From NCBI GenBank assembly GCA_020073665.1, contig JAIQEU010000004.1:248001-312000 (forward strand): a stretch of DNA of 64,000 bases. The letters run 5' to 3'. Numbering within the stretch: the stretch's first letter is position 1; each line of letters begins with the position of its first letter. The DNA comes from Terriglobia bacterium (GTDB taxonomy: Bacteria; Acidobacteriota; Terriglobia; Terriglobales; Acidobacteriaceae). A program made the position numbers and the translations under genes. The notes beneath the pieces are model-generated. The model worked only from the letters and a program-made list of their open reading frames with translations. It searched no databases and was not told the DNA's origin. This document shows positions 1 to 64,000 of this stretch, in pieces.

Positions 1-2
1 GC

Positions 3-254
3 ACCGGAACCAGCACCAGCGTCGGCTGGGCCATCAACAATCTTGGCGTTGTAGTGGGACGAATCGACGTGTCGAACGGCTACCACGCGTTTATCTCCAC
101 CGGGAAGTTGCAAGACCTGAACCAGCTGATTTCGCAAAACTCCGGCTGGGTGCTGAGTGAAGCCCGCGGCATCAACGACGCCGGACAAATCAGCGGCTAC
201 GGCTTCCACAACGGCCAGGAACGGGCGTTTCTGCTGACGCCGGTGGCGAGGTAG
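3..254 (+). CDS. C-terminal end of a HAF-repeat protein (5' truncated)
   Basis: The reading frame is open from the left edge of the window to a TAG stop, so only the last 83 codons are present. The sequence has the repeating pattern of the HAF family: short units with a Trp/Arg-Ala/Gly-Ile-Asn-x-x-Gly core followed by a Val/Ile-x-Gly turn (GWAINNLGVVVG, then RGINDAGQISG) and an HAF triplet (YHAFIS). Such proteins are usually secreted or surface beta-propeller-like proteins of unknown function. A strong terminator follows directly. No signal peptide can be judged because the start lies outside the window. Confidence 0.75.
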   Translation, partial: TGTSTSVGWAINNLGVVVGRIDVSNGYHAFISTGKLQDLNQLISQNSGWVLSEARGINDAGQISGYGFHNGQERAFLLTPVAR

Positions 255-267
255 GATCTTCTAGGAC

Positions 268-304
268 AAGAGAGGGTACGGGGAACCCTTTGCTCTCTTC
301 TTTT
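268..304 (+). terminator. Rho-independent terminator after the HAF-repeat gene
   Basis: The arms AAGAGAG (268-274) and CTCTCTT (293-299) pair, with an inner GGT/ACC pairing around an ACGGGGA loop. The stem is followed by a C and four Ts (301-304). It begins 13 bases after the stop codon of the HAF-repeat gene. Confidence 0.75.
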
Positions 305-381
305 GCATTCTCATTTAAGTCCTGTAGTCACGCGTAGGCACTGATGTTTCCGCCGATTTTTCTCCGCTTCTACGTGCTTTG

Positions 382-945
382 TCATGAAAGCCGGTGCGAA
401 GCCCCGCGTCGCGGCCAGTTTTTCCCAGTGCCACGCTGCTTCCAGTAACCGACGCACCACGAAGTGAACAATACAGCCAGGCCAACAGCGAGGGCCGGTG
501 ACGGCATAAATAGGCCCTTATCTGCATCCCACCCAAGGGAGAAGACATACAAGGTGAGGGCGATCCGATCAAGAAGCATTACGCCTCTTAGGATAAGGCT
601 CACCATAAGCATGAGCGTGACCAAGAAGACAAAAACTAGCCCTGCTGTCTCCGTGCGAGAAATTGGCGTCCCCGCTGCGAAAATGACGACACCCTTGACG
701 CAAGCGAACACCATGCACCCTGCAAGATACTGCACCCACACCTGTGCGGTGGAAGCCAACAGCACCGCTGCCACGATGAGTTCCACCCAGCTAATCGGAT
801 CCGACCACAGTAATTGGTGTGGCGGAGCTGCCCACACTACCCTGCGCAGTCCGTCAACCAGCGGAGCCATCGCAACTAGAAACACGGCCAAGCCACCGCC
901 TAGCCGCAGCCCGCTTTTGACTTGTTCCTTCACAGACTGGTTCAT
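382..945 (-). CDS. Hypothetical multi-pass membrane protein
   Basis: This 187-residue protein is not recognised as a known family. It has about five hydrophobic segments (roughly residues 15-33, 51-70, 72-92, 101-124 and 149-167), a short charged N-terminus and a basic C-terminal tail, which fits an inner-membrane protein. No clear Shine-Dalgarno precedes the ATG. It lies 23 bases downstream of the small reading frame 969-1370. If that frame is the tip of a polymorphic toxin, this gene would be in the usual position for an immunity protein, but that is speculation. Confidence 0.55.
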   Translation of the reverse strand: MNQSVKEQVKSGLRLGGGLAVFLVAMAPLVDGLRRVVWAAPPHQLLWSDPISWVELIVAAVLLASTAQVWVQYLAGCMVFACVKGVVIFAAGTPISRTETAGLVFVFLVTLMLMVSLILRGVMLLDRIALTLYVFSLGWDADKGLFMPSPALAVGLAVLFTSWCVGYWKQRGTGKNWPRRGASHRLS

Positions 946-968
946 AGATCGCCGTTTCCGAAATCACC

Positions 969-1370
969 TTAAGGATGAGTAAGGCACCCAAGCGCCAACG
1001 CGCCGGTCGCACCCACGTCCGCTGCGAACTTAAACTCCGCAGCCCCCGAAATAACGCCTGCAACCTTTTCGGCACCAGTCTTACCCAGAATCTCGATTCC
1101 ACCTTTGGTTCCGCCGGGTGTGCCCGCCAGATTCAGGTCAAAGACCGAGGAGGTTCTCCTTCCCATTGTTCCCGCCTGCCCAATTCCAGCCTTGAGGGAG
1201 TTCTTTCCGCCTTCGGCCAGGAGCAAGCCTGCCTGACCTTCGCTGACATCCCCGAAGAGCAAACTTGCAACATCGTTACCGCCAGCTAATTTGGCGGCAC
1301 TACTATTCTGGTTGAATGCACCAGCCGGGTGCCCCATCCTTCGCGCTTTTTGCGAAGGGTGGGATTCCAC
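969..1370 (-). pseudogene. Possible C-terminal fragment of a larger (RHS-like?) protein
   Basis: A 133-codon frame, Gly/Ala-rich, ending with alternating Gly-Ala hydrophobic stretches and a final Cys-Leu-Thr-His-Pro. The first 15-20 codons (MESHPSQKARRMGHPAGAF) are translated from an inverted-repeat arm, so the true protein, if any, begins inside or the gene was cut by the repeat. The Gly/Ala-rich end recalls C-terminal tips of RHS/polymorphic toxins, but I see no diagnostic motif. It may also be non-coding. It runs in the same direction as the membrane gene 382-945. Confidence 0.3.
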
Positions 1371-1486
1371 GGGCCTCTCCCGCTTGGGATTTTGTGCTTA
1401 ATTCTAATGGTGACCATCCCGAGGCTGCACCGACATCTCTAGCCCACCCAGTTCGCAAAACTGCGCGAAAAGGATGGGGCACCCGG
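1325..1486. repeat. Inverted-repeat intergenic element with internal hairpins
   Basis: The 17-base arms at 1325-1341 and 1470-1486 are perfect reverse complements (arm CCGGGTGCCCCATCCTT). The left side also forms its own 12-bp stem (1333-1344 with 1352-1363, one G-T pair) around a GCTTTTT loop. A less perfect hairpin lies next to the right arm (about 1443-1478). The element sits between two minus-strand frames and supplies the first codons of the frame 969-1370. I recall this word from acidobacterial genomes, which is memory rather than a search result. Confidence 0.75.
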
Positions 1487-1520
1487 TCGATGCAGATTCG
1501 CGAGACCAATCCGGCGGCTC

Positions 1521-1907
1521 CTACTCATGCTTCGGCCGGAAAGCCTCAATGACGCGCATAGAAACAAGGACCTCGGCGGAGAGTACCAATGTGAGAGCGC
1601 CGTATGCCATCCTTGGTAGTCGATCAATCTGGGGAAACTCGAGATTGAGTTTGGCGAGTCCGAGCACGATTCCCAAATGAACTATAACGATGGGAGCCAT
1701 CGCTTTCCAAAACCAACGCGCGTTGGTTGACTCCCAGTAGCTTGCCAGAAGAGTAAACAGGAGAAATGTTGTCAGCAAGTAGGCCTTCAGCAGCAATTCG
1801 CTCCGCACGCTATGGACGAAGAAGAACGGAATGCCCCCACAGGACAAGACAACAACCCCGCACCTCAGTATGCGATGGAACCGCTTTTCAGAAAGCCCCT
1901 TTCTCAT
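1521..1907 (-). CDS. Hypothetical four-helix membrane protein
   Basis: A 128-residue protein with four predicted membrane segments (about residues 14-33, 38-56, 68-86 and 101-119), a basic N-terminus and a charged C-terminal tail. No family is recognised. It lies between the galT terminator upstream and an inverted-repeat element downstream, so it is probably transcribed alone. Confidence 0.5.
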   Translation of the reverse strand: MRKGLSEKRFHRILRCGVVVLSCGGIPFFFVHSVRSELLLKAYLLTTFLLFTLLASYWESTNARWFWKAMAPIVIVHLGIVLGLAKLNLEFPQIDRLPRMAYGALTLVLSAEVLVSMRVIEAFRPKHE

Positions 1908-1951
1908 TGACTTTGCTCACAATCTGCCAAGTGCTTCAGTTTTGATACAAA

Positions 1952-1977
1952 GAAAAAGGGCACGACTCGCGCGCCCT
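1952..1977 (-). terminator. Rho-independent terminator of galT
   Basis: Read on the minus strand, AGGGCGCG pairs with CGTGCCCT (one G-T pair) around a five-base CGAGT loop, and the stem runs into a T tract (plus-strand A-run 1953-1957). It lies 24 bases beyond the galT stop codon. Confidence 0.75.
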
Positions 1978-2001
1978 ATTTGCTATCTGATCTCCCGAAC
2001 C

Positions 2002-3042
2002 CTACCCCACCACCGCCGGCACCGCTTCTTCCACACTAGCCTCGCGCAGAAACCGCGCGGCCTCTTCCGGTGGCGTCGGGTTAATGTAGAAGCCCGTTCC
2101 CCACTCGAATCCTGCGGTCTTGGTCAGCTTGGGCATGAACTCGATGTGCCAGTGGTAGTAGTCGTTGGTCGGGTCCTGTACCGGTGAGGTGTGGACCACC
2201 AGGTTGTAGGGCGGGTTGTCGAGCACCCGGTCGGCCTTCATCAGCAGGTTCTTCAACGCCTTCGCCAGGTTCTCAAACATGTGCGACGAAGAATTCTCGA
2301 ATGCCGACTCGTGCTGCTTGGGCAGAATCCAGGTCTCAAACGGGAACCGCGGCGCGTACGGAGCCAGCGTCAAGAAGTCTTCGTTCTCGGCGACCACGCG
2401 GCTGCTGGTTTCAATCTCCTGCCGGATGATGTCGCAAAACACGCAGCGCTCCTTGTAGATGTAGTACTGTTTGGCGCCTTCCAGTTCCTCCACCACGTAG
2501 ATAGGCAGAATGGGCAACGCGATGAGCTGCGAGTGCGCGTGCTCGAGCGATGCGCCGGCGGCCTCGCCGTGGTTCTTGAAGATCAGGATGTACTTGAAAC
2601 GGCGGTCCTTTTTCAGGTCGAGAATGCGGTCGCGGAACGTCCACAGCACGTCTTCAATGCGTTTGGGAGGAAGCGTCGCCAGGCTGGCATTGTGGTCGGG
2701 AGCCTCAATGATGACCTCGTGGGCCCCGATGCCGTTCATCTTGTCGAACATGCCCTCGGCCTGGCGGTTGAGGTTGCCCTCGATGCCCAGTGCCGGAAAC
2801 TTGTTGGGGACCACCCGCACCGTCCAGCCTGGGGTATCGCGCTGCGGTGGGGGTCCGCCGTTGGGGTGGGGACGGTAAGCCTGGATTTCGGGTGGAGTCT
2901 TGCTCTCGTTGCCGTAACAGAAGGGGCAGAAGCCGCCTTTGAGTTTGAACCCCTCCCGGGCAAAGTCAGTGGGTCGTTTAGCGCGGTCGGTGGAAATGAT
3001 TACCCAGCGGCCGACGATTGGATCTTTTCTAAGCTCAGGCAC
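2002..3042 (-). CDS. galT: Galactose-1-phosphate uridylyltransferase
   Basis: This enzyme of the Leloir pathway exchanges UMP between UDP-glucose and galactose-1-phosphate in the cytosol. The 346 residues carry the family features in order: an N-terminal RWVIIS strand, the zinc-type pair Cys39/Cys42, an NKFPAL motif at 80-85, and the HIT-like active site His168-Ala-His170-Ser-Gln172, where His170 would be the uridylylated nucleophile. A second CxxC (200/203) opens the C-terminal half. The start is a GTG preceded by an AAAGGA Shine-Dalgarno. No galK or galE lies beside it. The neighbouring yraN gene ends about 40 bases upstream in the same direction. Confidence 0.93.
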   Translation of the reverse strand: MPELRKDPIVGRWVIISTDRAKRPTDFAREGFKLKGGFCPFCYGNESKTPPEIQAYRPHPNGGPPPQRDTPGWTVRVVPNKFPALGIEGNLNRQAEGMFDKMNGIGAHEVIIEAPDHNASLATLPPKRIEDVLWTFRDRILDLKKDRRFKYILIFKNHGEAAGASLEHAHSQLIALPILPIYVVEELEGAKQYYIYKERCVFCDIIRQEIETSSRVVAENEDFLTLAPYAPRFPFETWILPKQHESAFENSSSHMFENLAKALKNLLMKADRVLDNPPYNLVVHTSPVQDPTNDYYHWHIEFMPKLTKTAGFEWGTGFYINPTPPEEAARFLREASVEEAVPAVVG

Positions 3043-3084
3043 GCACTAAGTCCTTTCACTAGGGCAAAAGGCCAAATTCGTATT

Positions 3085-3531
3085 TTACGATACCGGAAAG
3101 GCATCCTGGAACAACTCGAACTGTGGCTGGCTGGGTTGACTAACATAATATACGCTCAACACGTCGAAACGCCACTGGCACGAACGGGGGATGCGGCGTA
3201 AATATTCACGCGCCACCGCGGCCAAGTCCCTTTGCTTGTCGCGATCCACGGCTGCTTCGGCGGGCTTCACGTCGCGCGTGGTACGCGTCTTAACTTCAAT
3301 AAAACAGAGAACATCCTTGTCCCATCCAATCAGGTCAATCTCGCCATGACGCCGCGGCGAACGAAAATTGCGCGCCACCATCACGTAGCCACGTTTCCGC
3401 AGGTAGAAGTAGGCATCTTCCTCTCCGCGACGGCCGGTGCGCTGGTGCTGCGGGCTGGCGTCCGGAGGAAGAATTTTTGCGGCCAGGCGATCCAACAGGC
3501 GGACGGTGCTGCGAGTGAAGTAGGCGAGCAT
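3085..3531 (-). CDS. yraN: YraN-family (UPF0102) nuclease-like protein
   Basis: A 148-residue protein with the compact endonuclease-like fold of the YraN family, whose cellular role is not settled. Conserved parts are GxxGE near residues 33-37 and the nuclease-type motif Glu64-Ile-Asp66-Leu-Ile followed by Phe-Ile-Glu79-Val-Lys81. The frame stays open to 3654, but the ATG at 3531 has AAGGA five bases upstream and matches the usual family length, so I take it as the start. It lies between galT and an EamA transporter, all on the minus strand. Confidence 0.87.
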
Positions 3532-3654
3532 CGGCATCCTTCGTGCTCGGCGATCCGAGGACGACAGGTCGGGCGAACTCCACCCAGCATGCACGCTCCC
3601 GAACTCGGCGTCTGTGACGGCTGGACATGCCCGCGGCGGTCCGCAAACGTCCAT

Positions 3655-4569
3655 TCAGCTTTGGGCTTCCGCTGCAATCGCCGGAGCGCTGGGCGACTTC
3701 ACCTTTCCCCACAGGTTCACCATCACTACTCCTGCCAGGGCAACCGCGCCGCCCACCAGCGATTGCAGCTTCGGCACTTCTCCCAGCCACATCCAGGCAA
3801 TCGCGATAGCGAGAACAGGGATGAGATAGAGGAAGGTCGCAGTTCGTCCTGCAGGACCGTGGGAGAGCACATACGCCCAGGCCACGTAGGCCAGGGCTCC
3901 GGGGAAGATTCCCAGGTAGATGATGGCTGCGGTGGCGCCGATCGGAGCGTTGCGCATTTCGCCCAACAATCCGCTGCTGAGTGGAACCATGAGCAAGGTT
4001 CCCGACCAGATGGAGTATGCCGTGAACTCCAGCGCGCTGTAGCGTCCAAGAAAGTGCTTCTGCATCACCATGTACATCGCCGAGGTCAGCGCAGCGGCCA
4101 GAATGATGAAGGCTTGCGGAGATAGATGAATGCCCTCACCTTCTCCGCCGGCAATGAGCACGACACCGGCAAAGCTCAGGAACACGCCACCCCAGCCACG
4201 CCCGGTGAGCCGTTCTCGCAAGGCGAACATGGCGAATAGCGCCGTCCATATCGGTGTCGAGGCCACCAGCATGCTGGCGGCGCCGGCGCTGACCCGAGTC
4301 TCTCCGTAATTCAGCGCCAAGTTATAGAAAGTGATGCCGATGGCGCCGGTCAGGATGAGCCCAGGAATATCGTGCCGCTCGGGGCGGCGGAAGTGGGCCA
4401 GGCCGGCGTAAATGGCGATGACCAGCGATGCGATCAGGAACCGCAGCACCGCCAGGTGTGCAGGCGAGTACGCCTTCAGGCCGGCACGAATCCCGGCGAA
4501 CGCGGAGGCCCACAGAAACAGGGCCGCCGCCAGTGCCAGCAGAGCACGAGTTGAAAGCTGGACTCTCAT
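3655..4569 (-). CDS. EamA/DMT-superfamily transporter
   Basis: A 304-residue inner-membrane protein with ten hydrophobic segments arranged as two EamA repeats of five helices, typical of drug/metabolite exporters. The first repeat starts with [15 protein letters not shown] and the second begins near [17 protein letters not shown]. The substrate cannot be read from sequence. I chose the ATG at 4569, just before the first helix; the frame is open upstream but overlaps the MOSC gene. The gene ends just upstream of yraN on the same strand. A second EamA transporter lies at 7002-7958. Confidence 0.88.
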
Positions 4570-4609
4570 GGGTAGCCCCGGCAGCCCCCTGAATGCGGTC
4601 GAAGCAGTG

Positions 4610-5068
4610 CTATTCGCGCACCGGATCCCCGGCACGGATCACGCCTTGGTTCAGAATCTGTGCCCGCAATCCGCCACGGTGCCGCAGCCCCTTGATCACC
4701 GGCTGCCCAACCACCGCCTCTAAATGGCTGCAGGGCTCGCATAGGCGAATGCCGCGGAGTTTCACTTCGCCGACCTGGAATTCGCGCCCTACCAGGTGGT
4801 TCAGGGGCACACCGCGCGTGACCAGGTTGCGGCGCGCATCTCCCGCCGCCAGTGTCAGGTGATAGTCCCGCTGGAGCGCCTCGATCGCCTCTGCCTCAAT
4901 CAGCGTCAGTTCGAACTCGGGTTCGGGCTTGAAAAACGTCCCTTGCTTCAGAGCGTAACGGTCGCCTTCCAGCCCGACTCCCGGGATGGCTTGTACCTGA
5001 CCAACCGACCGTGTGGGCGCCTTGGCGGCAGCGGCGATGTGAATGGATTCGAGTGTTCCTGTCCACAT
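4610..5068 (-). CDS. MOSC-domain protein
   Basis: MOSC domains occur in molybdenum-cofactor sulfurases and related proteins and are thought to carry sulfur or bind the cofactor. The 152-residue protein is a stand-alone MOSC: GLEGDRYA near 32-39, a GDARRN segment near 76-81 and the conserved cysteine region LCEPCSHLE (Cys110, Cys113). The start at 5068 has a GGAGA Shine-Dalgarno five bases upstream; a longer frame upstream is less likely. It follows the class III aminotransferase by about 80 bases on the same strand, probably in one transcript. Its target enzyme is unknown. Confidence 0.85.
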   Translation of the reverse strand: MWTGTLESIHIAAAAKAPTRSVGQVQAIPGVGLEGDRYALKQGTFFKPEPEFELTLIEAEAIEALQRDYHLTLAAGDARRNLVTRGVPLNHLVGREFQVGEVKLRGIRLCEPCSHLEAVVGQPVIKGLRHRGGLRAQILNQGVIRAGDPVRE

Positions 5069-5147
5069 GGGTTTCTCCAGGAATGCGACAAGCTCAGGGC
5101 GGGCGAGCCTCATACCCGCCCGCGCACGAGAGTTTGCCGGTTGCTGC

Positions 5148-6503
5148 TTAGGCGTTCTTGCCCGCGAGTGCCAGGCACTCGTCGAGAACGTCAATCGCCA
5201 CGTCGGCTTCGTCTTTGGTGACGATGAGTGGTGGCGCGATGCGCACCGTGTTCGGGCCACAACCCAGGAAGAGAATGCCGCGTTCGAAAGCCAGTTCTAC
5301 GATGCGATCCCGCTCATCGTGGCCGATTTCTTTCGTCTGCTTGTCCTTGACGATCTCTACGCCGATCATCAGGCCACGCCCGCGGACATCGCCGACCAGC
5401 TTGTGCTTCTTCGGCCAGTCGGCCATGCGCTTCAGCATGTGGTTCCCGACTTCGGTGGCGTTGTGCATCAAGTTTTCACGCTCGATCACGTCGAGTGTCG
5501 CCAGCGCCGCCGCAATGCACACCGGGTTCCCGCCGAAGGTCGAAGCATGCGAGCCGGGGACCCAGTCCATGATGTCAGCGCGACTGATGACCACGCCCAG
5601 CGGCATGCCAGACGCGATTCCCTTGGCGCTGCAAACAATGTCGGGCTGCACGCCGGCGTGCTCGATCGCCCACCACTTGCCGGTGCGGCCGACGCCGCTC
5701 TGGACTTCGTCCGCCACCAGCAGGATGCCGTGGCGATCGCAAATGCGCCGCAACTCCTGCAGGAAGACGTTGGGCGGAATCACGTAGCCGCCTTCCCCCT
5801 GGATAGGCTCCACGAAAATAGCTGCCACTTCCTCGGGCGGAAGCGTGGTCTGGAAGAGTTTGTCTTCAATGTAGCGGGCACAACCCAACCCGAAGGCTTC
5901 GGCTTCCTGCACCCCACCGACGCACCCGCGGTAGACATCGGGATAGCGCACGTGAGTGACGCCCGGAACGAAGGGAGCAAACCGGCGCTTCTGCTGCGGC
6001 TTGGAAGCGGTCAGCGAAAGCGCGCCCATGGTGCGTCCATGGAATGCTCCGAGGAATGCAATGATGTTCTGCCGCTTGGTGTGGTAGCGCGCCAGTTTGA
6101 GGGCGCATTCCACCGCTTCGGCGCCCGAGTTGCCGTAGTAGATCTTGTGCGGCCCGGGCATGGGCGCGATCTTCGACAGCCGCTCACCCAGCGTCACCAT
6201 GTTCTCGTAGTAGAAGTCTGTGCCGGACATGTGGATCAAGTCTGCGGCCTGCTTTTGAATGGCGGCGACCACGTGAGGATGGCAGTGGCCGGTCGAGGTC
6301 ACCGCAATCCCGGCGGAGAAATCGAAGAACTCGTTTCCGTCCACATCCGTTACGACGATGCCGCGGCCATGCTTGACCACCATCGGGTAGGAGCGAGTAT
6401 AGGACGGCGAAATGTAGCGGTCATCGCCCGCGATAATGCGCTTGGCATTGGGGCCGGGCAGCGCGGTCTTGAGCTTCGGACCGTTCAGGGTCTTGGTAGT
6501 CAT
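5148..6503 (-). CDS. Class III aminotransferase (4-aminobutyrate/acetylornithine type)
   Basis: This PLP-dependent enzyme moves an omega-amino group from a substrate such as GABA, acetylornithine or lysine to 2-oxoglutarate. The 451 residues contain the class III signature: a GNSGAEAVE phosphate-binding turn (124-132), the cofactor pair Asp265-Glu266 in LLVADEVQSG, and Lys294 in CSAKGIASGMPLG as the Schiff-base lysine. An AGGAGG Shine-Dalgarno lies five bases before the ATG. The sequence suggests a 4-aminobutyrate or lysine 6-aminotransferase more than ArgD, but substrate assignment is uncertain. No other GABA or arginine gene is adjacent. Confidence 0.87.
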   Translation of the reverse strand: MTTKTLNGPKLKTALPGPNAKRIIAGDDRYISPSYTRSYPMVVKHGRGIVVTDVDGNEFFDFSAGIAVTSTGHCHPHVVAAIQKQAADLIHMSGTDFYYENMVTLGERLSKIAPMPGPHKIYYGNSGAEAVECALKLARYHTKRQNIIAFLGAFHGRTMGALSLTASKPQQKRRFAPFVPGVTHVRYPDVYRGCVGGVQEAEAFGLGCARYIEDKLFQTTLPPEEVAAIFVEPIQGEGGYVIPPNVFLQELRRICDRHGILLVADEVQSGVGRTGKWWAIEHAGVQPDIVCSAKGIASGMPLGVVISRADIMDWVPGSHASTFGGNPVCIAAALATLDVIERENLMHNATEVGNHMLKRMADWPKKHKLVGDVRGRGLMIGVEIVKDKQTKEIGHDERDRIVELAFERGILFLGCGPNTVRIAPPLIVTKDEADVAIDVLDECLALAGKNA

Positions 6504-6521
6504 GAAATCCTCCTAAAAATC

Positions 6522-6550
6522 AGTAGCTGGCAGTTAGTAGCTGGTAGCTG
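6522..6550. repeat. Short direct-repeat tract (TAGCTGG words)
   Basis: The word TAGCTGG occurs three times within 29 bases (AGTAGCTGG, AGTTAGTAGCTGG, TAGCTGG), directly upstream of the aminotransferase Shine-Dalgarno. It uses the same AGCT-type vocabulary as the inverted-repeat element at 6794-6929, but I see no matching opposite arm. It is part of the 498-base gene-free stretch 6504-7001; the bases between the two repeats show no feature I can support. Confidence 0.5.
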
Positions 6551-6793
6551 GGCGGAAAACGGACGACTGCCCGGCTCAATCGAACCAGGGAGGATCGAGG
6601 GATTAGTCGCTGCCGAAGAGGTTGGGACGCGCTTGCGAAGGCAACACTGCCAGATGACGGCGTGGGCACACCAGACAGTGCAGCCAGCACGCGGGCAGGT
6701 GCGAATTGGGATTCCGCAGGCGCATGATCATGATACTTCCGCTTCATTATAGCTTGAGATGGGGCGCGGCGTAACCCCCTAAAAGCAGCTTCC

Positions 6794-6929
6794 AGCCATT
6801 AGCTTTTAGCTCATAGCTACCGCCTTTGACCTCTACTTCATTGGCAGAGACGAGAGGCTCGTGTGCAGCCCTAGGAGGTTGGATCATGTCCCTCACGAGG
6901 AACAAGCTAAGAGCTAAAGGCTAATAGCT
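6794..6929. repeat. Inverted-repeat intergenic element built of AGCT words
   Basis: The left arm 6794-6818 and right arm 6905-6929 are reverse complements at 22 of 25 positions. Both are made of repeated TTAGCT/AGCTCTTAGCT-like words. An inner six-base pair, CTCGTG (6858-6863) and CACGAG (6894-6899), would extend the fold. The element fills most of the space between the aminotransferase and the EamA gene and encodes no plausible protein. It may fold as RNA in either direction. Confidence 0.7.
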
Positions 6930-7001
6930 ACTTCGTAATCTTTGCATCTTCTTCGCCCTCCAACTCGTCTGATACCTTTAAGCTTCTCGTAGTTTGCAGC
7001 C

Positions 7002-7958
7002 ATGACTGAAGCGCAGCGCCAGCACCGGTTGCTTGTCATCCTCGCCTTCGGACTGGTGTATCTGTTCTGGGGATCGACCTACCTGGGCATCCGCATTGCG
7101 GTCGAGCACATCCCTCCGGCGCTTATGTGTGCAACCCGGTTTTCCACTGCCGGGGTTCTGATGCTCGCCTACTGCGGCTTCACCGGACGCGGGATCCGTT
7201 ACGGCGCGTCGCAACTTTTTCACATGGGCGTGGTCGGATTACTGCTCTTAATGGGCGGGAATCTCACGCTTTCCTATGCCGAGCAACTTGTGCCCTCCGG
7301 GCTAGCCGCCCTGGTGATCGCCAGCACGCCGTTGTGGTTCCTAGTGCTCGATTCGTTGCTGCTCGGCGACCATCGTATCTCGTCACGCGGACTGGCTGGG
7401 CTGGCATTGGGAATCGTCGGCATCGGAGTACTGCTGTGGCCCAAGCTCAACGCCACCGGGGCCATGGGATCGAAAGAACTGTGGTGGTCGCTGAGCCTGC
7501 TGGGGGGATCGTTCAGCTGGGCACTGGGGTCGGTGCTGTCCAAGCGCTGGCAGTCGGCCGACGTGGATCCTTTCAGTGGAATTGCCTGGCAGGTCACGTT
7601 TGCGGGCTTGGGGAACCTGGCGTTTGCGCTCCTCTTTGAAGATGTATCGCACGTCAATTGGACGGCCCGCGGCGTCGGCGCCGTGTTTTACCTGATCGTC
7701 TGCGGCTCCTGGATTGGCTACACTGCCTACATTTGGCTGTTGCGGCATGTGCCCACTTCCAAAGTTTCCACCTACGCCTACGTCAATCCAGTGGTCGCCG
7801 TGTTTCTGGGATGGCTGGTGGTCGATGAGAAGGTGGACGGGTTCATCCTGGCCGGCACGGCGATTGTTATCGCCTCGGTAGTGCTGGTCACCAGCGCCAA
7901 GGTGAAAGGCAAAACCGTCGCCGAGGAAATGCCAGCAGTGGAAGCGGCCGGGGATTGA
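7002..7958 (+). CDS. EamA/DMT-superfamily transporter
   Basis: A 318-residue inner-membrane transporter with ten hydrophobic helices in two EamA repeats. The first repeat includes FGLVYLFWGSTYLGIRIAVE and the second starts near ELWWSLSLLGGSFSWALGSV. The C-terminal half keeps the YVNPVVAVFLGWLV motif common in the RhaT/EamA group. A lysine-rich tail should be cytoplasmic. No strong Shine-Dalgarno is visible before the ATG. The gene is flanked on both sides by inverted-repeat elements, so it is probably transcribed alone. Confidence 0.87.
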   Translation: MTEAQRQHRLLVILAFGLVYLFWGSTYLGIRIAVEHIPPALMCATRFSTAGVLMLAYCGFTGRGIRYGASQLFHMGVVGLLLLMGGNLTLSYAEQLVPSGLAALVIASTPLWFLVLDSLLLGDHRISSRGLAGLALGIVGIGVLLWPKLNATGAMGSKELWWSLSLLGGSFSWALGSVLSKRWQSADVDPFSGIAWQVTFAGLGNLAFALLFEDVSHVNWTARGVGAVFYLIVCGSWIGYTAYIWLLRHVPTSKVSTYAYVNPVVAVFLGWLVVDEKVDGFILAGTAIVIASVVLVTSAKVKGKTVAEEMPAVEAAGD

Positions 7959-7978
7959 AGAGCCCTCATTCAAAACTC

Positions 7979-8039
7979 AGCAATCAGCATTCAGCCAGCA
8001 GGGTTTCAGAAGAGACCTGATGACTGAATGCTGAGTGCT
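7979..8039. repeat. Inverted-repeat intergenic element (CAGCATTCAG arms)
   Basis: The arm AGCAATCAGCATTCAG (7979-7994) matches the reverse complement of 8024-8039 at 15 of 16 positions. It lies in the 133-base gap between the EamA transporter and the rhomboid-TPR gene, both on the plus strand. A transcript reading through would form a long hairpin, but there is no T tract, so it is not a standard terminator. Confidence 0.65.
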
Positions 8040-8091
8040 TCCTATGACGGCCTTCCCGCGCTACAGTGAAGCGGACGGTTTGGATCTGTAA

Positions 8092-9546
8092 ATGGCGAAT
8101 TGCACAAGCTGCGGCCGCGAGCTGCCCGCGTTCTCGTTTGGGAAACCCAGCGACCGTTGCGCCGACTGCCGTACGGCAGCCGCGGCCAATCCAACTTTCT
8201 CTTCCCCTACAGCAGTGGCGGCGCCTCGCCCCGTCGTAGTTCGCAGAAATCCTCCAGTGACGACTGCGCTGCTGGCCATCAACGTCGCAGTGTTCGCGGC
8301 GATGGTGGTGAAGGGAGTGTCTCCCGTAAATCCCACCGTCGAACAATTGTTGAAATGGGGCGCGAACTGGGGTCCGCTGTCGCTTAGCACGCAACCGTGG
8401 CGGATATTGACCGCTAACTACCTTCACGGTGGGATCGTCCACATTTTTTTCAATATGTGGTGTTTGTGGAACCTGGGACACCTGGCCGAGCGCATCTTCG
8501 ACCGCTGGACCTACGTGCTCACCTACACCTGCTGTGGCCTGGCGGGAAGCCTGGCCAGCCTCTGGTGGCACCCGCTGGTGACCGGAGTGGGCGCTTCGGG
8601 AGCGATTTTTGGCATGGCGGGAGCGTTGATCGCGGTGCTGTACCTGGGCAAACTCCCGGTTCCCAAGCAGGCCATCCAGGGAACGCTCAGGAGCTTGCTG
8701 ATCTTTGCCGGTTACAACCTGTTCTTCGGCGCCGTAGGCGCGGGCATCGACAACTCCGCTCATATCGGGGGGCTGGTCGCGGGCCTGGCTCTGGGTGCAG
8801 TCCTGGCCAGGCACTTGACCGCGGAAGCCGATGTCCGCCACCAGTGGCGCCTGTATGCCTTTGCGGCTATGACGCTGGCGCTGCTGGCGGGCAACGCATA
8901 CGTCAGGAACAAGAATGGCTATGTGGTGCGGCGCCAGAGTGCCAGTATGGCATTCGATCGCGGAAACTACGATCAGGCGATCAGCGACCTGCAAGCCTAC
9001 ACCGCGCGTGCCCCGGATGATCCTCTCGCTCACGCCCTGCTGGGCGCAAGCTATCTGCAGAAGAAGCAGTACGATCAAGCCGAGCAGTCGCTGAAACGCG
9101 CATTGGCAATAAAACCGGACTACGCTTATGCCCAGTACATGCTGGGCATTGTTTACGGCGAGACCGAGCGCTACGAGGATTCGCGAAGCATTCTGACCAA
9201 GGTGGTCGAACAGCGGCCCGAGGATGTTGCCGCCCTGCTTTTGTTGGGATACTCCCAGGAAAAACTCGGCCGCGATCCAGAGGCGCTGGGGAGCTACCGT
9301 AAAGCGGTCGCTGCGAATCCAGCCAATGCCGATGCGCAGCGTTCCCTCGGCCACATACTGCTGAGGTCAGGCAAAACCAGCGAGGCACTGGCTTCCCTGA
9401 AAGAAGCGGTCCGGCTCGACCCGCAAAATGCCGACGCGCAATTCGACCTGGGCGTCGCCTATGCAACCCAGGGCATGAAGCCGGAGTCCGACGCGGCCAT
9501 GCAGAAAGCAGCCCAACTCAGGCGGGCGGTTCCCAACTCGAACTAG
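8092..9546 (+). CDS. Rhomboid intramembrane protease fused to TPR repeats
   Basis: The 484-residue protein has three parts. Residues 1-27 hold a small zinc ribbon (Cys4, Cys7, Cys23, Cys26). Residues 57-240 form a rhomboid serine-protease domain with the HxxxN pair His117/Asn121, the GASG catalytic motif at 167-170 (Ser169) and the catalytic His224 in NSAHIGG. From about residue 285 to the end there are five to six TPR units (for example QKKQYDQAEQSLKRALAIKP), probably for binding substrates or partners. The key catalytic residues are all present. It ends exactly against the next gene, which is convergent. Confidence 0.9.
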   Translation: MANCTSCGRELPAFSFGKPSDRCADCRTAAAANPTFSSPTAVAAPRPVVVRRNPPVTTALLAINVAVFAAMVVKGVSPVNPTVEQLLKWGANWGPLSLSTQPWRILTANYLHGGIVHIFFNMWCLWNLGHLAERIFDRWTYVLTYTCCGLAGSLASLWWHPLVTGVGASGAIFGMAGALIAVLYLGKLPVPKQAIQGTLRSLLIFAGYNLFFGAVGAGIDNSAHIGGLVAGLALGAVLARHLTAEADVRHQWRLYAFAAMTLALLAGNAYVRNKNGYVVRRQSASMAFDRGNYDQAISDLQAYTARAPDDPLAHALLGASYLQKKQYDQAEQSLKRALAIKPDYAYAQYMLGIVYGETERYEDSRSILTKVVEQRPEDVAALLLLGYSQEKLGRDPEALGSYRKAVAANPANADAQRSLGHILLRSGKTSEALASLKEAVRLDPQNADAQFDLGVAYATQGMKPESDAAMQKAAQLRRAVPNSN

Positions 9547-10227
9547 CTATTCCGACGCTTCGTCCTCGTTGTCCGAATCGTTGACCACGTCTACCGCGTG
9601 TCCCCGGACCGAGTAGGTGACCTTCTGCCCGTCAGGCGCGAAGCTGACTCGCGCGGGCTGCCGTTGCCAGACCGGCCCGGGACAGGCGGAGTCAGGCATG
9701 TCATCGTCCGGCGCATCTCCCAGCAACTTCTTCAGAACGGGCTTACGACGGCCGAGTTGCATTACCATGGCGTACATTTTCTTGCCGTCGTCGGAAACAC
9801 CGCAATAGGCAACATAGTCGCGATACCAATTTGGCGCCGAGTAGTACGTGTCAAAATCCGGCAGGTCGATGATGGCCACCCGCCCAGTGAGGCGGTCAAC
9901 CATCAACCACCCGCCACGCTCCCAACGCCACTTGGGGGCAGAGCCGGATTCGTCAGGCAAAGCGTCGTTCAGGCGAAAGGCGCGGCGCACCACGAAAAGC
10001 CGATCCGTCACCTCATGAGGCGGGCCGAGTGTGAATTCCTTCTGGCGCCCGTCGACGTAAAGCGCCCTCACTTTCAGGTCGACTGCCTGTTTCTCATCAA
10101 GGCCAACAAACCACTTCACCACTGTTAGTTTCCCGAAGCTGACCACATGCGCCTTGGGCGCTGCGGCAGCGGTTCCGGTCAGACTAACCAGCAAGGCAAG
10201 CCATGAAATAAGGGGATAATTGCGCAT
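9547..10227 (-). CDS. Hypothetical exported protein
   Basis: A 226-residue protein with a clear signal peptide (hydrophobic LISWLALLVSLTG ending at Ala-Ala-Ala, about residue 23) and no recognised domain. The mature part has beta-strand-rich stretches such as WLMVDRLTGRVAIIDLPDFDTYY and an acidic end (DNEDEASE). It is probably periplasmic. Its stop codon abuts the stop codon of the rhomboid-TPR gene with no base between them. Confidence 0.65.
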   Translation of the reverse strand: MRNYPLISWLALLVSLTGTAAAAPKAHVVSFGKLTVVKWFVGLDEKQAVDLKVRALYVDGRQKEFTLGPPHEVTDRLFVVRRAFRLNDALPDESGSAPKWRWERGGWLMVDRLTGRVAIIDLPDFDTYYSAPNWYRDYVAYCGVSDDGKKMYAMVMQLGRRKPVLKKLLGDAPDDDMPDSACPGPVWQRQPARVSFAPDGQKVTYSVRGHAVDVVNDSDNEDEASE

Positions 10228-10412
10228 AAGGAAAGGCTAAGCACTGATCGGAGCAGAACACAAGGTCAGATGGCACACCTTGGCCACCTTTTTTCCATGC
10301 TGTGCTGTTTCTGCTTGCGGTGTAAAGAAACGGTTAAATACGTGGGTTTGCCCCACTTGATACCTTCCGTCTCGTCGCGAATCGATTACAATGGGGAAGC
10401 TGCTGTAGTTCC

Positions 10413-11456
10413 ATGGAATTCGCCAAACCATCCCGAACAACCCCGTTACGCGGTTTCGACTCATATAAGAATATGGGCGAAATTCTTCCCCGTCGCCGGG
10501 CTCCGCGCATCCTGGTGGTGGATGACAATCCCGACACCATGATGTTGATGTGCGAGCTGCTGACTACCCGTGGCTACGAGGTCGTAGCGGTCGGCGACGC
10601 GGCCCAGGCTGAAGCCGAAGCGCGCCGCCAGGCACCCGACGTCATCCTTTCCGATGTGATCATGCCGGGTAAGTCGGGCTACGAGTTGTGCCGCGAATTC
10701 AAAGAAGACCCGGCCACCCGCCTGATCCCTTTTGTGTTAATCACCGGTCTTAGCGACCGCGAAGACCGGGTGCGCGGCATTGAAGCTGGGGCCGACGACT
10801 TTCTCAACAAACCCATCTTCCCGGAAGAACTGTTTGCCCGGGTCAAGTCACTGCTCAAGCTGAAAGAATTCACCGACGAACTGGAAACCGCAGACTCGGT
10901 GCTGTGCACGCTTGGCCTGAGCGTGGAGAGCCGCGATCCCTACACCGAGGGCCACTGTGAGCGGCTGGCACGCAACGCCAGTAACCTGGGCCGCCATCTT
11001 GGACTGGACGAAGAATCGATCGTCGCTTTGCGCCGCGGCGGGTATTTGCACGACCTGGGTAAGATCGCGGTTCCCGATGAGATTCTCAAGAAGGGATCGA
11101 ACCTGACGCCTGCGGAGTGGGAAATCATGAAGCAGCATCCCCTCACCGGCGAGAACATCTGCAAACCGCTCAAGTCGCTGCGCCTGGTATTGCCCATCAT
11201 TCGTTACCATCACGAGCACTCGGATGGCAGCGGCTATCCCGACGGGCTGCACCAGGGTGAGATCCCGCTCCTGCCGCGGATTTTGCAGGTGGTGGATGTC
11301 TACGACGCGTTGCGCACGGCCCGGCCCTACAAGCCTGCGCTCGGCCACGAGCAGTCCGCCATCACCATGCGCAACGAAGCCCAAGCCGGCCTGTGGGACG
11401 AAGAACTGGTCATAGAATTGTTTTCCATGCTAGCCAAGCAGCGGCAAGTGGCCTGA
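10413..11456 (+). CDS. Response regulator with HD-GYP output domain
   Basis: A cytoplasmic signalling protein predicted to hydrolyse cyclic di-GMP when phosphorylated. The receiver domain (about residues 31-150) has the acidic pair Asp37/Asp38, phospho-acceptor Asp81 in LSDVIMPG and Lys133 in LNKP. The HD-GYP domain (about 160-340) is intact: His213-Asp214 in YLHDLGK, His266-His267, and GYP at 274-276. The start may instead be the ATG at 10473, which lies just before the receiver domain; neither has a strong Shine-Dalgarno. No histidine kinase is adjacent. Confidence 0.9.
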   Translation: MEFAKPSRTTPLRGFDSYKNMGEILPRRRAPRILVVDDNPDTMMLMCELLTTRGYEVVAVGDAAQAEAEARRQAPDVILSDVIMPGKSGYELCREFKEDPATRLIPFVLITGLSDREDRVRGIEAGADDFLNKPIFPEELFARVKSLLKLKEFTDELETADSVLCTLGLSVESRDPYTEGHCERLARNASNLGRHLGLDEESIVALRRGGYLHDLGKIAVPDEILKKGSNLTPAEWEIMKQHPLTGENICKPLKSLRLVLPIIRYHHEHSDGSGYPDGLHQGEIPLLPRILQVVDVYDALRTARPYKPALGHEQSAITMRNEAQAGLWDEELVIELFSMLAKQRQVA

Positions 11457-11458
11457 AA

Positions 11459-11599
11459 GCAGTCGTCAGTCATCCATCGTCAGTCTTCCGCCGCGAACAC
11501 CTGCTTTGACTTGCCTCGAACTTTCCTCGAAACTACAAGCGCGTGTGTTCCCAGGAACCAACAACGGTTGACGATGGACGACTGACGGCGGACGACTGC
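11459..11599. repeat. Inverted-repeat element overlapping a glycosyltransferase start
   Basis: The left arm 11459-11481 (built of CAGTCGTC words) matches the reverse complement of 11570-11599 after allowing one seven-base insertion in the right arm and one mismatch. The right arm lies inside the coding region of the glycosyltransferase and encodes its residues DDGRLTADDC. The left arm starts just after the stop codon of the response-regulator gene. Confidence 0.7.
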
Positions 11600-12337
11600 C
11601 CTCCGACCTACAGCATCGTCATCCCTGCATACAACGAGAGTGCCCGCATCGAGGCCACGTTGCAGAGGGTCCTGGCCTACGTGGCCGAGCGCGGCTGGGA
11701 CGCGGAAGTGATCTTGGTTAACGACGGTTCGCGCGACGACACGGCGCAGAAGATCCAGCGGTTTGCGGCCAGCAATCCCCGGCTGCGGCTACTGGAGAAT
11801 CCCGGCAATCGTGGAAAGGGCTATAGCGTGCGCCATGGGATGCTCCACTCCCGCGGCGAAGTTTTGCTCTTTAGCGATGCTGACCTGTCCTCTCCCATCG
11901 AAGAAGCGGTCAAGCTGTTTGCGGCAATCGCCGAGGGCGCCGAGATCGCAATCGGCTCGCGCTGGCTGCAAAGCGAACTGCAAACCGAGCGGCAACCGCT
12001 GTATCGCCAATTCTTCGGACGCGCCTTCAACCTGGTGTTGCGTGGCATGCTGGGCCTGCGGTTCAAGGACACGCAGTGCGGATTCAAGGCCTTCACCCGT
12101 CGCGCTGCTCAGTCTATTTTCCCCCTGCAATTGATCGAGCGCTGGGGTTTCGATCCGGAGCTACTGTATCTGGCCAAGCGGTTCGGGTTTCGGGTGGCTG
12201 AGGTCCCGGTGGCATGGGCACACAGTGAGGGCACCCGCATCAGCCCCTTGCGGGACGGCCTACGCATGCTGGGTGAGATGCTGAAGATTCGCTGGAACGC
12301 GTTGACCGGGAAATATGCGGCGGCCAGGCGCAGTTGA
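11543..12337 (+). CDS. Family 2 glycosyltransferase, dolichyl-phosphate glucosyltransferase-like
   Basis: A 264-residue GT-A glycosyltransferase that probably moves glucose or another sugar from a nucleotide donor to a polyprenyl phosphate. Motifs are YSIVIPAYNES (23-33), a VNDGSRDDT segment, NRGKGYSVRHGM, the metal-binding FSDADLSSP (DxD-like) and a QCGFKAF acceptor-side motif typical of the ALG5/DPG group. No membrane helix is seen. The only usable start is a GTG at 11543, and the first twenty or so codons run through an inverted-repeat arm, so the N-terminus looks repeat-derived. Confidence 0.87.
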   Translation: MCSQEPTTVDDGRLTADDCPPTYSIVIPAYNESARIEATLQRVLAYVAERGWDAEVILVNDGSRDDTAQKIQRFAASNPRLRLLENPGNRGKGYSVRHGMLHSRGEVLLFSDADLSSPIEEAVKLFAAIAEGAEIAIGSRWLQSELQTERQPLYRQFFGRAFNLVLRGMLGLRFKDTQCGFKAFTRRAAQSIFPLQLIERWGFDPELLYLAKRFGFRVAEVPVAWAHSEGTRISPLRDGLRMLGEMLKIRWNALTGKYAAARRS

Positions 12338-12375
12338 AACCAACCTCTTTCGAAGCAAGCACGATTAACCGTCCG

Positions 12376-12645
12376 TTAGGCCGCGGCCGAACCAGATCGC
12401 TTCGCGGGAACCAGTGGCCTGGCCGTGACTCCAACGCCCTTCTGATAAGTCAGCGTCATCGTGGCCGCGCAGTTGTCGCAGAGCCAGAAAAATTCCAGGT
12501 GGCGTGCCGGCTTCCTCACCCCGGTGTCGGTGCCGAACGCAGAACCATTCCCACTGCTGATTTCGGTCTCTATGCGAAACAGCGTGCCTTCGTGAAAATA
12601 CCGGAAAGAGTGCGAACACCCCGGGTTGGCGCACTTCGAGAGCAT
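12376..12645 (-). CDS. Small putative zinc-binding protein
   Basis: An 89-residue protein with two cysteine pairs, CANPGC (Cys5, Cys10) and CDNC (Cys56, Cys59), spaced as a four-cysteine zinc site. The segment between them is beta-rich (FHEGTLFRIETEI). The function is unknown. The ATG has an AGGAGG Shine-Dalgarno five bases upstream, which supports real translation. The C-terminal tail is basic and alanine-rich. Confidence 0.7.
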   Translation of the reverse strand: MLSKCANPGCSHSFRYFHEGTLFRIETEISSGNGSAFGTDTGVRKPARHLEFFWLCDNCAATMTLTYQKGVGVTARPLVPAKRSGSAAA

Positions 12646-12791
12646 AACTGCCTCCTGCCATCGGGAGGGACTTGTATAAGGGGATTTTACTCCTGTAAGT
12701 AGAGATGCAACTCACGCAGAAGAGGAGGCCTGTGGAAAATATTGGGCGGCCCGAACCACAAACCAAGGGATTGGGCTCGGCATGCGACGCG

Positions 12792-13883
12792 CTACGCCAC
12801 CGACTTTGCTCTCTGTTTGATCGCCGCGGCCGTGAAGTTGCCCATCTGCGACGTGCTAATCGGCTCCTGCCCGGGTTTCGCCAAGTCTCGAGTGCGGTGT
12901 CCGGCCGAGAGCACATCCGCAACCGCCGCTTCCACCGAAGTCGCCTCAGCCTCCAGCCGGAACGAGTGCCGTAGCAGCATGGCCACCGAAAGGATGGCGC
13001 CCAGCGGATTCGCGATACCGCGGCCGGCAATGTCCGGAGCGGAACCGTGTACCGGTTCGTAGAGTGCCACCGGACCGCCCACACTGGCCGAAGCCAGCAT
13101 TCCCAGCGAGCCCACAATGCCTCCAACCTGGTCCGACAGGATGTCGCCAAACATGTTCTCGGTGAGCAGCACATCGAACTCTGCGGGACGCGCCACCAGC
13201 GCCATTGCCGCCGAATCCACGTACATGTGGGAAAGCTGGACGTCGGGATAGTCCATCGCGACTCGGGAGGTCACCTCCCGCCACAGCCGCGAACAGTCCA
13301 GCACGTTGGCCTTGTCCACCGAGGTGACTTTGCGACGGCGCGCCCGCGCCAGTTCAAAGGCCACGTGGGCAATGCGCTCGATCTCGGGCTCGGAGTAATG
13401 CATGGTGTCGATGGCAGAGCGTTGCCCGTTCGGTCCCTGGATGAGCCGTGGTTCCCCGAAATAAATGCCGCCCAACAGTTCGCGAACAATCAAAATGTCG
13501 GTGCCGCGCACCACCTCGGCACGAAGCGGAGAGCAATCTTCCAGCGCCGGGAAACATACCGCCGGACGTAGGTTGGCAAAAACGGCGAGCTCTCGGCGCA
13601 GCCGCAATAAGCCGCTCTCGGGACGCATATTGGCGGCAACGCCGTCAAACGAAGGCCCGCCGACTGCGCCCAGCAACACGGCGCCAGACGCAACGCAGGC
13701 CTTCAGGGTATCGTTCGGCAGGGGGTTGCTGCTGCTGACCAGGGCGGCTCCGCCGATGTCCTTGCGCGTGAGGCTAATCTGGTGCCCGAAAACTTCGGCG
13801 ACGGTCTCCAGGATGCGAACCGCTTCGTCGGTCACTTCCGGGCCGATGCCGTCTCCGGGCAGTAAGGTGATTTTCAGCAGCAT
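12792..13883 (-). CDS. leuB: 3-isopropylmalate dehydrogenase
   Basis: LeuB oxidises and decarboxylates 3-isopropylmalate with NAD in leucine biosynthesis. The 363 residues match the usual length and carry [10 protein letters not shown] near the start, the substrate arginines in [29 protein letters not shown], the catalytic Lys in SVDKANVL and the metal-binding aspartates in the MFGDILSDQ region, plus [16 protein letters not shown] for NAD binding. It lies 133 bases downstream of leuA on the same strand. leuCD are not in the window. Confidence 0.95.
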
Positions 13884-14016
13884 GGGAGTGGGTCGAGAAT
13901 CCTAAGAATTTATAAGAATCTAGCAGAAAGGCCGGCTTTGTGCCTTCTGCGGCGAGAAAAGCTCTTGACCACCAGATCGCGGAGAACTTCGCGCACAGAA
14001 GGCCAAGGGAACGGCA

Positions 14017-15378
14017 TCACACGCCCCACAGGTAGTCTTCCTGCTCACAGTGATGTTCCGCCATCGAGTTGCGCAGCAGACTGGCTGGGCCGAGATCGGT
14101 CGCCGGGGGTATGGGGAAGGGCTTCTGGAGGTATTCCCGGCCGCCATTTGGCCCCGCCACCGCAGAAGCCGCAACCGCCCGCGCTGGCGCTTCCACGTGC
14201 GCCGGCGGAATCCGCAGTGCGGCTACGCAACTCTCGCGGATCAACTGCAGCAAGTGATGGTCCTCGACCTGTTTGATCTTGTCGGCCAGGACCACGAAGC
14301 GACGGTAAATTTCGTCCAGTTCCCGGCGCTCGAAGTGATGTCCCAGTTGCTGGCAACGCAGCCCCAGCGCGTGCCGGCCCGAGTGTTTGCCCAGAACCAG
14401 CGTGGAATCAGGGACGCCCACCGATTGCGGCGTCATGATTTCGTAGGTCAGCGGGTTCTTGAGCACACCATCCTGGTGGATGCCGGCCTCGTGCGCGAAA
14501 GCGTTACGTCCGATGATCGCCTTGTTGGGCTGCACCCCCACCCCGGTGATTTCGCTCAGCAACTGGCTGGCAGGGTAAAGTTGCTCGCTGGCCACGCCGG
14601 TCAGATACGCGTAGCGGTCGGGGCGGACGCGCATCGCCATAACAATCTCTTCGAGCGATGCATTGCCGGCGCGTTCGCCAATTCCGTTGATGGTGCACTC
14701 CACCTGGCGAGCCCCCGCTGCCAGAGCCGCCAGAGTGTTTGCCACCGCCAGTCCAAGGTCGTTGTGGCAGTGCACCGAAATCGTGGCTCGTTCAATGCCC
14801 CGAACACGCTGCCGGATGGTTTGAATAAGTTCGCCGAACTCCTCCGGCATGCTGTATCCGACCGTGTCCGGGATATTCAGTGTAGTGGCGCCGGCTTCGA
14901 CCACCGCCTCGAGTACCTGGCATAGAAACGCCGGGTCGGTCCGGGTCGCATCCTCAGGCGAGAATTCCACGTCGTCGCAGAATGATTTCGCCAGGCGCAC
15001 CGCATCGCGGGCCTGCTCCAGGCACTGGTCCCGCGAGATCCTCAGCTTGTATTGCAGGTGGATATCGGAAGTCGCCAGGAAGACGTGGATTCTGCGGCGC
15101 GCGGCTCCTTTCAGCGCCTGCCGGGCCCGTTCAATGTCTTGTGAGCAAGCGCGCGCCAAGGCGGCAATGATCGGCCGCCGGACGGCAGCCGCGACCGCCT
15201 GCACCGCTGCAAAGTCGCCATCGGAAGAAATAGGGAAGCCCGCCTCGATCACATCCACGCCCAGGCGGTCCAGTTGCCGCGCCACGCGCAGCTTTTCCTG
15301 GACGTTCATGCTGCAGCCCGGCGATTGCTCGCCGTCGCGCAAGGTGGTGTCGAATACGGTGATCCGCGCTTTTTCCAT
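14017..15378 (-). CDS. leuA: 2-isopropylmalate synthase lacking the usual regulatory domain
   Basis: LeuA condenses acetyl-CoA with 2-oxoisovalerate as the first step of leucine biosynthesis. The TIM-barrel domain is complete: [13 protein letters not shown] near the start, [14 protein letters not shown] with the metal-binding HxH, and [10 protein letters not shown] linker subdomain continues to about residue 385 ([15 protein letters not shown]). The protein then stops at 453 residues with a low-complexity tail, whereas most LeuA proteins of this type have about 510-550 residues with a C-terminal leucine-binding regulatory domain. The start has a GGGGAGG Shine-Dalgarno. A LysR gene is divergent. 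Confidence 0.9.
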
Positions 15379-15523
15379 GCCAACTACCTCCCCTGGGTAC
15401 AGAGGCCTATGCTACGTAGACAGGGCACTGAAGCAAAGCTTATACTTCTGCAATTATCATTAGTTACACTTAACACTATTAGCAGGGCTGATGACGTCTG
15501 AAGTTCTGTTAAAGGAGTGGCTT
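15379..15523. promoter_or_regulatory. Divergent leuA / LysR control region
   Basis: This 145-base gap separates the divergent leuA and LysR genes. Its middle (about 15440-15480) is A/T-rich, unlike the surroundings, and holds the small dyad GTTA-CACT-TAAC near 15463-15475, which could be part of a LysR binding site of the T-N11-A type. I cannot assign -35 and -10 boxes with confidence. Both genes have good Shine-Dalgarno sequences at its edges. Confidence 0.4.
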
Positions 15524-16441
15524 ATGGATCTGTCGCAACTGGAGGTGTTCCTGACCGTCGTCCGCGAGGGACGCTTTTCCCGCGCCGCCGAGAAGCTTTA
15601 CCGCACCCAGTCGGCGGTGAGCCAGTCCATTCGCAAGCTTGAAGCAGAGGTGGGCGAGCCCCTGTTCGACCGCTCTTCCCGCGACGGCTTGTTGACCGAT
15701 GCCGGACGGGTGCTGAAGGAATACGCCGAAAGGCTACTGAACCTGCGCAACGACGCACAGGAAGCCCTGGTGGAATTGCGCGCGCTGCAGCAGGGAAAAC
15801 TGGCGATCGCGGCCAACGAATTTACCGCGCTCTACCTGCTGCCGGTGCTGGCGGAATTTCGCCGGCTGCATCCCATGATCAAGATCACGGTGCAGCGCTC
15901 ACTGGGCAGCCATATTCCCGACGACGTTCTGCGGCACAGCTCCGAACTGGGTGTGCTGACCTACGATCCCCAAGACCCGCAGTTATGTTCCACCGTGGTG
16001 TATCTGGACGAGTTGATCTTCGTGGTTCCGCCCAAGCATCCCCTGGCCGGGGCACGCCAGGTGAGCATACGGCAACTGGGTGCAGAGTCGTTTGTTGCAC
16101 ACATCGTGAGTTCACCTTATCGCGAGAAAGTAATCCAGGCATTCAAGCGTCACAAGACTCCGCTCCACATGGACATTGAACTGCCCACGCTGCAGGCCAT
16201 CAAACGTTTTGTCGCGATGGGGAACGGAGTGGCGCTGGTGCCGGAGATCAGCGTGGAGAGCGAACTGGCGCGAGGTGAACTGGTGCGCATTCCGGTACGC
16301 GAATTGCGACTGCACCGCAAGCTGCGCCTGGTGTACCGCAAGTCCGCCAGCCTCTCCCATGCCGCGCGTGCATTCCTGAAAGTGGCCGAAGCCATCGCGC
16401 TCCAGCACAAGGGCCGGTATCGTTTCCAGCGGGAACACTAG
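15524..16441 (+). CDS. LysR-family transcriptional regulator
   Basis: A 305-residue DNA-binding regulator with an N-terminal winged helix-turn-helix (residues 1-60, RFSRAAEKLYRTQSAVSQSI) and a two-lobe effector-binding domain (about 90-300). The ATG at 15524 has GGAG six bases upstream and fits the family start (MDLSQLEVFL). It is divergent from leuA with 145 bases between, the usual arrangement for a LysR protein controlling its neighbour, so control of leuA-leuB is likely but inferred. The effector is unknown; an intermediate of branched-chain amino-acid synthesis would be reasonable. Confidence 0.9.
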   Translation: MDLSQLEVFLTVVREGRFSRAAEKLYRTQSAVSQSIRKLEAEVGEPLFDRSSRDGLLTDAGRVLKEYAERLLNLRNDAQEALVELRALQQGKLAIAANEFTALYLLPVLAEFRRLHPMIKITVQRSLGSHIPDDVLRHSSELGVLTYDPQDPQLCSTVVYLDELIFVVPPKHPLAGARQVSIRQLGAESFVAHIVSSPYREKVIQAFKRHKTPLHMDIELPTLQAIKRFVAMGNGVALVPEISVESELARGELVRIPVRELRLHRKLRLVYRKSASLSHAARAFLKVAEAIALQHKGRYRFQREH

Positions 16442-16458
16442 CACCCGGACAGATTCCC

Positions 16459-16878
16459 TCACGCAACCTGCGCTGGCCAGAAGAGAAGCGCATCCGCCAG
16501 CGTGGGATGGATTTCAAACACCGATGCCAGGTTGGTGAGTTCCAGCAGTTCCTGGATGCGGCGACTGGGCCCAGCCAGTTTTATGGAACAGCCGCTGGCC
16601 TGCACCCACATCAGCACCACTACCAGTTCGCCCAGGCCGGCGCTGTCGATCATTTCAATCCCACTGAGTTCCAGGACAAGGTTGCGCGTCTGTAGCAGAA
16701 GGTCGGCGATTTTCTCCGACAAGACAACCGCTTCCTCACGATAAACGATGCGGCCCCGGCAGTAGACCACGGTCACGTCATTCCGGGTACAGCTCTCTAG
16801 GCTCAGCTTCGGCGCTTGGCGTTGCCCGCAGATGGCTTGGGACGGTGACTCGAGCGCGAATTGGGTAATTTCAGTCAT
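16459..16878 (-). CDS. STAS-domain protein (anti-sigma factor antagonist type)
   Basis: A 139-residue cytoplasmic protein with a STAS domain (about residues 33-130), the fold of SpoIIAA/RsbV anti-anti-sigma factors. The conserved loop IDSAGLGEL contains Ser79, the position normally phosphorylated by the partner kinase. The N-terminal 30 residues are not part of the domain. No anti-sigma kinase or sigma factor is nearby, so its partner is elsewhere. Confidence 0.85.
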   Translation of the reverse strand: MTEITQFALESPSQAICGQRQAPKLSLESCTRNDVTVVYCRGRIVYREEAVVLSEKIADLLLQTRNLVLELSGIEMIDSAGLGELVVVLMWVQASGCSIKLAGPSRRIQELLELTNLASVFEIHPTLADALLFWPAQVA

Positions 16879-17045
16879 GCTCCGATGTTAGCGGCCGGAC
16901 CTAACCCGTGGGTTACAGGAACATGAAAAACCGGTGAAACTTTCATCCCGAGTTGGGGCCGTCCCTGCCATCGCTCTCTGCCGTGGAGGCATCTAAACCT
17001 CTATGTTTCTTGAAGTCGCAATCTCGAATCAGCGGAGGAAAGATC

Positions 17046-17588
17046 GTGCCCAGGATTTCTTCGATTGCCGTGTGTGTTTTCTTGCTCGCGACGTCAGCCC
17101 TTGCTCAAGTGCCCAAAGGCAACGTCTTCTTCGGATACTCGTACGTCCGCACGGACGCATTTGTGCCCAGCTTTTCTAGCGGCGCCAATCTGAACGGCTG
17201 GGAAGGATCGCTGGAAGGGAAAGTGTTCCCCCACGTCGGAATTGTCGCTGACGCCAGCGCCCACTATGGCGGACAGGATTTCAGCTTCGGGCGTGTGGAC
17301 GGAAGTGTGTACAACTTTCTGTTCGGGCCGCAAGTCTCGGTTGGGGTGGGAAAGCTCACCCCCTTTGCCCACGTTTTGATTGGAGCAGGCCACGTGAGTG
17401 CAAGTTCCAGGGCGGCCAGCTTCTCTACCTCTGATACTTCGTTCGCGGACGCCTTGGGCGGAGGCCTCGATTACAAACTGATCCCGGCCGTTGCCTGGCG
17501 CTTCCAGGCGGACCTGCTGCAGACCCGTTTCTTCAGCGACACCCAGAACAACTTCCGGTTCTCCACCGGCATAGTGTTCCGCTTCTGA
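17046..17588 (+). CDS. Outer-membrane beta-barrel protein
   Basis: A 180-residue protein with a signal peptide (SSIAVCVFLLATSALAQ) and a mature part of alternating polar/hydrophobic strands (NVFFGYSYV, GWEGSLEGKV, YNFLFGPQVSVG, WRFQADLLQTRFF). It ends in FRFSTGIVFRF with a terminal Phe, the usual signal for outer-membrane barrel insertion. The barrel would have about eight strands, like OmpA/OprF-type or Lom/OmpX proteins. I chose the GTG at 17046, which has GGAGG seven bases upstream; the frame is open further upstream but that part does not look coding. Confidence 0.82.
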   Translation: MPRISSIAVCVFLLATSALAQVPKGNVFFGYSYVRTDAFVPSFSSGANLNGWEGSLEGKVFPHVGIVADASAHYGGQDFSFGRVDGSVYNFLFGPQVSVGVGKLTPFAHVLIGAGHVSASSRAASFSTSDTSFADALGGGLDYKLIPAVAWRFQADLLQTRFFSDTQNNFRFSTGIVFRF

Positions 17589-17590
17589 GC

Positions 17591-18310
17591 CTAGTTTTGC
17601 CAGTACTTGTGATCGCGCAGGAAAAAACTCTGGTTCCAGTAGTTGAATGCGGCAGACAGAAATAAACGGGCCACGCGGAAGTGGCCCATTTTCTCAAAGC
17701 GGCGGTTGGTGGTGTACACGCCGCCGCGCACAATCCTGAACTTTGACCGGGCCACCTGGCTGCTCAGCAGGTAGTCCTCGGCGAAGTGTACTCGTTCGTG
17801 GAATCCACCCAGGTCGTCGAACCTCTTTTTCTCAAACAACATGAACATGCCCGTGCTGAAAGGCCGGTGCAGACGCGACAGGTACTGAAACCCGTCGTTG
17901 CTGAGGTACAGCAGCTTGTCGGCAAAACTGCCGCCCCGGCAAAGGATGTTGGTAGTCACGCAATGCAGTTGCTTCTGCTGTGCCAATTCCACCGCCCGGC
18001 GGATCAGCGACGGGTGCGCCGGCTCCACGTCGGCATCGAGGAAGAGCAGGTATGGCGTATCCGCTCGGGCAGCGCCGGCGTTGCGTCCCGCTGAAGGCAG
18101 CCCGCCGGGAATTACCTCAACGCGCAGGCGGTCGCGAAATGACATGACCAGGTCGGGGGTGCCGTCGGTTGAATTGGCATCAGCGACCAATACTCTCGTA
18201 TTCGGCATCAGGGTGTAGTCCTGGCGCGTCAGCGAGTTCAGCAAGTTCGGAATCAGCTTCGACTCGTTCTTCGCTGGAATCACGATGGTCAGGTCGCTCC
18301 TGGTATTCAT
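17591..18310 (-). CDS. Family 2 glycosyltransferase
   Basis: A 239-residue GT-A glycosyltransferase with LTIVIPAKNES at the start, ADANSTDGTPD for the nucleotide sugar, LPSAGRNAGAARA and the metal-binding FLDADVEPAHP. It ends soon after a short hydrophobic region (LFLSAAFNYW) and may associate with the membrane. The ATG at 18310 has GGAGT eight bases upstream and fits the family start. This start lies inside the 3' end of the upstream phosphoesterase gene, so the two overlap by 131 bases in different frames. Function may be in lipid or surface-glycan synthesis. Confidence 0.85.
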   Translation of the reverse strand: MNTRSDLTIVIPAKNESKLIPNLLNSLTRQDYTLMPNTRVLVADANSTDGTPDLVMSFRDRLRVEVIPGGLPSAGRNAGAARADTPYLLFLDADVEPAHPSLIRRAVELAQQKQLHCVTTNILCRGGSFADKLLYLSNDGFQYLSRLHRPFSTGMFMLFEKKRFDDLGGFHERVHFAEDYLLSSQVARSKFRIVRGGVYTTNRRFEKMGHFRVARLFLSAAFNYWNQSFFLRDHKYWQN

Positions 18311-18989
18311 GGATCCGCACTCCTTCGGCATCGACAGTAATGTAAGTCGGCCTCGCGTCGGTCCAACTGCCCGAGTTGTAGTACTCAACTCCGTCGCGCT
18401 CCAGAAACAGCGGCACATGGGTGTGCCCGCAGAAAATCCTATCCGCCCGGTGCAAGCTGGCATACGTCATGGCGCCGTCGGAGACCTTGGTGGACAGCCG
18501 CAGCCAGCGGGTGTTCATCAGGTCCATGTAGCGTGAGATGCGTTTGCTGCGGGAATCGAGTTTCTGCAATTGCAGGTGCAGGAAGGTCAGCAGGCTACTG
18601 ACCAGCAGGTTGTTGATGGCGAAGCGATCAAACTGGTGACCGTGAATCGCAAGGTGACGGCGTCCCAGGTACTCCCAAGCGTACTCCTGGTATGCCCGTA
18701 CGCCGACCAGGTGCGACAGGACATCCACCAGTCCGTGATCGTGATTACCTTCCACCCAGACCACTTCGATACCGCGCTTGGGGTTGGAGAGTTTGCGGAT
18801 ATAGCCTAAGAATTTCCAGTGGGCTTTAGTCAGGCGGCGGAAATTAAGATCACAGAAGATGTCGCCCAACAGGATCAGGCGCCGAAAACGGGTCTCCTGC
18901 AGCATACGCGTGGCGGCTTCCGCGCGGCTGATCTCCGAACCCAGATGCACGTCGGAGAGGATGAGCGTGTCATAGACGGCAGAACTCAT
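18180..18989 (-). CDS. LpxH-like metallophosphoesterase
   Basis: A calcineurin-type phosphoesterase related to UDP-2,3-diacylglucosamine hydrolases of lipid A synthesis. All metal-binding motifs are visible: SDVHLG (Asp13, His15), LGDIF (Asp43), GNHD (Asn82, His83), the HGH (116-118) and GHTHVP (His189, His191). The usual domain ends near residue 225; the last 40 residues are a charged acidic tail (EERVEADSELAELADAP) encoded in the overlap with the next glycosyltransferase. The ATG at 18989 is preferred to a TTG one codon earlier. The pairing with a glycosyltransferase suggests envelope lipid work. Confidence 0.85.
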   Translation of the reverse strand: MSSAVYDTLILSDVHLGSEISRAEAATRMLQETRFRRLILLGDIFCDLNFRRLTKAHWKFLGYIRKLSNPKRGIEVVWVEGNHDHGLVDVLSHLVGVRAYQEYAWEYLGRRHLAIHGHQFDRFAINNLLVSSLLTFLHLQLQKLDSRSKRISRYMDLMNTRWLRLSTKVSDGAMTYASLHRADRIFCGHTHVPLFLERDGVEYYNSGSWTDARPTYITVDAEGVRIHEYQERPDHRDSSEERVEADSELAELADAPGLHPDAEYESIGR

Positions 18990-19131
18990 CAACCTAGTTG
19001 TATTTCTTGAATATTACGGGTTGATGAAAGGATAACGAATATCAGGTGAATAGTATTGAAACGGTAATCTATGGAATGGGTACTCGGGGCCGTTCAAGAG
19101 CAAAAGAAAACGCCAGCGGCTGAGGAAACAA

Positions 19132-19410
19132 CTATTTCTGCGCCGGCGGGACATACTCCTTCGGGGGCGCAGCGCCCTCGCCGAAGAAGAACTGCTCCAA
19201 CTGCTTGACGATGGCTTCCTGGTCTTCCTTGCGCGCCGGATTCAGGCGGTATTCGTTCAACAGCATCTTGCAGAAATCCATCCACTGGTGCCAGGCGTCC
19301 TGGGAGACGTTGTCGTAGATCTTCTTCCCCAGCTCGGTGTCAAAAGGGGGCTCGTCGAGACCGGGAAGTTCCTTCTTGAGCTTGACACAGAAAACCTTAT
19401 GTTCGGACAT
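19132..19410 (-). CDS. yggX: YggX-type Fe(2+)-trafficking / oxidative damage protection protein
   Basis: A 92-residue protein matching YggX along its length: VFCVKLKKELPGLD with the conserved Cys8, ELGKKIYDNVSQDAWHQW, and MLLNEYRLNP. YggX proteins are linked to iron handling and protection of Fe-S enzymes from oxidants. GAGGGA lies four bases before the ATG. Most described members are proteobacterial. The tRNA gene lies just upstream on the same strand. Confidence 0.88.
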   Translation of the reverse strand: MSEHKVFCVKLKKELPGLDEPPFDTELGKKIYDNVSQDAWHQWMDFCKMLLNEYRLNPARKEDQEAIVKQLEQFFFGEGAAPPKEYVPPAQK

Positions 19411-19469
19411 GCATTCCCTCGCGCTGATTATGAAGTTGAAATTATCTCACAGGCGAAGCTGGCAGCGGC

Positions 19470-19545
19470 TGGTGGGCCCACCAGGATTCGAACCTGGAAC
19501 CAACAGATTATGAGTCTGCTGCTCTAACCGTTGAGCTATGGGCCC
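19470..19545 (-). tRNA. tRNA with CAU anticodon (Met or Ile2)
   Basis: A complete 76-nucleotide cloverleaf on the minus strand. The acceptor GGGCCCA pairs with TGGGCCC, followed by discriminator A and a genome-encoded CCA (19470-19472). The D arm carries AGCTC/GAGC, the anticodon stem is CAGA/TCTG around CTCATAA, and the T arm is CCAGG-TTCGAAT-CCTGG. The anticodon CAT could be elongator methionine or, after lysidine modification, isoleucine (AUA). The sequence alone does not decide; it is not an initiator, since the acceptor closes with a normal G-C pair. Confidence 0.93.
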
Positions 19546-19611
19546 TTCGTTCAACTCAATCTAACACAGCGGGAGAGGGCCGGACGGGCGCGGAAAAGCC
19601 CGATTCCGTTG

Positions 19612-19617
19612 TATAAT
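19612..19617 (+). promoter_or_regulatory. Candidate -10 box for the BNR-type gene
   Basis: A perfect TATAAT lies 24 bases upstream of the GTG at 19641, with GGAGG at 19630-19634 between. No convincing -35 box is seen at 16-18 bases upstream, so the assignment rests on the -10 alone. Confidence 0.4.
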
Positions 19618-19640
19618 CCCCGCCGCCCTGGAGGCTGACC

Positions 19641-20786
19641 GTGAACAGAATTACGCTGCTGATCCTTGTTGCCCTGTCACTGGTTCCACTCGCCGCTCCC
19701 CAGAACGTCCATCACGTTGCCGGCCGAACCCCGGTGCGGGGGCCGAGCCTTGAACTAAGCGCGGAGCGGCCGCCAGTGGAAGGCGTCCAGAACACCCCTC
19801 TCCGTGTGGGCCAAGCTCCGAATCCCTGGAAGCTGCAGGCCACGCTGCCCGGGGCAATCATCCACGACATCTCTTTTCCCACCCGCACCGTGGGCTACGC
19901 TGCGGCCGAACTCGGCCAGGTTTGGAAGACGACCAACGGCGGGACCTCGTGGACCGAGATCCTGAACCTGCAATTCCCTTACTACTGGTATGGCGTCACC
20001 GCGCTCACCGCCAAGGATGTTGTCATCTCGGGATTCAACGACTCAAATTTTGAGGGCATTATTCGCTGGAGTCATGACGGAGGCGTGACCTGGACACCAG
20101 ACATCGTGCTAACCACCAATGGCTGGTCTTATCGCACCCGTTTTGCCAACGCGCAAGATGGTCTAGTGATGGATGGCCTGGATCTTTCGGCCCCCAACGC
20201 GGTGCACTATACAACTGACGGCGGGCCCGGAGCAACGGACTGGACGGAGGTGGCTCCCGTCGACCCGAATGGCGGCTGGTTCGGAAATCAATTCAGCCTG
20301 CTACGAAACTTACACGCACGCGCCTCGGGCATCAGCTTCTGTGCGAGCGCAAATGCCGGTCAGACCTGGAAATGCGGACCTCCGATCGATTCCGTCTTCG
20401 ACGGTCCGACGTTCTTCTTGAATGACCAATCCGGCTGGGTTGGCGGCGGCGAAATTTCGCCGAGCGTAGAAGGCTGGGTCCATCGCACCACTGACGGTGG
20501 CAAGACCTGGAGCGGACGAACCCTGGACGGCCCCTTACCGATTCGCGAGATCCATTTCCTCAATTCGACGACAGGATGGGCGGCAGGAGGAGACGTATTC
20601 ACCGGCGTGGGCGGCATCTATTTCAGCAACGACGGCGGCCAGACCTGGTCACTCGATGTGAATACCGGCGCCGAGATGGACGCCTGCGACGTGAAAACGT
20701 CCGGCACCCGCTTTCAGATATGGTGTGCCGGAACCAATGGCGCCTTCAATGGCGTGGTTTATACCCTGCGGGGGACTGCTCCGTAG
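19641..20786 (+). CDS. Exported BNR/Ycf48-like beta-propeller protein
   Basis: A 381-residue secreted protein with a signal peptide (LLILVALSLVPLAAP) and several sialidase-type Asp-box turns of the S-x-D-G-G-x-T-W kind: TNGGTSW, SHDGGVTW, TTDGGKTW and SNDGGQTW, spaced as blades of a beta-propeller. This matches the Ycf48-like or sortilin/BNR fold; there are no sialidase catalytic residues that I can identify, so the role is probably binding or assembly rather than hydrolysis. GGAGG lies six bases before the GTG start. Confidence 0.82.
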   Translation: MNRITLLILVALSLVPLAAPQNVHHVAGRTPVRGPSLELSAERPPVEGVQNTPLRVGQAPNPWKLQATLPGAIIHDISFPTRTVGYAAAELGQVWKTTNGGTSWTEILNLQFPYYWYGVTALTAKDVVISGFNDSNFEGIIRWSHDGGVTWTPDIVLTTNGWSYRTRFANAQDGLVMDGLDLSAPNAVHYTTDGGPGATDWTEVAPVDPNGGWFGNQFSLLRNLHARASGISFCASANAGQTWKCGPPIDSVFDGPTFFLNDQSGWVGGGEISPSVEGWVHRTTDGGKTWSGRTLDGPLPIREIHFLNSTTGWAAGGDVFTGVGGIYFSNDGGQTWSLDVNTGAEMDACDVKTSGTRFQIWCAGTNGAFNGVVYTLRGTAP

Positions 20787-21073
20787 GTCAGCTCTGTACT
20801 CTACCGTACCGCGGAACTGCCCTCGCCGCCTCGCGCGCGGGGGCGAAACCGCCAACCAGTTCCCCCCTGGTCGTCACCCCTCAAGCCTTTCGATTGCATT
20901 CACTTACGGGAACTCTCCGCAGTGGCTTTTCACCGCCCCTCCCGGTTACCAAAGTGTTTTGAAAAATCCGTAAGTTATTGTCTGGAAGCATCTTAGCTGA
21001 TATCACTAATCTCGATACCAAGCGCCTCGAGCTCCCTACTCCAGGCCAAGAAGGAGTCGGCGTTAGACGCCAC

Positions 21074-23833
21074 ATGTCTGGTCGCGGGCAGTCATGGAGG
21101 GACCTGACACTCGGCGCCAAGGTGTTTGTCGGCCTTGTCGTCATCGTAGGCACCGGTGTGCTTGTGTACGGTGCGGCCACCCCCACCAGCAAGAACATCG
21201 CAAAATTCATTTGCTATCTGCTGGTTGCCTTGCTGGCCTCTCGACTCAAAGTGGTTCTGCCCGGCATCACGGGCACCATGTCGGTGAATTTCCTGTTTAT
21301 CCTCCTGGGCGTCCTGGAACTCAGCTTTACAGAAACCCTGGTCTTGGGCACCGCGGCCATCCTGGTCCAGTGCTTCTACCAGGACCGACCCAGTGCGCTT
21401 CAGGTCACATTCAATATCTGCGCCAGTGCCTTCTCAATTGCAACCGTGTACGTGGTTTACCACGTGGCGCTGATTCGTGGCGAGATCAGCAACCATTCCT
21501 TGCTGCTGGTGATCGCGGCCGCCACATACTTTGTCGCCAACACCGGTTCCATCGCCGCGGTGATCGCTCTTTCCGAACGGAAATCGCTGCGCAGGGTCTG
21601 GGTGGAATGCTACTTCTGGTCGCTTCCCTACTACATGGTCGGGGCCGGCATCGCCGGCGGATTGGCCTGGTTCAACCGGGTATTCGATTGGGAAACTTCT
21701 CTGCTCAGCCTGCCGGCTGTCTACCTCATCTACCGCTCCTACCGCCTCTACCTGGGCAAACTTGAAGATGAGAAGCGGCACGTTGAGGAAATGGCCAACC
21801 TGCACATGCGCACGATTGAGGCCCTGGCTTTGGCCATTGAAGCCAAAGACCACACGACCCACGACCACCTGCAGCGAGTTCGCGTGTACGCCATCGAGGT
21901 GGCCAAGGAACTGGGGGTAAAGCCGGCTGAGATGGAAGCCTTGCACGCCGCCGCCTTGTTGCACGACATCGGCAAACTGGCGGTACCCGAGCACATCATT
22001 TCCAAGCCCGGCCGTCTGACTCCGGAAGAATTCGAGAAGATGAAAATCCACCCCGTGGTGGGCGCGGAAATTCTGGAGCGGGTGCGCTTTCCCTATCCGG
22101 TGGTGCCCATCGTTCGGGCGCACCACGAACGTTGGGACGGTTCGGGATATCCCTTTGGACTGAGTGGGGAGGAAATTCCCATCGGCGCGCGTATTCTTTC
22201 GGCGGTGGATTACCTGGACGCCCTGGCCTCCGACCGCCAGTACCGTCGCGCGCTGCCTTTGAAAGAGGTGATGGATCGGCTCGCTGCCGAGTCCGGCAAG
22301 TCCTTCGATCCTTTGGTGGTCGAGGTTCTACAGAAACGCTACTTGGACCTGGAAAAAGTGGTGGCCGCCCAGTTTGGGCACGACGTGGCCATGAAGCTAT
22401 CGACCGACGTGAAGGTAGAACGTGGCCTGGAGCCTGCCGCCGGGTTCGAAGACACTTCGGTGAAAGACGCTCCCGGCCAGGAAGCTACGTTCCTGTCCTC
22501 CATTGCGGCCGCTCGGCAGGAAGCGCAGACATTGTTTGAGCTGAGCCAGGACCTGGGAGCCTCGCTCAGCCTGGGCGAAACCCTTTCCGTGTTCTCGGTG
22601 AAGCTGCGGCGGCTGGTTCCGTATGACGCCATCGCGATCTATATCAAGCGCAACATGGAGTTGATCCCGGAACACGTGAGTGGCGACAACTTCCGCCTGT
22701 TCGCGTCCTTGCGCATTCCGCTTGGCCAGGGCCTCTCCGGGTGGGTGGCTCAGAACAAGAAACCGATCGTGAATGGCAATCCCTCGGTCGAACCGGGATA
22801 CCTGAATGATCCCACCAAGTTCAGCACCTTGCGCTCGGCACTGGCAGTGCCGCTGGAAGGCGTCACCGGCCTGATCGGCGTGCTTGCGCTGTACCACGCG
22901 GAGCGTGACTTTTTTACATCTGACCACTTGCGCATTCTGCTGGCCATCAGTTCCAAGATGGGCCTGGCCATTGAAAACGCCCTGAAGTACGAGCAAGCAG
23001 AGAGCTCCGCCACCACCGACTACCTGACCGGGTTGCCGAATGCCCGCTCGCTGTTCCTGCAACTGGACCGCGAACTGGCTCGCTGCAAGCGCGACACCTC
23101 AACCCTGACCGTGATGGTGTGTGACATGGACGGCTTCAAACAGATCAATGACCGCTTCGGCCACCTTGAGGGCAACCGCGTGCTGCGGCTCTTTGCCCAA
23201 GCGTTGAAGGAGAGCTGCCGCGAGTACGACTACGTGGCTCGCATGGGGGGAGACGAATTTGTGGTCGTGGCCCCGGGCCTGCCTGCCGAAGCGGCGGTGA
23301 AGAAGGCGGAGCAGTTACGCGAATTGGCCAAGCAAGCCGGCCGCGAGGTTTGTCGCGAAGACATTCTTTCTCTGAGTGTGGGGCAATCGTTGTATCCGGA
23401 AGACGGCCAGGATGCCGAGGCGCTGCTGGCCGAGGCTGACCGCCGCATGTACATCGAAAAGCAGCAACAGCCCTCGCGCAAGAACCGCCGCCTCTACCCG
23501 CGGATGAAATGCCGGGTCACCATTGAATTGCAACCCAAAACCGGCGAAGGGCCGGTCCTGGGCAATCTCATCGACATCAGCCTGGGCGGCTGCTACATCG
23601 AGACCAGCGCCATCCTGGCGCCGGGCACCAAGCTTAAGACCGTTTTCTCGATTGATGATGGCCGATTACAAACCGAAGGCACGGTGATTCGCATTGACCC
23701 TGGGTCCGGCGTCGCCGTTCAGTTTGATGAAATGAACCGCGAGGACCGGGAGAGTATGCACAAAATCCTCGAGTTCGTTCACAACACCACCATGTTTTAC
23801 GACAACCGCTACTTCGCGAAACTGAAGAGCTGA
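21074..23833 (+). CDS. Membrane c-di-GMP protein: HD-GYP, GAF, GGDEF and PilZ in one chain
   Basis: A 919-residue signalling protein. Residues 12-222 form a membrane sensor of about seven helices. The HD-GYP phosphodiesterase (about 240-430) has His297-Asp298 and GYP at 358-360. A GAF domain follows (about 485-640). The GGDEF cyclase (about 645-795) has an intact GGDEF at 725-729 and an RxxD inhibitory site (Arg716-Asp719). A PilZ domain (about 802-905) has the RLYPR (806-810) and DISLGG (834-839) c-di-GMP-binding motifs. Thus synthesis, breakdown and binding of c-di-GMP are all predicted. The ATG at 21074 is chosen; the frame opens at a TTG 96 bases upstream. Confidence 0.93.
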   Translation: MSGRGQSWRDLTLGAKVFVGLVVIVGTGVLVYGAATPTSKNIAKFICYLLVALLASRLKVVLPGITGTMSVNFLFILLGVLELSFTETLVLGTAAILVQCFYQDRPSALQVTFNICASAFSIATVYVVYHVALIRGEISNHSLLLVIAAATYFVANTGSIAAVIALSERKSLRRVWVECYFWSLPYYMVGAGIAGGLAWFNRVFDWETSLLSLPAVYLIYRSYRLYLGKLEDEKRHVEEMANLHMRTIEALALAIEAKDHTTHDHLQRVRVYAIEVAKELGVKPAEMEALHAAALLHDIGKLAVPEHIISKPGRLTPEEFEKMKIHPVVGAEILERVRFPYPVVPIVRAHHERWDGSGYPFGLSGEEIPIGARILSAVDYLDALASDRQYRRALPLKEVMDRLAAESGKSFDPLVVEVLQKRYLDLEKVVAAQFGHDVAMKLSTDVKVERGLEPAAGFEDTSVKDAPGQEATFLSSIAAARQEAQTLFELSQDLGASLSLGETLSVFSVKLRRLVPYDAIAIYIKRNMELIPEHVSGDNFRLFASLRIPLGQGLSGWVAQNKKPIVNGNPSVEPGYLNDPTKFSTLRSALAVPLEGVTGLIGVLALYHAERDFFTSDHLRILLAISSKMGLAIENALKYEQAESSATTDYLTGLPNARSLFLQLDRELARCKRDTSTLTVMVCDMDGFKQINDRFGHLEGNRVLRLFAQALKESCREYDYVARMGGDEFVVVAPGLPAEAAVKKAEQLRELAKQAGREVCREDILSLSVGQSLYPEDGQDAEALLAEADRRMYIEKQQQPSRKNRRLYPRMKCRVTIELQPKTGEGPVLGNLIDISLGGCYIETSAILAPGTKLKTVFSIDDGRLQTEGTVIRIDPGSGVAVQFDEMNREDRESMHKILEFVHNTTMFYDNRYFAKLKS

Positions 23834-23955
23834 TCACAGGACTGCCAGGTTTTCTCAGCGGAAGCGCAGCGGGTGTTTACGGACAGATTTTCGCCACGGC
23901 ATGCTCAGAACGCGCGGCGAGACACTCTCAGATTTGCTTGATTGCAACCGCCGGG

Positions 23956-24420
23956 TTACTTCCTGCCGGGATGGAACTCTCCCCGGCGGGAGAATTGCGA
24001 AAAGGGCCATTCGTTCTTCTTAGCAGGAAGGTTGGCGGTCACAGCGGCGCTAGCGGCAGCTGCCATGGCTTTTGGCTCGCTTCCCCAATCGGCCGGGGCA
24101 GGATGAATACCCCAGATATTGCCAGTCTGATCCATCGCCAGGCCCACTAACCAGTACTTGCCGTCGGAACCCAGGGGAACGCAATTGGCAACCTGGGCGG
24201 TGACGATCTGGCCAGTCGGCAGTTCGTCCAGACGCACCGCCACGCCCGCTTCCAGTTGGCGCGACAAACGCACGCCGCAACCCTGCGTGTTGACCACCAC
24301 CGTGTGGCAGTGTTCGGAAAGCTCAACCGCCGGGTCAAGGCTGGTGATGCGCACCGGGATCTGGGCCCGAATTCGTGTACTACGACGTGAGCTTTCGTAG
24401 GATTTTGTGACGGCTTCCAT
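23956..24420 (-). CDS. PilZ-domain-like protein
   Basis: A 154-residue cytoplasmic protein with a PilZ-like N-terminal half: RRSTRIRAQIPVRI resembles the arginine motif and NTQGCGVRLS the second motif, although Asn replaces the usual Asp-x-Ser, so c-di-GMP binding is uncertain. The C-terminal 50 residues are low-complexity (Ala-rich, then basic). It faces the large c-di-GMP protein tail to tail across 122 bases. Confidence 0.72.
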   Translation of the reverse strand: MEAVTKSYESSRRSTRIRAQIPVRITSLDPAVELSEHCHTVVVNTQGCGVRLSRQLEAGVAVRLDELPTGQIVTAQVANCVPLGSDGKYWLVGLAMDQTGNIWGIHPAPADWGSEPKAMAAAASAAVTANLPAKKNEWPFSQFSRRGEFHPGRK

Positions 24421-24579
24421 AGAACAGTTTCTGTCCAGATTTTACGTCGGAGAAGGGCAATATGCCGCGCTTGCCACCAGGAAGCCGACACCAAAGTAAC
24501 CACGTTTGGTCCAAAAGAAGAGCCGCGTGCTGTGTGTCTCCTGATCGCATCCGGGTGGGGGCACGGGGGAGACCCCAGC

Positions 24580-25674
24580 CTAGAGCGTAAGCGACTGAAT
24601 CTGAACCAGGGGGACGCGAGCATGGGCGCCCGCTTTCCTGAGCATATTGGCAGAGGGAATGCCGGTGCGTCGGAACGACTTTTCACAATCGGCAGTCGAC
24701 GGGCCACGCATGCTGCCTTCCATGTAGGCCAGGCCCGGGCAACGGGTACAGGTGCCCACATGACTGCAAGTCGAGCAGACCGGCAAATCTTTAGCGTGAA
24801 TGGAGCGAACTTCATTCAGTTCGGGAGAATTCCGCCAGATATCCAGGAACCTCTGCCGCCGCACATTGCCGCTGGGCAGCGGAAACTGAACACAGGGAAA
24901 CACGTCGCCATAAGGCGTGATGTAGGCCGCCGTGTGACCGGCGCTGCAGGGATAGCCGTCCAGGACGTCGTCGCCCGGCGTGGGTGGAGGCGCACAAAAC
25001 TCCTCCACGTTGCCGACCAGAGCTTCGTTGTGGAACACCGACTCCAGTTCCGCGCCTGGGATGCGCAGGTTCAGGATGGATGTGTCGCCGTCCATCTTGG
25101 GCGTAATGGTCGGGTCCAGGGTATAGGTAGCTCCCAACTCCCGCGCCAGCGCCTGTACCCCGGCGTGGTCGCCGGTGTTGGCGGTCATCAGGACGTTGGC
25201 GATCGTGACCTTCAGCCCCTGGGATTTTATGAACCGAATCGCGTCCACGCTGCGCTTGAGCGAGCCTGGCAACTTCGTGATGGCATCGTGCACCGCGGGG
25301 CGATGCGAATACACGCTGATTTGCACCTGCTCCACGCCCAGCGCGCGCATGCGCTGCGCTTCCGCCTCGTGGATCATTACCCCGTTGGTCTTGATGCGAA
25401 CGTTGAATTGCAGCTTGCGGGCATGCTCCAGGATCTCGAAGAAATCGCGCCGCATCAGCACTTCGCCGCCGCTCAGCGTCAGAAAGAAAGTGCCGGCATC
25501 GGCCAACTGGTTGAGCACATCTTTGATCTCACTGGTAGTAAGCTCGCCGTGATCCTCGTGGTCCAGATAGCAGTGAACGCAGCGTTCGTTGCAGCGATAA
25601 GTGACGTCGAGATGGACCCCCAGGGGAACTCCCAGCTCCAGCGCCCGCTGGTTCATCTCCTCAATCAGGCTCAT
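24580..25674 (-). CDS. Radical SAM/SPASM peptide-modifying enzyme
   Basis: A 364-residue PqqE-like radical SAM enzyme. The SAM-binding [4Fe-4S] motif is Cys28-x3-Cys32-x2-Cys35 (TYRCNERCVHCYLD), followed by SGGEVLMR for SAM. The C-terminal SPASM region has Cys243, Cys261 (18 apart, around GHTAAYITPYGDVFP), Cys300, Cys303, Cys309, Cys312 and Cys330, enough for two auxiliary clusters. Such enzymes install C-C or thioether links in ribosomal peptides. Its ATG overlaps the PqqD-like stop as ATGA, so the two are translationally coupled. The likely substrate is the 56-residue peptide encoded at 27299-27469. It is the last gene of the cassette. Confidence 0.9.
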   Translation of the reverse strand: MSLIEEMNQRALELGVPLGVHLDVTYRCNERCVHCYLDHEDHGELTTSEIKDVLNQLADAGTFFLTLSGGEVLMRRDFFEILEHARKLQFNVRIKTNGVMIHEAEAQRMRALGVEQVQISVYSHRPAVHDAITKLPGSLKRSVDAIRFIKSQGLKVTIANVLMTANTGDHAGVQALARELGATYTLDPTITPKMDGDTSILNLRIPGAELESVFHNEALVGNVEEFCAPPPTPGDDVLDGYPCSAGHTAAYITPYGDVFPCVQFPLPSGNVRRQRFLDIWRNSPELNEVRSIHAKDLPVCSTCSHVGTCTRCPGLAYMEGSMRGPSTADCEKSFRRTGIPSANMLRKAGAHARVPLVQIQSLTL

Positions 25675-25988
25675 GCGGCTTCTCCCGGGCCAGAGGATGC
25701 GTTGTCAAACGGGCGGTCGGAAACCAGTAGGATACCGTGGCGCGAAAGCTCATCCACAAAGGCATCGACGTCAGCCCGTGCGACTTCCGGGTCAACTTCA
25801 AACTGATCACACACGGCTCGCACCACAATTTCGGACAAAGGCGTGCGCCCGTCGGCTGCCTGCCAGACCGCGGTAGCCACTTCGTTCAGCGTGAAAAAGG
25901 TCGAATCCACCGCCGACATGATCATCATCTCGCCCCCCAGTATGCGGGCGGCGATCTCCGTGCTTCGCGCAATGTAACGGTCACTCAT
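25671..25988 (-). CDS. PqqD-like peptide chaperone
   Basis: A 105-residue PqqD-family protein, the RiPP recognition element that binds the leader of a precursor peptide and presents it to the radical SAM partner. Family features include RILGGEMMIMSAVDSTFFTLNEVATAVWQAADG, split as the usual three-strand sheet followed by helices (shown here only as a region, residues about 15-48), and a C-terminal DVDAFVDELSRHGIL helix. The ATG overlaps the HprK-like stop as ATGA, and its own stop overlaps the radical SAM start. Confidence 0.87.
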   Translation of the reverse strand: MSDRYIARSTEIAARILGGEMMIMSAVDSTFFTLNEVATAVWQAADGRTPLSEIVVRAVCDQFEVDPEVARADVDAFVDELSRHGILLVSDRPFDNASSGPGEAA

Positions 25989-26785
25989 TGGATCAAATCC
26001 CAAACCCTTTGATCAGGGACAAACGTTAGCCGCTGTACCGGCACGCGGTCCACAAATTCACACGCCGAACGGAAAATCAGTTTCACCAGCTCCGCGTCCT
26101 CGGCAAAAAACAGGACATTGCGAAGCAGGCAGCGCGCCGCCTCCGCCGGATTCACCGGCTCGATCCTGTTCTCGGGCCCCTGGGCGAGGAAATACAACGT
26201 ACCGATTGGCGCCGAACAATTCTCTCCCACGCGCGCCAGTTCCCCGGCAAACGGAGTTCCGCAGGCAGAGTAGCCTTCGCCAGCCCGGCGGACGTAGGAA
26301 ATTTCATCGCTCAGCAGGATCGCATCCGGAGGCGCCAGCCGGGATATAGTAGTCTTTCCCGCGCCCGAGACTCCTGAGAAAAGGAATGCCCGGCCCTGGC
26401 GAATCGCGCTCGCCGCGTGCAGCAGGAATCCACCTTCCCGTGCCAGCACCAGCGTGTGCACGATGCGCAACACCGAGTCGATGGAATACGGGTTCGCCGT
26501 CTGGCGCACCCGGCCCCGGCGCAGCCGGGGATCCCACTGGGCACGGAAATCCCCGCGGCGCAAATGCCATTGGCCGCCCTGCATCTCTACGCGGACATCT
26601 TCATCTGAAGCCATCTCCGGGGACGGCGGAACCAGGTCAACATCCAGTTCAAAGCTGGGCTCGGCGGAAGCCCCGATGAAACCGGCGTAGCGGCTGGCCA
26701 GCAATTCGCGGAAGGAGGGGTCAGCGGTGCGCACGAGGATCGGCATGCCACCAATTTCAACCGCGATCTCGTGGCTAGAGCTCAT
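25985..26785 (-). CDS. HPr-kinase-like protein of a RiPP cassette
   Basis: A 266-residue protein related to the catalytic domain of HPr kinase/phosphorylase. It has the His-Ala-Ala-Ser segment at 123-126, a P-loop GVSGAGKTT (138-146) and the LLSDE Walker-B-like motif (157-161). The N-terminal 100 residues form an unassigned domain. HprK-like proteins of this type occur beside PqqD proteins in lasso-peptide and PEP-CTERM/exosortase loci; in paeninodin-type lasso clusters one phosphorylates a serine of the peptide. Here it may phosphorylate the precursor, which has serines, or serve another role. Its ATG follows the peptidase stop directly (TAGATG). Confidence 0.83.
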   Translation of the reverse strand: MSSSHEIAVEIGGMPILVRTADPSFRELLASRYAGFIGASAEPSFELDVDLVPPSPEMASDEDVRVEMQGGQWHLRRGDFRAQWDPRLRRGRVRQTANPYSIDSVLRIVHTLVLAREGGFLLHAASAIRQGRAFLFSGVSGAGKTTISRLAPPDAILLSDEISYVRRAGEGYSACGTPFAGELARVGENCSAPIGTLYFLAQGPENRIEPVNPAEAARCLLRNVLFFAEDAELVKLIFRSACEFVDRVPVQRLTFVPDQRVWDLIQ

Positions 26786-27289
26786 CTACACTACCGCTTG
26801 GTCGCCGGAAAACTCAAAACCAGAATTGAAATCGCGGCCCCGCCCGCGCCGCCGCAAGGCCAAGCGCTGGCAAAGGTTCGAATAGCCAAGTAACCGGGCC
26901 AACATCAGATCAAACCACGAGAGCCGACGTACAGGCGCGATGACCGAGCCGCCGCGGCGAATCCCAGTCACTCTTCCCAGCAACTCGCCCGGCTGGACCG
27001 GCGGGTCATTCTGAGGCATCGAATCGCCGCGTGTGAGCAGAAACACTGCCTTGCCCACGCCAGACTTCTTCACCGCCCGGTGGAGAAAAAAGCGTCCCTC
27101 CCGGAGGAAAAGCACGATCTCGCCGGGCTCCACCTGCTCAAAATCCTGGGATTGGATGGTGACTAGGTCTCCTGGCCACAAGGTCGGCAACATGCTGGTA
27201 CCCATGGCTCGGATGTGCAACGTCCCGCTGGACTGCAGGACCTCCGCCGCCAGGTTGCACCTGCTCTGTTCCCGCATTTGTGCGTCCAT
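26786..27289 (-). CDS. Soluble S26-type (Ser/His) peptidase-like protein
   Basis: A 167-residue protein with the signal-peptidase/LexA-like fold: GTSMLPTLWPGD (Ser32 nucleophile), then FFLHRAV with His70 where bacterial signal peptidase I has Lys, and TRGDSMPQNDPPV. The Ser/His pair resembles SipW/Sec11-type S26B enzymes. No hydrophobic anchor is present at either end, so it should be cytosolic, unlike normal signal peptidases. It lies nine bases after the precursor stop and is coupled to the HprK-like gene, so it is the best candidate leader peptidase. The basic C-terminal region (LALRRRGRGRDF) could bind the membrane. Confidence 0.83.
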   Translation of the reverse strand: MDAQMREQSRCNLAAEVLQSSGTLHIRAMGTSMLPTLWPGDLVTIQSQDFEQVEPGEIVLFLREGRFFLHRAVKKSGVGKAVFLLTRGDSMPQNDPPVQPGELLGRVTGIRRGGSVIAPVRRLSWFDLMLARLLGYSNLCQRLALRRRGRGRDFNSGFEFSGDQAVV

Positions 27290-27298
27290 GGGCAGCCG

Positions 27299-27469
27299 CT
27301 AGGATCTCTTCTGGTTCAGAATGCACTGACGCAGCTGGGGGTTAGTTTTCCCGCAGGACAAAGCCATGGTCTCAAACGCACGCTCAAAGCGGAATTCCGG
27401 CTTGTGATAAGGCTTCTTGCCGGCACTTCGTGCGCTCTTCGCTTCCTGTGATGCTGGCTTATGGCTCAT
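27299..27469 (-). CDS. Putative RiPP precursor peptide (56 residues, two cysteines)
   Basis: A short peptide at the head of the modification genes. Residues 1-20 are basic and low in complexity. A leader motif follows: Tyr21-x-x-Pro24-x-Phe26, close to the YxxPxL motif that PqqD-like proteins bind in lasso-peptide leaders. After FERAFETMALS comes a short core with Cys39-Gly-Lys-Thr-Asn-Pro and Cys49, ten residues apart, ending in Asn-Gln-Lys-Arg-Ser. The ATG at 27469 is chosen because it gives a normal leader; the frame is open upstream to 27616. Product structure is unknown: a thioether or other link at the cysteines is a guess. Confidence 0.72.
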   Translation of the reverse strand: MSHKPASQEAKSARSAGKKPYHKPEFRFERAFETMALSCGKTNPQLRQCILNQKRS

Positions 27470-27623
27470 AGAAATCCCAAAACGCTGAGTGGCTCGATAG
27501 CCTCGGCGACGCGCAAGTTGCCCCAGAACTTCCGGCCGGATAACGCAGTGTACAACAGACAGTCGGGGAAATGCGACCCGTAATTGCCATGCGGAAGTGT
27601 CGCGAAATTCGTGCAAAAAAAGC

Positions 27624-28433
27624 TCAATAGAAGGAGAGGGCTCCGTCGAGTCTCGCCCGTCGCAAAGCGTAGGAAAAAAGCAGCACGCTAAGCGGCAGCA
27701 GGATTAGGGCGAACCCAGCAAGGATAGCGATCTGCCGACTGAGTGTGGAGAAATCCGCCCCTCCCAGCAGCGCCAAGCGCATCCCATCCAGGGAATGCGT
27801 GATCGGAATCAACTGGGCGACCAGCCGGAGGGGGCGGGGTAGCGTGGTTACCGGGAAAAGCGTTCCCGTCATGAACCATGCCCCTGAGCCCAACAGCCAA
27901 ACCACAGCCGACCCCTTTTGCACCGCCAGCTGCAACGTAGCCGCGAACATGCCGATGGCGACGGCGATCGCGACTGAGAGCGCAAAAATCACCACGCATC
28001 CGCCAATATTGGGATGTGGTAGCGGCGCCCCGAACACCAGAAGCCCGGCACCCAGGTAGACCAGAAGTTGCACCGAGTTGCGGGCGAATGCCGAGATGGC
28101 GCTCAGGAACACCAGCACCGGCCCCGGCGTGGAGGTCGTCATCAAGATTTCCAGCGTGCCCGTCTGTTGTGCTTCCTGGACAATCTGCAGGAACGAGTTG
28201 ATGCCCATCAAGAGAAACGTATAGAAGCCAGTGCCCACCAGCAGGAAGGCGAAGTAGTCCAAGCCTTGCGGGCGGAAACCGGGACCGATGGCTCGCGCAA
28301 GATAATAAAAGGCCGCCAGTTCGCCCACGATGGCCGCTGCCGTCAGCAGAAAGCCGGTGCGGTAGCGGATGCCTGTCAAAATATCGCGACGCAGGATGGC
28401 CGCCATTTTGTCCAGCAGCGCAGAAAGCCTCAT
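27624..28433 (-). CDS. ABC-2 type transporter permease
   Basis: A 269-residue inner-membrane protein with six hydrophobic segments of the ABC-2 exporter type (about 27-47, 63-83, 110-132, 143-165, 176-196, 238-258). The EAQQTGTLEILMTT segment is the usual coupling region of this family. Its ATG overlaps the ATPase stop as ATGA. It is 154 bases upstream of the precursor gene, with no strong terminator between, so it probably exports the modified peptide. It may alternatively confer self-protection. Confidence 0.87.
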   Translation of the reverse strand: MRLSALLDKMAAILRRDILTGIRYRTGFLLTAAAIVGELAAFYYLARAIGPGFRPQGLDYFAFLLVGTGFYTFLLMGINSFLQIVQEAQQTGTLEILMTTSTPGPVLVFLSAISAFARNSVQLLVYLGAGLLVFGAPLPHPNIGGCVVIFALSVAIAVAIGMFAATLQLAVQKGSAVVWLLGSGAWFMTGTLFPVTTLPRPLRLVAQLIPITHSLDGMRLALLGGADFSTLSRQIAILAGFALILLPLSVLLFSYALRRARLDGALSFY

Positions 28434-29227
28434 GGGCAGCCCCTCGCCAGCAGCTGGGCGGATTCGTCTATTTCTCCAGTTGTCTGGAAGTAAAACGCTC
28501 GCAACTCCTCCACACTGGTCGCGGCAATCTTCCGGTATCCGGCGAGGCGATTGCGGTGCAGCACGGCCACGAAGTCCCCGACAGTGACGGCTTCGTTGAA
28601 ACTATGGGTGGCCAGGATGACCGTAGCACCCTGGCCAGGTAATCCGCGCACCAGATTCCAAAAGTGGGCGGCTGACGCGGGATCAAGACTGCGGGTGGGT
28701 TCGTCGAGCAGGATCACCGATGGCTGCTTAATCAGTGCGCGCGCAATGCCCAGCCGCTGGTACATGCCGCTGGAAAACTTCATCACCAGGGTGTCGGCGG
28801 CATCCTGCAATCCGGTGTGTTCCAGCATGGCATCGATGCGCCGGGCACGCGATTTGCGCGGAACTTCCTCCAGAGCGGCAAAAAAATCCAGGTTCTCCCG
28901 GGCCGACAAGCGCGGGAAGAACGACCTCTCTCCCGCCACTGCAAAGCCTACGTGCTTGCGAACCTGCTCTGGCTGCTGGCTGGTATCGGTGCCTTCGACC
29001 AGCACCCGGCCTGCATCCGGCAGCAACATGGTGGAAACCAGTTTGAGGGTTGTGGTCTTTCCGCTGCCGTTAGGGCCGAGCAACACCAGCACTTTCCCAT
29101 GCTGCACCGTGAGCGACAGTTCTTGCAGTGCGCGCGTTTCCCCACTCCGCTCGCGGCCCATCCAATTGAACAGAGCCGGGCGGTGCCGGAAGACTTTACT
29201 CACGGACTCGAGGACGATGCTGTCCAT
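28430..29227 (-). CDS. ABC transporter ATP-binding protein
   Basis: A 265-residue ATPase with a complete nucleotide-binding domain: Walker A GPNGSGKTT (51-59), signature FSSGMYQRLGIARAL, Walker B SVILLDEPTRSLD and a switch histidine in ILATHSFNEA. It powers the permease encoded next. As the first gene of the RiPP operon it has a promoter-like TATAAT 28-33 bases upstream of its ATG. The divergent nucleotidyltransferase-like gene shares the same 101-base gap. Confidence 0.9.
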   Translation of the reverse strand: MDSIVLESVSKVFRHRPALFNWMGRERSGETRALQELSLTVQHGKVLVLLGPNGSGKTTTLKLVSTMLLPDAGRVLVEGTDTSQQPEQVRKHVGFAVAGERSFFPRLSARENLDFFAALEEVPRKSRARRIDAMLEHTGLQDAADTLVMKFSSGMYQRLGIARALIKQPSVILLDEPTRSLDPASAAHFWNLVRGLPGQGATVILATHSFNEAVTVGDFVAVLHRNRLAGYRKIAATSVEELRAFYFQTTGEIDESAQLLARGCP

Positions 29228-29254
29228 GGATTAAGGATTGTCGAGAGTCTCTGT

Positions 29255-29260
29255 ATTATA
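29255..29260 (-). promoter_or_regulatory. Candidate -10 box for the RiPP cassette operon
   Basis: A perfect TATAAT on the minus strand (plus-strand ATTATA) lies 28 bases upstream of the ABC ATPase ATG, in the gap with the divergent nucleotidyltransferase-like gene. I see no consensus -35 at the right distance. It would drive ATPase, permease, precursor and the modification genes if they are one transcript. Confidence 0.4.
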
Positions 29261-29328
29261 GTGGCGGTTGTCATCCTCGACCGCGCCGCGGCGCAAGTTT
29301 GTGGCCCCCGTGGCAACTGGCCTGAAGC

Positions 29329-30522
29329 ATGTCGCCCGCAGCGCCCCAACCCGCCGCCTTCACTGGCTCCCGGACGCCTGGGCATACTTTCTCGCCTGAG
29401 TTCGACCTGTTGCTCGCCTGCTGCTCCGATTCACGGTATGGCCCGCACACCGACCGCCTACTGGAACTTCTCTCCCAGCCGATTGACTGGGACCGCATAC
29501 TCCAACTCGCCGAACATCATGGCGTGGTTCCGCACGTCTACGTTCGCCTCTCTGACGCGCAAGATTCGGTACCGGCCCCGGCGCTCGACCGGTTGCGCCA
29601 GCGCTACGAAGCCAACGCTCGCCAAGCGCTCTGGCTTACCCGCGAACTGTTTCGCATTCTTGAGCATTTAGGGGCGCGAGGGATTTCCGCATTGCCCTAC
29701 AAAGGGCCGGTGCTGGCCGGACTTCTGTACGGCGATGTGGTGCAGCGGCAGTTTGGCGATCTCGATCTATTCATTCACGCGGCAGACGTTCCCCGCGCGA
29801 AAGCGGCCGTCCTCGAATTGGGCTATCAGCACGGCTTGGGCCTCACTGCTCGGCAGGAGCGGGCTTACCTTCAGTCTGGATACGAGTACACATTCGACAG
29901 TTCGCATGGCCGCAACCTGCTGGAGATGCAATGGCAAGTCCTGCCCAGGTTTTACGCGGTTGACTTCGACATCAACGGCCTGTTCCAGCGGGCACAAGCG
30001 CTCGCCGTGAGTGGACGAACGCTGCAGACGCTTGGGAGAGAAGATCTTGTCCTGGTGCTCTGCGTTCATGCCGCAAAACACGCCTGGATTCAGCTTTCAT
30101 GGTTGTGCGACCTTGCAAGACTCGCCGAATCGCAGCCCATCCGCTGGGAAAATCTTCAGAGGGAAGCCAAACGTCTCGGCATCGAACGGGTCGTGAGCGT
30201 CAGCTTCCAGTTGGCACACCGACTGCTTGGCGCAGAGATTCCACCCCCGCTGCAGGCAGAGGCCGATCAGACAAAATCGCTTGCCAACCAGATTCTGCCG
30301 ATTCTCTCGGGAGGAACGGAAATCAATCCGGAGTCGATTCCCTATTTCAAGCTGATGATGGACGCACGAGAGCGTGGACGGGACCGGTTTCGGTTCCTAT
30401 GGCGTCTCGCAGTCACACCGGGGATAGGAGAATGGTCGGCCGTCCGGCTGCCCGCTGCCCTGTTCCCCCTTTATCGGGGCGTGCGCGCTGTTCGCCTGGC
30501 GGGAAGACTGTTCTCCCGCTAG
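29329..30522 (+). CDS. Nucleotidyltransferase-like protein (NTP_transf_5 type) of the RiPP cassette
   Basis: A 397-residue protein with the minimal nucleotidyltransferase core: Tyr-Lys-Gly-Pro at 124-127 followed by YGDVVQRQFGDLDLFI, with Asp144 and Asp146 as the metal-binding pair. The remainder is mostly helical and unassigned. This family is common in lasso-peptide, PqqD and PEP-CTERM loci, but its reaction is poorly known; adding a nucleotide or sugar-nucleotide to the product or a carrier is possible. It is divergent from the ABC genes and ends one base from the convergent alcohol dehydrogenase. Confidence 0.82.
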   Translation: MSPAAPQPAAFTGSRTPGHTFSPEFDLLLACCSDSRYGPHTDRLLELLSQPIDWDRILQLAEHHGVVPHVYVRLSDAQDSVPAPALDRLRQRYEANARQALWLTRELFRILEHLGARGISALPYKGPVLAGLLYGDVVQRQFGDLDLFIHAADVPRAKAAVLELGYQHGLGLTARQERAYLQSGYEYTFDSSHGRNLLEMQWQVLPRFYAVDFDINGLFQRAQALAVSGRTLQTLGREDLVLVLCVHAAKHAWIQLSWLCDLARLAESQPIRWENLQREAKRLGIERVVSVSFQLAHRLLGAEIPPPLQAEADQTKSLANQILPILSGGTEINPESIPYFKLMMDARERGRDRFRFLWRLAVTPGIGEWSAVRLPAALFPLYRGVRAVRLAGRLFSR

Positions 30523-30523
30523 C

Positions 30524-31543
30524 TCATCCGCCCATGATGAGCACGACCCGGAACCGGGCTCTGCCGCTGATCATCTGGTCGTAAGCTTCCGCCACCTTGG
30601 CCAGGGGATATTTCTCGATCATCGGTCGAACCCCGCTCTGCAAGCTGAACCTCAGCGTGTCTTCGGAATCCATGGCAGCGCCGGAGGGCCAGCCCTGGAT
30701 AGAACGCCGGAGACTGATGAGATCAAGGACATTCACCGTCATCGGCTCCATAGGAGCGCCCACCAGCACCAGCTTTCCGTTGCTCGACAAGCCACTCACC
30801 AGCGCCGACATCGACTTTGCATCCGGTGCAGTCGCCAGAATCACGCGAGCGCCGCCCAGCTTTTGCAACCGTGCCGCAGGGTCACCTGCCCCGGTGTCTA
30901 CAAAGTGTTTCGCACCCAGCTTCTTGGCCAGGGGTTCCTTGTCCTTACCGCGTCCGACGGCCACGGTGTCGAATCCCATTTGGTTTGCATACTGGATGCC
31001 CAGATGCCCGAGGCCTCCGATGCCTTGCACGGCAACCAGATCGCCGGCCCGGGCGCCGGAATTTCTCAGCGAATTGAAAACTGTGATACCGGCGCAGAGC
31101 AGCGGAGCCGCCTCCGCTGCCGGCAGGTCATCGGGAATCGCCGCCACCGCTTCAGCCGGCGACAGCATGTATTCGCCGTAGCCGCCATCGTGAGTGATGC
31201 CGGTGATTTTCCCCACCGCGCACAGCACGAAGTCGCCGCGCCGGCAGGCGTCGCAGACGAAGCAGTGGCCGCCGTGCCATCCCACGCCCACCCGCTGGCC
31301 TATCTTCCAGTTTTTGACTTCCGAGCCGACCGCATCAATGCGTCCGGCCACCTCGTGGCCTGGAACGCGAGGGAACTGGATGCCCGGCCACACCCCTTCC
31401 TTGGTCAACAAATCGCTGTGACAGATTCCGCAGGCCTCGACCTTAACACGAACCTCATGTGGTCCGGGTTGAGGAACTTCGCGTTCGACAATTTCAAAAT
31501 TCCCGCCAGCCTTGACTACTTGCGCAACTTTCATACGAGCCAT
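30524..31543 (-). CDS. Zinc-dependent alcohol dehydrogenase
   Basis: A 339-residue medium-chain dehydrogenase that should oxidise or reduce alcohols/aldehydes with NAD(P). Catalytic zinc ligands are Cys41 (GICHSD) and His63 (PGHE). The structural zinc is held by Cys94, Cys97, Cys100 and Cys108 (HCFVCDACRRGDFVLC). The Rossmann motif is GIGGLGHLGIQYA, and AVGRGK follows. The ATG at 31543 has GAGGG six bases upstream. It is downstream of the P5C-reductase-like gene by 114 bases. The physiological alcohol is unknown. Confidence 0.9.
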   Translation of the reverse strand: MARMKVAQVVKAGGNFEIVEREVPQPGPHEVRVKVEACGICHSDLLTKEGVWPGIQFPRVPGHEVAGRIDAVGSEVKNWKIGQRVGVGWHGGHCFVCDACRRGDFVLCAVGKITGITHDGGYGEYMLSPAEAVAAIPDDLPAAEAAPLLCAGITVFNSLRNSGARAGDLVAVQGIGGLGHLGIQYANQMGFDTVAVGRGKDKEPLAKKLGAKHFVDTGAGDPAARLQKLGGARVILATAPDAKSMSALVSGLSSNGKLVLVGAPMEPMTVNVLDLISLRRSIQGWPSGAAMDSEDTLRFSLQSGVRPMIEKYPLAKVAEAYDQMISGRARFRVVLIMGG

Positions 31544-31657
31544 ATTCTTCCCTCTTCTCACGAATACGCAGACCCGGTTGTAGATGAGACCAGCGACACC
31601 AGAGATTCGCCATCGGTGTGGAAATCTCAGTTCAATCCGTAAAAAGGCAGCAGCAAC

Positions 31658-32449
31658 TTACGGTTTAGCATTCTTTCGCGCCCGTCTCATTCCCGCGCGC
31701 AACGCCTGATGTACAGCCAGTCCGTATCCGGCCGCGTCCATGCTCGACATAACGGTCGCGGCGATTCCGCCCGGCGTTGCTGCCTCCCTCAACAGGTGGT
31801 CTAGCGAGGCGTTCCCTTCTCGCCAGGCGACAATGCCGTCTGCCAATGCGTGCGCGGCTGCGGCGAAGGCAGTTTTACGGTCCAATCCGAGTTTTTGGGA
31901 GGCGTGCGCCAGCGCCGCCAGCGCGTGCAAGCCGTGGCTGCTCGAATAGGTCACGGTGAAAGCGTCGAAACGGCTCTCGGGAATTTCCACTACCGCCCCG
32001 ACCTTGCCGAAGAATTGCTTTATCGTGCGCCGCGCGACAGGTCCGAGTCCGCGCTCGAACGTGACCGCCGTCAAACCGAGTCCGCTGCGGCACACCGGGC
32101 TGGGCATGGCGCGAGCCCATCGCACCTTGGACCCGGTCTCTGCTCGCAGTTTTGCCAGCGGCACCCCTGCGGCCAGGCTGACCGCGGTGACTGGACGATC
32201 TACCGGTCCCATGCTTCGCAGCAGACTGCGAACAGAATCCGGGCGCACCGCCACGACGAGCAGGTTCGCTTGAGCGACAGCGCGATGCAGGTCGGGTTCG
32301 GTTCCAATTGCATACCGCTTCTTGAGCTGGCGCAGCTTTCCAGCGTGCCGGTCGTGAACGACGATCGGCTTGTCGTAGCCTGCGAGCCGCAGACCGGCTA
32401 CCAGAGCGCCGGTGATTCGCCCACCCCCGAGGAGGACAGTAGCGCTCAC
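31658..32449 (-). CDS. Pyrroline-5-carboxylate reductase-like protein
   Basis: A 263-residue protein of the ProC family, which reduces P5C to proline with NAD(P)H. It has the N-terminal GGGRITGALVAGL nucleotide-binding loop and a C-terminal ProC dimerisation region (LLREAATPGGIAATVMSSMD). The usual proline-specific residues are only partly conserved, and it sits in a dehydrogenase/aminotransferase operon rather than with other proline genes. It could be a second P5CR or act on a related imine. Its ATG overlaps the upstream aminotransferase stop as ATGA. Confidence 0.82.
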   Translation of the reverse strand: MSATVLLGGGRITGALVAGLRLAGYDKPIVVHDRHAGKLRQLKKRYAIGTEPDLHRAVAQANLLVVAVRPDSVRSLLRSMGPVDRPVTAVSLAAGVPLAKLRAETGSKVRWARAMPSPVCRSGLGLTAVTFERGLGPVARRTIKQFFGKVGAVVEIPESRFDAFTVTYSSSHGLHALAALAHASQKLGLDRKTAFAAAAHALADGIVAWREGNASLDHLLREAATPGGIAATVMSSMDAAGYGLAVHQALRAGMRRARKNAKP

Positions 32450-33786
32450 GCCAGCTCCCCGCAGGCTTGGTCAGCCGCCTCTACCAGTTGTTGAATATCA
32501 GGCTCCGTATGCGCGGTGGAGATAATCCAGTGCAGGCCGTTCGAGGGGGTCATGTAAATGCCGCGGTCGAGCAGCAAATGAACAAAGCGTGAATAGCGCT
32601 GGGTGTCGACGTAAGCGCAGTAATCGCGGTAATCGTGGATAGCGTCGCGCTCGGTGAAGTAGATCTGGAACATGGGTCCGAAGCCCTGGACAATCGCCTT
32701 CACCTTGCGCCGCCGGAATACTTCGCGCAGGCCGGCAATAGCGGTGTCGCCCATCGCGTGCAGCCTGGAGTAGGTGCGGTCCGCCGACAGCATGTCCAGG
32801 TTCGCGGCAATCACCTTCATGGTCAACCGGTGGCCGTTGAACGTCCCGTAGTGCAGAACCATCTCGTTGCCCCAGCGCATGCGATCAAGAATCGCTCTCG
32901 GCCCCGCCACCGCACCTACGGGAAAACCCGCGCCCAGCGCCTTTCCGAAGGTGCTGATGTCCGGACGAATGCTGTAATACTCTTGGCAACCGCCGGGGGC
33001 GTAGCGGAAACCGGTCACGACTTCGTCGAGAATGAGCAGCGCGCCGCATTCGCTGGTCAGTTCGCGCAGGCGTTGCAGGTATCCCTCGCGCGGTGGGATG
33101 CAGCCCATGTTCGCCATGATGGGCTCGGTAATCACCGCGGCCAGTTCATGGCCGTGTTGCCTGATGACGCGCTCCAGCATGGCCGCATCATTCCAGGGCG
33201 CAAGCACCACGTCATCGAATGTGGAGGGTGGAATACCCTCGGAGTCGGGAATTCGCGCCGGATTCTCCGGCGAACCTAACTGCTCCGGGGGATGGCTGTG
33301 GCCGTTCAGGCAAAACGGATCGTACCAGCCATGGTAGTGGCCTTCGAACTTCAGGAATCTCGTCCGGCCGGTGTGAGCGCGCGCCAGCCGCAGCGCCAGC
33401 ATGGTAGCTTCACTGCCGGTGTTGGCGAACCGCACCACCTCCGCCGAGGGCACCATGCGCCGGAAGCGCTCCGCCGCTTCCACCTCCGCCGATGTAGCTG
33501 CGGCGAAGTGCGAGCCTTCCGCCATCGCCTGCGAGACCACCGCAACCAATTCGGGATGCGCGTGACCCTGGATCAGCGCACCGAACGACATCATAAAGTC
33601 CACGTACTCGTTGCCGTCGGCGTCCCAAACGTGCGATCCAAGGCCGCGTTCGAGCACGACCGGCCCGGGCGCGTACACCGCCGCCCCACGCGAAGGCGAA
33701 TTCACGCCCTCCACCAGCGATTGCTGCGCCCGCTCAAACCACTCACGTGATTTCTGCCGATTGCGAGTTGTAACTGCTTGAGTCAT
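32446..33786 (-). CDS. Class III aminotransferase, glutamate-1-semialdehyde aminomutase-like
   Basis: A 446-residue PLP enzyme closest in layout to HemL. Features are the Ser-Pro-Ser-Arg start (GVNSPSRGAAVYAPGP), RFANTGSEATMLALRLAR, GHYHGWYDPF, the LLILDEVVTGFR acidic pair and the TFGKALGAGFPVGAVAG lysine. Because its neighbours are three SDRs, a P5CR-like and an alcohol dehydrogenase, a role outside tetrapyrrole synthesis is likely. The ATG at 33786 is chosen; an alternative TTG at 33825 overlaps the SDR stop codon as TTGA and would add 13 residues. Confidence 0.85.
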   Translation of the reverse strand: MTQAVTTRNRQKSREWFERAQQSLVEGVNSPSRGAAVYAPGPVVLERGLGSHVWDADGNEYVDFMMSFGALIQGHAHPELVAVVSQAMAEGSHFAAATSAEVEAAERFRRMVPSAEVVRFANTGSEATMLALRLARAHTGRTRFLKFEGHYHGWYDPFCLNGHSHPPEQLGSPENPARIPDSEGIPPSTFDDVVLAPWNDAAMLERVIRQHGHELAAVITEPIMANMGCIPPREGYLQRLRELTSECGALLILDEVVTGFRYAPGGCQEYYSIRPDISTFGKALGAGFPVGAVAGPRAILDRMRWGNEMVLHYGTFNGHRLTMKVIAANLDMLSADRTYSRLHAMGDTAIAGLREVFRRRKVKAIVQGFGPMFQIYFTERDAIHDYRDYCAYVDTQRYSRFVHLLLDRGIYMTPSNGLHWIISTAHTEPDIQQLVEAADQACGELA

Positions 33787-33821
33787 GGTTTCACTTGGCG
33801 CCAGCGTTCCGCCGGCAGCCT

Positions 33822-34583
33822 TCAATCCGCAGTACCGCCCCCGTCGACCACCAACGAAGCCCCGGTCATGAAAGAAGAATCATCCGACGCGAGAAATAGC
33901 GCCGCTTTTGCAATCTCTTCGGCCGTGCCGATCCGGCCCAGCGGGCGGTTGCTGCACCCAGCCAGGTAGTCTTCCCACTTCATGCCGCGAAAGCGGGCAT
34001 CTTCCGGAAGCATCGGCGTTTCCACGTCTCCCGGGCAAATGCAATTCACGCGGATTCCCTGCCGCCCGTGATCGATGGCCATGGCCTTGGTCAGCAATAC
34101 CACGCCGCCCTTCGACGCGCAGTACGCCACTGCCGCGTCACCGCCCACGATGCCCCAACCCGAACTGTTGTTGATAATCACGCCGGCACCTTGCTTAATC
34201 ATGGAGGGTAAAGCAAATTTCGACATCAGGAATGTGCCCTTCAGGTTGATGTCAATCTGCAAGTCCCACTCTTCCTCGCTGCAATCGAGGGTGGTGTGGG
34301 CATAGAAGACGCCCGCATTGTTGAACAGGATATCGAGGCGGCCAAACGTGCGCAGGGTCTCATCCACCGCCCGGCGACACTCGTCGGCTTTACGCACGTC
34401 GGTGCGGATGAAGATGGCCTTGCCGCCAGCCTTCAGGATCTGCTCAGTCACGGCATGTCCGCGCTTCTCATCACGGCCGGTGATCGCGACCTTGGCGCCC
34501 TCCCTGGCGAACAGTAAGGCCGTGGCCTCGCCAATCCCCGAGGTCCCGCCGGTAATGAGAGCGACTTTGTCTTTGAGGCGCAT
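33822..34583 (-). CDS. Short-chain dehydrogenase/reductase (SDR 1 of 3)
   Basis: A 253-residue classical SDR: cofactor loop TGGTSGIGEA near residue 12, NNAG near 90, catalytic Ser in NNSSGWG and Tyr-Cys-Ala-Ser-Lys (YxxxK). The C-terminus ends in SLVVDGGGTAD, usual for this family. It is one of three adjacent SDRs in the same operon; an inverted-repeat element separates it from SDR 2. Substrate unknown, possibly a sugar or hydroxy acid. Confidence 0.9.
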   Translation of the reverse strand: MRLKDKVALITGGTSGIGEATALLFAREGAKVAITGRDEKRGHAVTEQILKAGGKAIFIRTDVRKADECRRAVDETLRTFGRLDILFNNAGVFYAHTTLDCSEEEWDLQIDINLKGTFLMSKFALPSMIKQGAGVIINNSSGWGIVGGDAAVAYCASKGGVVLLTKAMAIDHGRQGIRVNCICPGDVETPMLPEDARFRGMKWEDYLAGCSNRPLGRIGTAEEIAKAALFLASDDSSFMTGASLVVDGGGTAD

Positions 34584-34606
34584 GGGCGAAAATCAGCAAT
34601 TAGCAA

Positions 34607-34676
34607 TTAGCACTTGGCCCCTAAGGGCTTTGCGGGACGCGGCAAGGGCCTGTACTGGCTAAATGCCAAGTGCTAA
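34607..34676. repeat. Inverted-repeat element between two SDR genes
   Basis: The 12-base arms TTAGCACTTGGC (34607-34618) and 34665-34676 are perfect reverse complements; the left arm is preceded by repeated AGCAATTAGCAATTAG words. The right arm covers the TAG stop codon of SDR 2 (34673-34675). The rest of the 89-base gap shows nothing else. Confidence 0.7.
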
Positions 34677-35467
34677 GAGTTTCCAGCCAGCCCGCCGCCG
34701 TCCACGACCAATGCCGTTCCGGTAACGAATGACGACGCGTCACCTGCCAGATAAAGCGCGGCCTGCGCGATCTCTTCCGGCGTGCCCACGCGACCGAGTG
34801 GCCGTCGCGCTGCTTCCGCCAGAAAGCGATCGCTGGGCTCGCCTAACTGCTGGGCTTCGTTGCGCAGCATGGCGGTATCGGTATCACCCGGGCAGATGCA
34901 GTTTACGCGAATCTTCTGCGGACCGTGATCAATCGCCATCGCCTTGGTCAAAAGCACCACCGCGCCTTTTGAAGCACAATACACTGCCGCCCTGGGCCCG
35001 CCCGCCAGACCCCATCCCGATGCCATATTGATGATTGATCCGCCCCCCGCCTTCGCCATGATCGGGATGACCTGCTTGGAAAGCAGGAAGATGGATTTCA
35101 CGTTGACCGCCATGACCCGGTCCCAGTCTGCCTCGCTAAGCTCAACCACCGAGGCGCGCCGAATGATGCCAGCGTTGTTGAACAGCGAATGAATCGCGCC
35201 AAATTCGTCGGTCACGCGATCCACTACACGGCGGCAATCGGCGGCGCGCGTCACGTCGCCAGGTTCGAAGATGGCTTCGCCGCCATTCTGTTTGATTTCA
35301 AGGGCAACCGCCTGCCCGCCTTGCTCGTTCAAGTCGGTAATGGCAATCGCCGCGCCTTCGCGAGCGAAAAGAAGCGCCGTGGCACGCCCGATGCCGGACG
35401 CGCCGCCGGTAATCAGCGCAATCTTGCCAGTCAGTTTGCCGTTAGGTGTCTTGCTGGAGTTGGCCAT
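34673..35467 (-). CDS. Short-chain dehydrogenase/reductase (SDR 2 of 3)
   Basis: A 264-residue classical SDR with TGGASGIGRA (cofactor loop), DLNEQGGQAV after the second strand, NNAGIIRRASVVE, catalytic Ser in NMASGWG and YCASK. It is closely similar in layout to SDR 1 (both share HG-RVNCICPGD), so the pair probably arose by duplication. Its stop codon lies within an inverted-repeat arm. It starts 8 bases after the SDR 3 stop. Confidence 0.9.
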   Translation of the reverse strand: MANSSKTPNGKLTGKIALITGGASGIGRATALLFAREGAAIAITDLNEQGGQAVALEIKQNGGEAIFEPGDVTRAADCRRVVDRVTDEFGAIHSLFNNAGIIRRASVVELSEADWDRVMAVNVKSIFLLSKQVIPIMAKAGGGSIINMASGWGLAGGPRAAVYCASKGAVVLLTKAMAIDHGPQKIRVNCICPGDTDTAMLRNEAQQLGEPSDRFLAEAARRPLGRVGTPEEIAQAALYLAGDASSFVTGTALVVDGGGLAGNS

Positions 35468-35475
35468 GTGGAGGA

Positions 35476-36228
35476 TTATCGCCCGGCCAGGCTTCCCGCA
35501 GTTTCTGCGCCGTCGATGGTGTACACCTGCCCGGTCATGTAAGCCGCATCATCCGAAGCGAGAAATGCGAACAGCGCCGCGATCTCCTCCGGCTTCGCGT
35601 GCCTGCGCAGAGGAATTTTGCTGTTTACCTCATCGAGCATGGCGTCGGTGTACTCGGCGCGCTGCATGGGGGTAAGCACGTATCCCGGCGCCACCGCGCA
35701 TACCCGGATTTTCGGCGCCAGTTCCAGCGCCATGGACTTGGTCAGTTCGATCACGCCCGCCTTGGTGGCGTTGTAGTCGGCATAGTAGGGATAGCCCATC
35801 ACGCCATTGGTCGATGCCGTCTGCAGAATTACACCGCTGCCCCGCTCCCACATGTGCCGGGCCGCGGTCTGGGCCACGTAGAATACGCCCGTCAGGTTCA
35901 CCGCAATGACTTTGTCCCACTCTTCCGGCGTGATATCGAGGAAGTTATGGCGAATGCTGATGCCGGCGTTGTTGACCAGCACGTCCACACCGCCCATCAT
36001 TTGGATGGCTTCGGCAAACGCCGCCTGCACTTGCTTCAAGTTGGAAACATCGGCGTCCACAGCTCCCGCCAGCGCGGGCAACTGGCGCTGGATTTCGGCC
36101 CGTGCTTTGCCGTCGCGGTCGAGCACGCATACCGCTGAACCCTCTTCTAGAAAGCGGGCGGCGGTGGCCGCGCCAATGCCGCTGGCGCCACCGGTGATAA
36201 GCACACGTTTCCCTTTGAGACCTCGCAT
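35476..36228 (-). CDS. Short-chain dehydrogenase/reductase (SDR 3 of 3)
   Basis: A 250-residue classical SDR: TGGASGIGAA, LDRDGKARAE, NNAGISIRHNF, catalytic Ser in QTASTNG and Tyr-Asn-Ala-Thr-Lys. It is more distant from SDR 1 and 2 than those are from each other; it resembles sugar-acid or glucose-type dehydrogenases. It is separated from the upstream DUF155 gene by 8 bases, so the genes probably form one transcript. Confidence 0.9.
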   Translation of the reverse strand: MRGLKGKRVLITGGASGIGAATAARFLEEGSAVCVLDRDGKARAEIQRQLPALAGAVDADVSNLKQVQAAFAEAIQMMGGVDVLVNNAGISIRHNFLDITPEEWDKVIAVNLTGVFYVAQTAARHMWERGSGVILQTASTNGVMGYPYYADYNATKAGVIELTKSMALELAPKIRVCAVAPGYVLTPMQRAEYTDAMLDEVNSKIPLRRHAKPEEIAALFAFLASDDAAYMTGQVYTIDGAETAGSLAGR

Positions 36229-36236
36229 CGTTTCTC

Positions 36237-37382
36237 CTACAGCGATTTGCCTTTGAACAGAAAGATCAGGTCGATGATCAGGATAATCACCACCATCAGT
36301 TCCAGCACGAACGCGCGGCTCTGGTGAAACTGCTCCACCATGAAGCTGTAGAGATCCTCGGCGGTCTGCAGTTTTTCTTTTACCAGAGTCTTGTAGTCGG
36401 GCACGCCCACTTTGGCGGCAGCCAGCTTGTAGAGGCGCGCGGAAAACATGTCGCTGAGAAACTTGATGGCGTTGTCGGCATGCTCAGTGAGTTCGTTGAC
36501 GTCGAGCAGCACGGTGTGCAGCTTGGAAGCCGCGCGCGCCGTGCGCCAGCGGGCCCACAGTCCGGTGCCTTCTTCCAGAAAGTCGTAAACGCCGTCCAAT
36601 TCGCGGGTCAGCAACTCGTCGTAATAGCGGAACTCGAGCAACTGGGAGTTGGCATATTCCAGCAGTTGGATGGCGGTTTCGGCGCCTGCCTGGGTGTCGT
36701 AGAGAAAGGCCGCGTTCCAGCCGATGACAGCCAAGTCATTGGGATAATAGGAAATTCGCGACTGCAGGATCTCGTTGCGCTCGCCTTCGGAGAGCATAGC
36801 GGTCTCGCCGCGCACAATCTGCGCGATGCGCTCCCCGTGCGCAGCCACCGCCGACGGCGACTCAACGACGTCACGCACATGAAAGATGAAATAGTCCTCG
36901 CTGAGCCAATCGGAGTAAGGCTTCACCAGGGCCGGAGCAGCACGCTCCAACCGCTGGCGCGCAATGCGGGATGCGTGACCGGAAAAATCTACATCCGAGA
37001 CCCAGCGGCTGCCCAGACGCACTAGCGTGTCCCAGTCGCCCGAGAACGGCAGCTCGAACACTACGCTCAGGACCCCGTAGTCGTAGTACTTGATCTGACC
37101 ATCCAGGCGCTCGCCACTCTCCAGCACCAGGGGCTCAATCGTCTCCACCACAGGGGGCCGCTCATAGCGAACATAGCCCGGGGCAGGGTGCTTGAAAGAA
37201 GGCAACTCCAGCTTGCGGGCGCCAAAAATCTGGCGCAGCTGCTCCAGCCGGATCTCCTCACACACGTCGAACTGGATGAGCACCAGGACAGACCCGCGCA
37301 GCGCAGGCTCGACTCTCTGCCCTGCTTTGGCTTGCTCGGATGTGTCAGTAAGGGTTAGAGATGGTTCGCTGTCCCGGATCAT
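36237..37382 (-). CDS. DUF155/RMD1-family protein with C-terminal membrane anchor
   Basis: A 381-residue protein of the RMD1/YagE (DUF155) family, known in yeast and mitochondria but of unclear molecular function in bacteria. The DUF155 region (about 85-330) contains YYDYGVLSVVFELP, YPNDLAVIGWNAAFLYD and a coiled-coil-like segment near SMDEL/DELLTRELDGVYDFLEEG. A single C-terminal helix (VLELMVVIILIIDLIFLF) should anchor it in the membrane with a short tail. It is first in a run of minus-strand genes with the three SDRs. Confidence 0.82.
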   Translation of the reverse strand: MIRDSEPSLTLTDTSEQAKAGQRVEPALRGSVLVLIQFDVCEEIRLEQLRQIFGARKLELPSFKHPAPGYVRYERPPVVETIEPLVLESGERLDGQIKYYDYGVLSVVFELPFSGDWDTLVRLGSRWVSDVDFSGHASRIARQRLERAAPALVKPYSDWLSEDYFIFHVRDVVESPSAVAAHGERIAQIVRGETAMLSEGERNEILQSRISYYPNDLAVIGWNAAFLYDTQAGAETAIQLLEYANSQLLEFRYYDELLTRELDGVYDFLEEGTGLWARWRTARAASKLHTVLLDVNELTEHADNAIKFLSDMFSARLYKLAAAKVGVPDYKTLVKEKLQTAEDLYSFMVEQFHQSRAFVLELMVVIILIIDLIFLFKGKSL

Positions 37383-37534
37383 GGCCGCCGCCCTCTTGGC
37401 CGGACGCTACACCTGGAAGCCGATTGCCCCAGCCGAATCTCTCTATTCTCCCAGAATAGGGACGGTCTGGCGAGACATGGCCGTGTAGCACCTTAAGAAT
37501 ATGATAACAATACACTTATACAGCGAAATAGCGT

Positions 37535-37629
37535 TGTCATCCCGAACGCCGCGCGGGGTCTGGATGTATGCCGGCTGCGAATCAGGCTGCCGCCAGAAAC
37601 CCAGATCCCTCGCTCCGCTAGGGATGACA
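37535..37629. repeat. Inverted-repeat element with TGTCATCCC ends
   Basis: Arms 37535-37563 and 37601-37629 are reverse complements at 23 of 29 positions, with a perfect TGTCATCCC/GGGATGACA at the outer ends. It fills the 258-base gap between the FAD/Fe-S dehydrogenase gene and the DUF155 gene, together with an AT-rich stretch (37490-37530) without gene-like features. The word TGTCATCCCGA is a dispersed repeat I remember from several bacterial genomes. Confidence 0.68.
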
Positions 37630-37640
37630 GCGAGAGAAAG

Positions 37641-40600
37641 TTACGTTCTTCGCCCCCTCCCAACCGCCCACAACAGCGCCAAACCGGCGGCTACTCCCGC
37701 CACCCCCACACCCGCGCGCTTTAGCGACCGCGTTACCTCGGCGTCATGGCGCTCGACTCGGGCCTGCTCCGGGAAATCGTCCTCCGCTCCGGCAAACTCG
37801 TCCCGCAGGGCCATCTGGATGACCTCCGCCAGGTGCAGGGCGTGGCGGTCGGTGCACTGGGCGATCTGTTCCCGGCAACTAAAGCCGTCGGCAATGATCA
37901 GGCAGTCGGCTGCCGCCTTCCTCACGGCGGGTAGCAACTCCAGTTCTCCGATAGCAACCGACACGTCGTACTTGTCTTGTTCAAATCCAAACGACCCAGC
38001 CATGCCGCAACAACCCGGTGCCGGCGCCTGGTATTCGATTCCCATCCGCCGCAGCACCGCTTCTTCGCCGGCCATCTTCATCACCGACTTGTGATGGCAA
38101 TGGCCATGGACCAGCGCTTTGCGAGGCAGCTTGGGCAATCGAAACTCGCGGGCATGCTGCTCCAGAAATTCGCTCAGAAGAAATGTCTGCTGCGACAGCC
38201 TTCGCGCCCGCTCGTCTTTGGGGAACAAGTTGACCAGTTCGTCGCGGAACACCGCCGCACAGCTTGGTTCGAGCACCACCACGGGAATGCCTGCTTCGAT
38301 CTCGGGCTCGAGCACGTCGAGAATCTCCAGGAGCAAGTTCTTGGCGCGGTCGAGCATGCCCCAATCGCAGAGCGGACGCCCGCAGCATAAGCTCGTGACG
38401 GGCAGCAGCACGCGGAAGCCGGCTGCCTCTAGAACATCGACCGCAGCCTTCGAAGTATCGGGAAGAAAGTAGTTGTTGAAAGTGTCGGGCCAGAGCAGCA
38501 CCGGAGTCTCCCCAAGATTGCCCGGCTGCCGCTGCTGGAACCAGCTGCGAAAAGTTTGAGGAGCAAACGCGGGGATCGAGCGTTCGCGCGGAATGCCCGC
38601 AACCATCTTGGCGATATCTCTCAGGAATGGAAGCTGGGTGGTGAGATTCACCAGTCCCGGTGCATGCGATGCCAGCCGTGCCCACAGATCAATGTTCCCG
38701 AACGCATAGGCGCTGCGTGGGCGCATGCGTCCTTCGTAGTAGTGCGACAGGAACTCGGCCTTGTAGGTGGCCACATCCACGCCCACCGGGCAATCGCTCT
38801 TGCAACCCTTGCAAGCCAGGCACAGGTCGAGCGATTCTTTCACGTGCTGGTCGCGCCAGCCGTCCTGGATGACGTCGCCTTGAGTCATCTCCCACAGCAG
38901 GTGGGCACGGCCGCGGGTGGAGTGCTCTTCCTCGCGGGTCACGCGGAAGCTGGGACACATCACTCCGCCTTCGTAGTGTCGGCATTTGCCAACACCGACG
39001 CAGCGCAACGTGGCATGAGCCAGGCTGCCGTGGTCCTCGGGAAACTGGAAATGGGTCTGCGGCTCCCACGGATCGTAGTCGGCGCCCAAGCGGAGGTTTT
39101 CGTCCAGGCGGTATGGCTCAACTACTTTGCCTGGGTTCATCCTCCAGTCCGGGTCCCAAAGCGCTTTGAACTCGCGGAAGGCCTGCACCAACTCCGGCCC
39201 GAACATCTTCGGCAGCAGCTCGGCGCGGGATTGCCCATCGCCGTGCTCTCCGGATAGTGAACCTCCGTAGCTCACCACCAGGTCAGCGGCCTCCTCGACG
39301 AACTGGCGGTATTTTCGTATGCCTTCCGCCGTCTCCATGTCGAAACTGATGCGGGTGTGCACACAGGCGTGTCCGAAGTGGCCGTAGAGCACTCCCCGAT
39401 AGCCGTACGCGTTCATCAGCTTTCGCAGTTCGCGCAGGTAGTTCCCCAGCTTCGCAGGTTCGACGGCCGAGTCTTCCCAGCCTTCCCAACTGAGCGGTTC
39501 ACCCGGCACATGAGAAATTGCGCCTAGGCTGGACTCACGCACCTCCCACACGCGCTTCGCCTGCTGCTTGTCGGTAAACAGGCGCATCTGCGGCGAGTTG
39601 GCACTCTGGCTCAGCGCCGACATCAACCCACGCGCTTGGGCCTCGGATTCCTGCGCCGTAGCTGCGCCGAACTCTGCGAACAGCCAACCTCCGCCGGGCG
39701 GCAGAAGTGCCAGGCCTTCGGAATTGATCCCTTTGCGCTTCGTGTACTCCACCAGCAGGTCGTCCACGCCCTCGAGTCCGATCGGCTTGTGGGCCATGAC
39801 GTCCGGCACGCGATCGGCACACTGATAGATGTCAGGGTATGCGATGACCAGCAGGACACGTTCCGGCGGACTCTCCACTAGGCGGCAAGTGGCTTCGAGC
39901 ACCGTGACACAGGTCCCTTCGGAGCCGACCAGTGCTCGCGCTACATGAAAACCATTTTCGGGCAGCAGGTAGTTCAGGTTGTATCCGGAAACCCGGCGCG
40001 GAATGTTGGGGTAGCGTTGCCGGACCAGGTCGCCGTACTGGTCGCTTAGGCGCTTGAGCCCGGTATAGATTTCCCCACGTCGCCCACCTTCGCGAATGAT
40101 GGTTTCCAGTTGCTCGGCGCTGGTCGCGCCCACCTTCATGCGCAGACCGTCGTAGGTAAGGATTTCGAGTTCTTCGATGTTGTCGTCGGTCTTGCCGGCC
40201 ATGACGGAATGTACGCCGCAGGAGTTGTTGCCAATCATCCCGCCGAGCGTGCACCGGTCGTGGGTCGCCGGATCAGGACCAAAGGTCAGGTGGTGTTTCT
40301 CCGCGGCGTTGCGCAGATGGTCGAGAATTACCCCAGGCTCGACCCGCGCCAGCCGGCGCGCTGGATCGATTCCCAGGATCCGGGCCATGTATTTCGACAT
40401 GTCGAGGATAACTGCGGCATTGCAGCACTGCCCCGCGAGCGAAGTCCCGCCGCCGCGGCACAGCAGGGGAGCGCCGAACTCGCGAACCGTAGCAATGGTG
40501 GCCAGAACATCGTCGACGTCGCGGGGTATCACTACCCCAATGGGTATCTGGCGATAGCTGGAACCGTCGGTGGCGTAGAGCGCGCGCGAGCCATTGTCGA

Positions 40601-40706
40601 AGCGCACCTCGCCGCGAATTTCCTGGCGTAGCACTCCAGCCAGCCCCGCCGCGTCAACTACGGCCGACTTGGCAGTGCGGGCGAGTTCTGAGAACTTGTC
40701 CGGCAT
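37641..40706 (-). CDS. ydiJ: FAD/Fe-S dehydrogenase, YdiJ-like (D-2-hydroxy-acid dehydrogenase type)
   Basis: A 1021-residue membrane-associated dehydrogenase with an FAD-binding PCMH domain (about 45-275, GGGTSLAGQC and NNSCGVHS), the FAD-linked oxidase C-terminal domain (about 280-560), a ferredoxin-like region near 625-640 (CLACKGCKSDCP), and two CCG-type Fe-S motifs (near 770 LCCGRPLC and near 897 GCCGMAGSFG). A hydrophobic C-terminal helix could anchor it. This is the layout and length of E. coli YdiJ (about 1018 residues), a D-2-hydroxyglutarate dehydrogenase. The ATG at 40706 is used. It stands 16 bases from the next gene upstream. Confidence 0.88.
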   Translation of the reverse strand: MPDKFSELARTAKSAVVDAAGLAGVLRQEIRGEVRFDNGSRALYATDGSSYRQIPIGVVIPRDVDDVLATIATVREFGAPLLCRGGGTSLAGQCCNAAVILDMSKYMARILGIDPARRLARVEPGVILDHLRNAAEKHHLTFGPDPATHDRCTLGGMIGNNSCGVHSVMAGKTDDNIEELEILTYDGLRMKVGATSAEQLETIIREGGRRGEIYTGLKRLSDQYGDLVRQRYPNIPRRVSGYNLNYLLPENGFHVARALVGSEGTCVTVLEATCRLVESPPERVLLVIAYPDIYQCADRVPDVMAHKPIGLEGVDDLLVEYTKRKGINSEGLALLPPGGGWLFAEFGAATAQESEAQARGLMSALSQSANSPQMRLFTDKQQAKRVWEVRESSLGAISHVPGEPLSWEGWEDSAVEPAKLGNYLRELRKLMNAYGYRGVLYGHFGHACVHTRISFDMETAEGIRKYRQFVEEAADLVVSYGGSLSGEHGDGQSRAELLPKMFGPELVQAFREFKALWDPDWRMNPGKVVEPYRLDENLRLGADYDPWEPQTHFQFPEDHGSLAHATLRCVGVGKCRHYEGGVMCPSFRVTREEEHSTRGRAHLLWEMTQGDVIQDGWRDQHVKESLDLCLACKGCKSDCPVGVDVATYKAEFLSHYYEGRMRPRSAYAFGNIDLWARLASHAPGLVNLTTQLPFLRDIAKMVAGIPRERSIPAFAPQTFRSWFQQRQPGNLGETPVLLWPDTFNNYFLPDTSKAAVDVLEAAGFRVLLPVTSLCCGRPLCDWGMLDRAKNLLLEILDVLEPEIEAGIPVVVLEPSCAAVFRDELVNLFPKDERARRLSQQTFLLSEFLEQHAREFRLPKLPRKALVHGHCHHKSVMKMAGEEAVLRRMGIEYQAPAPGCCGMAGSFGFEQDKYDVSVAIGELELLPAVRKAAADCLIIADGFSCREQIAQCTDRHALHLAEVIQMALRDEFAGAEDDFPEQARVERHDAEVTRSLKRAGVGVAGVAAGLALLWAVGRGRRT

Positions 40707-40722
40707 CGGGGCCCCGGGACCT

Positions 40723-41349
40723 CTAGTTCGAAGAATCGCCAGCAGGTTTGCCGCTGACGTTAGCGATGTGGATCCGGGTCTTGCCGTCCTGCGGCTCGAT
40801 GCTGATGGTGATCATGTTCTTCTTGTCGGTGGAGACAATAGAGTAATGGTCGCCTTCGGCGGACACCAGGTTGGCGTTGGGAAACTTTGACTTGTAGAAG
40901 TCGGCCACCTTGTCGGGAGAATCGCTGGTCTCGAACTCCGCTGCTACCGTATGCATACCGCCGATCGTCATACTGGCGGCGCCGGACTTCTTCGCCGTGG
41001 CGCCGGGATACACGTCGACTCCCAGGTTGCGGGCGGCTTCGTCGGCGTTGGTCGTGCTCTCGACGGTGCCAAACGGGGTCTCTACTTTGACGTTGCCGTT
41101 GTTCTCCCGTACATGGCTGGAGCGCGCAATTCGCCAGCCGATGAATGCGGTGGTCGCCGCGCCCGCAATGAACAGGACAACCAGCACGCCCACCACGATT
41201 AAGATGATCTTGAGGGCACTGCTGCTTTGAGGTGCGGCAGGAGCCGCGGGAGCGGCAGTCGCTGCGCCAGCAGGCACTGCGCCTCCGCACTTGGGGCAGA
41301 ACTTCGCACCGGCTTCAATGGTTGCGCCGCAAGAATTGCAGAACGCCAT
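40723..41349 (-). CDS. Zinc-ribbon membrane protein
   Basis: A 208-residue protein with an N-terminal zinc ribbon (Cys4, Cys7, Cys18, Cys21), an Ala/Pro linker (24-42), one membrane helix (about 46-70) and an exported soluble domain. The outer domain is rich in beta strands (GNVKVETPFGTVEST, HTVAAEFETSDS). The role is unknown; this two-part layout is common in Acidobacteria and other large genomes. It may be co-transcribed with the YdiJ-like gene 16 bases downstream. Confidence 0.75.
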   Translation of the reverse strand: MAFCNSCGATIEAGAKFCPKCGGAVPAGAATAAPAAPAAPQSSSALKIILIVVGVLVVLFIAGAATTAFIGWRIARSSHVRENNGNVKVETPFGTVESTTNADEAARNLGVDVYPGATAKKSGAASMTIGGMHTVAAEFETSDSPDKVADFYKSKFPNANLVSAEGDHYSIVSTDKKNMITISIEPQDGKTRIHIANVSGKPAGDSSN

Positions 41350-41431
41350 AAGTCACCTCGCAAGTTAGGTCCTTCTACAGTGGGCGGAGTATATCGTAAC
41401 CGGGCCAGGAATGTCGGTGCGATTTCGGGTT

Positions 41432-41556
41432 TAGCAGCCCCTGGTGCAATTGCGATTCGTATCAGGGCATGCCTTCAGGCATGCGTAAGTGCTGCGTTAG
41501 GAAGGAGCCTTCAGGCGCGCTGGATTCGGAAATCGGAGTGTCATTACGGGCTGCTA
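41432..41556. repeat. Inverted-repeat element with internal GCATGC hairpin
   Basis: Outer arms TAGCAGCCC (41432-41440) and GGGCTGCTA (41548-41556) are perfect reverse complements. Inside, GCATGCC-TTCA-GGCATGC (41467-41484) forms a seven-base stem, and GCCTTCAGGC occurs twice (41471-41480 and 41507-41516). The right arm includes the TAG stop codon of the caa3 subunit IV gene (41554-41556). The remaining 82 bases of the gap (41350-41431) hold nothing I can identify. Confidence 0.7.
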
Positions 41557-41841
41557 GCTCCAGAGTCGCGTGCCATAGTCCGCCAAAGCCAGTCCCAGAA
41601 GCAGCAGCAGGAAGAAGATTCCCATCATGATGACGACCTGGATCATTTTCTCGCTGGCACCTTTCACGTGCATGAAGAACAGCACCACCAACAGGGCTTT
41701 GGTCGTGGCTATGCCCAACGCGATGACCGGGTTCAGCGGCCCCAGGTTGATGAAAGCCGCGCCTACCGTGGTCGCGGTGAGCAGTAGAAGGATGATGAAG
41801 ATCATCACGTAAAAGCCGACGGAAGTCGAGTGTTCTGACAT
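41554..41841 (-). CDS. Cytochrome c oxidase subunit IV (CtaF/CoxD type)
   Basis: A 95-residue membrane protein with three helices (about 10-30, 36-60 and 70-90), the usual form of the small fourth subunit of bacterial caa3 oxidases. The middle helix has the family motif TKALLVVLFFMHVK. It is the last gene of the operon. GAGG lies five bases before the chosen ATG; an upstream ATG at 41856 overlaps the subunit III stop. The stop codon is inside an inverted-repeat arm. Confidence 0.85.
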   Translation of the reverse strand: MSEHSTSVGFYVMIFIILLLLTATTVGAAFINLGPLNPVIALGIATTKALLVVLFFMHVKGASEKMIQVVIMMGIFFLLLLLGLALADYGTRLWS

Positions 41842-41848
41842 TGCGCCC

Positions 41849-42547
41849 TCACCCATGCAAGCTGATCAAGTAAAGCAACGGAAACAGATAAATCCACACC
41901 ACGTCCACAAAGTGCCAGTACAAACCCGCGTTCTCAATCGGCGTGTAATAGCCGGCGGAATATCGCCCCTTCCATGATTGAAACGTCAGCACGCTGAACA
42001 GCCCGACGCCAATGATCATGTGGACGGCGTGCATGCCCGTCATGACAAAATACAGCGAGAAGAACATTTCCGCGTGCCGCTCGTCGATCGGCGGTTGCTC
42101 AGGATGGCCCGCCATGCGTGTCGGAATGAAATGGAACGTTGGGCCGGGCACATGGTGTTCTTCGAACTTCTGGGTGTATTCCTTTGCCTTGATCCCCAGG
42201 AAGGTGCACCCCAACACGATGGTGGCTACCAGATAAAACACCAGCAGCTTGCGCTTACCCCGCTGGGCGGCATTCACCGCCAGCACCACGGTCAAACTGC
42301 TTCCGATCAGGACCGCGGTGTTGATGGCGCCGAGGGTGATATCCAAGCTTTGGCTGGCGGCGGCGAAATCGTTGAAGTGCTGCAGGCGATAGATGAGGTA
42401 GGCGCAGAACATGCCGCCGAAGAACATGATCTCGGTCACCAGGAACAGCCACATACCCAACGAGGCTGCATCCTTCTGTTGGGCCATGTCGGCGAAATGG
42501 TGCCGCAGTTCCGGATTGTGCGCGGTGACGGCCGGACTATCGCTCAA
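41849..42547 (-). CDS. ctaE: Cytochrome c oxidase subunit III
   Basis: A 232-residue membrane protein with five to seven helices. It carries [21 protein letters not shown] near the N-terminus and [16 protein letters not shown] at the C-terminus, both conserved in subunit III. Its role is to stabilise the oxygen-reducing core. Its ATG overlaps the subunit I stop as ATGA, and it overlaps nothing downstream. It is part of the caa3 set encoded after the ACIII genes. Confidence 0.93.
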
Positions 42548-44181
42548 TGCGCGCCTCCGTCATCGTCCGTATCCTTGATGTTTTCGTAGTCGTACGCCTC
42601 GAAATCAACCACCGGAGTCTCGTCGAAGTTGAACGTGGTCGGCGGAGAGCTGGTCTTCCACTCCAACCCAGCCGCATTCCACGGGTTGTCGGGCGCCTGC
42701 TTGCCATAGCGCATGGACCACAGGAAATAAATCATCGGCAGCAGGTAGCCCACGCCCAGGATGGTGGAACCCGCAGTCGAAAGCACGTTCAGCACCTGGA
42801 ACTCCGGCGAGTATTGCCAGTAGCGCCGCGGCATCCCGACGTATCCCAGGATGAATTGTGGGAAGAACGTCAGGTTGAACCCGATAAACACGATTAACGC
42901 CGCCAGGCGCCCCCAGCCCTCTGGGTACATGCGGCCAGAAATCTTGGGCCACCAGAAGTGCATGCCACCCAGGTAGCCCATCAGCACTCCGCCCACCATG
43001 ATGTAGTGGAAGTGCGCCACCACGAAGTAGGTGTCAGTGACGTGGACATCAATGCCGAGGCTAGCCAGGAACAGGCCCGTCAGGCCTCCAATGGTAAACA
43101 GGCCGAGGAAGCCGAATGCGTACAGCATTGGGGTAGTGTAGGAAATCGACCCCTTGTACATGGTCGCCGTCCAGTTAAACACCTTGATTGCCGACGGCAC
43201 CGCCACCATGTAACTGAGGAAAGAAAAAATCAGCGCGGCATAGACCGACATGCCGGCCACGAACATATGGTGCGCCCACACCAGGAATCCCAGCACCGCA
43301 ATGGCAACGCTCGACAGGGCCACAAACTTGTACCCGAAGATGCGCTTGCGCGAGAAGCAGGTGATAATTTCGCTGATGATTCCCATCGACGGCAAAATCA
43401 TGATGTAAACCGCCGGATGGGAATAGAACCAGAACAGGTGCTGGAACAGCAGCGGGTCGCCACCGAGCTTGGGGTCAAAGATTCCGAGATGAAACAGCCT
43501 CTCCGCCGCCACCAAAATGATGGTGATGGCCACCACCGGCGTGCCCAGGATCATGATGATACTAGTCGCGTAGTTGGCCCAGATGAACAGCGGCAAACGC
43601 CCCCAGGTCATTCCCGGCGCGCGCATGCGGTGGACGGTGACGATGAAATTCAGGCCGGTAAAGATGGAAGAGAACCCGGCAACGAACACCGCCAGGCCTG
43701 CCTCGATGATCTTGGTATTGGTGAAAGCCGTGCTGTACGGGGTATAGAACGTCCAACCGGTGTCAACGCCGCCGGTCAGCATGCAATGCATGATCAGGAT
43801 GCCGCCGATCACGTACAGATACCAGCTCATCAGGTTGATGCGCGGGAAGGCCAGGTCTTTGGCGCCGATCATGATCGGTACCAGGAAATTTCCCAGCGTC
43901 GCCGGCACCACCGGGATCAGGAAGAAGAACACCATCACCATGCCGTGCATGGTGAACAGCTTGTTGTAGGTGTCAGCCTGCACCAGGTCGCCCGCCGGGG
44001 TAAGCAACTCCAGCCGGATCAGGAGCGCGAACAGGCCTCCGATAAAGAAAAAGAAGGTGACCGACAACAAGTACAGCAGGGCGATGCGCTTGTGGTCGAT
44101 AGTGAACAACCACGAGCGAATGCCGTACTCCTTGTTCAGGTAGTTCTCGCGTTCGGTGACGGGTAACGTTGCGGTCGCCAT
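42544..44181 (-). CDS. ctaD: Cytochrome c oxidase subunit I (A2-type caa3)
   Basis: The 545-residue catalytic subunit, with twelve helices, reduces oxygen at the haem a3-CuB site and pumps protons. Haem and copper ligands are visible: TMHGMVM (low-spin haem His), SHPAVYI (CuB His with cross-linked Tyr), HHMFVAG and HFHYIMVGG. The segment [10 protein letters not shown] has the Tyr-Ser pair in place of the glutamate of the GHPEVYI motif, which marks the A2 subfamily, as in Rhodothermus caa3. Its ATG is 2 bases from the subunit II stop. Confidence 0.95.
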
Positions 44182-44183
44182 GG

Positions 44184-45167
<984 letters not shown>

Positions 45168-45169
45168 AT

Positions 45170-46069
45170 CTACCTGACTCGTTGCGCTCCCAGCGGCGGC
45201 GCGCTTGGCCGCCGAAACATGACGAACATGAAAGCCCCCAGAATTAATATCGTGACCACACCCGCCAGCCGCAGGATGTTGGTAATGATGGCGCCGTACT
45301 TCCCGGTCGCCGGATCGTAGTGGTAGCAGTACAGCAGTACTTCATCCACCGCGTTGCCGATCTTGTTCTCGGAAGCCTCTACCAACCCCAGGCGCAAATC
45401 TTTCGGCGGATACTCGACTCCGTACAGATACCGCGAGATCTTGCCCTCGGGCGTGAGGATCATGATGGCTGTCGCATGAGCAAACTGCCCGGTGCTCTGG
45501 TCATACTCGTAGCCAAAGCCCGCCGCCTTGGCCAACGCTGTAATGTTGGCCTGGTCCCCGGTCAGGAAGTGCCAGCCTTGTTCGGCACCCGCGCGGTGGT
45601 AGCGCTTCAGCAAGCCAGCTTTTTTTTCTACCGCCATCTCCGGGTTGTCCCGGGGATCGATGCTCACGGTAATGATGTCGAACTCCTTGCCCACATCGAA
45701 CTTCAGGATGGTGAGTGCGCTGGTCAGCCCGCTCAGCACTTCGCTGCACAGCATGGGACACTGAAAATAGACCAGGTTCAGGATCACCGGCTTCTTGCCG
45801 AAGTAATCCGCCAACCGCACCGTCTTGCCGCTTTCATCGCGGAAGGTCAGGTCGGGCGGAATCTGCTCGTTCAGCCGCTGCTCAATTCCTACCTGCTTTA
45901 GCATCGGCGGACGCTGGCTGGTCGGGGGGGTCGTCATTCCTCCCATCGCGTTCCCTGGATACATTTGCGCCTGCGCCGCGCCCATCAGTCCGATCACGGC
46001 TAGCACGGAAGCCGCGAAGGAGCGCAGGAACCGCCCGCGCACACACTGAAACTCGCCCTTGGCACTCAT
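45170..46069 (-). CDS. Sco1/SenC-family copper chaperone
   Basis: A 299-residue exported protein of the Sco family, which delivers copper to the CuA site of oxidase subunit II. It has an N-terminal hydrophobic segment, the copper-binding CPMLC pair and a distal His in FAHATAIMILTPEG. A C-terminal helix (ILRLAGVVTILILGAFMFVMF) anchors it, which is unusual: most Sco proteins have only an N-terminal anchor. The ATG overlaps the preceding gene's stop codon by 4 bases. Its place between ACIII and caa3 genes fits CuA assembly. Confidence 0.9.
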   Translation of the reverse strand: MSAKGEFQCVRGRFLRSFAASVLAVIGLMGAAQAQMYPGNAMGGMTTPPTSQRPPMLKQVGIEQRLNEQIPPDLTFRDESGKTVRLADYFGKKPVILNLVYFQCPMLCSEVLSGLTSALTILKFDVGKEFDIITVSIDPRDNPEMAVEKKAGLLKRYHRAGAEQGWHFLTGDQANITALAKAAGFGYEYDQSTGQFAHATAIMILTPEGKISRYLYGVEYPPKDLRLGLVEASENKIGNAVDEVLLYCYHYDPATGKYGAIITNILRLAGVVTILILGAFMFVMFRRPSAPPLGAQRVR

Positions 46070-46560
46070 TGCTTCGCCCTCTTTGTCACGGCTGCTTCTT
46101 GCCCTCTGCCGGCCGGCGTCGCTGCCTTCGCCGAATACACCGGCAAACCGCGCTGCGCCGTCAATTCCATGGCCCGCTCGATCGGGATGTGTACCACGCC
46201 GGCCTTTTCGTCAGTCCAACCGTAGCTGTGCAGTTGCTTCTCTTCTTCCAGCCGGACGCTGTTCATTTGGTCGCGCTCGTCTTCTTCCAACCGCGGCTCG
46301 GGAAACGCTCTCTTGATTTCCGCCTGCGTTTCCGTCTTTGTTGGCTTACCGGATTCCACGCGCGGCGTGACCAGCGGATTCTGTGGCGGCTCGTGGGCCT
46401 TCTGGTACGTGTCCATGTAGTGGTAGAAGCCCATCACGATGAAATAGCTGATCACCAGAATGACCGCCAGTCCGGCCAGGGCGCCGAACACCACTTTGGG
46501 GCGCAGGTCTTGCTGCTCGAACTCCGGTTGCTGTGTGTGCATCCTGCTCTCGTCACTCAT
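46066..46560 (-). CDS. Uncharacterised single-helix membrane protein of the ACIII-caa3 operon
   Basis: A 164-residue protein with one membrane helix (about 23-45, VVFGALAGLAVILVISYFIVMGFYH split) and a long Glu/Arg-rich outer region that begins with YMDTYQKAHEPPQNP. It has no cysteines or histidines that would suggest a cofactor site. Its ATG at 46560 overlaps the actF stop by eight bases; the frame is open upstream. It occupies the position where small ActG/H-type subunits occur in other ACIII operons, and may be a small subunit or assembly factor. Confidence 0.6.
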   Translation of the reverse strand: MSDESRMHTQQPEFEQQDLRPKVVFGALAGLAVILVISYFIVMGFYHYMDTYQKAHEPPQNPLVTPRVESGKPTKTETQAEIKRAFPEPRLEEDERDQMNSVRLEEEKQLHSYGWTDEKAGVVHIPIERAMELTAQRGLPVYSAKAATPAGRGQEAAVTKRAKQ

Positions 46561-47758
46561 GCGCCGGCTCCAGAACCTGCTTGGCATCCGCATCATAGGC
46601 GGGCACCAGCGGCATCGCATTCAGGTTGCGGAAGAAGTACGACATCCACAAGCCACCCATGGCGAACGGAATGACCAGGTCCGCCAGGGTCACGGTGAAG
46701 GTCTTGGAGAAGTTGGGCTCGATCATCCAGAACAGGTCTACGTAGTGCGCGACCAACAGCCAGACCGCCAGCCATACCAAACGGGTCACATCGCGCTTGA
46801 AGGCCCGCGACAGCAACAGAACGAACGGCACAGCAAAGTGGAACAGCACCAGGAACAGGCCGACGTACCCCCAGCCGCCGTTCAGGCGCTTCATATACCA
46901 GGTAATTTCTTCCGGCAAGTTTCCCGCCCAGATAATCAGCCACTGCGAGAACGAGAAGTAGGCCCACACCATGATGAAGGTCAGCATCAGTTTGCCGTGG
47001 TCATGTACGAAGTCCGGCTGTAGCAGCTCCGACATTGGCTTGTAGCGCACCAGGATTCGCTCCACCACCACGGCAAAGCAAATCGCCGACAACACTTGTC
47101 CAGCCAGGTGCAGCAGCCCGTAAATAGTCGAGATCCAACCGGGATCAATCGACATGACCCAATCGATCGCCGCAAACGAAATAGTGAACCCGTACAGGAT
47201 CAGCCCCGGGCCGCTTAGCGCCTTGAAGCGCGAACTGTTATCGCGAATGGGTGGATGGTCCTGCTCCGCCGACCATTTCGTCAGGAAAAACGCCACTGCC
47301 CCCCAGATCGCGAAGTAAATCACCGCGCGCACAATGAAACCGTTGGTCGTCAGATATGTCTTGGTGATCTGCTCCAAGTGTTCGCGAAGAAGCTTGTCCT
47401 GGATTGAGTCCAGAGGCCGCGCCCAGATATACAGTCGAGGGATCCCGAACAGGATCGGCAGAAACAGCAGTGCCAGCAGCGGCAGCGTTCGCATGGCCGC
47501 GCCCAGAATGCGGCGGATCACCATGCCCCAACCACCTCCGGTCAAGTGCCGGAGCATCAGGATCGCCATCGACCCCAACGCGATTCCGAGCCAGTCCATG
47601 TAGCTGATCAGGTATGCGTGGAAAAACTGGTCCGGCCACTTCCACGCAATCATCCCTGCGACCACCGAAAACACCGCGCCCACGAGCAGCGAGCGCTGCC
47701 GGATGGTCTTGGCTACCGGCGGCGCCATCAAGTCGAAATTGTTGTGCGCCGCGCTCAT
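46553..47758 (-). CDS. actF: Alternative complex III subunit ActF
   Basis: A 401-residue integral membrane protein with about ten helices, the second quinol-interacting (NrfD-like) subunit of alternative complex III. It contains the family segments GSMAILMLRHLTGGGWG, IDWVMSIDPGWISTIYGLL and SFSQWLIIWAGNLPEE. Together with ActC it forms the membrane part that oxidises menaquinol. Its ATG overlaps the actE stop as ATGA. Confidence 0.9.
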   Translation of the reverse strand: MSAAHNNFDLMAPPVAKTIRQRSLLVGAVFSVVAGMIAWKWPDQFFHAYLISYMDWLGIALGSMAILMLRHLTGGGWGMVIRRILGAAMRTLPLLALLFLPILFGIPRLYIWARPLDSIQDKLLREHLEQITKTYLTTNGFIVRAVIYFAIWGAVAFFLTKWSAEQDHPPIRDNSSRFKALSGPGLILYGFTISFAAIDWVMSIDPGWISTIYGLLHLAGQVLSAICFAVVVERILVRYKPMSELLQPDFVHDHGKLMLTFIMVWAYFSFSQWLIIWAGNLPEEITWYMKRLNGGWGYVGLFLVLFHFAVPFVLLLSRAFKRDVTRLVWLAVWLLVAHYVDLFWMIEPNFSKTFTVTLADLVIPFAMGGLWMSYFFRNLNAMPLVPAYDADAKQVLEPAHE

Positions 47759-48411
47759 TTCGGCTCCTCCGGTTGCGGGTTCGCGGACTTCGGCGCCACT
47801 ACCGGCAGAGTCGCGCCCGAGCCGGGTTCTTCAAACTGCGGCGCCTCGGAAGGCACTTTCTGCCCGCTCGGGACATCCGCCATTGTTGCACCCTGGCTCA
47901 ACTGCAGCGCGCGAATGTAGGCGATGATGCACCAGCGGTCGCGCGGCGGAATCTGCGACGCATAGTCGGGCATGATTCCGAAGCCGTTCGTAATCACATC
48001 AAAGAAATAACCCAGCGGCGCCCTGCGCAAGCGCTCGCTGTGATACGAAGGCGGCTTGCGGGGAAATCCACGCGACGGAATAAACCCGTTGCCGTCGCCC
48101 ACCCGCGAGTGGCAGGGCGCGCAGTAAATGTTGAACCGTTCCCGGCCCCGCGCCAGCACGTCCTCGGTCACCGGGAAGGGCATGAAGTCGCCGGCGCTGG
48201 AACCGATCTTTCCGGAGTAGAAATACGTGTCCTCGTGCAGCTGCCCTCGCGCCACTGTGCCTTCGACCGGCGTGCGCGCCGACCGCAAATCGGCATAAAA
48301 ATCGCTCTGCGCCAGCGGTTTGAACCGCGGCTGGTCGTGCATATCCTGGCGGCAACCCGCCAACGCCAGCGGCAGCAACCCCAGCAGTGCGAGTTTTCGG
48401 AGGTTGAACAT
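47755..48411 (-). CDS. actE: Alternative complex III subunit ActE (monohaem cytochrome c lipoprotein)
   Basis: A 218-residue lipoprotein with lipobox LALAGC (Cys20) and one haem-binding CAPCH motif (Cys97, Cys100, His101) followed by a Met-containing loop (GIMPDYASQIPP) for the sixth ligand. It is the monohaem cytochrome that passes electrons from ACIII towards the oxidase. The C-terminal 30 residues are proline- and glutamate-rich. The ATG overlaps the actF-side stop chain, part of the tightly packed operon. Confidence 0.9.
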   Translation of the reverse strand: MFNLRKLALLGLLPLALAGCRQDMHDQPRFKPLAQSDFYADLRSARTPVEGTVARGQLHEDTYFYSGKIGSSAGDFMPFPVTEDVLARGRERFNIYCAPCHSRVGDGNGFIPSRGFPRKPPSYHSERLRRAPLGYFFDVITNGFGIMPDYASQIPPRDRWCIIAYIRALQLSQGATMADVPSGQKVPSEAPQFEEPGSGATLPVVAPKSANPQPEEPK

Positions 48412-48413
48412 GC

Positions 48414-48950
48414 CTAACCAGGGACCTCCGAAAGTGAGCGCGGTCCCAGGCTCTCCAGAAACTGCCGGGTAGCAGCAGCGTCGTACTTGGGATCGGACGA
48501 AAACACGATCAGGAAAAATCTGTCTTTCGTGGCCAGCGCAAATCGCGGCACGTTGAACACCGGATGATTGGGCATGGGCAACCCGTTCAATGCCAGCATG
48601 CCGAACACCGCCGCGATCCCGGCAAAAAGAATCGTCATCTCAAACGTAACCACGATGAACGCCGGCCACGAGTGGTAAGGCTTCCCGCCAATGTTCAAGG
48701 GATAACTGATCGCCGAAATCCAGTACTGCATGCCATAGCCAGCCAGGCAACCAATCAACCCGCCAGTCAGCACCACCAGCGGCACTTCGTCGTGGTGGAA
48801 CCCGACCGCTTCCGCCAGTCCTTCCACAGGGAAGGGACTATAGGCGTCCATTTTCTTGTAGCCCGCCTCGCGCGTGCGATGCGCGGCGGCCACCAGCGCG
48901 GTGGCGGAATCAAACTCGGCCATCAATCCGTACACCGGAGTCCGCTTCAT
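48414..48950 (-). CDS. actD: Alternative complex III subunit ActD (DUF3341)
   Basis: A 178-residue membrane protein of the DUF3341 family. It has a soluble N-terminal part with VYGLMAEFDSATALVAAAHR and two helices (about residues 58-78 and 97-118) with the PFNIGGKPYHSWPAF-type region between. In Rhodothermus ACIII, ActD is the small two-helix subunit beside ActC. The ATG overlaps the actC stop as ATGA, and actE follows after 2 bases. Confidence 0.9.
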   Translation of the reverse strand: MKRTPVYGLMAEFDSATALVAAAHRTREAGYKKMDAYSPFPVEGLAEAVGFHHDEVPLVVLTGGLIGCLAGYGMQYWISAISYPLNIGGKPYHSWPAFIVVTFEMTILFAGIAAVFGMLALNGLPMPNHPVFNVPRFALATKDRFFLIVFSSDPKYDAAATRQFLESLGPRSLSEVPG

Positions 48951-50320
48951 TCCTTCACCTCCGCTTCCGGCAGCAGAGTGCGCATTTCGAAAATAGAAAT
49001 CATGGGCAGGATGCGCACGAACAGGAAAATGGCAGCCAGGAACATGCCGATGGTCCCGATGTAGGTCATCCAGTCCCAGCGCGTCGGGTAGTACATTCCC
49101 CAGGACGAGTTCAGGAAATCACGCTGCAGGCTGACCACGACGATGATGAACCGCTCCAGCCACATGCCGACCAGCACCACGCCGGATATGAAAAACAGCC
49201 ACACCGGACTGGTCCGAAGTTTCTTGCTCCACAACACTTGCGGGATGACGATGTTGCACGCCAGCAGCATGTAATAAAAGAATGCATACGGCCCGTGCAG
49301 CCGGTTCCACAAGGTGAAGGCGTCGTAGCGATTGCCGCTGTACCAGCCCATGAAGGCTTCAATCACGTAGCCGTAGGCTACGATCAGTCCGGTCGCCAGC
49401 ATGACTTTCGCCGAGTTCTCCAGGTGGCGCTCGGTGATGAAGTCTTCCAACCCGTAGAGCTTGCGGATGGGAATGGCGAGCATCAACACCATGGCGAATC
49501 CGGAATAGATCGCGCCCGCCACGAAGTAGGGCGGAAAGATGGTGGTGTGCCATCCCGGCACGATGCCCACCGCAAAATCGAAGCTGACCACGGTGTGTAC
49601 GGAAAGCACCAGCGGTGTCGCCAGGCCGGCCAGCAGCAGATACGCCGTCTCGTAGCGATGCCAGTGCCGCGCCGAGCCTCGCCAGCCCATGGCCAGAATT
49701 CCGTAAATGATCTTTGCCCAGCGATTGTCCGAGCGATCACGCAGCGTCGCCAAATCCGGGATCAGTCCGATGAACCAGAACAGCAGCGAAATGGTGAAGT
49801 ATGTGGACACCGCGAACACGTCCCAGACCAGGGGGCTGCGGAACTGCGGCCACACGCCCATGGTGTTGGGATAGGGAAACAACCAGTAAGCCAGCCAGGG
49901 ACGGCCCACGTGAATCAGCGGGAAGATCCCGGCGCACGACACCGCAAACAGCGTCATGGCCTCGGCAAAACGGTTGATGGAGTTGCGCCACGATTGCCGC
50001 AACAACAGCAGGATGGCGGAAATCAGCGTGCCCGCGTGCCCGATGCCGATCCACCACACGAAGTTGACGATGGCAAAGCCCCAGCCGATCGGAATGGTCA
50101 CACCCCAAATGCCGGTCCCGCGAACGAACAGGTAGCCGATGGCGAACAACATCATCATGGTGAGCAGGAAGCCGATGCCAAAGCCCACGAACCACCCGTT
50201 GGAGGTGGGGCGTTGCAGCACGATCGCGCTGATCTTGTCGGTGACGGTGGCAAAGGTATACCCGGGTTCGATGACCGGGGCCTGCTTGCTCGACGTCACT
50301 GATTTCGTTTGCTCGTCCAT
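48947..50320 (-). CDS. actC: Alternative complex III subunit ActC (NrfD-like)
   Basis: A 457-residue integral membrane protein with about ten helices of the NrfD/polysulfide-reductase subunit type, the main menaquinol-oxidising subunit of ACIII. Conserved segments include GIGHAGTLISAILLLLRQ, CAGIFPLIHVGRP, and SVHTVVSFDFAVGIVPGWH. The N-terminus (VIEPGYTFATVTDKIS) is cytoplasmic. The gene lies between actB (11 bases) and actD (ATGA overlap). Confidence 0.93.
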   Translation of the reverse strand: MDEQTKSVTSSKQAPVIEPGYTFATVTDKISAIVLQRPTSNGWFVGFGIGFLLTMMMLFAIGYLFVRGTGIWGVTIPIGWGFAIVNFVWWIGIGHAGTLISAILLLLRQSWRNSINRFAEAMTLFAVSCAGIFPLIHVGRPWLAYWLFPYPNTMGVWPQFRSPLVWDVFAVSTYFTISLLFWFIGLIPDLATLRDRSDNRWAKIIYGILAMGWRGSARHWHRYETAYLLLAGLATPLVLSVHTVVSFDFAVGIVPGWHTTIFPPYFVAGAIYSGFAMVLMLAIPIRKLYGLEDFITERHLENSAKVMLATGLIVAYGYVIEAFMGWYSGNRYDAFTLWNRLHGPYAFFYYMLLACNIVIPQVLWSKKLRTSPVWLFFISGVVLVGMWLERFIIVVVSLQRDFLNSSWGMYYPTRWDWMTYIGTIGMFLAAIFLFVRILPMISIFEMRTLLPEAEVKE

Positions 50321-50331
50321 GAATTGACCGC

Positions 50332-53349
<3,018 letters not shown>

Positions 53350-53363
53350 CTTCACTCTAAGCT

Positions 53364-54059
53364 CTAACGGTGGCACGTCGAACACGTCGTGATGTCCATC
53401 GGATTGCGCACTTTGTACTTCTGTATCAAGTCCGCTCCCAGGGCCAGCTGGTCGGTATAGTCCTTGCCATCCAGCCGCACCGGCTTGTCGCTCGCCGGTG
53501 GCTCATAGCGCATATTGAAAACCTGGTCTCGCGGACGCAGATACTTGTCAGGCGCGCGATGGCAATCCAGGCACCACTCCATCTGTAGCGATGCATAGTT
53601 GTACATCAGCGGCATGCGGTCGACCGGCCCGTGACAAGTGTTGCAACCTACACCCTTGTTGATATGAATGCTGTGATTGAAATACACGAAATCAGGCAGG
53701 TCGTTCACCCGTGTCCACACCAGCGACTTGCCGCTGCGATAGCTCTCACGCACCGGTTCCAGCAATGCGGCGTTGGTCCATATCTGCGAGTGGCAATTCA
53801 TGCAGGTCTTGGTGGGCGGGATACCGGCAAAGCTCGAGGTCTCGACCGAAGTGTGGCAGTACCGGCAGTCTATCCCCAGTCCAGCCACGTGGTGCTGGTG
53901 GCTGAAAGGCACGGGCTGCGGCCGTGCCACCCCCGCGTAGGTCACATAGGGAGAACGCTGAATATTGGCGGCCGCCCAGAACAGTGCCGCCACCACGAAA
54001 ACGGCGCCATAGATGGTGGCCCGCGAAATCGTGTTCGTACTGCGATGGAAAATCTGCAT
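53364..54059 (-). CDS. actA: Alternative complex III subunit ActA (pentahaem cytochrome c)
   Basis: A 231-residue cytochrome with one N-terminal helix (about 15-35) and five haem-binding CxxCH motifs: CRYCH, CMNCH, CNTCH, CLDCH and CSTCH; the last lies two residues before the C-terminus. Further histidines (SHQHHV, FNHSIH) are probable axial ligands. ActA takes electrons from ActB clusters. It is the first gene of the operon; a promoter with an extended -10 lies about 110 bases upstream. The ATG at 54059 is used; the frame is open to 54089. Confidence 0.93.
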   Translation of the reverse strand: MQIFHRSTNTISRATIYGAVFVVAALFWAAANIQRSPYVTYAGVARPQPVPFSHQHHVAGLGIDCRYCHTSVETSSFAGIPPTKTCMNCHSQIWTNAALLEPVRESYRSGKSLVWTRVNDLPDFVYFNHSIHINKGVGCNTCHGPVDRMPLMYNYASLQMEWCLDCHRAPDKYLRPRDQVFNMRYEPPASDKPVRLDGKDYTDQLALGADLIQKYKVRNPMDITTCSTCHR

Positions 54060-54166
54060 TAAATGATGACGTCGACAGCAGCGGGGCATCCTTCCACCCC
54101 GGTTGGTGCAGCCTGGCTAAATTAAGACCCCACAAGGATCGGTGACGCGTGACACGAAAACTTGTG

Positions 54167-54175
54167 ATTATAGCA
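54167..54175 (-). promoter_or_regulatory. Extended -10 promoter of the ACIII-caa3 operon
   Basis: On the minus strand TGC-TATAAT forms an extended -10 (TGnTATAAT). Transcription would start near 54160, leaving a leader of about 100 bases before actA. No consensus -35 is seen, as usual for extended -10 promoters. The rest of the 270-base gap 54060-54329 has no gene; near 54292-54318 it has a lone CAACGACC-type word tract. Confidence 0.5.
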
Positions 54176-54329
54176 GGCGGGAGCACGGCGGTGGGACGCT
54201 CGCAACCGAATCCGCAGGATTTTTGTTGGAGGTGAGTCTGAAGAAAAATTGTTGTGAATTTCAACGTGGCCAGGAACAACCGCGGGCCTTGGCCAACGAC
54301 CAACGACGACCGACCAACGCCCGCTTTCT

Positions 54330-55775
54330 CTATCGCAGATTCATCACCATCAGCTTGGGCTCGGTCATCTCCTCGATGGCGTAACGCAGACCCTCGCGGC
54401 CCAATCCCGATTCTTTCACGCCGCCGTACGGCATGTGGTCAATGCGGAAAGTGGGTACGTCGCCGGCCATCAGGCCACCGACTTCGAGTTCCTCATACGC
54501 ATTGAACAGCAGCTTGGCATCGCGAGTGAAAATGCCCGCCTGCAATCCATAAGGAGAATTGTTGACCTGGCGCACGGCGTCGTTGAAATCGTCGTAAGCC
54601 TCGACCGTCACCACCGGGGCAAAAATTTCCTGGCAGTTCACCTTCATCTCCGCGCGGGTATTGGTTAGCACCGTGGGCTCCATGACTGAGCCCTTGCGTT
54701 GGCCGCCGCACAGCAGGCGGGCACCGCTACGTACCGCGTCCAGCACCCAATCGGTGGCGCGGACGGCGTCGCTTTCGCGGATGAGCGGGCCCAGATCGGT
54801 GGACTCCTGCAACGGATCTCCGGTCTTCAGCTTCTTCACTCCGGCCAGCAGCAGGTCGGTAAACTTGCTGCACACCGAACGCTCCACCAGGATGCGCTGC
54901 ACAGAAATGCAGGTCTGCCCGGCATAGGCGAACCCGCCCGCCACGCAGCGCTCGGCGGCATACGCCAGGTCCGCGTCACTGTGAACGATCACCCCGGCAT
55001 TGCCACCCAATTCCAGGATGACTTTCTTTTTCCCGGCACGCCGCTTGATGTCCCATCCCACGGCAGCGCTGCCGGTGAAGCTGATCAGCTTCAGCCGCTC
55101 GTCGGTCACCAGCAGGCCGGCATCGTCGTTAGAGAGCGGCAACACGTTCAACGCGCCGTCGGGCCAGCCCGCCTGCTGCACTGCCTCGGCCAGCAACAAG
55201 GCGCTGAGCGGCGTCTGGGGCGCAGGCTTGATCACCATGCTGCAGCCGGCGGCAATCGCCGGCGCCAGCTTGTGCGCCACCAGGTTCAGCGGAAAATTGA
55301 ATGGAGTAATCCCGGCAATCGGTCCTAGCGGGAAGCGCCGCACGATGCCCCAGCGTCCGGCGGTAAATTCCTGCCAGTCGAGTGGAAGATACTCGCCGTA
55401 GATTCGCGTGCTTTCCTCGGCGGCCACGGTGAAAGTGAAAACCGCACGCTCGACTTCGGTCCGGGCAGCCTTAATCGGCTTGCCTGCTTCCTGCGACAGG
55501 GTGCGGGCGAATTCTTCCTTGCGTTCGGCGATCGCCTGGGCCACCCGGCGCAGCACCCGCTGGCGCTCGAAAGCCGGCAGCCGTCGCGTCGTCCCGAACG
55601 CCTTTACCGCAGCGGCAATAGCTGCTTCGGCGTGCTCGCGACGGCCCTGGAACACCCGTCCGACCACGCTTCCGTCGTAGGGTGATTTGACCTCAACGGG
55701 ATCACCTTCCTCGATCCACTTGCCATCGACCAGAAAGCTCTGCGTGCTTACCGGGGTTGCGGTCATCTGGGCCAT
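54330..55775 (-). CDS. Aldehyde dehydrogenase
   Basis: A 481-residue NAD(P)-dependent dehydrogenase that oxidises an aldehyde to its acid. Catalytic residues are Cys289 (AGQTCISVQR), Glu255 (ILELGGNAG) and Asn160 (TPFNFPLN). The cofactor loop is FTGSAAVG. The AGGAGG Shine-Dalgarno lies five bases before the ATG. It resembles lactaldehyde/glyceraldehyde-3-phosphate (non-phosphorylating) dehydrogenases, but the substrate is not certain. It is transcribed toward the ACIII operon but separated from it by the operon promoter. Confidence 0.93.
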   Translation of the reverse strand: MAQMTATPVSTQSFLVDGKWIEEGDPVEVKSPYDGSVVGRVFQGRREHAEAAIAAAVKAFGTTRRLPAFERQRVLRRVAQAIAERKEEFARTLSQEAGKPIKAARTEVERAVFTFTVAAEESTRIYGEYLPLDWQEFTAGRWGIVRRFPLGPIAGITPFNFPLNLVAHKLAPAIAAGCSMVIKPAPQTPLSALLLAEAVQQAGWPDGALNVLPLSNDDAGLLVTDERLKLISFTGSAAVGWDIKRRAGKKKVILELGGNAGVIVHSDADLAYAAERCVAGGFAYAGQTCISVQRILVERSVCSKFTDLLLAGVKKLKTGDPLQESTDLGPLIRESDAVRATDWVLDAVRSGARLLCGGQRKGSVMEPTVLTNTRAEMKVNCQEIFAPVVTVEAYDDFNDAVRQVNNSPYGLQAGIFTRDAKLLFNAYEELEVGGLMAGDVPTFRIDHMPYGGVKESGLGREGLRYAIEEMTEPKLMVMNLR

Positions 55776-55888
55776 GGGATCCTCCTGGGGTTCGCGAAGC
55801 GGCCGGACTGAGAGATTATAGACTTTCCAGTCAAAGGCGGTTACTCACTTAGACGATAAAATGTTACCCGGGGATTCGGGGAAAACAA

Positions 55889-57262
55889 TTGCACACATCT
55901 CTACTGCAACTCGGTGAAGAACTGCGGAAACGGTCAGTCTCGCCCGTAGAACTGACGCAGTACTGCCTGGCACGGATTGAGAAGCTGAATCCCGCGCTCA
56001 ACGCTTTCATCACCGTCACAGCGGATTCCGCCCTGGCCGAAGCACGCCAGGCCGAAGCCGAGATCCAGCGCGGCGACTGGCGCGGTCCCCTGCATGGCGT
56101 CCCATTGGGGCTTAAAGACTTGATTGACACCGCCGGCGTACGTACTACGGCCGCTAGCGCGCTTTTCAAAGACCGCATCCCGAAGCAAGATGCCGAAGTT
56201 GTCCGCCGCCTGAAGCAAGCCGGCGCCGTGTTCCTAGGCAAGCAGAACCTGCACGAGTTCGCCTACGGCGGCAGTTCAGTCGTGAGCTACTACGGCGCGG
56301 TGCACAATCCTTGGGACCCCGCCTGCATCGCCGGAGGCTCCTCGGGAGGATCTGCCGCCGCCATCGCCGCCGGATTATGCTGGGGCACCATCGGTACCGA
56401 CACATCCGGTTCGATTCGCGAACCGGCTGCCCTCTGTGGAGTGGTCGGTCTGAAGCCCACCTACGGACGGGTCAGTGCCGATGGCGTGATCCCCCTCTCC
56501 TGGTCACTCGATCACGTGGGTCCAATCGCCGCAACGGTTGCCGACGCCGCCCTGATCTTACAAGCCGTCGCGGGACACGACCCGGCGGACCCCGCAAGCG
56601 CAGACACGCCGGTCGCCGACTATGTCGCGGCCTTAAACCACCACGCCAAGCCTTTGCGCATTGGCATCCCGCGTTCGTATTTCTGCGAGGATCTCCATCC
56701 TGAAATCGCTTCCGCCTTTGAGCAGGCCCTCACCGTGTTGCGGGGATTGTCGGCCGAGATTCGCGATCTCGAATTGCCGGTGCCTACTGATCGCTCATTG
56801 CAGAGCGCCGAATCCTACGCCTACCACCGGAAGTGGATTGCAGAAACTCCGGAACTGTATCAGCCAGAAACCCTGCGCCGCATACGCAGCGGCGAGAACA
56901 TCAACCACACCGAAACCCTGCAGCGCGAGCAGCAGAAAATCCGCCAGGAGATTGGCGCCGTGTTCGGTCAGGTCGACGTCCTGGTCACTCCGACTACTCC
57001 GATTCCGTCGCCGACAGTTGCCGAGTTGAAGCAGCATCCCGAGCTTTTGCGCCCGCGCGAGATCGTCCTGCTGCGCAACACTCGACCAGCCAACGTGTGG
57101 GGATTGCCGGCGATCTCGGTGCCTTGCGGATTCACCACCACAGGATTGCCAATCGGGTTGCAAATCATCGGCCCGCATTGGGGAGAAGCGACCGTGCTGA
57201 AGCTGGCCCACGCCTACGAACAGGCGACGGCCTGGCACAAACGGCCGACGCCGCTGAACTAG
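55889..57262 (+). CDS. Amidase-signature enzyme
   Basis: A 457-residue hydrolase of the amidase-signature family, including GatA and other amidases. The Ser-cisSer-Lys triad is present: Lys76 (GLKDLID), Ser151 (GGSSGGSAAAIA) and Ser175 (TSGSIREPA). It lacks neighbouring gatB/gatC, so it may be a free amidase or the GatA of the Glu-tRNA amidotransferase; the motif GLKDLIDTAG does not decide. The start is a TTG with GGGGA upstream. Its stop overlaps the stop of the next, convergent gene in a CTAG palindrome. Confidence 0.85.
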   Translation: MHTSLLQLGEELRKRSVSPVELTQYCLARIEKLNPALNAFITVTADSALAEARQAEAEIQRGDWRGPLHGVPLGLKDLIDTAGVRTTAASALFKDRIPKQDAEVVRRLKQAGAVFLGKQNLHEFAYGGSSVVSYYGAVHNPWDPACIAGGSSGGSAAAIAAGLCWGTIGTDTSGSIREPAALCGVVGLKPTYGRVSADGVIPLSWSLDHVGPIAATVADAALILQAVAGHDPADPASADTPVADYVAALNHHAKPLRIGIPRSYFCEDLHPEIASAFEQALTVLRGLSAEIRDLELPVPTDRSLQSAESYAYHRKWIAETPELYQPETLRRIRSGENINHTETLQREQQKIRQEIGAVFGQVDVLVTPTTPIPSPTVAELKQHPELLRPREIVLLRNTRPANVWGLPAISVPCGFTTTGLPIGLQIIGPHWGEATVLKLAHAYEQATAWHKRPTPLN

Positions 57263-60200
57263 TCCACCGACTGCACGTCGCCTGGAAGCATCATCACGAA
57301 CATGCAGTCGCCCGCAGCCGTGGAGCAGGAAACCACCCCGCGCCGCAGCACCTTGACCGGCGTGTCATCCGGAAAACTTAAATTGTAATGGGCGGTGCGC
57401 AAGGCCTCGCCGAAGCCGCGCAGCTTGTCATCTCCACTGATGAACTTGACGCCCTCGGCCGTCACTCCCGCACCACCGGGTCCCAGCAACACAAAGAACT
57501 CAGCGCTGCCGGTCTGGCTCGCCTTGCCCAGCTTGATGGTGCGCGCCTGCTGCAGTTCGTCTTTATGCTTTGCGACCACGGCATCCACTTTCGCGTCGCC
57601 GCCCACCAGTGCCGCCAATCGCCCGCGGGTATCGGGATCGGGACGGATCGCCGACAACGCCAACGCGTAGGCACGGATCGCATCATCTTTCCGGCCGAGT
57701 TTCTCGTAAATTTGTCCCAGGTGATCACCCTCATCCGCGTGTTGGCCCAGTTCCCACGCCGCGGAGATGTATTTCTCTGCTTTATCCAGATCACCTCGGC
57801 CGAAGTACACCCACCCCAACGTGTCCCAGTACGCGGTCAGCGACGACACCAGTCCCAGATCTCTCTCGTTCAACTGGTCGAGACTCACGTTGCGCAGCGC
57901 GGCCGCAGTGGCGGCCACCGCCGACTCGGCATATTGCTGGGCGCGATCCAGGTGCGCCTTCTTCAGCGACAACTGGTAGGCGATGTTGTTCCAGACCAAC
58001 GGCGTCGCCGAAAGATCGATCGCACGATCGAAAGCCGCCAGCGCCTTGTCATCCTGGCCGAGGTTCAGGTACGCGTCGCCCAGGCTAATTTGCAGGAAGC
58101 CATTGTCAGGCTTGATCGAGGTAGCCTTCTCGAACTCCCCGACGGCTTTGTCGTATTGGTGGATCTCCGCATATACCCCGCCCAACGCAGCGTGCGCGTA
58201 CTCGCTCAGCGGATTGATTTCAATTGCTTTCTGGTAGGCCGCGGTAGCCTCGTCATACTTGCGCGCGGTTGAGTATGCCCAACCCAGGCTGTTGAAGGCG
58301 TATTCGTCGTAGGCGTTGTTCTCCGTCTGTTTGCGGAAAGCCGCAATCGCCTGGTCGGTCTGCCGCAGCCCCATGTAGGCGCGACCCAGGCTCAGCCACG
58401 CGGTCTTGTGTTTCGGGTCGGCTTCCACCAGTCGTTTCAAGAGATCAACTGCGATCTGGAAGTTTCCGCGATCCAGTGCGGCCCGGGCAGCGTCGTTCAA
58501 GTCGTCGCCTTTCAGATCCGGAGAGGCGGTCGGCGTTCCCGCAGCTGTGCTATCCACCGAAAGACGCTGCGCCAAATCAGCTGACACCGCCCGCCGGAAG
58601 GCCACGTAGTCGCTGACCCGCGCCGCCGGCAGTTCCCGCGCCATTGTTACCAGCCGCCGTTCCGACGTAAATACGCCATCCTCCATCTTGTAGCTGGCCT
58701 GGTACTGGGCATAATCCCGCTTCATGGAAAACGGCAGCGGAGAGCGCACCGCATACTTGGCCGGGAACTCCAGCCGGGTGCGAAAAACGTACTCAGTGGG
58801 AGAGCCGAACTGAATCGCGTCCGCATCCGGATCGGTGTTTTCTTCGTCGGCGTCGACCAGTGAGATTTGCGACATGGGCAGGGTGATCTCCGATTTCTTT
58901 CTGGACCAGTCGAAGAAGTTTGCCACTGCGATCTGAAACTCGAATTGAAATGCCTGGCGGGTCTCCGCCGGATCGCTCACCTTCAGGTCGCTGACATCGC
59001 CGTCCAGCCCGCTCAAGGCACTCATCCGAGTCACAAAGCGCTGCCAATCCGCGTTCGGCACCCGGCGGAACAACGAGCGCATCAACAGTTCAGCGTCACC
59101 CCGCACCACGAACTTGACGTGGGCATTCAGTTTTCCCAGCTCGGTGATTTTGCCGTCCAGCTCCTGCAGCTGGGTGTTGGGCATGGGCGGATCTGCCGGC
59201 GTCTCCTCCAGATGGGGCACCCCGTCCGCCGGAATCACCAGTCCCTGCTTCTTGCGGATGTTTGCCGAAAGCAGCCGGAACGGCGCCACCTCGGTGGTGG
59301 TGTCCATCCAGATTTCTTCCTTGCCTAATGGCAACAGGCTGATGACGTGATCGAACTGTGAGGGCGACGGAACATCGGGATCGAGTTTGCGGCGCGAATT
59401 GATCAGCACCGACGAGGCGTGATATCCCGACGCCTCCAGCAAAGCGGCCAGCAGCGTGTGCTTGTCCTTGCAGTCACCATACTGGTTATGCAAGACGTCG
59501 GCCGCGGCGTGCGGCTGGTAGCGTCCTACTCCGAACGACAGGCTGATGTAGCGGAAGTTCTTGGCCACGTAGTCGTACAGGGCTTCGACCTTTTCGAGAT
59601 CGGTGTTTTTGCCCGCAATCAACGCCGCTGCCTTGCTCCGAATCTCGGGCGAGGGCTGCCGCCGGTCGCGTTCCAACCCGCCATACCACCGGCCCATTTC
59701 CTCCCAACTGGCGAAGGTGGTCATCTGGACGGCTGGCGATTCTGGCTCCTTCTTCTTTTTCTTCTTATTACTCTTGTCTTTGTCGTCGTCATCCCGCTCG
59801 CGGTGGGAACTCGTCCAGACATAGGTGAGCTGCCCGTTGGCGTCCGTAATCTTCGGATCCACGCCGGGCTGTGTCTTGAGCTTCACCTTGCGCTCGCGGG
59901 GCACATTCACTTCCAACCTCTCGTCCAGCACGATGCCGTTTTTGGCGAAGTCGTGTTCCATCCAGAACTGCCCCGGCGCCAGTGGCGTGTGGATGACGGT
60001 GACGATGTCATACTCCAGCACTTCTCCCGGCCGCAGACCCGGAACCGTGATGTGCTTCTGGCGGTAGTCGGTGTAGACCGGCGCCTCGCGTTCGACGGGT
60101 GCGCTCAGGTCCTGCACCGCGTCCGGCGCCGCCGTCACCGTGGTGCCATCGGCTTTCAGCACCCGCACGTAAGGGATTTCCACTCGCTCGTTGGCGGAGT

Positions 60201-60471
60201 TATAGCCCAACACCACCTGTCCCCACTGCTCGACTCCGGCTTCACTTTGCACTTTCACGCGTGCATAGAGCTCGCGTTTACCGGTGCCGTCGTTCTCGAA
60301 AGTGTAGGTAGTGTTCCATTTCTCGATGACATAGCCTTCCTGGCTGTAGTCAGGAGTTTTGTCGGCAGACTTTGGTGCAGGTGGCTCGGGTGGGGTAATG
60401 GCTTGGGCTACCGCGAGAGCACAAAGGGAAGCAACCACGAAGAAAGACAGAATAGGGCGCAGCATACGCAT
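57259..60471 (-). CDS. Exported DUF3857/transglutaminase-like protein with TPR repeats
   Basis: A 1070-residue protein with a signal peptide (LSFFVVASLCALAVA). The N-terminal DUF3857 domain (about 50-220) is followed by a transglutaminase-like domain (about 270-410) with the catalytic Cys in YGDCKDKH, His in FDHVISLL and Asp in WMDTTTE. TPR repeats fill about 660-950. A run of Asp/Lys-rich residues (DDDDKDKSNKKKKKK) interrupts the N-terminal part. A role in surface protein processing or sensing is likely. The family is common in Bacteroidetes and Acidobacteria; no clear partner is nearby. Its stop overlaps the amidase stop. Confidence 0.83.
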   Translation of the reverse strand: MRMLRPILSFFVVASLCALAVAQAITPPEPPAPKSADKTPDYSQEGYVIEKWNTTYTFENDGTGKRELYARVKVQSEAGVEQWGQVVLGYNSANERVEIPYVRVLKADGTTVTAAPDAVQDLSAPVEREAPVYTDYRQKHITVPGLRPGEVLEYDIVTVIHTPLAPGQFWMEHDFAKNGIVLDERLEVNVPRERKVKLKTQPGVDPKITDANGQLTYVWTSSHRERDDDDKDKSNKKKKKKEPESPAVQMTTFASWEEMGRWYGGLERDRRQPSPEIRSKAAALIAGKNTDLEKVEALYDYVAKNFRYISLSFGVGRYQPHAAADVLHNQYGDCKDKHTLLAALLEASGYHASSVLINSRRKLDPDVPSPSQFDHVISLLPLGKEEIWMDTTTEVAPFRLLSANIRKKQGLVIPADGVPHLEETPADPPMPNTQLQELDGKITELGKLNAHVKFVVRGDAELLMRSLFRRVPNADWQRFVTRMSALSGLDGDVSDLKVSDPAETRQAFQFEFQIAVANFFDWSRKKSEITLPMSQISLVDADEENTDPDADAIQFGSPTEYVFRTRLEFPAKYAVRSPLPFSMKRDYAQYQASYKMEDGVFTSERRLVTMARELPAARVSDYVAFRRAVSADLAQRLSVDSTAAGTPTASPDLKGDDLNDAARAALDRGNFQIAVDLLKRLVEADPKHKTAWLSLGRAYMGLRQTDQAIAAFRKQTENNAYDEYAFNSLGWAYSTARKYDEATAAYQKAIEINPLSEYAHAALGGVYAEIHQYDKAVGEFEKATSIKPDNGFLQISLGDAYLNLGQDDKALAAFDRAIDLSATPLVWNNIAYQLSLKKAHLDRAQQYAESAVAATAAALRNVSLDQLNERDLGLVSSLTAYWDTLGWVYFGRGDLDKAEKYISAAWELGQHADEGDHLGQIYEKLGRKDDAIRAYALALSAIRPDPDTRGRLAALVGGDAKVDAVVAKHKDELQQARTIKLGKASQTGSAEFFVLLGPGGAGVTAEGVKFISGDDKLRGFGEALRTAHYNLSFPDDTPVKVLRRGVVSCSTAAGDCMFVMMLPGDVQSVD

Positions 60472-60547
60472 GATGCGCCCTATTATCCCACGTAGGCCCT
60501 AGCCGTGAGGAAACTGACGAGCCCTCCGCTAGCGATACCAGCCCGTT

Positions 60548-62215
60548 TTACTTGCTCTCGGCCAGCGCTTTGTCCATAAATCCGGCCTCGTCAGCTTTCA
60601 TCTTCTTCAACTGGTCGACCGGGAGATACACCATGTGCCCGGCGTCGTAGGTGGCGAACGAAATGTTCTTGCGGTAAGCGCCGCTCAGGTCCAGATGATC
60701 GATGGTGTAATTCGCGGCATAAAACGGAGTCGCCAGGTCGTAATAGCCCTCCATCACCAGCACTTTCAGATATGGGTTCTTGGTGACGGCCTCGCGCAGT
60801 GCGGTCGCGGTATCCGGAAAGCCCGCGATCGCCGTTCCCCAATCCCACTTATCGAATCCAGCCTGCGCCGCGAAAGTGTAGTAGGGCATGTCAGTCTTGT
60901 AACCGAGTTCCGTACGCAGATAATTGTTGACCACTGAAGTGTAGGGCGGACCGGTCGCCGCTCCGGTGGGATCATAAAAGTTCGTATCCAGCAGGCCGTC
61001 CGGGTCGGGCCCGGTAAACCGTCCATCCAACCGCCCCACCCGCAGTTTCTGATCGAGCAGCAAGTTGTGGGTGAACTTTGGCACATCCACCCGCAGGTTG
61101 GCGTTATCAATGAACTCCTTGCTCAGGCCGGTGTAGCGCGCCATCTGGTCGACGGTCCTCTGCCGCTCTTCCGGCGTGAGTGCATCTCCCTTGGCCAGAG
61201 CCTGGGCGTACTCGGTCGAAGCCCATTGGATTGATTCCTGGCGGGCCTTGGCCATGTCTTGCATCAGGTCCGGCGGCAGCTTGTGGTGATAGCCCGCGAT
61301 CATGGTGAACGACGGAATCAGCATGATGTAAGGCTGGTCGTTGTTCTTGTTGTCGACCAGGGTCTGGAAATTCAGCACCATGGAAAGCAGGGTGATGCCG
61401 TTGAACGAAATGCCACGCTGCGCCAGATAGCCGGCTATCCCGGCGGCGCGCGTCGTCCCGTAGCTCTCTCCAAACAGAAACAGAGGCGAACTCCAGCGTT
61501 CATTGCGGGTGATGTAAAGACGAATGAATTCGCCGAACGCCTCGATGTCGCCCTTCACACCCCAGAACTTCTTGGACAATTCAGCGCTGCCGGCGCGGCT
61601 GAAGCCGGTCCCGATGGCATCCACCATCACCAGATCGCTCTTATCCAGGATGGAGGAGGCGTTATCCTCCATGTGATACGGCGCCGGCGGCATGAAGCCG
61701 TTAGGCTGCAGCACCACCCGCTTCGGCCCCAGCGCGCCCATGTGCAGCCACAACGATGCCGATCCCGGACCGCCATTGAACGCGAACATTAGCGGGCGCT
61801 TGCCGACATCCTGGCCGTCGAGGGTGTAGGCCACGAAGAACATTTCGGCTTCGATTTTGCCGTCACCGCGCTTGATGGGAAGCCGCCCCGCCGTGGCTGT
61901 ATACCTCAACAGCTTGCCGTCGATGGTGATCTGGTGATGGGTCACTACCGGCGGAACCTCGGTCATGTCGAAGTGCTCTTCCTTGTCCGCTGCGCTGTCC
62001 TTCCCCGCTTCAGCCTTGTGTTCCTCCGGCGCCGGAGCGGGTTCTTCCGCCGGCTTGGCCATGGACTCGGGCGCCGTCTTCTCTGGCGCTTTTTCCTGCG
62101 CCTGCGCCTTCGGCTTTTTCTCTTTGGCGGCTGCCTTCGATGAGTCCGGTTGCTGCGCCGCCGCTCCTGCTGCCAACATGCACACCACTGCGAACATCAT
62201 CCACACAGAACGCAT
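60548..62215 (-). CDS. Serine carboxypeptidase-like (S10) exported protein
   Basis: A 555-residue exported peptidase of family S10, otherwise rare in bacteria. The signal peptide [21 protein letters not shown] is followed by a Lys/Glu/Pro/Ala-rich linker (about 25-80). Catalytic motifs are FNGGPGSAS (oxyanion), GESYGT (Ser), YYDLATPF (Asp) and DAGHMVY (His). The ATG at 62215 has CAGGAG six bases upstream; a longer frame exists. Substrates are unknown; it would cut C-terminal residues from peptides in the periplasm. Confidence 0.88.
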
Positions 62216-62425
62216 CGGAATCTCCTGGATGTATCGAAACAAGATATGTAATGAAATACTTGCAGCGCGGCATTATACCCGCACCGCCGATTGAGATGGC
62301 CGCAGCCCCGCCTAATGCCGGGATGTCTTTGTTCACACCAAATGCCATCCAGTGAGACGCGCTTAAGCCCATGAGGTAAGCGGAGCGCGGCTCGGTTTTT
62401 GTGTCCGCCTATGTAATATGTTCAG

Positions 62426-63304
62426 GTGCCGACCAAGGGCTCCCCAACACTCACGATTCTTCAGGCTGCATCGCTTAAGACATTACCCTGGCTCATTCAC
62501 GGCGTCAGCACACGTTTGGGCGGATCCTCGAAAGCCTACGGTGGGGCTGCCCTCAATCTCGGCTTTACCAGGCACGATGCCCGCGCCGCGGTCGAAAACA
62601 ATCGCGCGACGTTTCTGAAGAATCTCGGTGCCACGCGCAATAGACACCCGTGGCCGCTCGTCATTCTGCGACAAATCCATTCTGACCTCATCCACCACGT
62701 CAGCGAGCCTCCGGAAACCATGCTGACCGGTGATGGGCTCGTAACCAGCACACCCGGAATTCTGCTGGCCATCCAGACTGCCGATTGCCTGCCGGTCATC
62801 CTGGCGGATGGCAAGCGCCACGCCGTAGGCGTCTTCCACTCGGGCTGGCGCGGCACCCTGAAGCGTATTGTCGAAAAGGGCGTGGGCGAAATGCGCCGCT
62901 GCTTCGGCACTCTACCCCGCGACCTGAAGGCCTTTATCGGACCAGGAGTTCACGCCTGCTGTTATCAGGTGGGACAAGAGGTGCGAGACAAGTTCGAATC
63001 GCAGTTTGACTATGCTGCTGCCCTTTTTCACGAAACCAAGGAAACCGGCGACATTCATGAGAAGTATCCGCTCCTGTTCCTTACCGCGCGCGCGCCCGGC
63101 CACAGCGTACTGCCCAAGAAGATCTTCCTCGACTTGGTCAAGGCCAACCGTTACCAGTTGATCGCCGCCGGAGTACCGCGCAGGAACATCGCGGCCTCAC
63201 CTCTATGTACTTCGTGTCGCGTAGACCTGCTGTTCTCCTACCGCGCTGAAAAAGGAGTGACCGGACGACTGCTGGGCGTAGCCGGGATCCGGCCTAAAGC
63301 ATGA
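62426..63304 (+). CDS. pgeF: Peptidoglycan editing factor PgeF (YfiH/laccase-domain)
   Basis: A 292-residue protein of the YfiH/PgeF family, a multi-function purine nucleoside phosphorylase/deaminase that also helps keep the correct residue in peptidoglycan precursors. Metal-type motifs are RQIHSDLIHHV, TADCLPVIL and HSGWRGTLK, with CRVDLLFSYRAEK at the end. The start is a GTG at 62426 without a strong Shine-Dalgarno. The ATG of the next gene overlaps its stop codon as ATGA. Confidence 0.9.
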   Translation: MPTKGSPTLTILQAASLKTLPWLIHGVSTRLGGSSKAYGGAALNLGFTRHDARAAVENNRATFLKNLGATRNRHPWPLVILRQIHSDLIHHVSEPPETMLTGDGLVTSTPGILLAIQTADCLPVILADGKRHAVGVFHSGWRGTLKRIVEKGVGEMRRCFGTLPRDLKAFIGPGVHACCYQVGQEVRDKFESQFDYAAALFHETKETGDIHEKYPLLFLTARAPGHSVLPKKIFLDLVKANRYQLIAAGVPRRNIAASPLCTSCRVDLLFSYRAEKGVTGRLLGVAGIRPKA

Positions 63305-64000
63305 GCGAACCGGCTGGAGGTGTCGTGAATCGCGGACTAGTCACTCTCCTATTTTGCTTGCTGGCTTCGCAAATCGGCGGCGCCACCGACGCGGACCACG
63401 CGAAGCAAATCGACGCCATTTTCGCCATCTTCCAGTCGAACCGTGCTCCAGGCGCGGCTGTGCTGGTCATCAACCATGGACAAGAAGTTTTCGAACGCGG
63501 ATATGGCGTAACCGAACTGCGCACGCTCCGCAAGATTGACGCACACACCAACTTCCGCCTGGCGTCGTGCACCAAACAATTCACCGCGATGGCCATCATG
63601 CTGCTGGTGCACGATGGCAAGCTGCGATACGACGACCGCCTGACCGACATCTTCCCAGCATTCCCGGCGTACGGAAGAGCCATCACCATCCGCAACCTGC
63701 TGAATCACACCTCCGGGCTGCTCGACTACGAGGATCTGATGGCTCCGCAGGACAATGTTCCCGAGGAGAAACGCCATCAGATCAAGGACACCGAGGTGCT
63801 GAAGTTGCTGATGCAGCAGAAGACCACGAAGTTTGCGCCCGGCACCAGGTGGGACTACAGCAACTCCGGCTACGTGGTGCTCGGCCTGGTCGTGGAGAAG
63901 ATCTCGGGCAAGCCATTCGGCGAGTTTCTGCACGACCGCATCTTTGCTCCCCTGGGAATGGCCGGCACGCTGGCGTATGAAAAAGGCAAGAACCAGGTCT
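63301..64000 (+). CDS. Class C beta-lactamase-like serine hydrolase (3' truncated by window end)
   Basis: The first 233 codons of a serine hydrolase, cut by the right edge. The sequence includes the Ser-x-x-Lys motif in LASCTKQF, the Tyr-Ser-Asn motif in DYSNSGYVVLG and NHTSGLLDY, typical of class C beta-lactamases, DD-peptidases and esterases. A signal peptide (NRGLVTLLFCLLASQIGG) precedes them. The ATG overlaps the pgeF stop codon (ATGA), but a GTG nine codons later (63325) with GGAGG upstream gives a tidier signal peptide and may be the real start. The third (KTG) motif lies outside the window. Confidence 0.87.
   Translation, partial: MSEPAGGVVNRGLVTLLFCLLASQIGGATDADHAKQIDAIFAIFQSNRAPGAAVLVINHGQEVFERGYGVTELRTLRKIDAHTNFRLASCTKQFTAMAIMLLVHDGKLRYDDRLTDIFPAFPAYGRAITIRNLLNHTSGLLDYEDLMAPQDNVPEEKRHQIKDTEVLKLLMQQKTTKFAPGTRWDYSNSGYVVLGLVVEKISGKPFGEFLHDRIFAPLGMAGTLAYEKGKNQV

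Follow-up and report, generated by a model that had tools for sequence, protein, structure and literature searches.

Introduction

The closest known system to the locus described here is that of the linear polyphosphorylated peptides (LPP) of Bacillota (Popov et al. 2026, PMC13381572). Their cyclase-free gene set consists of a SipW-like leader peptidase, an RRE, an HprK-like kinase, an NTP transferase and an MsbA-like exporter, and has been reported as restricted to Bacillota. YxxP and FET in the leader have been shown to act as the RRE motif and the cleavage motif, respectively, and the primary modification is polyphosphorylation at core Ser3, with a linear product (PMC13381572). Related logic is found in phosphorylated lasso peptides of the paeninodin/pseudomycoidin type, where HprK-like kinases have been proven to act on the C-terminal Ser, and PsmN attaches a hexose to the phosphate (PMC9266682).

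We find much of this machinery in a cassette from Acidobacteriota. With LPP it shares the YxxP and FET elements of the leader, a SipW-like Ser-His-Asp peptidase, a discrete RRE, an HprK-like kinase and an NTP transferase, as well as the lack of a lasso cyclase and B2 protease. Unlike LPP, it has a radical SAM/SPASM enzyme, two invariant Cys in the precursor and a beta-propeller partner. Furthermore, LPP carry their phosphorylated Ser at core residue 3, whereas the invariant Ser of the cassette is the last residue, and in place of an MsbA-like exporter there is a separate ABC-2 permease and ATPase, or no exporter nearby. With the phosphorylated lasso peptides the cassette has in common the HprK-like kinase, a conserved precursor C-terminal Ser and the NTP transferase (PsmN); it differs from them in having a radical SAM enzyme and a serine leader peptidase, and neither a cyclase nor a B2 cysteine protease.

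Results

A tight operon from precursor to radical SAM gene

In the window (the whole 64,000-nucleotide stretch of DNA that was analysed, from a soil bacterium), a sequence-only reading had proposed a single minus-strand gene group with a divergent NTP_transf_5 gene. All minus-strand reading frames from the ABC ATPase to the radical SAM/SPASM enzyme are indeed present and intact, as is the divergent gene (Table 1), and Pfam cut-offs were exceeded by PF04055 and PF13186, PF05402, PF00717 and PF14907. The coupled junctions can be read directly in the sequence as claimed: TAGATG between the S26 peptidase and HprK-like genes, and ATGA at both the HprK/PqqD and PqqD/radical SAM boundaries. An ATGA overlap also joins the ABC ATPase and permease genes. 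The notion of one single group stands only in part: given the 154-nt gap between permease and precursor, and the divergent orientation of the NTP_transf_5 gene, the tight operon is that running from the precursor to the radical SAM gene, and the exporter beyond this gap is not constant across loci.

Table 1. Positions of the cassette features within the window
Feature	Position	Strand	Support
ABC exporter ATPase	28430..29227	-	PF00005 4.7e-34
ABC-2 exporter permease	27624..28433	-	PF12698/PF01061; found in window-type loci
56-aa precursor peptide MSHKPASQEAKSARSAGKKPYHKPEFRFERAFETMALSCGKTNPQLRQCILNQKRS	27299..27469	-	74 relatives, same place in homologous loci
Predicted leader, residues 1-34	27368..27469	-	YHKP RRE-binding motif at 27398-27409; FET at end
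Predicted core, residues 35-56, MALSCGKTNPQLRQCILNQKRS	27302..27367	-	Cys39, Lys41, Cys49, C-terminal Ser56 (27302-27304)
S26B (SipW/archaeal-type) peptidase, predicted leader peptidase	26786..27289	-	PF00717
HprK-like kinase, predicted C-terminal Ser kinase	25985..26785	-	ScmC-like, 46 bits; PEPCK/HprK fold model
PqqD-like RRE (peptide chaperone)	25671..25988	-	PF05402 3.7e-17
Radical SAM/SPASM enzyme	24580..25674	-	PF04055 1e-22, PF13186 2e-13
NTP_transf_5 protein (PsmN/LppN-type helper)	29329..30522	+ (divergent)	PF14907 1.5e-62
Divergent intergenic region, 101 nt	29228..29328		both promoters likely here, from gene order alone

The lasso-like helper set had also been said to lack its cyclase and protease, and this holds: the B2 protease family PF13471 (transglutaminase-like) has no match in the window's genome, and no Asn-synthetase-like cyclase (PF00733) lies beside the precursor, Asn_synthase matches being confined to other contigs.

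The cassette recurs across Acidobacteriota

A search of public genomes returned 253 radical SAM relatives. The best 80 of these 253 loci were retained, and nearly all belong to Acidobacteriota; many come from metagenome bins and end at contig edges. The expectation that the same gene set would recur in the phylum, with a related small peptide at the same position, was borne out: the usual order in the retained loci is precursor–S26 peptidase–HprK-like kinase–PqqD (RRE)–radical SAM/SPASM, with overlapping junctions and median intergenic gaps of -4 to +10 nt. Among the 68 loci whose upstream sequence extends for 2.5 kb or more, PqqD was present in 67, the S26 peptidase in 66, HprK in 64 and the precursor in 62. 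Chance does not account for the arrangement, as dozens of genomes show the same order and junctions. The ABC exporter and NTP_transf_5 are frequent members without being constant, the latter being located close by in 25 of the 46 loci with good coverage. Where HprK is missing beside the cassette (five cases), a cassette-type HprK is encoded elsewhere in all five genomes (335-417 bits). The viral contigs searched held no relative of the precursor, and the plasmids searched none of HprK. Two weak precursor matches (L030 and L033) proved to be chance frames with no cassette genes around them.

An LPP-like predicted leader and invariant core residues

The start codon of the precursor is backed by an alignment with L022 that begins at residue 1. 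YxxP is present in all 74 precursor relatives; the Y, P, F, A, C and K within a 21-residue block are invariant (74/74), as are the second Cys and the C-terminal Ser, although the 74 share ancestry and do not represent 74 independent events. The search pattern behind 67 of them left the Ser, the Lys and the second Cys unspecified. Tails are otherwise variable (median similarity 0.39), and the third base of the C-terminal Ser codon varies freely (TCC/TCA/TCG/TCT). Compared with the LPP motif YxxPxVLxHQxIxFETxxS, YxxP is kept throughout and the leader end reads FET or FVT in 67 of 74, whereas the middle differs and Ser is absent from core position 3, which is Leu in the 74 relatives apart from a single Val. 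By analogy, the leader is probably cut after FET, freeing the 22-residue core MALSCGKTNPQLRQCILNQKRS.

Candidate leader peptidase, kinase and radical SAM maturase

Against TIGR02228, which models the archaeal signal peptidase, the S26 peptidase scores 47 bits and falls short of the cut-off of 51.85. Its S32, H70 and D95 are kept in 73-74 of 74 sequences, with a Ser-His-Asp spacing of 38 and 25, versus 39 and 25 in LppS (S29/H68/D93, PMC13381572). SipW-like serine leader peptidases would thereby reach another phylum.

Pfam gave no call on the HprK-like protein, yet its predicted structure (pLDDT 90) matches the folds of PEPCK and HPr kinase structures. A profile comparison with the sequences of solved structures returned weak P-loop and PEPCK matches, the fold comparison being clearer. 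In an alignment of 55 sequences H123, G138, S140, D160 and E161 are invariant, and G143, K144 and T145 are conserved to at least 90%, such that the P-loop, His and Asp positions are all retained.

In the radical SAM enzyme the CxxxCxxC motif (CNERCVHC) and the SPASM cysteines are conserved, and the closest solved structure by profile is the sactisynthase SkfB (4.7e-27). The sequence-only reading gains support from two results: in the tree this enzyme forms a separate clade, and in a scan of NCBIfam it reaches no family cut-off. It shares the SPASM architecture of SkfB, AlbA and PqqE, but their helper genes differ, and its scores against the sactipeptide/ranthipeptide models stay below cut-off (SkfB 67 vs 300, AlbA 71 vs 850 and StsB 96 vs 625 bits), as do those against GeoRSP (PqqD 39 vs 100, radical SAM 120 vs 400 bits). 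SynChlorMet, as modelled in NCBIfam, likewise combines an HprK-like ScmC and a PqqD-like ScmD with radical SAM/SPASM; its models name two radical SAM enzymes, however, whereas the cassette has one, plus the S26 peptidase, and here too all scores lie far below the cut-offs (ScmC, the best NCBIfam match of the kinase, 46 vs 125; ScmD 28 vs 100; ScmE 108 vs 400; ScmF 70 vs 400 bits).

A secreted beta-propeller accompanies the cassette

A family of secreted eight-bladed beta-propellers is encoded in 14 of 16 cassette genomes versus 1 of 44 others (p = 1e-10). The window's genome carries its propeller gene away from the cassette; many relatives have it beside the cassette, usually 5-45 nt from the precursor where it lies on the upstream side. 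Loci L038 and L087, the latter from Granulicella mallensis, are examples that encode both precursor and propeller. Pfam finds no domain in the protein. The link to the cassette is an association. An apparent propeller-precursor fusion in L094 was a frame effect: read in another frame, the propeller reaches an end of its own and terminates a few dozen bases ahead of the precursor ATG.

Discussion

We put at roughly 70% the probability that the product of this operon is a RiPP: an LPP-like phosphopeptide carrying an additional radical SAM modification. Predicted folds, motifs, co-occurrence, gene content and its conservation are what the data show; the reactions, the sequence in which they occur and what the propeller does are all inferred. 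The PqqD-like RRE would grip the YHKP motif of the precursor and hand it to the enzymes, whereupon the radical SAM/SPASM enzyme would alter the core near the invariant Cys-x-Lys...Cys, most likely by a putative Cys thioether crosslink. The two Cys could instead pair as a disulfide, and the radical SAM target could be the Lys or lie elsewhere. The HprK-like kinase would phosphorylate the invariant C-terminal Ser, perhaps more than once, and the NTP_transf_5 protein may decorate the resulting phosphate; conservation of this Ser could also have another cause, such as export or binding. Cleavage after FET by the SipW-like serine peptidase would release the core for shipment by the ABC-2 exporter, and outside the cytoplasm it may work jointly with the dedicated propeller. 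Perhaps this is a new Acidobacteriota RiPP class whose two-Cys peptide, phosphorylated at its C-terminus and altered by the radical SAM enzyme, serves the co-encoded secreted propeller as a dedicated ligand or small subunit; the two would then form a two-part extracellular device and not a free antibiotic, an idea we offer tentatively.

Could the product be a bacteriocin of sactipeptide or ranthipeptide type, with radical SAM-made Cys thioethers and HprK and NTP_transf_5 as merely secondary tailoring? The two invariant Cys, the proximity to SkfB and the exporter of window-type loci would fit, but we hold this to be unlikely: the named maturase models all score below cut-off, no immunity gene was recognised, and the retention of the kinase elsewhere in the genome when it is not adjacent suggests a primary role.

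Less likely still is that the cassette supplies the propeller with a cofactor derived from a peptide, or with a small crosslinked subunit, in place of a free secreted phosphopeptide; PQQ, and the QhpC subunit of quinohemoprotein amine dehydrogenase, provide the analogy. PqqD and a SPASM enzyme are a PQQ-type pair, the propeller is tightly linked to the cassette both genomically and phyletically, and PQQ enzymes, among many others, have a propeller fold. Yet the top fold matches of this propeller are designed propellers, YxaL and BamB, with no dehydrogenases among them, the orphan propeller loci looked at have neither an oxidoreductase nor another obvious partner in common, and the invariant C-terminal Ser and its kinase would be left unexplained.

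That this is a derived lasso or LPP locus making a plain phosphopeptide beside an unrelated radical SAM gene is very improbable, for although LPP and phosphorylated lasso peptides have the same helper set (PMC13381572, PMC9266682), in most of 78 loci the radical SAM gene begins within or immediately after PqqD (median -4 nt), HprK-PqqD-radical SAM sets are also seen in distant families of the phylum, and the invariant Cys and Lys would have no obvious use.

The proposal of an undescribed RiPP class needs qualifying, as the helper set has already been defined as LPP in Bacillota (PMC13381572), whilst its combination with a radical SAM enzyme is apparently new. Indeed, what appears to be new, and sets the cassette apart from LPP as published, is an LPP-type set with a radical SAM/SPASM maturase, a core that has two Cys and ends in an invariant Ser, and a linked beta-propeller. 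Our literature search found no paper uniting radical SAM, HprK and RiPP, which is weak evidence of novelty with most subscription journals outside its scope.

What phosphorylated RiPPs do has yet to be established (PMC13381572), and a conserved secreted partner offers a direct handle on this; with a predicted core that is short and enzymes that are defined, the chemistry should be amenable to co-expression in E. coli. Two known logics, peptide modification by radical SAM enzymes and peptide phosphorylation of the HprK type, would here meet in one compact and widespread operon. HprK-radical SAM loci of other Acidobacteriota families encode similar small precursors, 17 of 18 of them with a C-terminal Ser.

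Recurrence of the cassette

A sequence-only reading had proposed a peptide-modification cassette here, with a lasso-like helper set and no lasso cyclase, and every frame, family and gene junction that it assigned was found in the window. The operon (listed below) lies 154 nt downstream of an ABC-2 exporter pair, with an NTP_transf_5 gene in divergent orientation. The cassette is real, and its spread is wider than that reading could see. Across 297 genomes of the phylum, a precursor search returned clear relatives in six members of the window's family, counting its own genome, and one weak relative in a distant family; gene content and gene order are shared by most of these loci, and one genome divides the set between two sites (precursor and ABC genes; HprK, PqqD and radical SAM genes). 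Scanning species genomes with a radical SAM alignment gave 253 relatives, and the best 80 of the 253 loci, which we retained, are nearly all from Acidobacteriota, two records labelled Nevskia and Burkholderiales being possibly misassigned. Among the 68 loci with enough upstream sequence, PqqD is present in 67, the S26 peptidase in 66, HprK in 64 and the precursor in 62, typically joined by -4 nt overlaps.

With an HprK profile, exactly seven of 396 phylum genomes score above 300 bits, partly by construction, as six of the seven contributed to the profile; these are the six with clear precursors and genome G006, whose weaker precursor match lies inside the same gene cluster as its HprK. Five cassettes have no adjacent HprK, yet every one of them lies in a genome that encodes a cassette-type HprK at a different site, next to a further precursor or PqqD, a natural test that supports the link to kinase chemistry.

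Features in the window, its genome (G000) and related loci
Feature	Location	Strand
Tight operon: precursor, S26 peptidase, HprK-like, PqqD, radical SAM/SPASM	27469 down to 24580	-
HD-GYP/GGDEF/PilZ-like protein; downstream of cassette in ~21/80 loci, almost only ABC-exporter type	20978-23833	+
Three successive short-chain dehydrogenase-like genes	33822-36228	-
Two asparagine-synthetase-like gene pairs without lasso B2 protease family (G000)	C27:38293-43744; C2:76206-80290	
Exopolysaccharide-type genes (also near L078, L087, L105)	L023 815-5835	
Second precursor copy (G073), intact beyond first Cys-Gly-Lys, usual ending then lost	L027 9208-9690	
Distant cassette version (G006), B12-binding radical SAM gene between precursor and S26 peptidase	L029 7649-13171	

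The HD-GYP/GGDEF/PilZ-like neighbour seems to reflect a common chromosomal position and not membership of the pathway, the second copy in G073 is likely a decayed gene, and the B12-binding enzyme of G006 suggests an extra methylation-type step.

Precursor and processing

Across the 74 relatives, the block YxxPxxxxxxxFxxxAxxCxK never varies at its Y, P, F, A, C and K positions. A second Cys, with 8-11 residues separating it from the first, and a C-terminal Ser are equally constant; 67 of the 74 came from a pattern that did not demand the Lys, second Cys or Ser. Since the rest of the tail varies (median similarity 0.39) and the Ser is encoded by all four TCN codons, this residue appears from the sequences to be under selection.

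Linear polyphosphorylated peptides (LPP) of Bacillota offer a comparison: there the RRE binds YxxP, a Ser of the core is phosphorylated by a kinase of HprK-like type, and a SipW-like peptidase (Ser29/His68/Asp93) cleaves after F-E-T, poorly if the precursor carries no phosphate (PMC13381572). The conserved S32, H70 and D95 of the cassette peptidase have nearly the same spacing, and 67/74 leaders terminate in FET or FVT, before a predicted 22-residue core. The core has Leu at position 3, which excludes the Ser3 of LPP as the target. The sole Ser that never varies closes the peptide, as on paeninodin-type lasso precursors, whose C-terminal Ser is the kinase target and where hexose addition to the phosphate requires a PsmN-type protein (PMC9266682). 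The HprK-like protein retains P-loop, His and Asp-Glu, and its modelled fold resembles those of PEPCK and HPr kinase. Some cassettes have exopolysaccharide-type genes nearby, which recall the capsule loci surrounding LPP and paeninodin clusters.

The cassette lacks part of what defines LPP, lasso and SynChlorMet systems. We infer its chemistry, order of steps and function, and propose that it would work like LPP with an added radical SAM step.

A putative beta-propeller partner

Many loci adjoin a gene for a secreted protein of ~600-900 aa, predicted to be an eight-bladed beta-propeller (pLDDT 74), which either directly precedes the precursor, usually at a distance of 5-45 nt, or follows the radical SAM gene. 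It is absent from the window; the window's own genome encodes it on another contig, and exporter and propeller rarely share a locus. In a set of 60 genomes that represents each genus of the family once, it occurs in 14/16 with the cassette versus 1/44 without (that one 76% complete; p = 1e-10, optimistic owing to shared ancestry).

The radical SAM enzyme and wider loci

The enzyme passed no NCBIfam cut-off, and by profile its closest solved structure is the sactisynthase SkfB. In a tree without characterised enzymes, cassette enzymes form one clade (support 100/100), placed beside the phylum's other radical SAM enzymes associated with HprK. These wider loci hold related-style precursors (e.g. 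KKPYEKP...EARA..C...C...S), Ser-ending in 17/18, which makes HprK, PqqD and radical SAM with a Ser-ending peptide a phylum-wide theme. HprK-radical SAM loci L187-L206, mostly with PqqD and small Ser-ending precursors, come from many other Acidobacteriota families; L193 and L194 have two tandem precursors.
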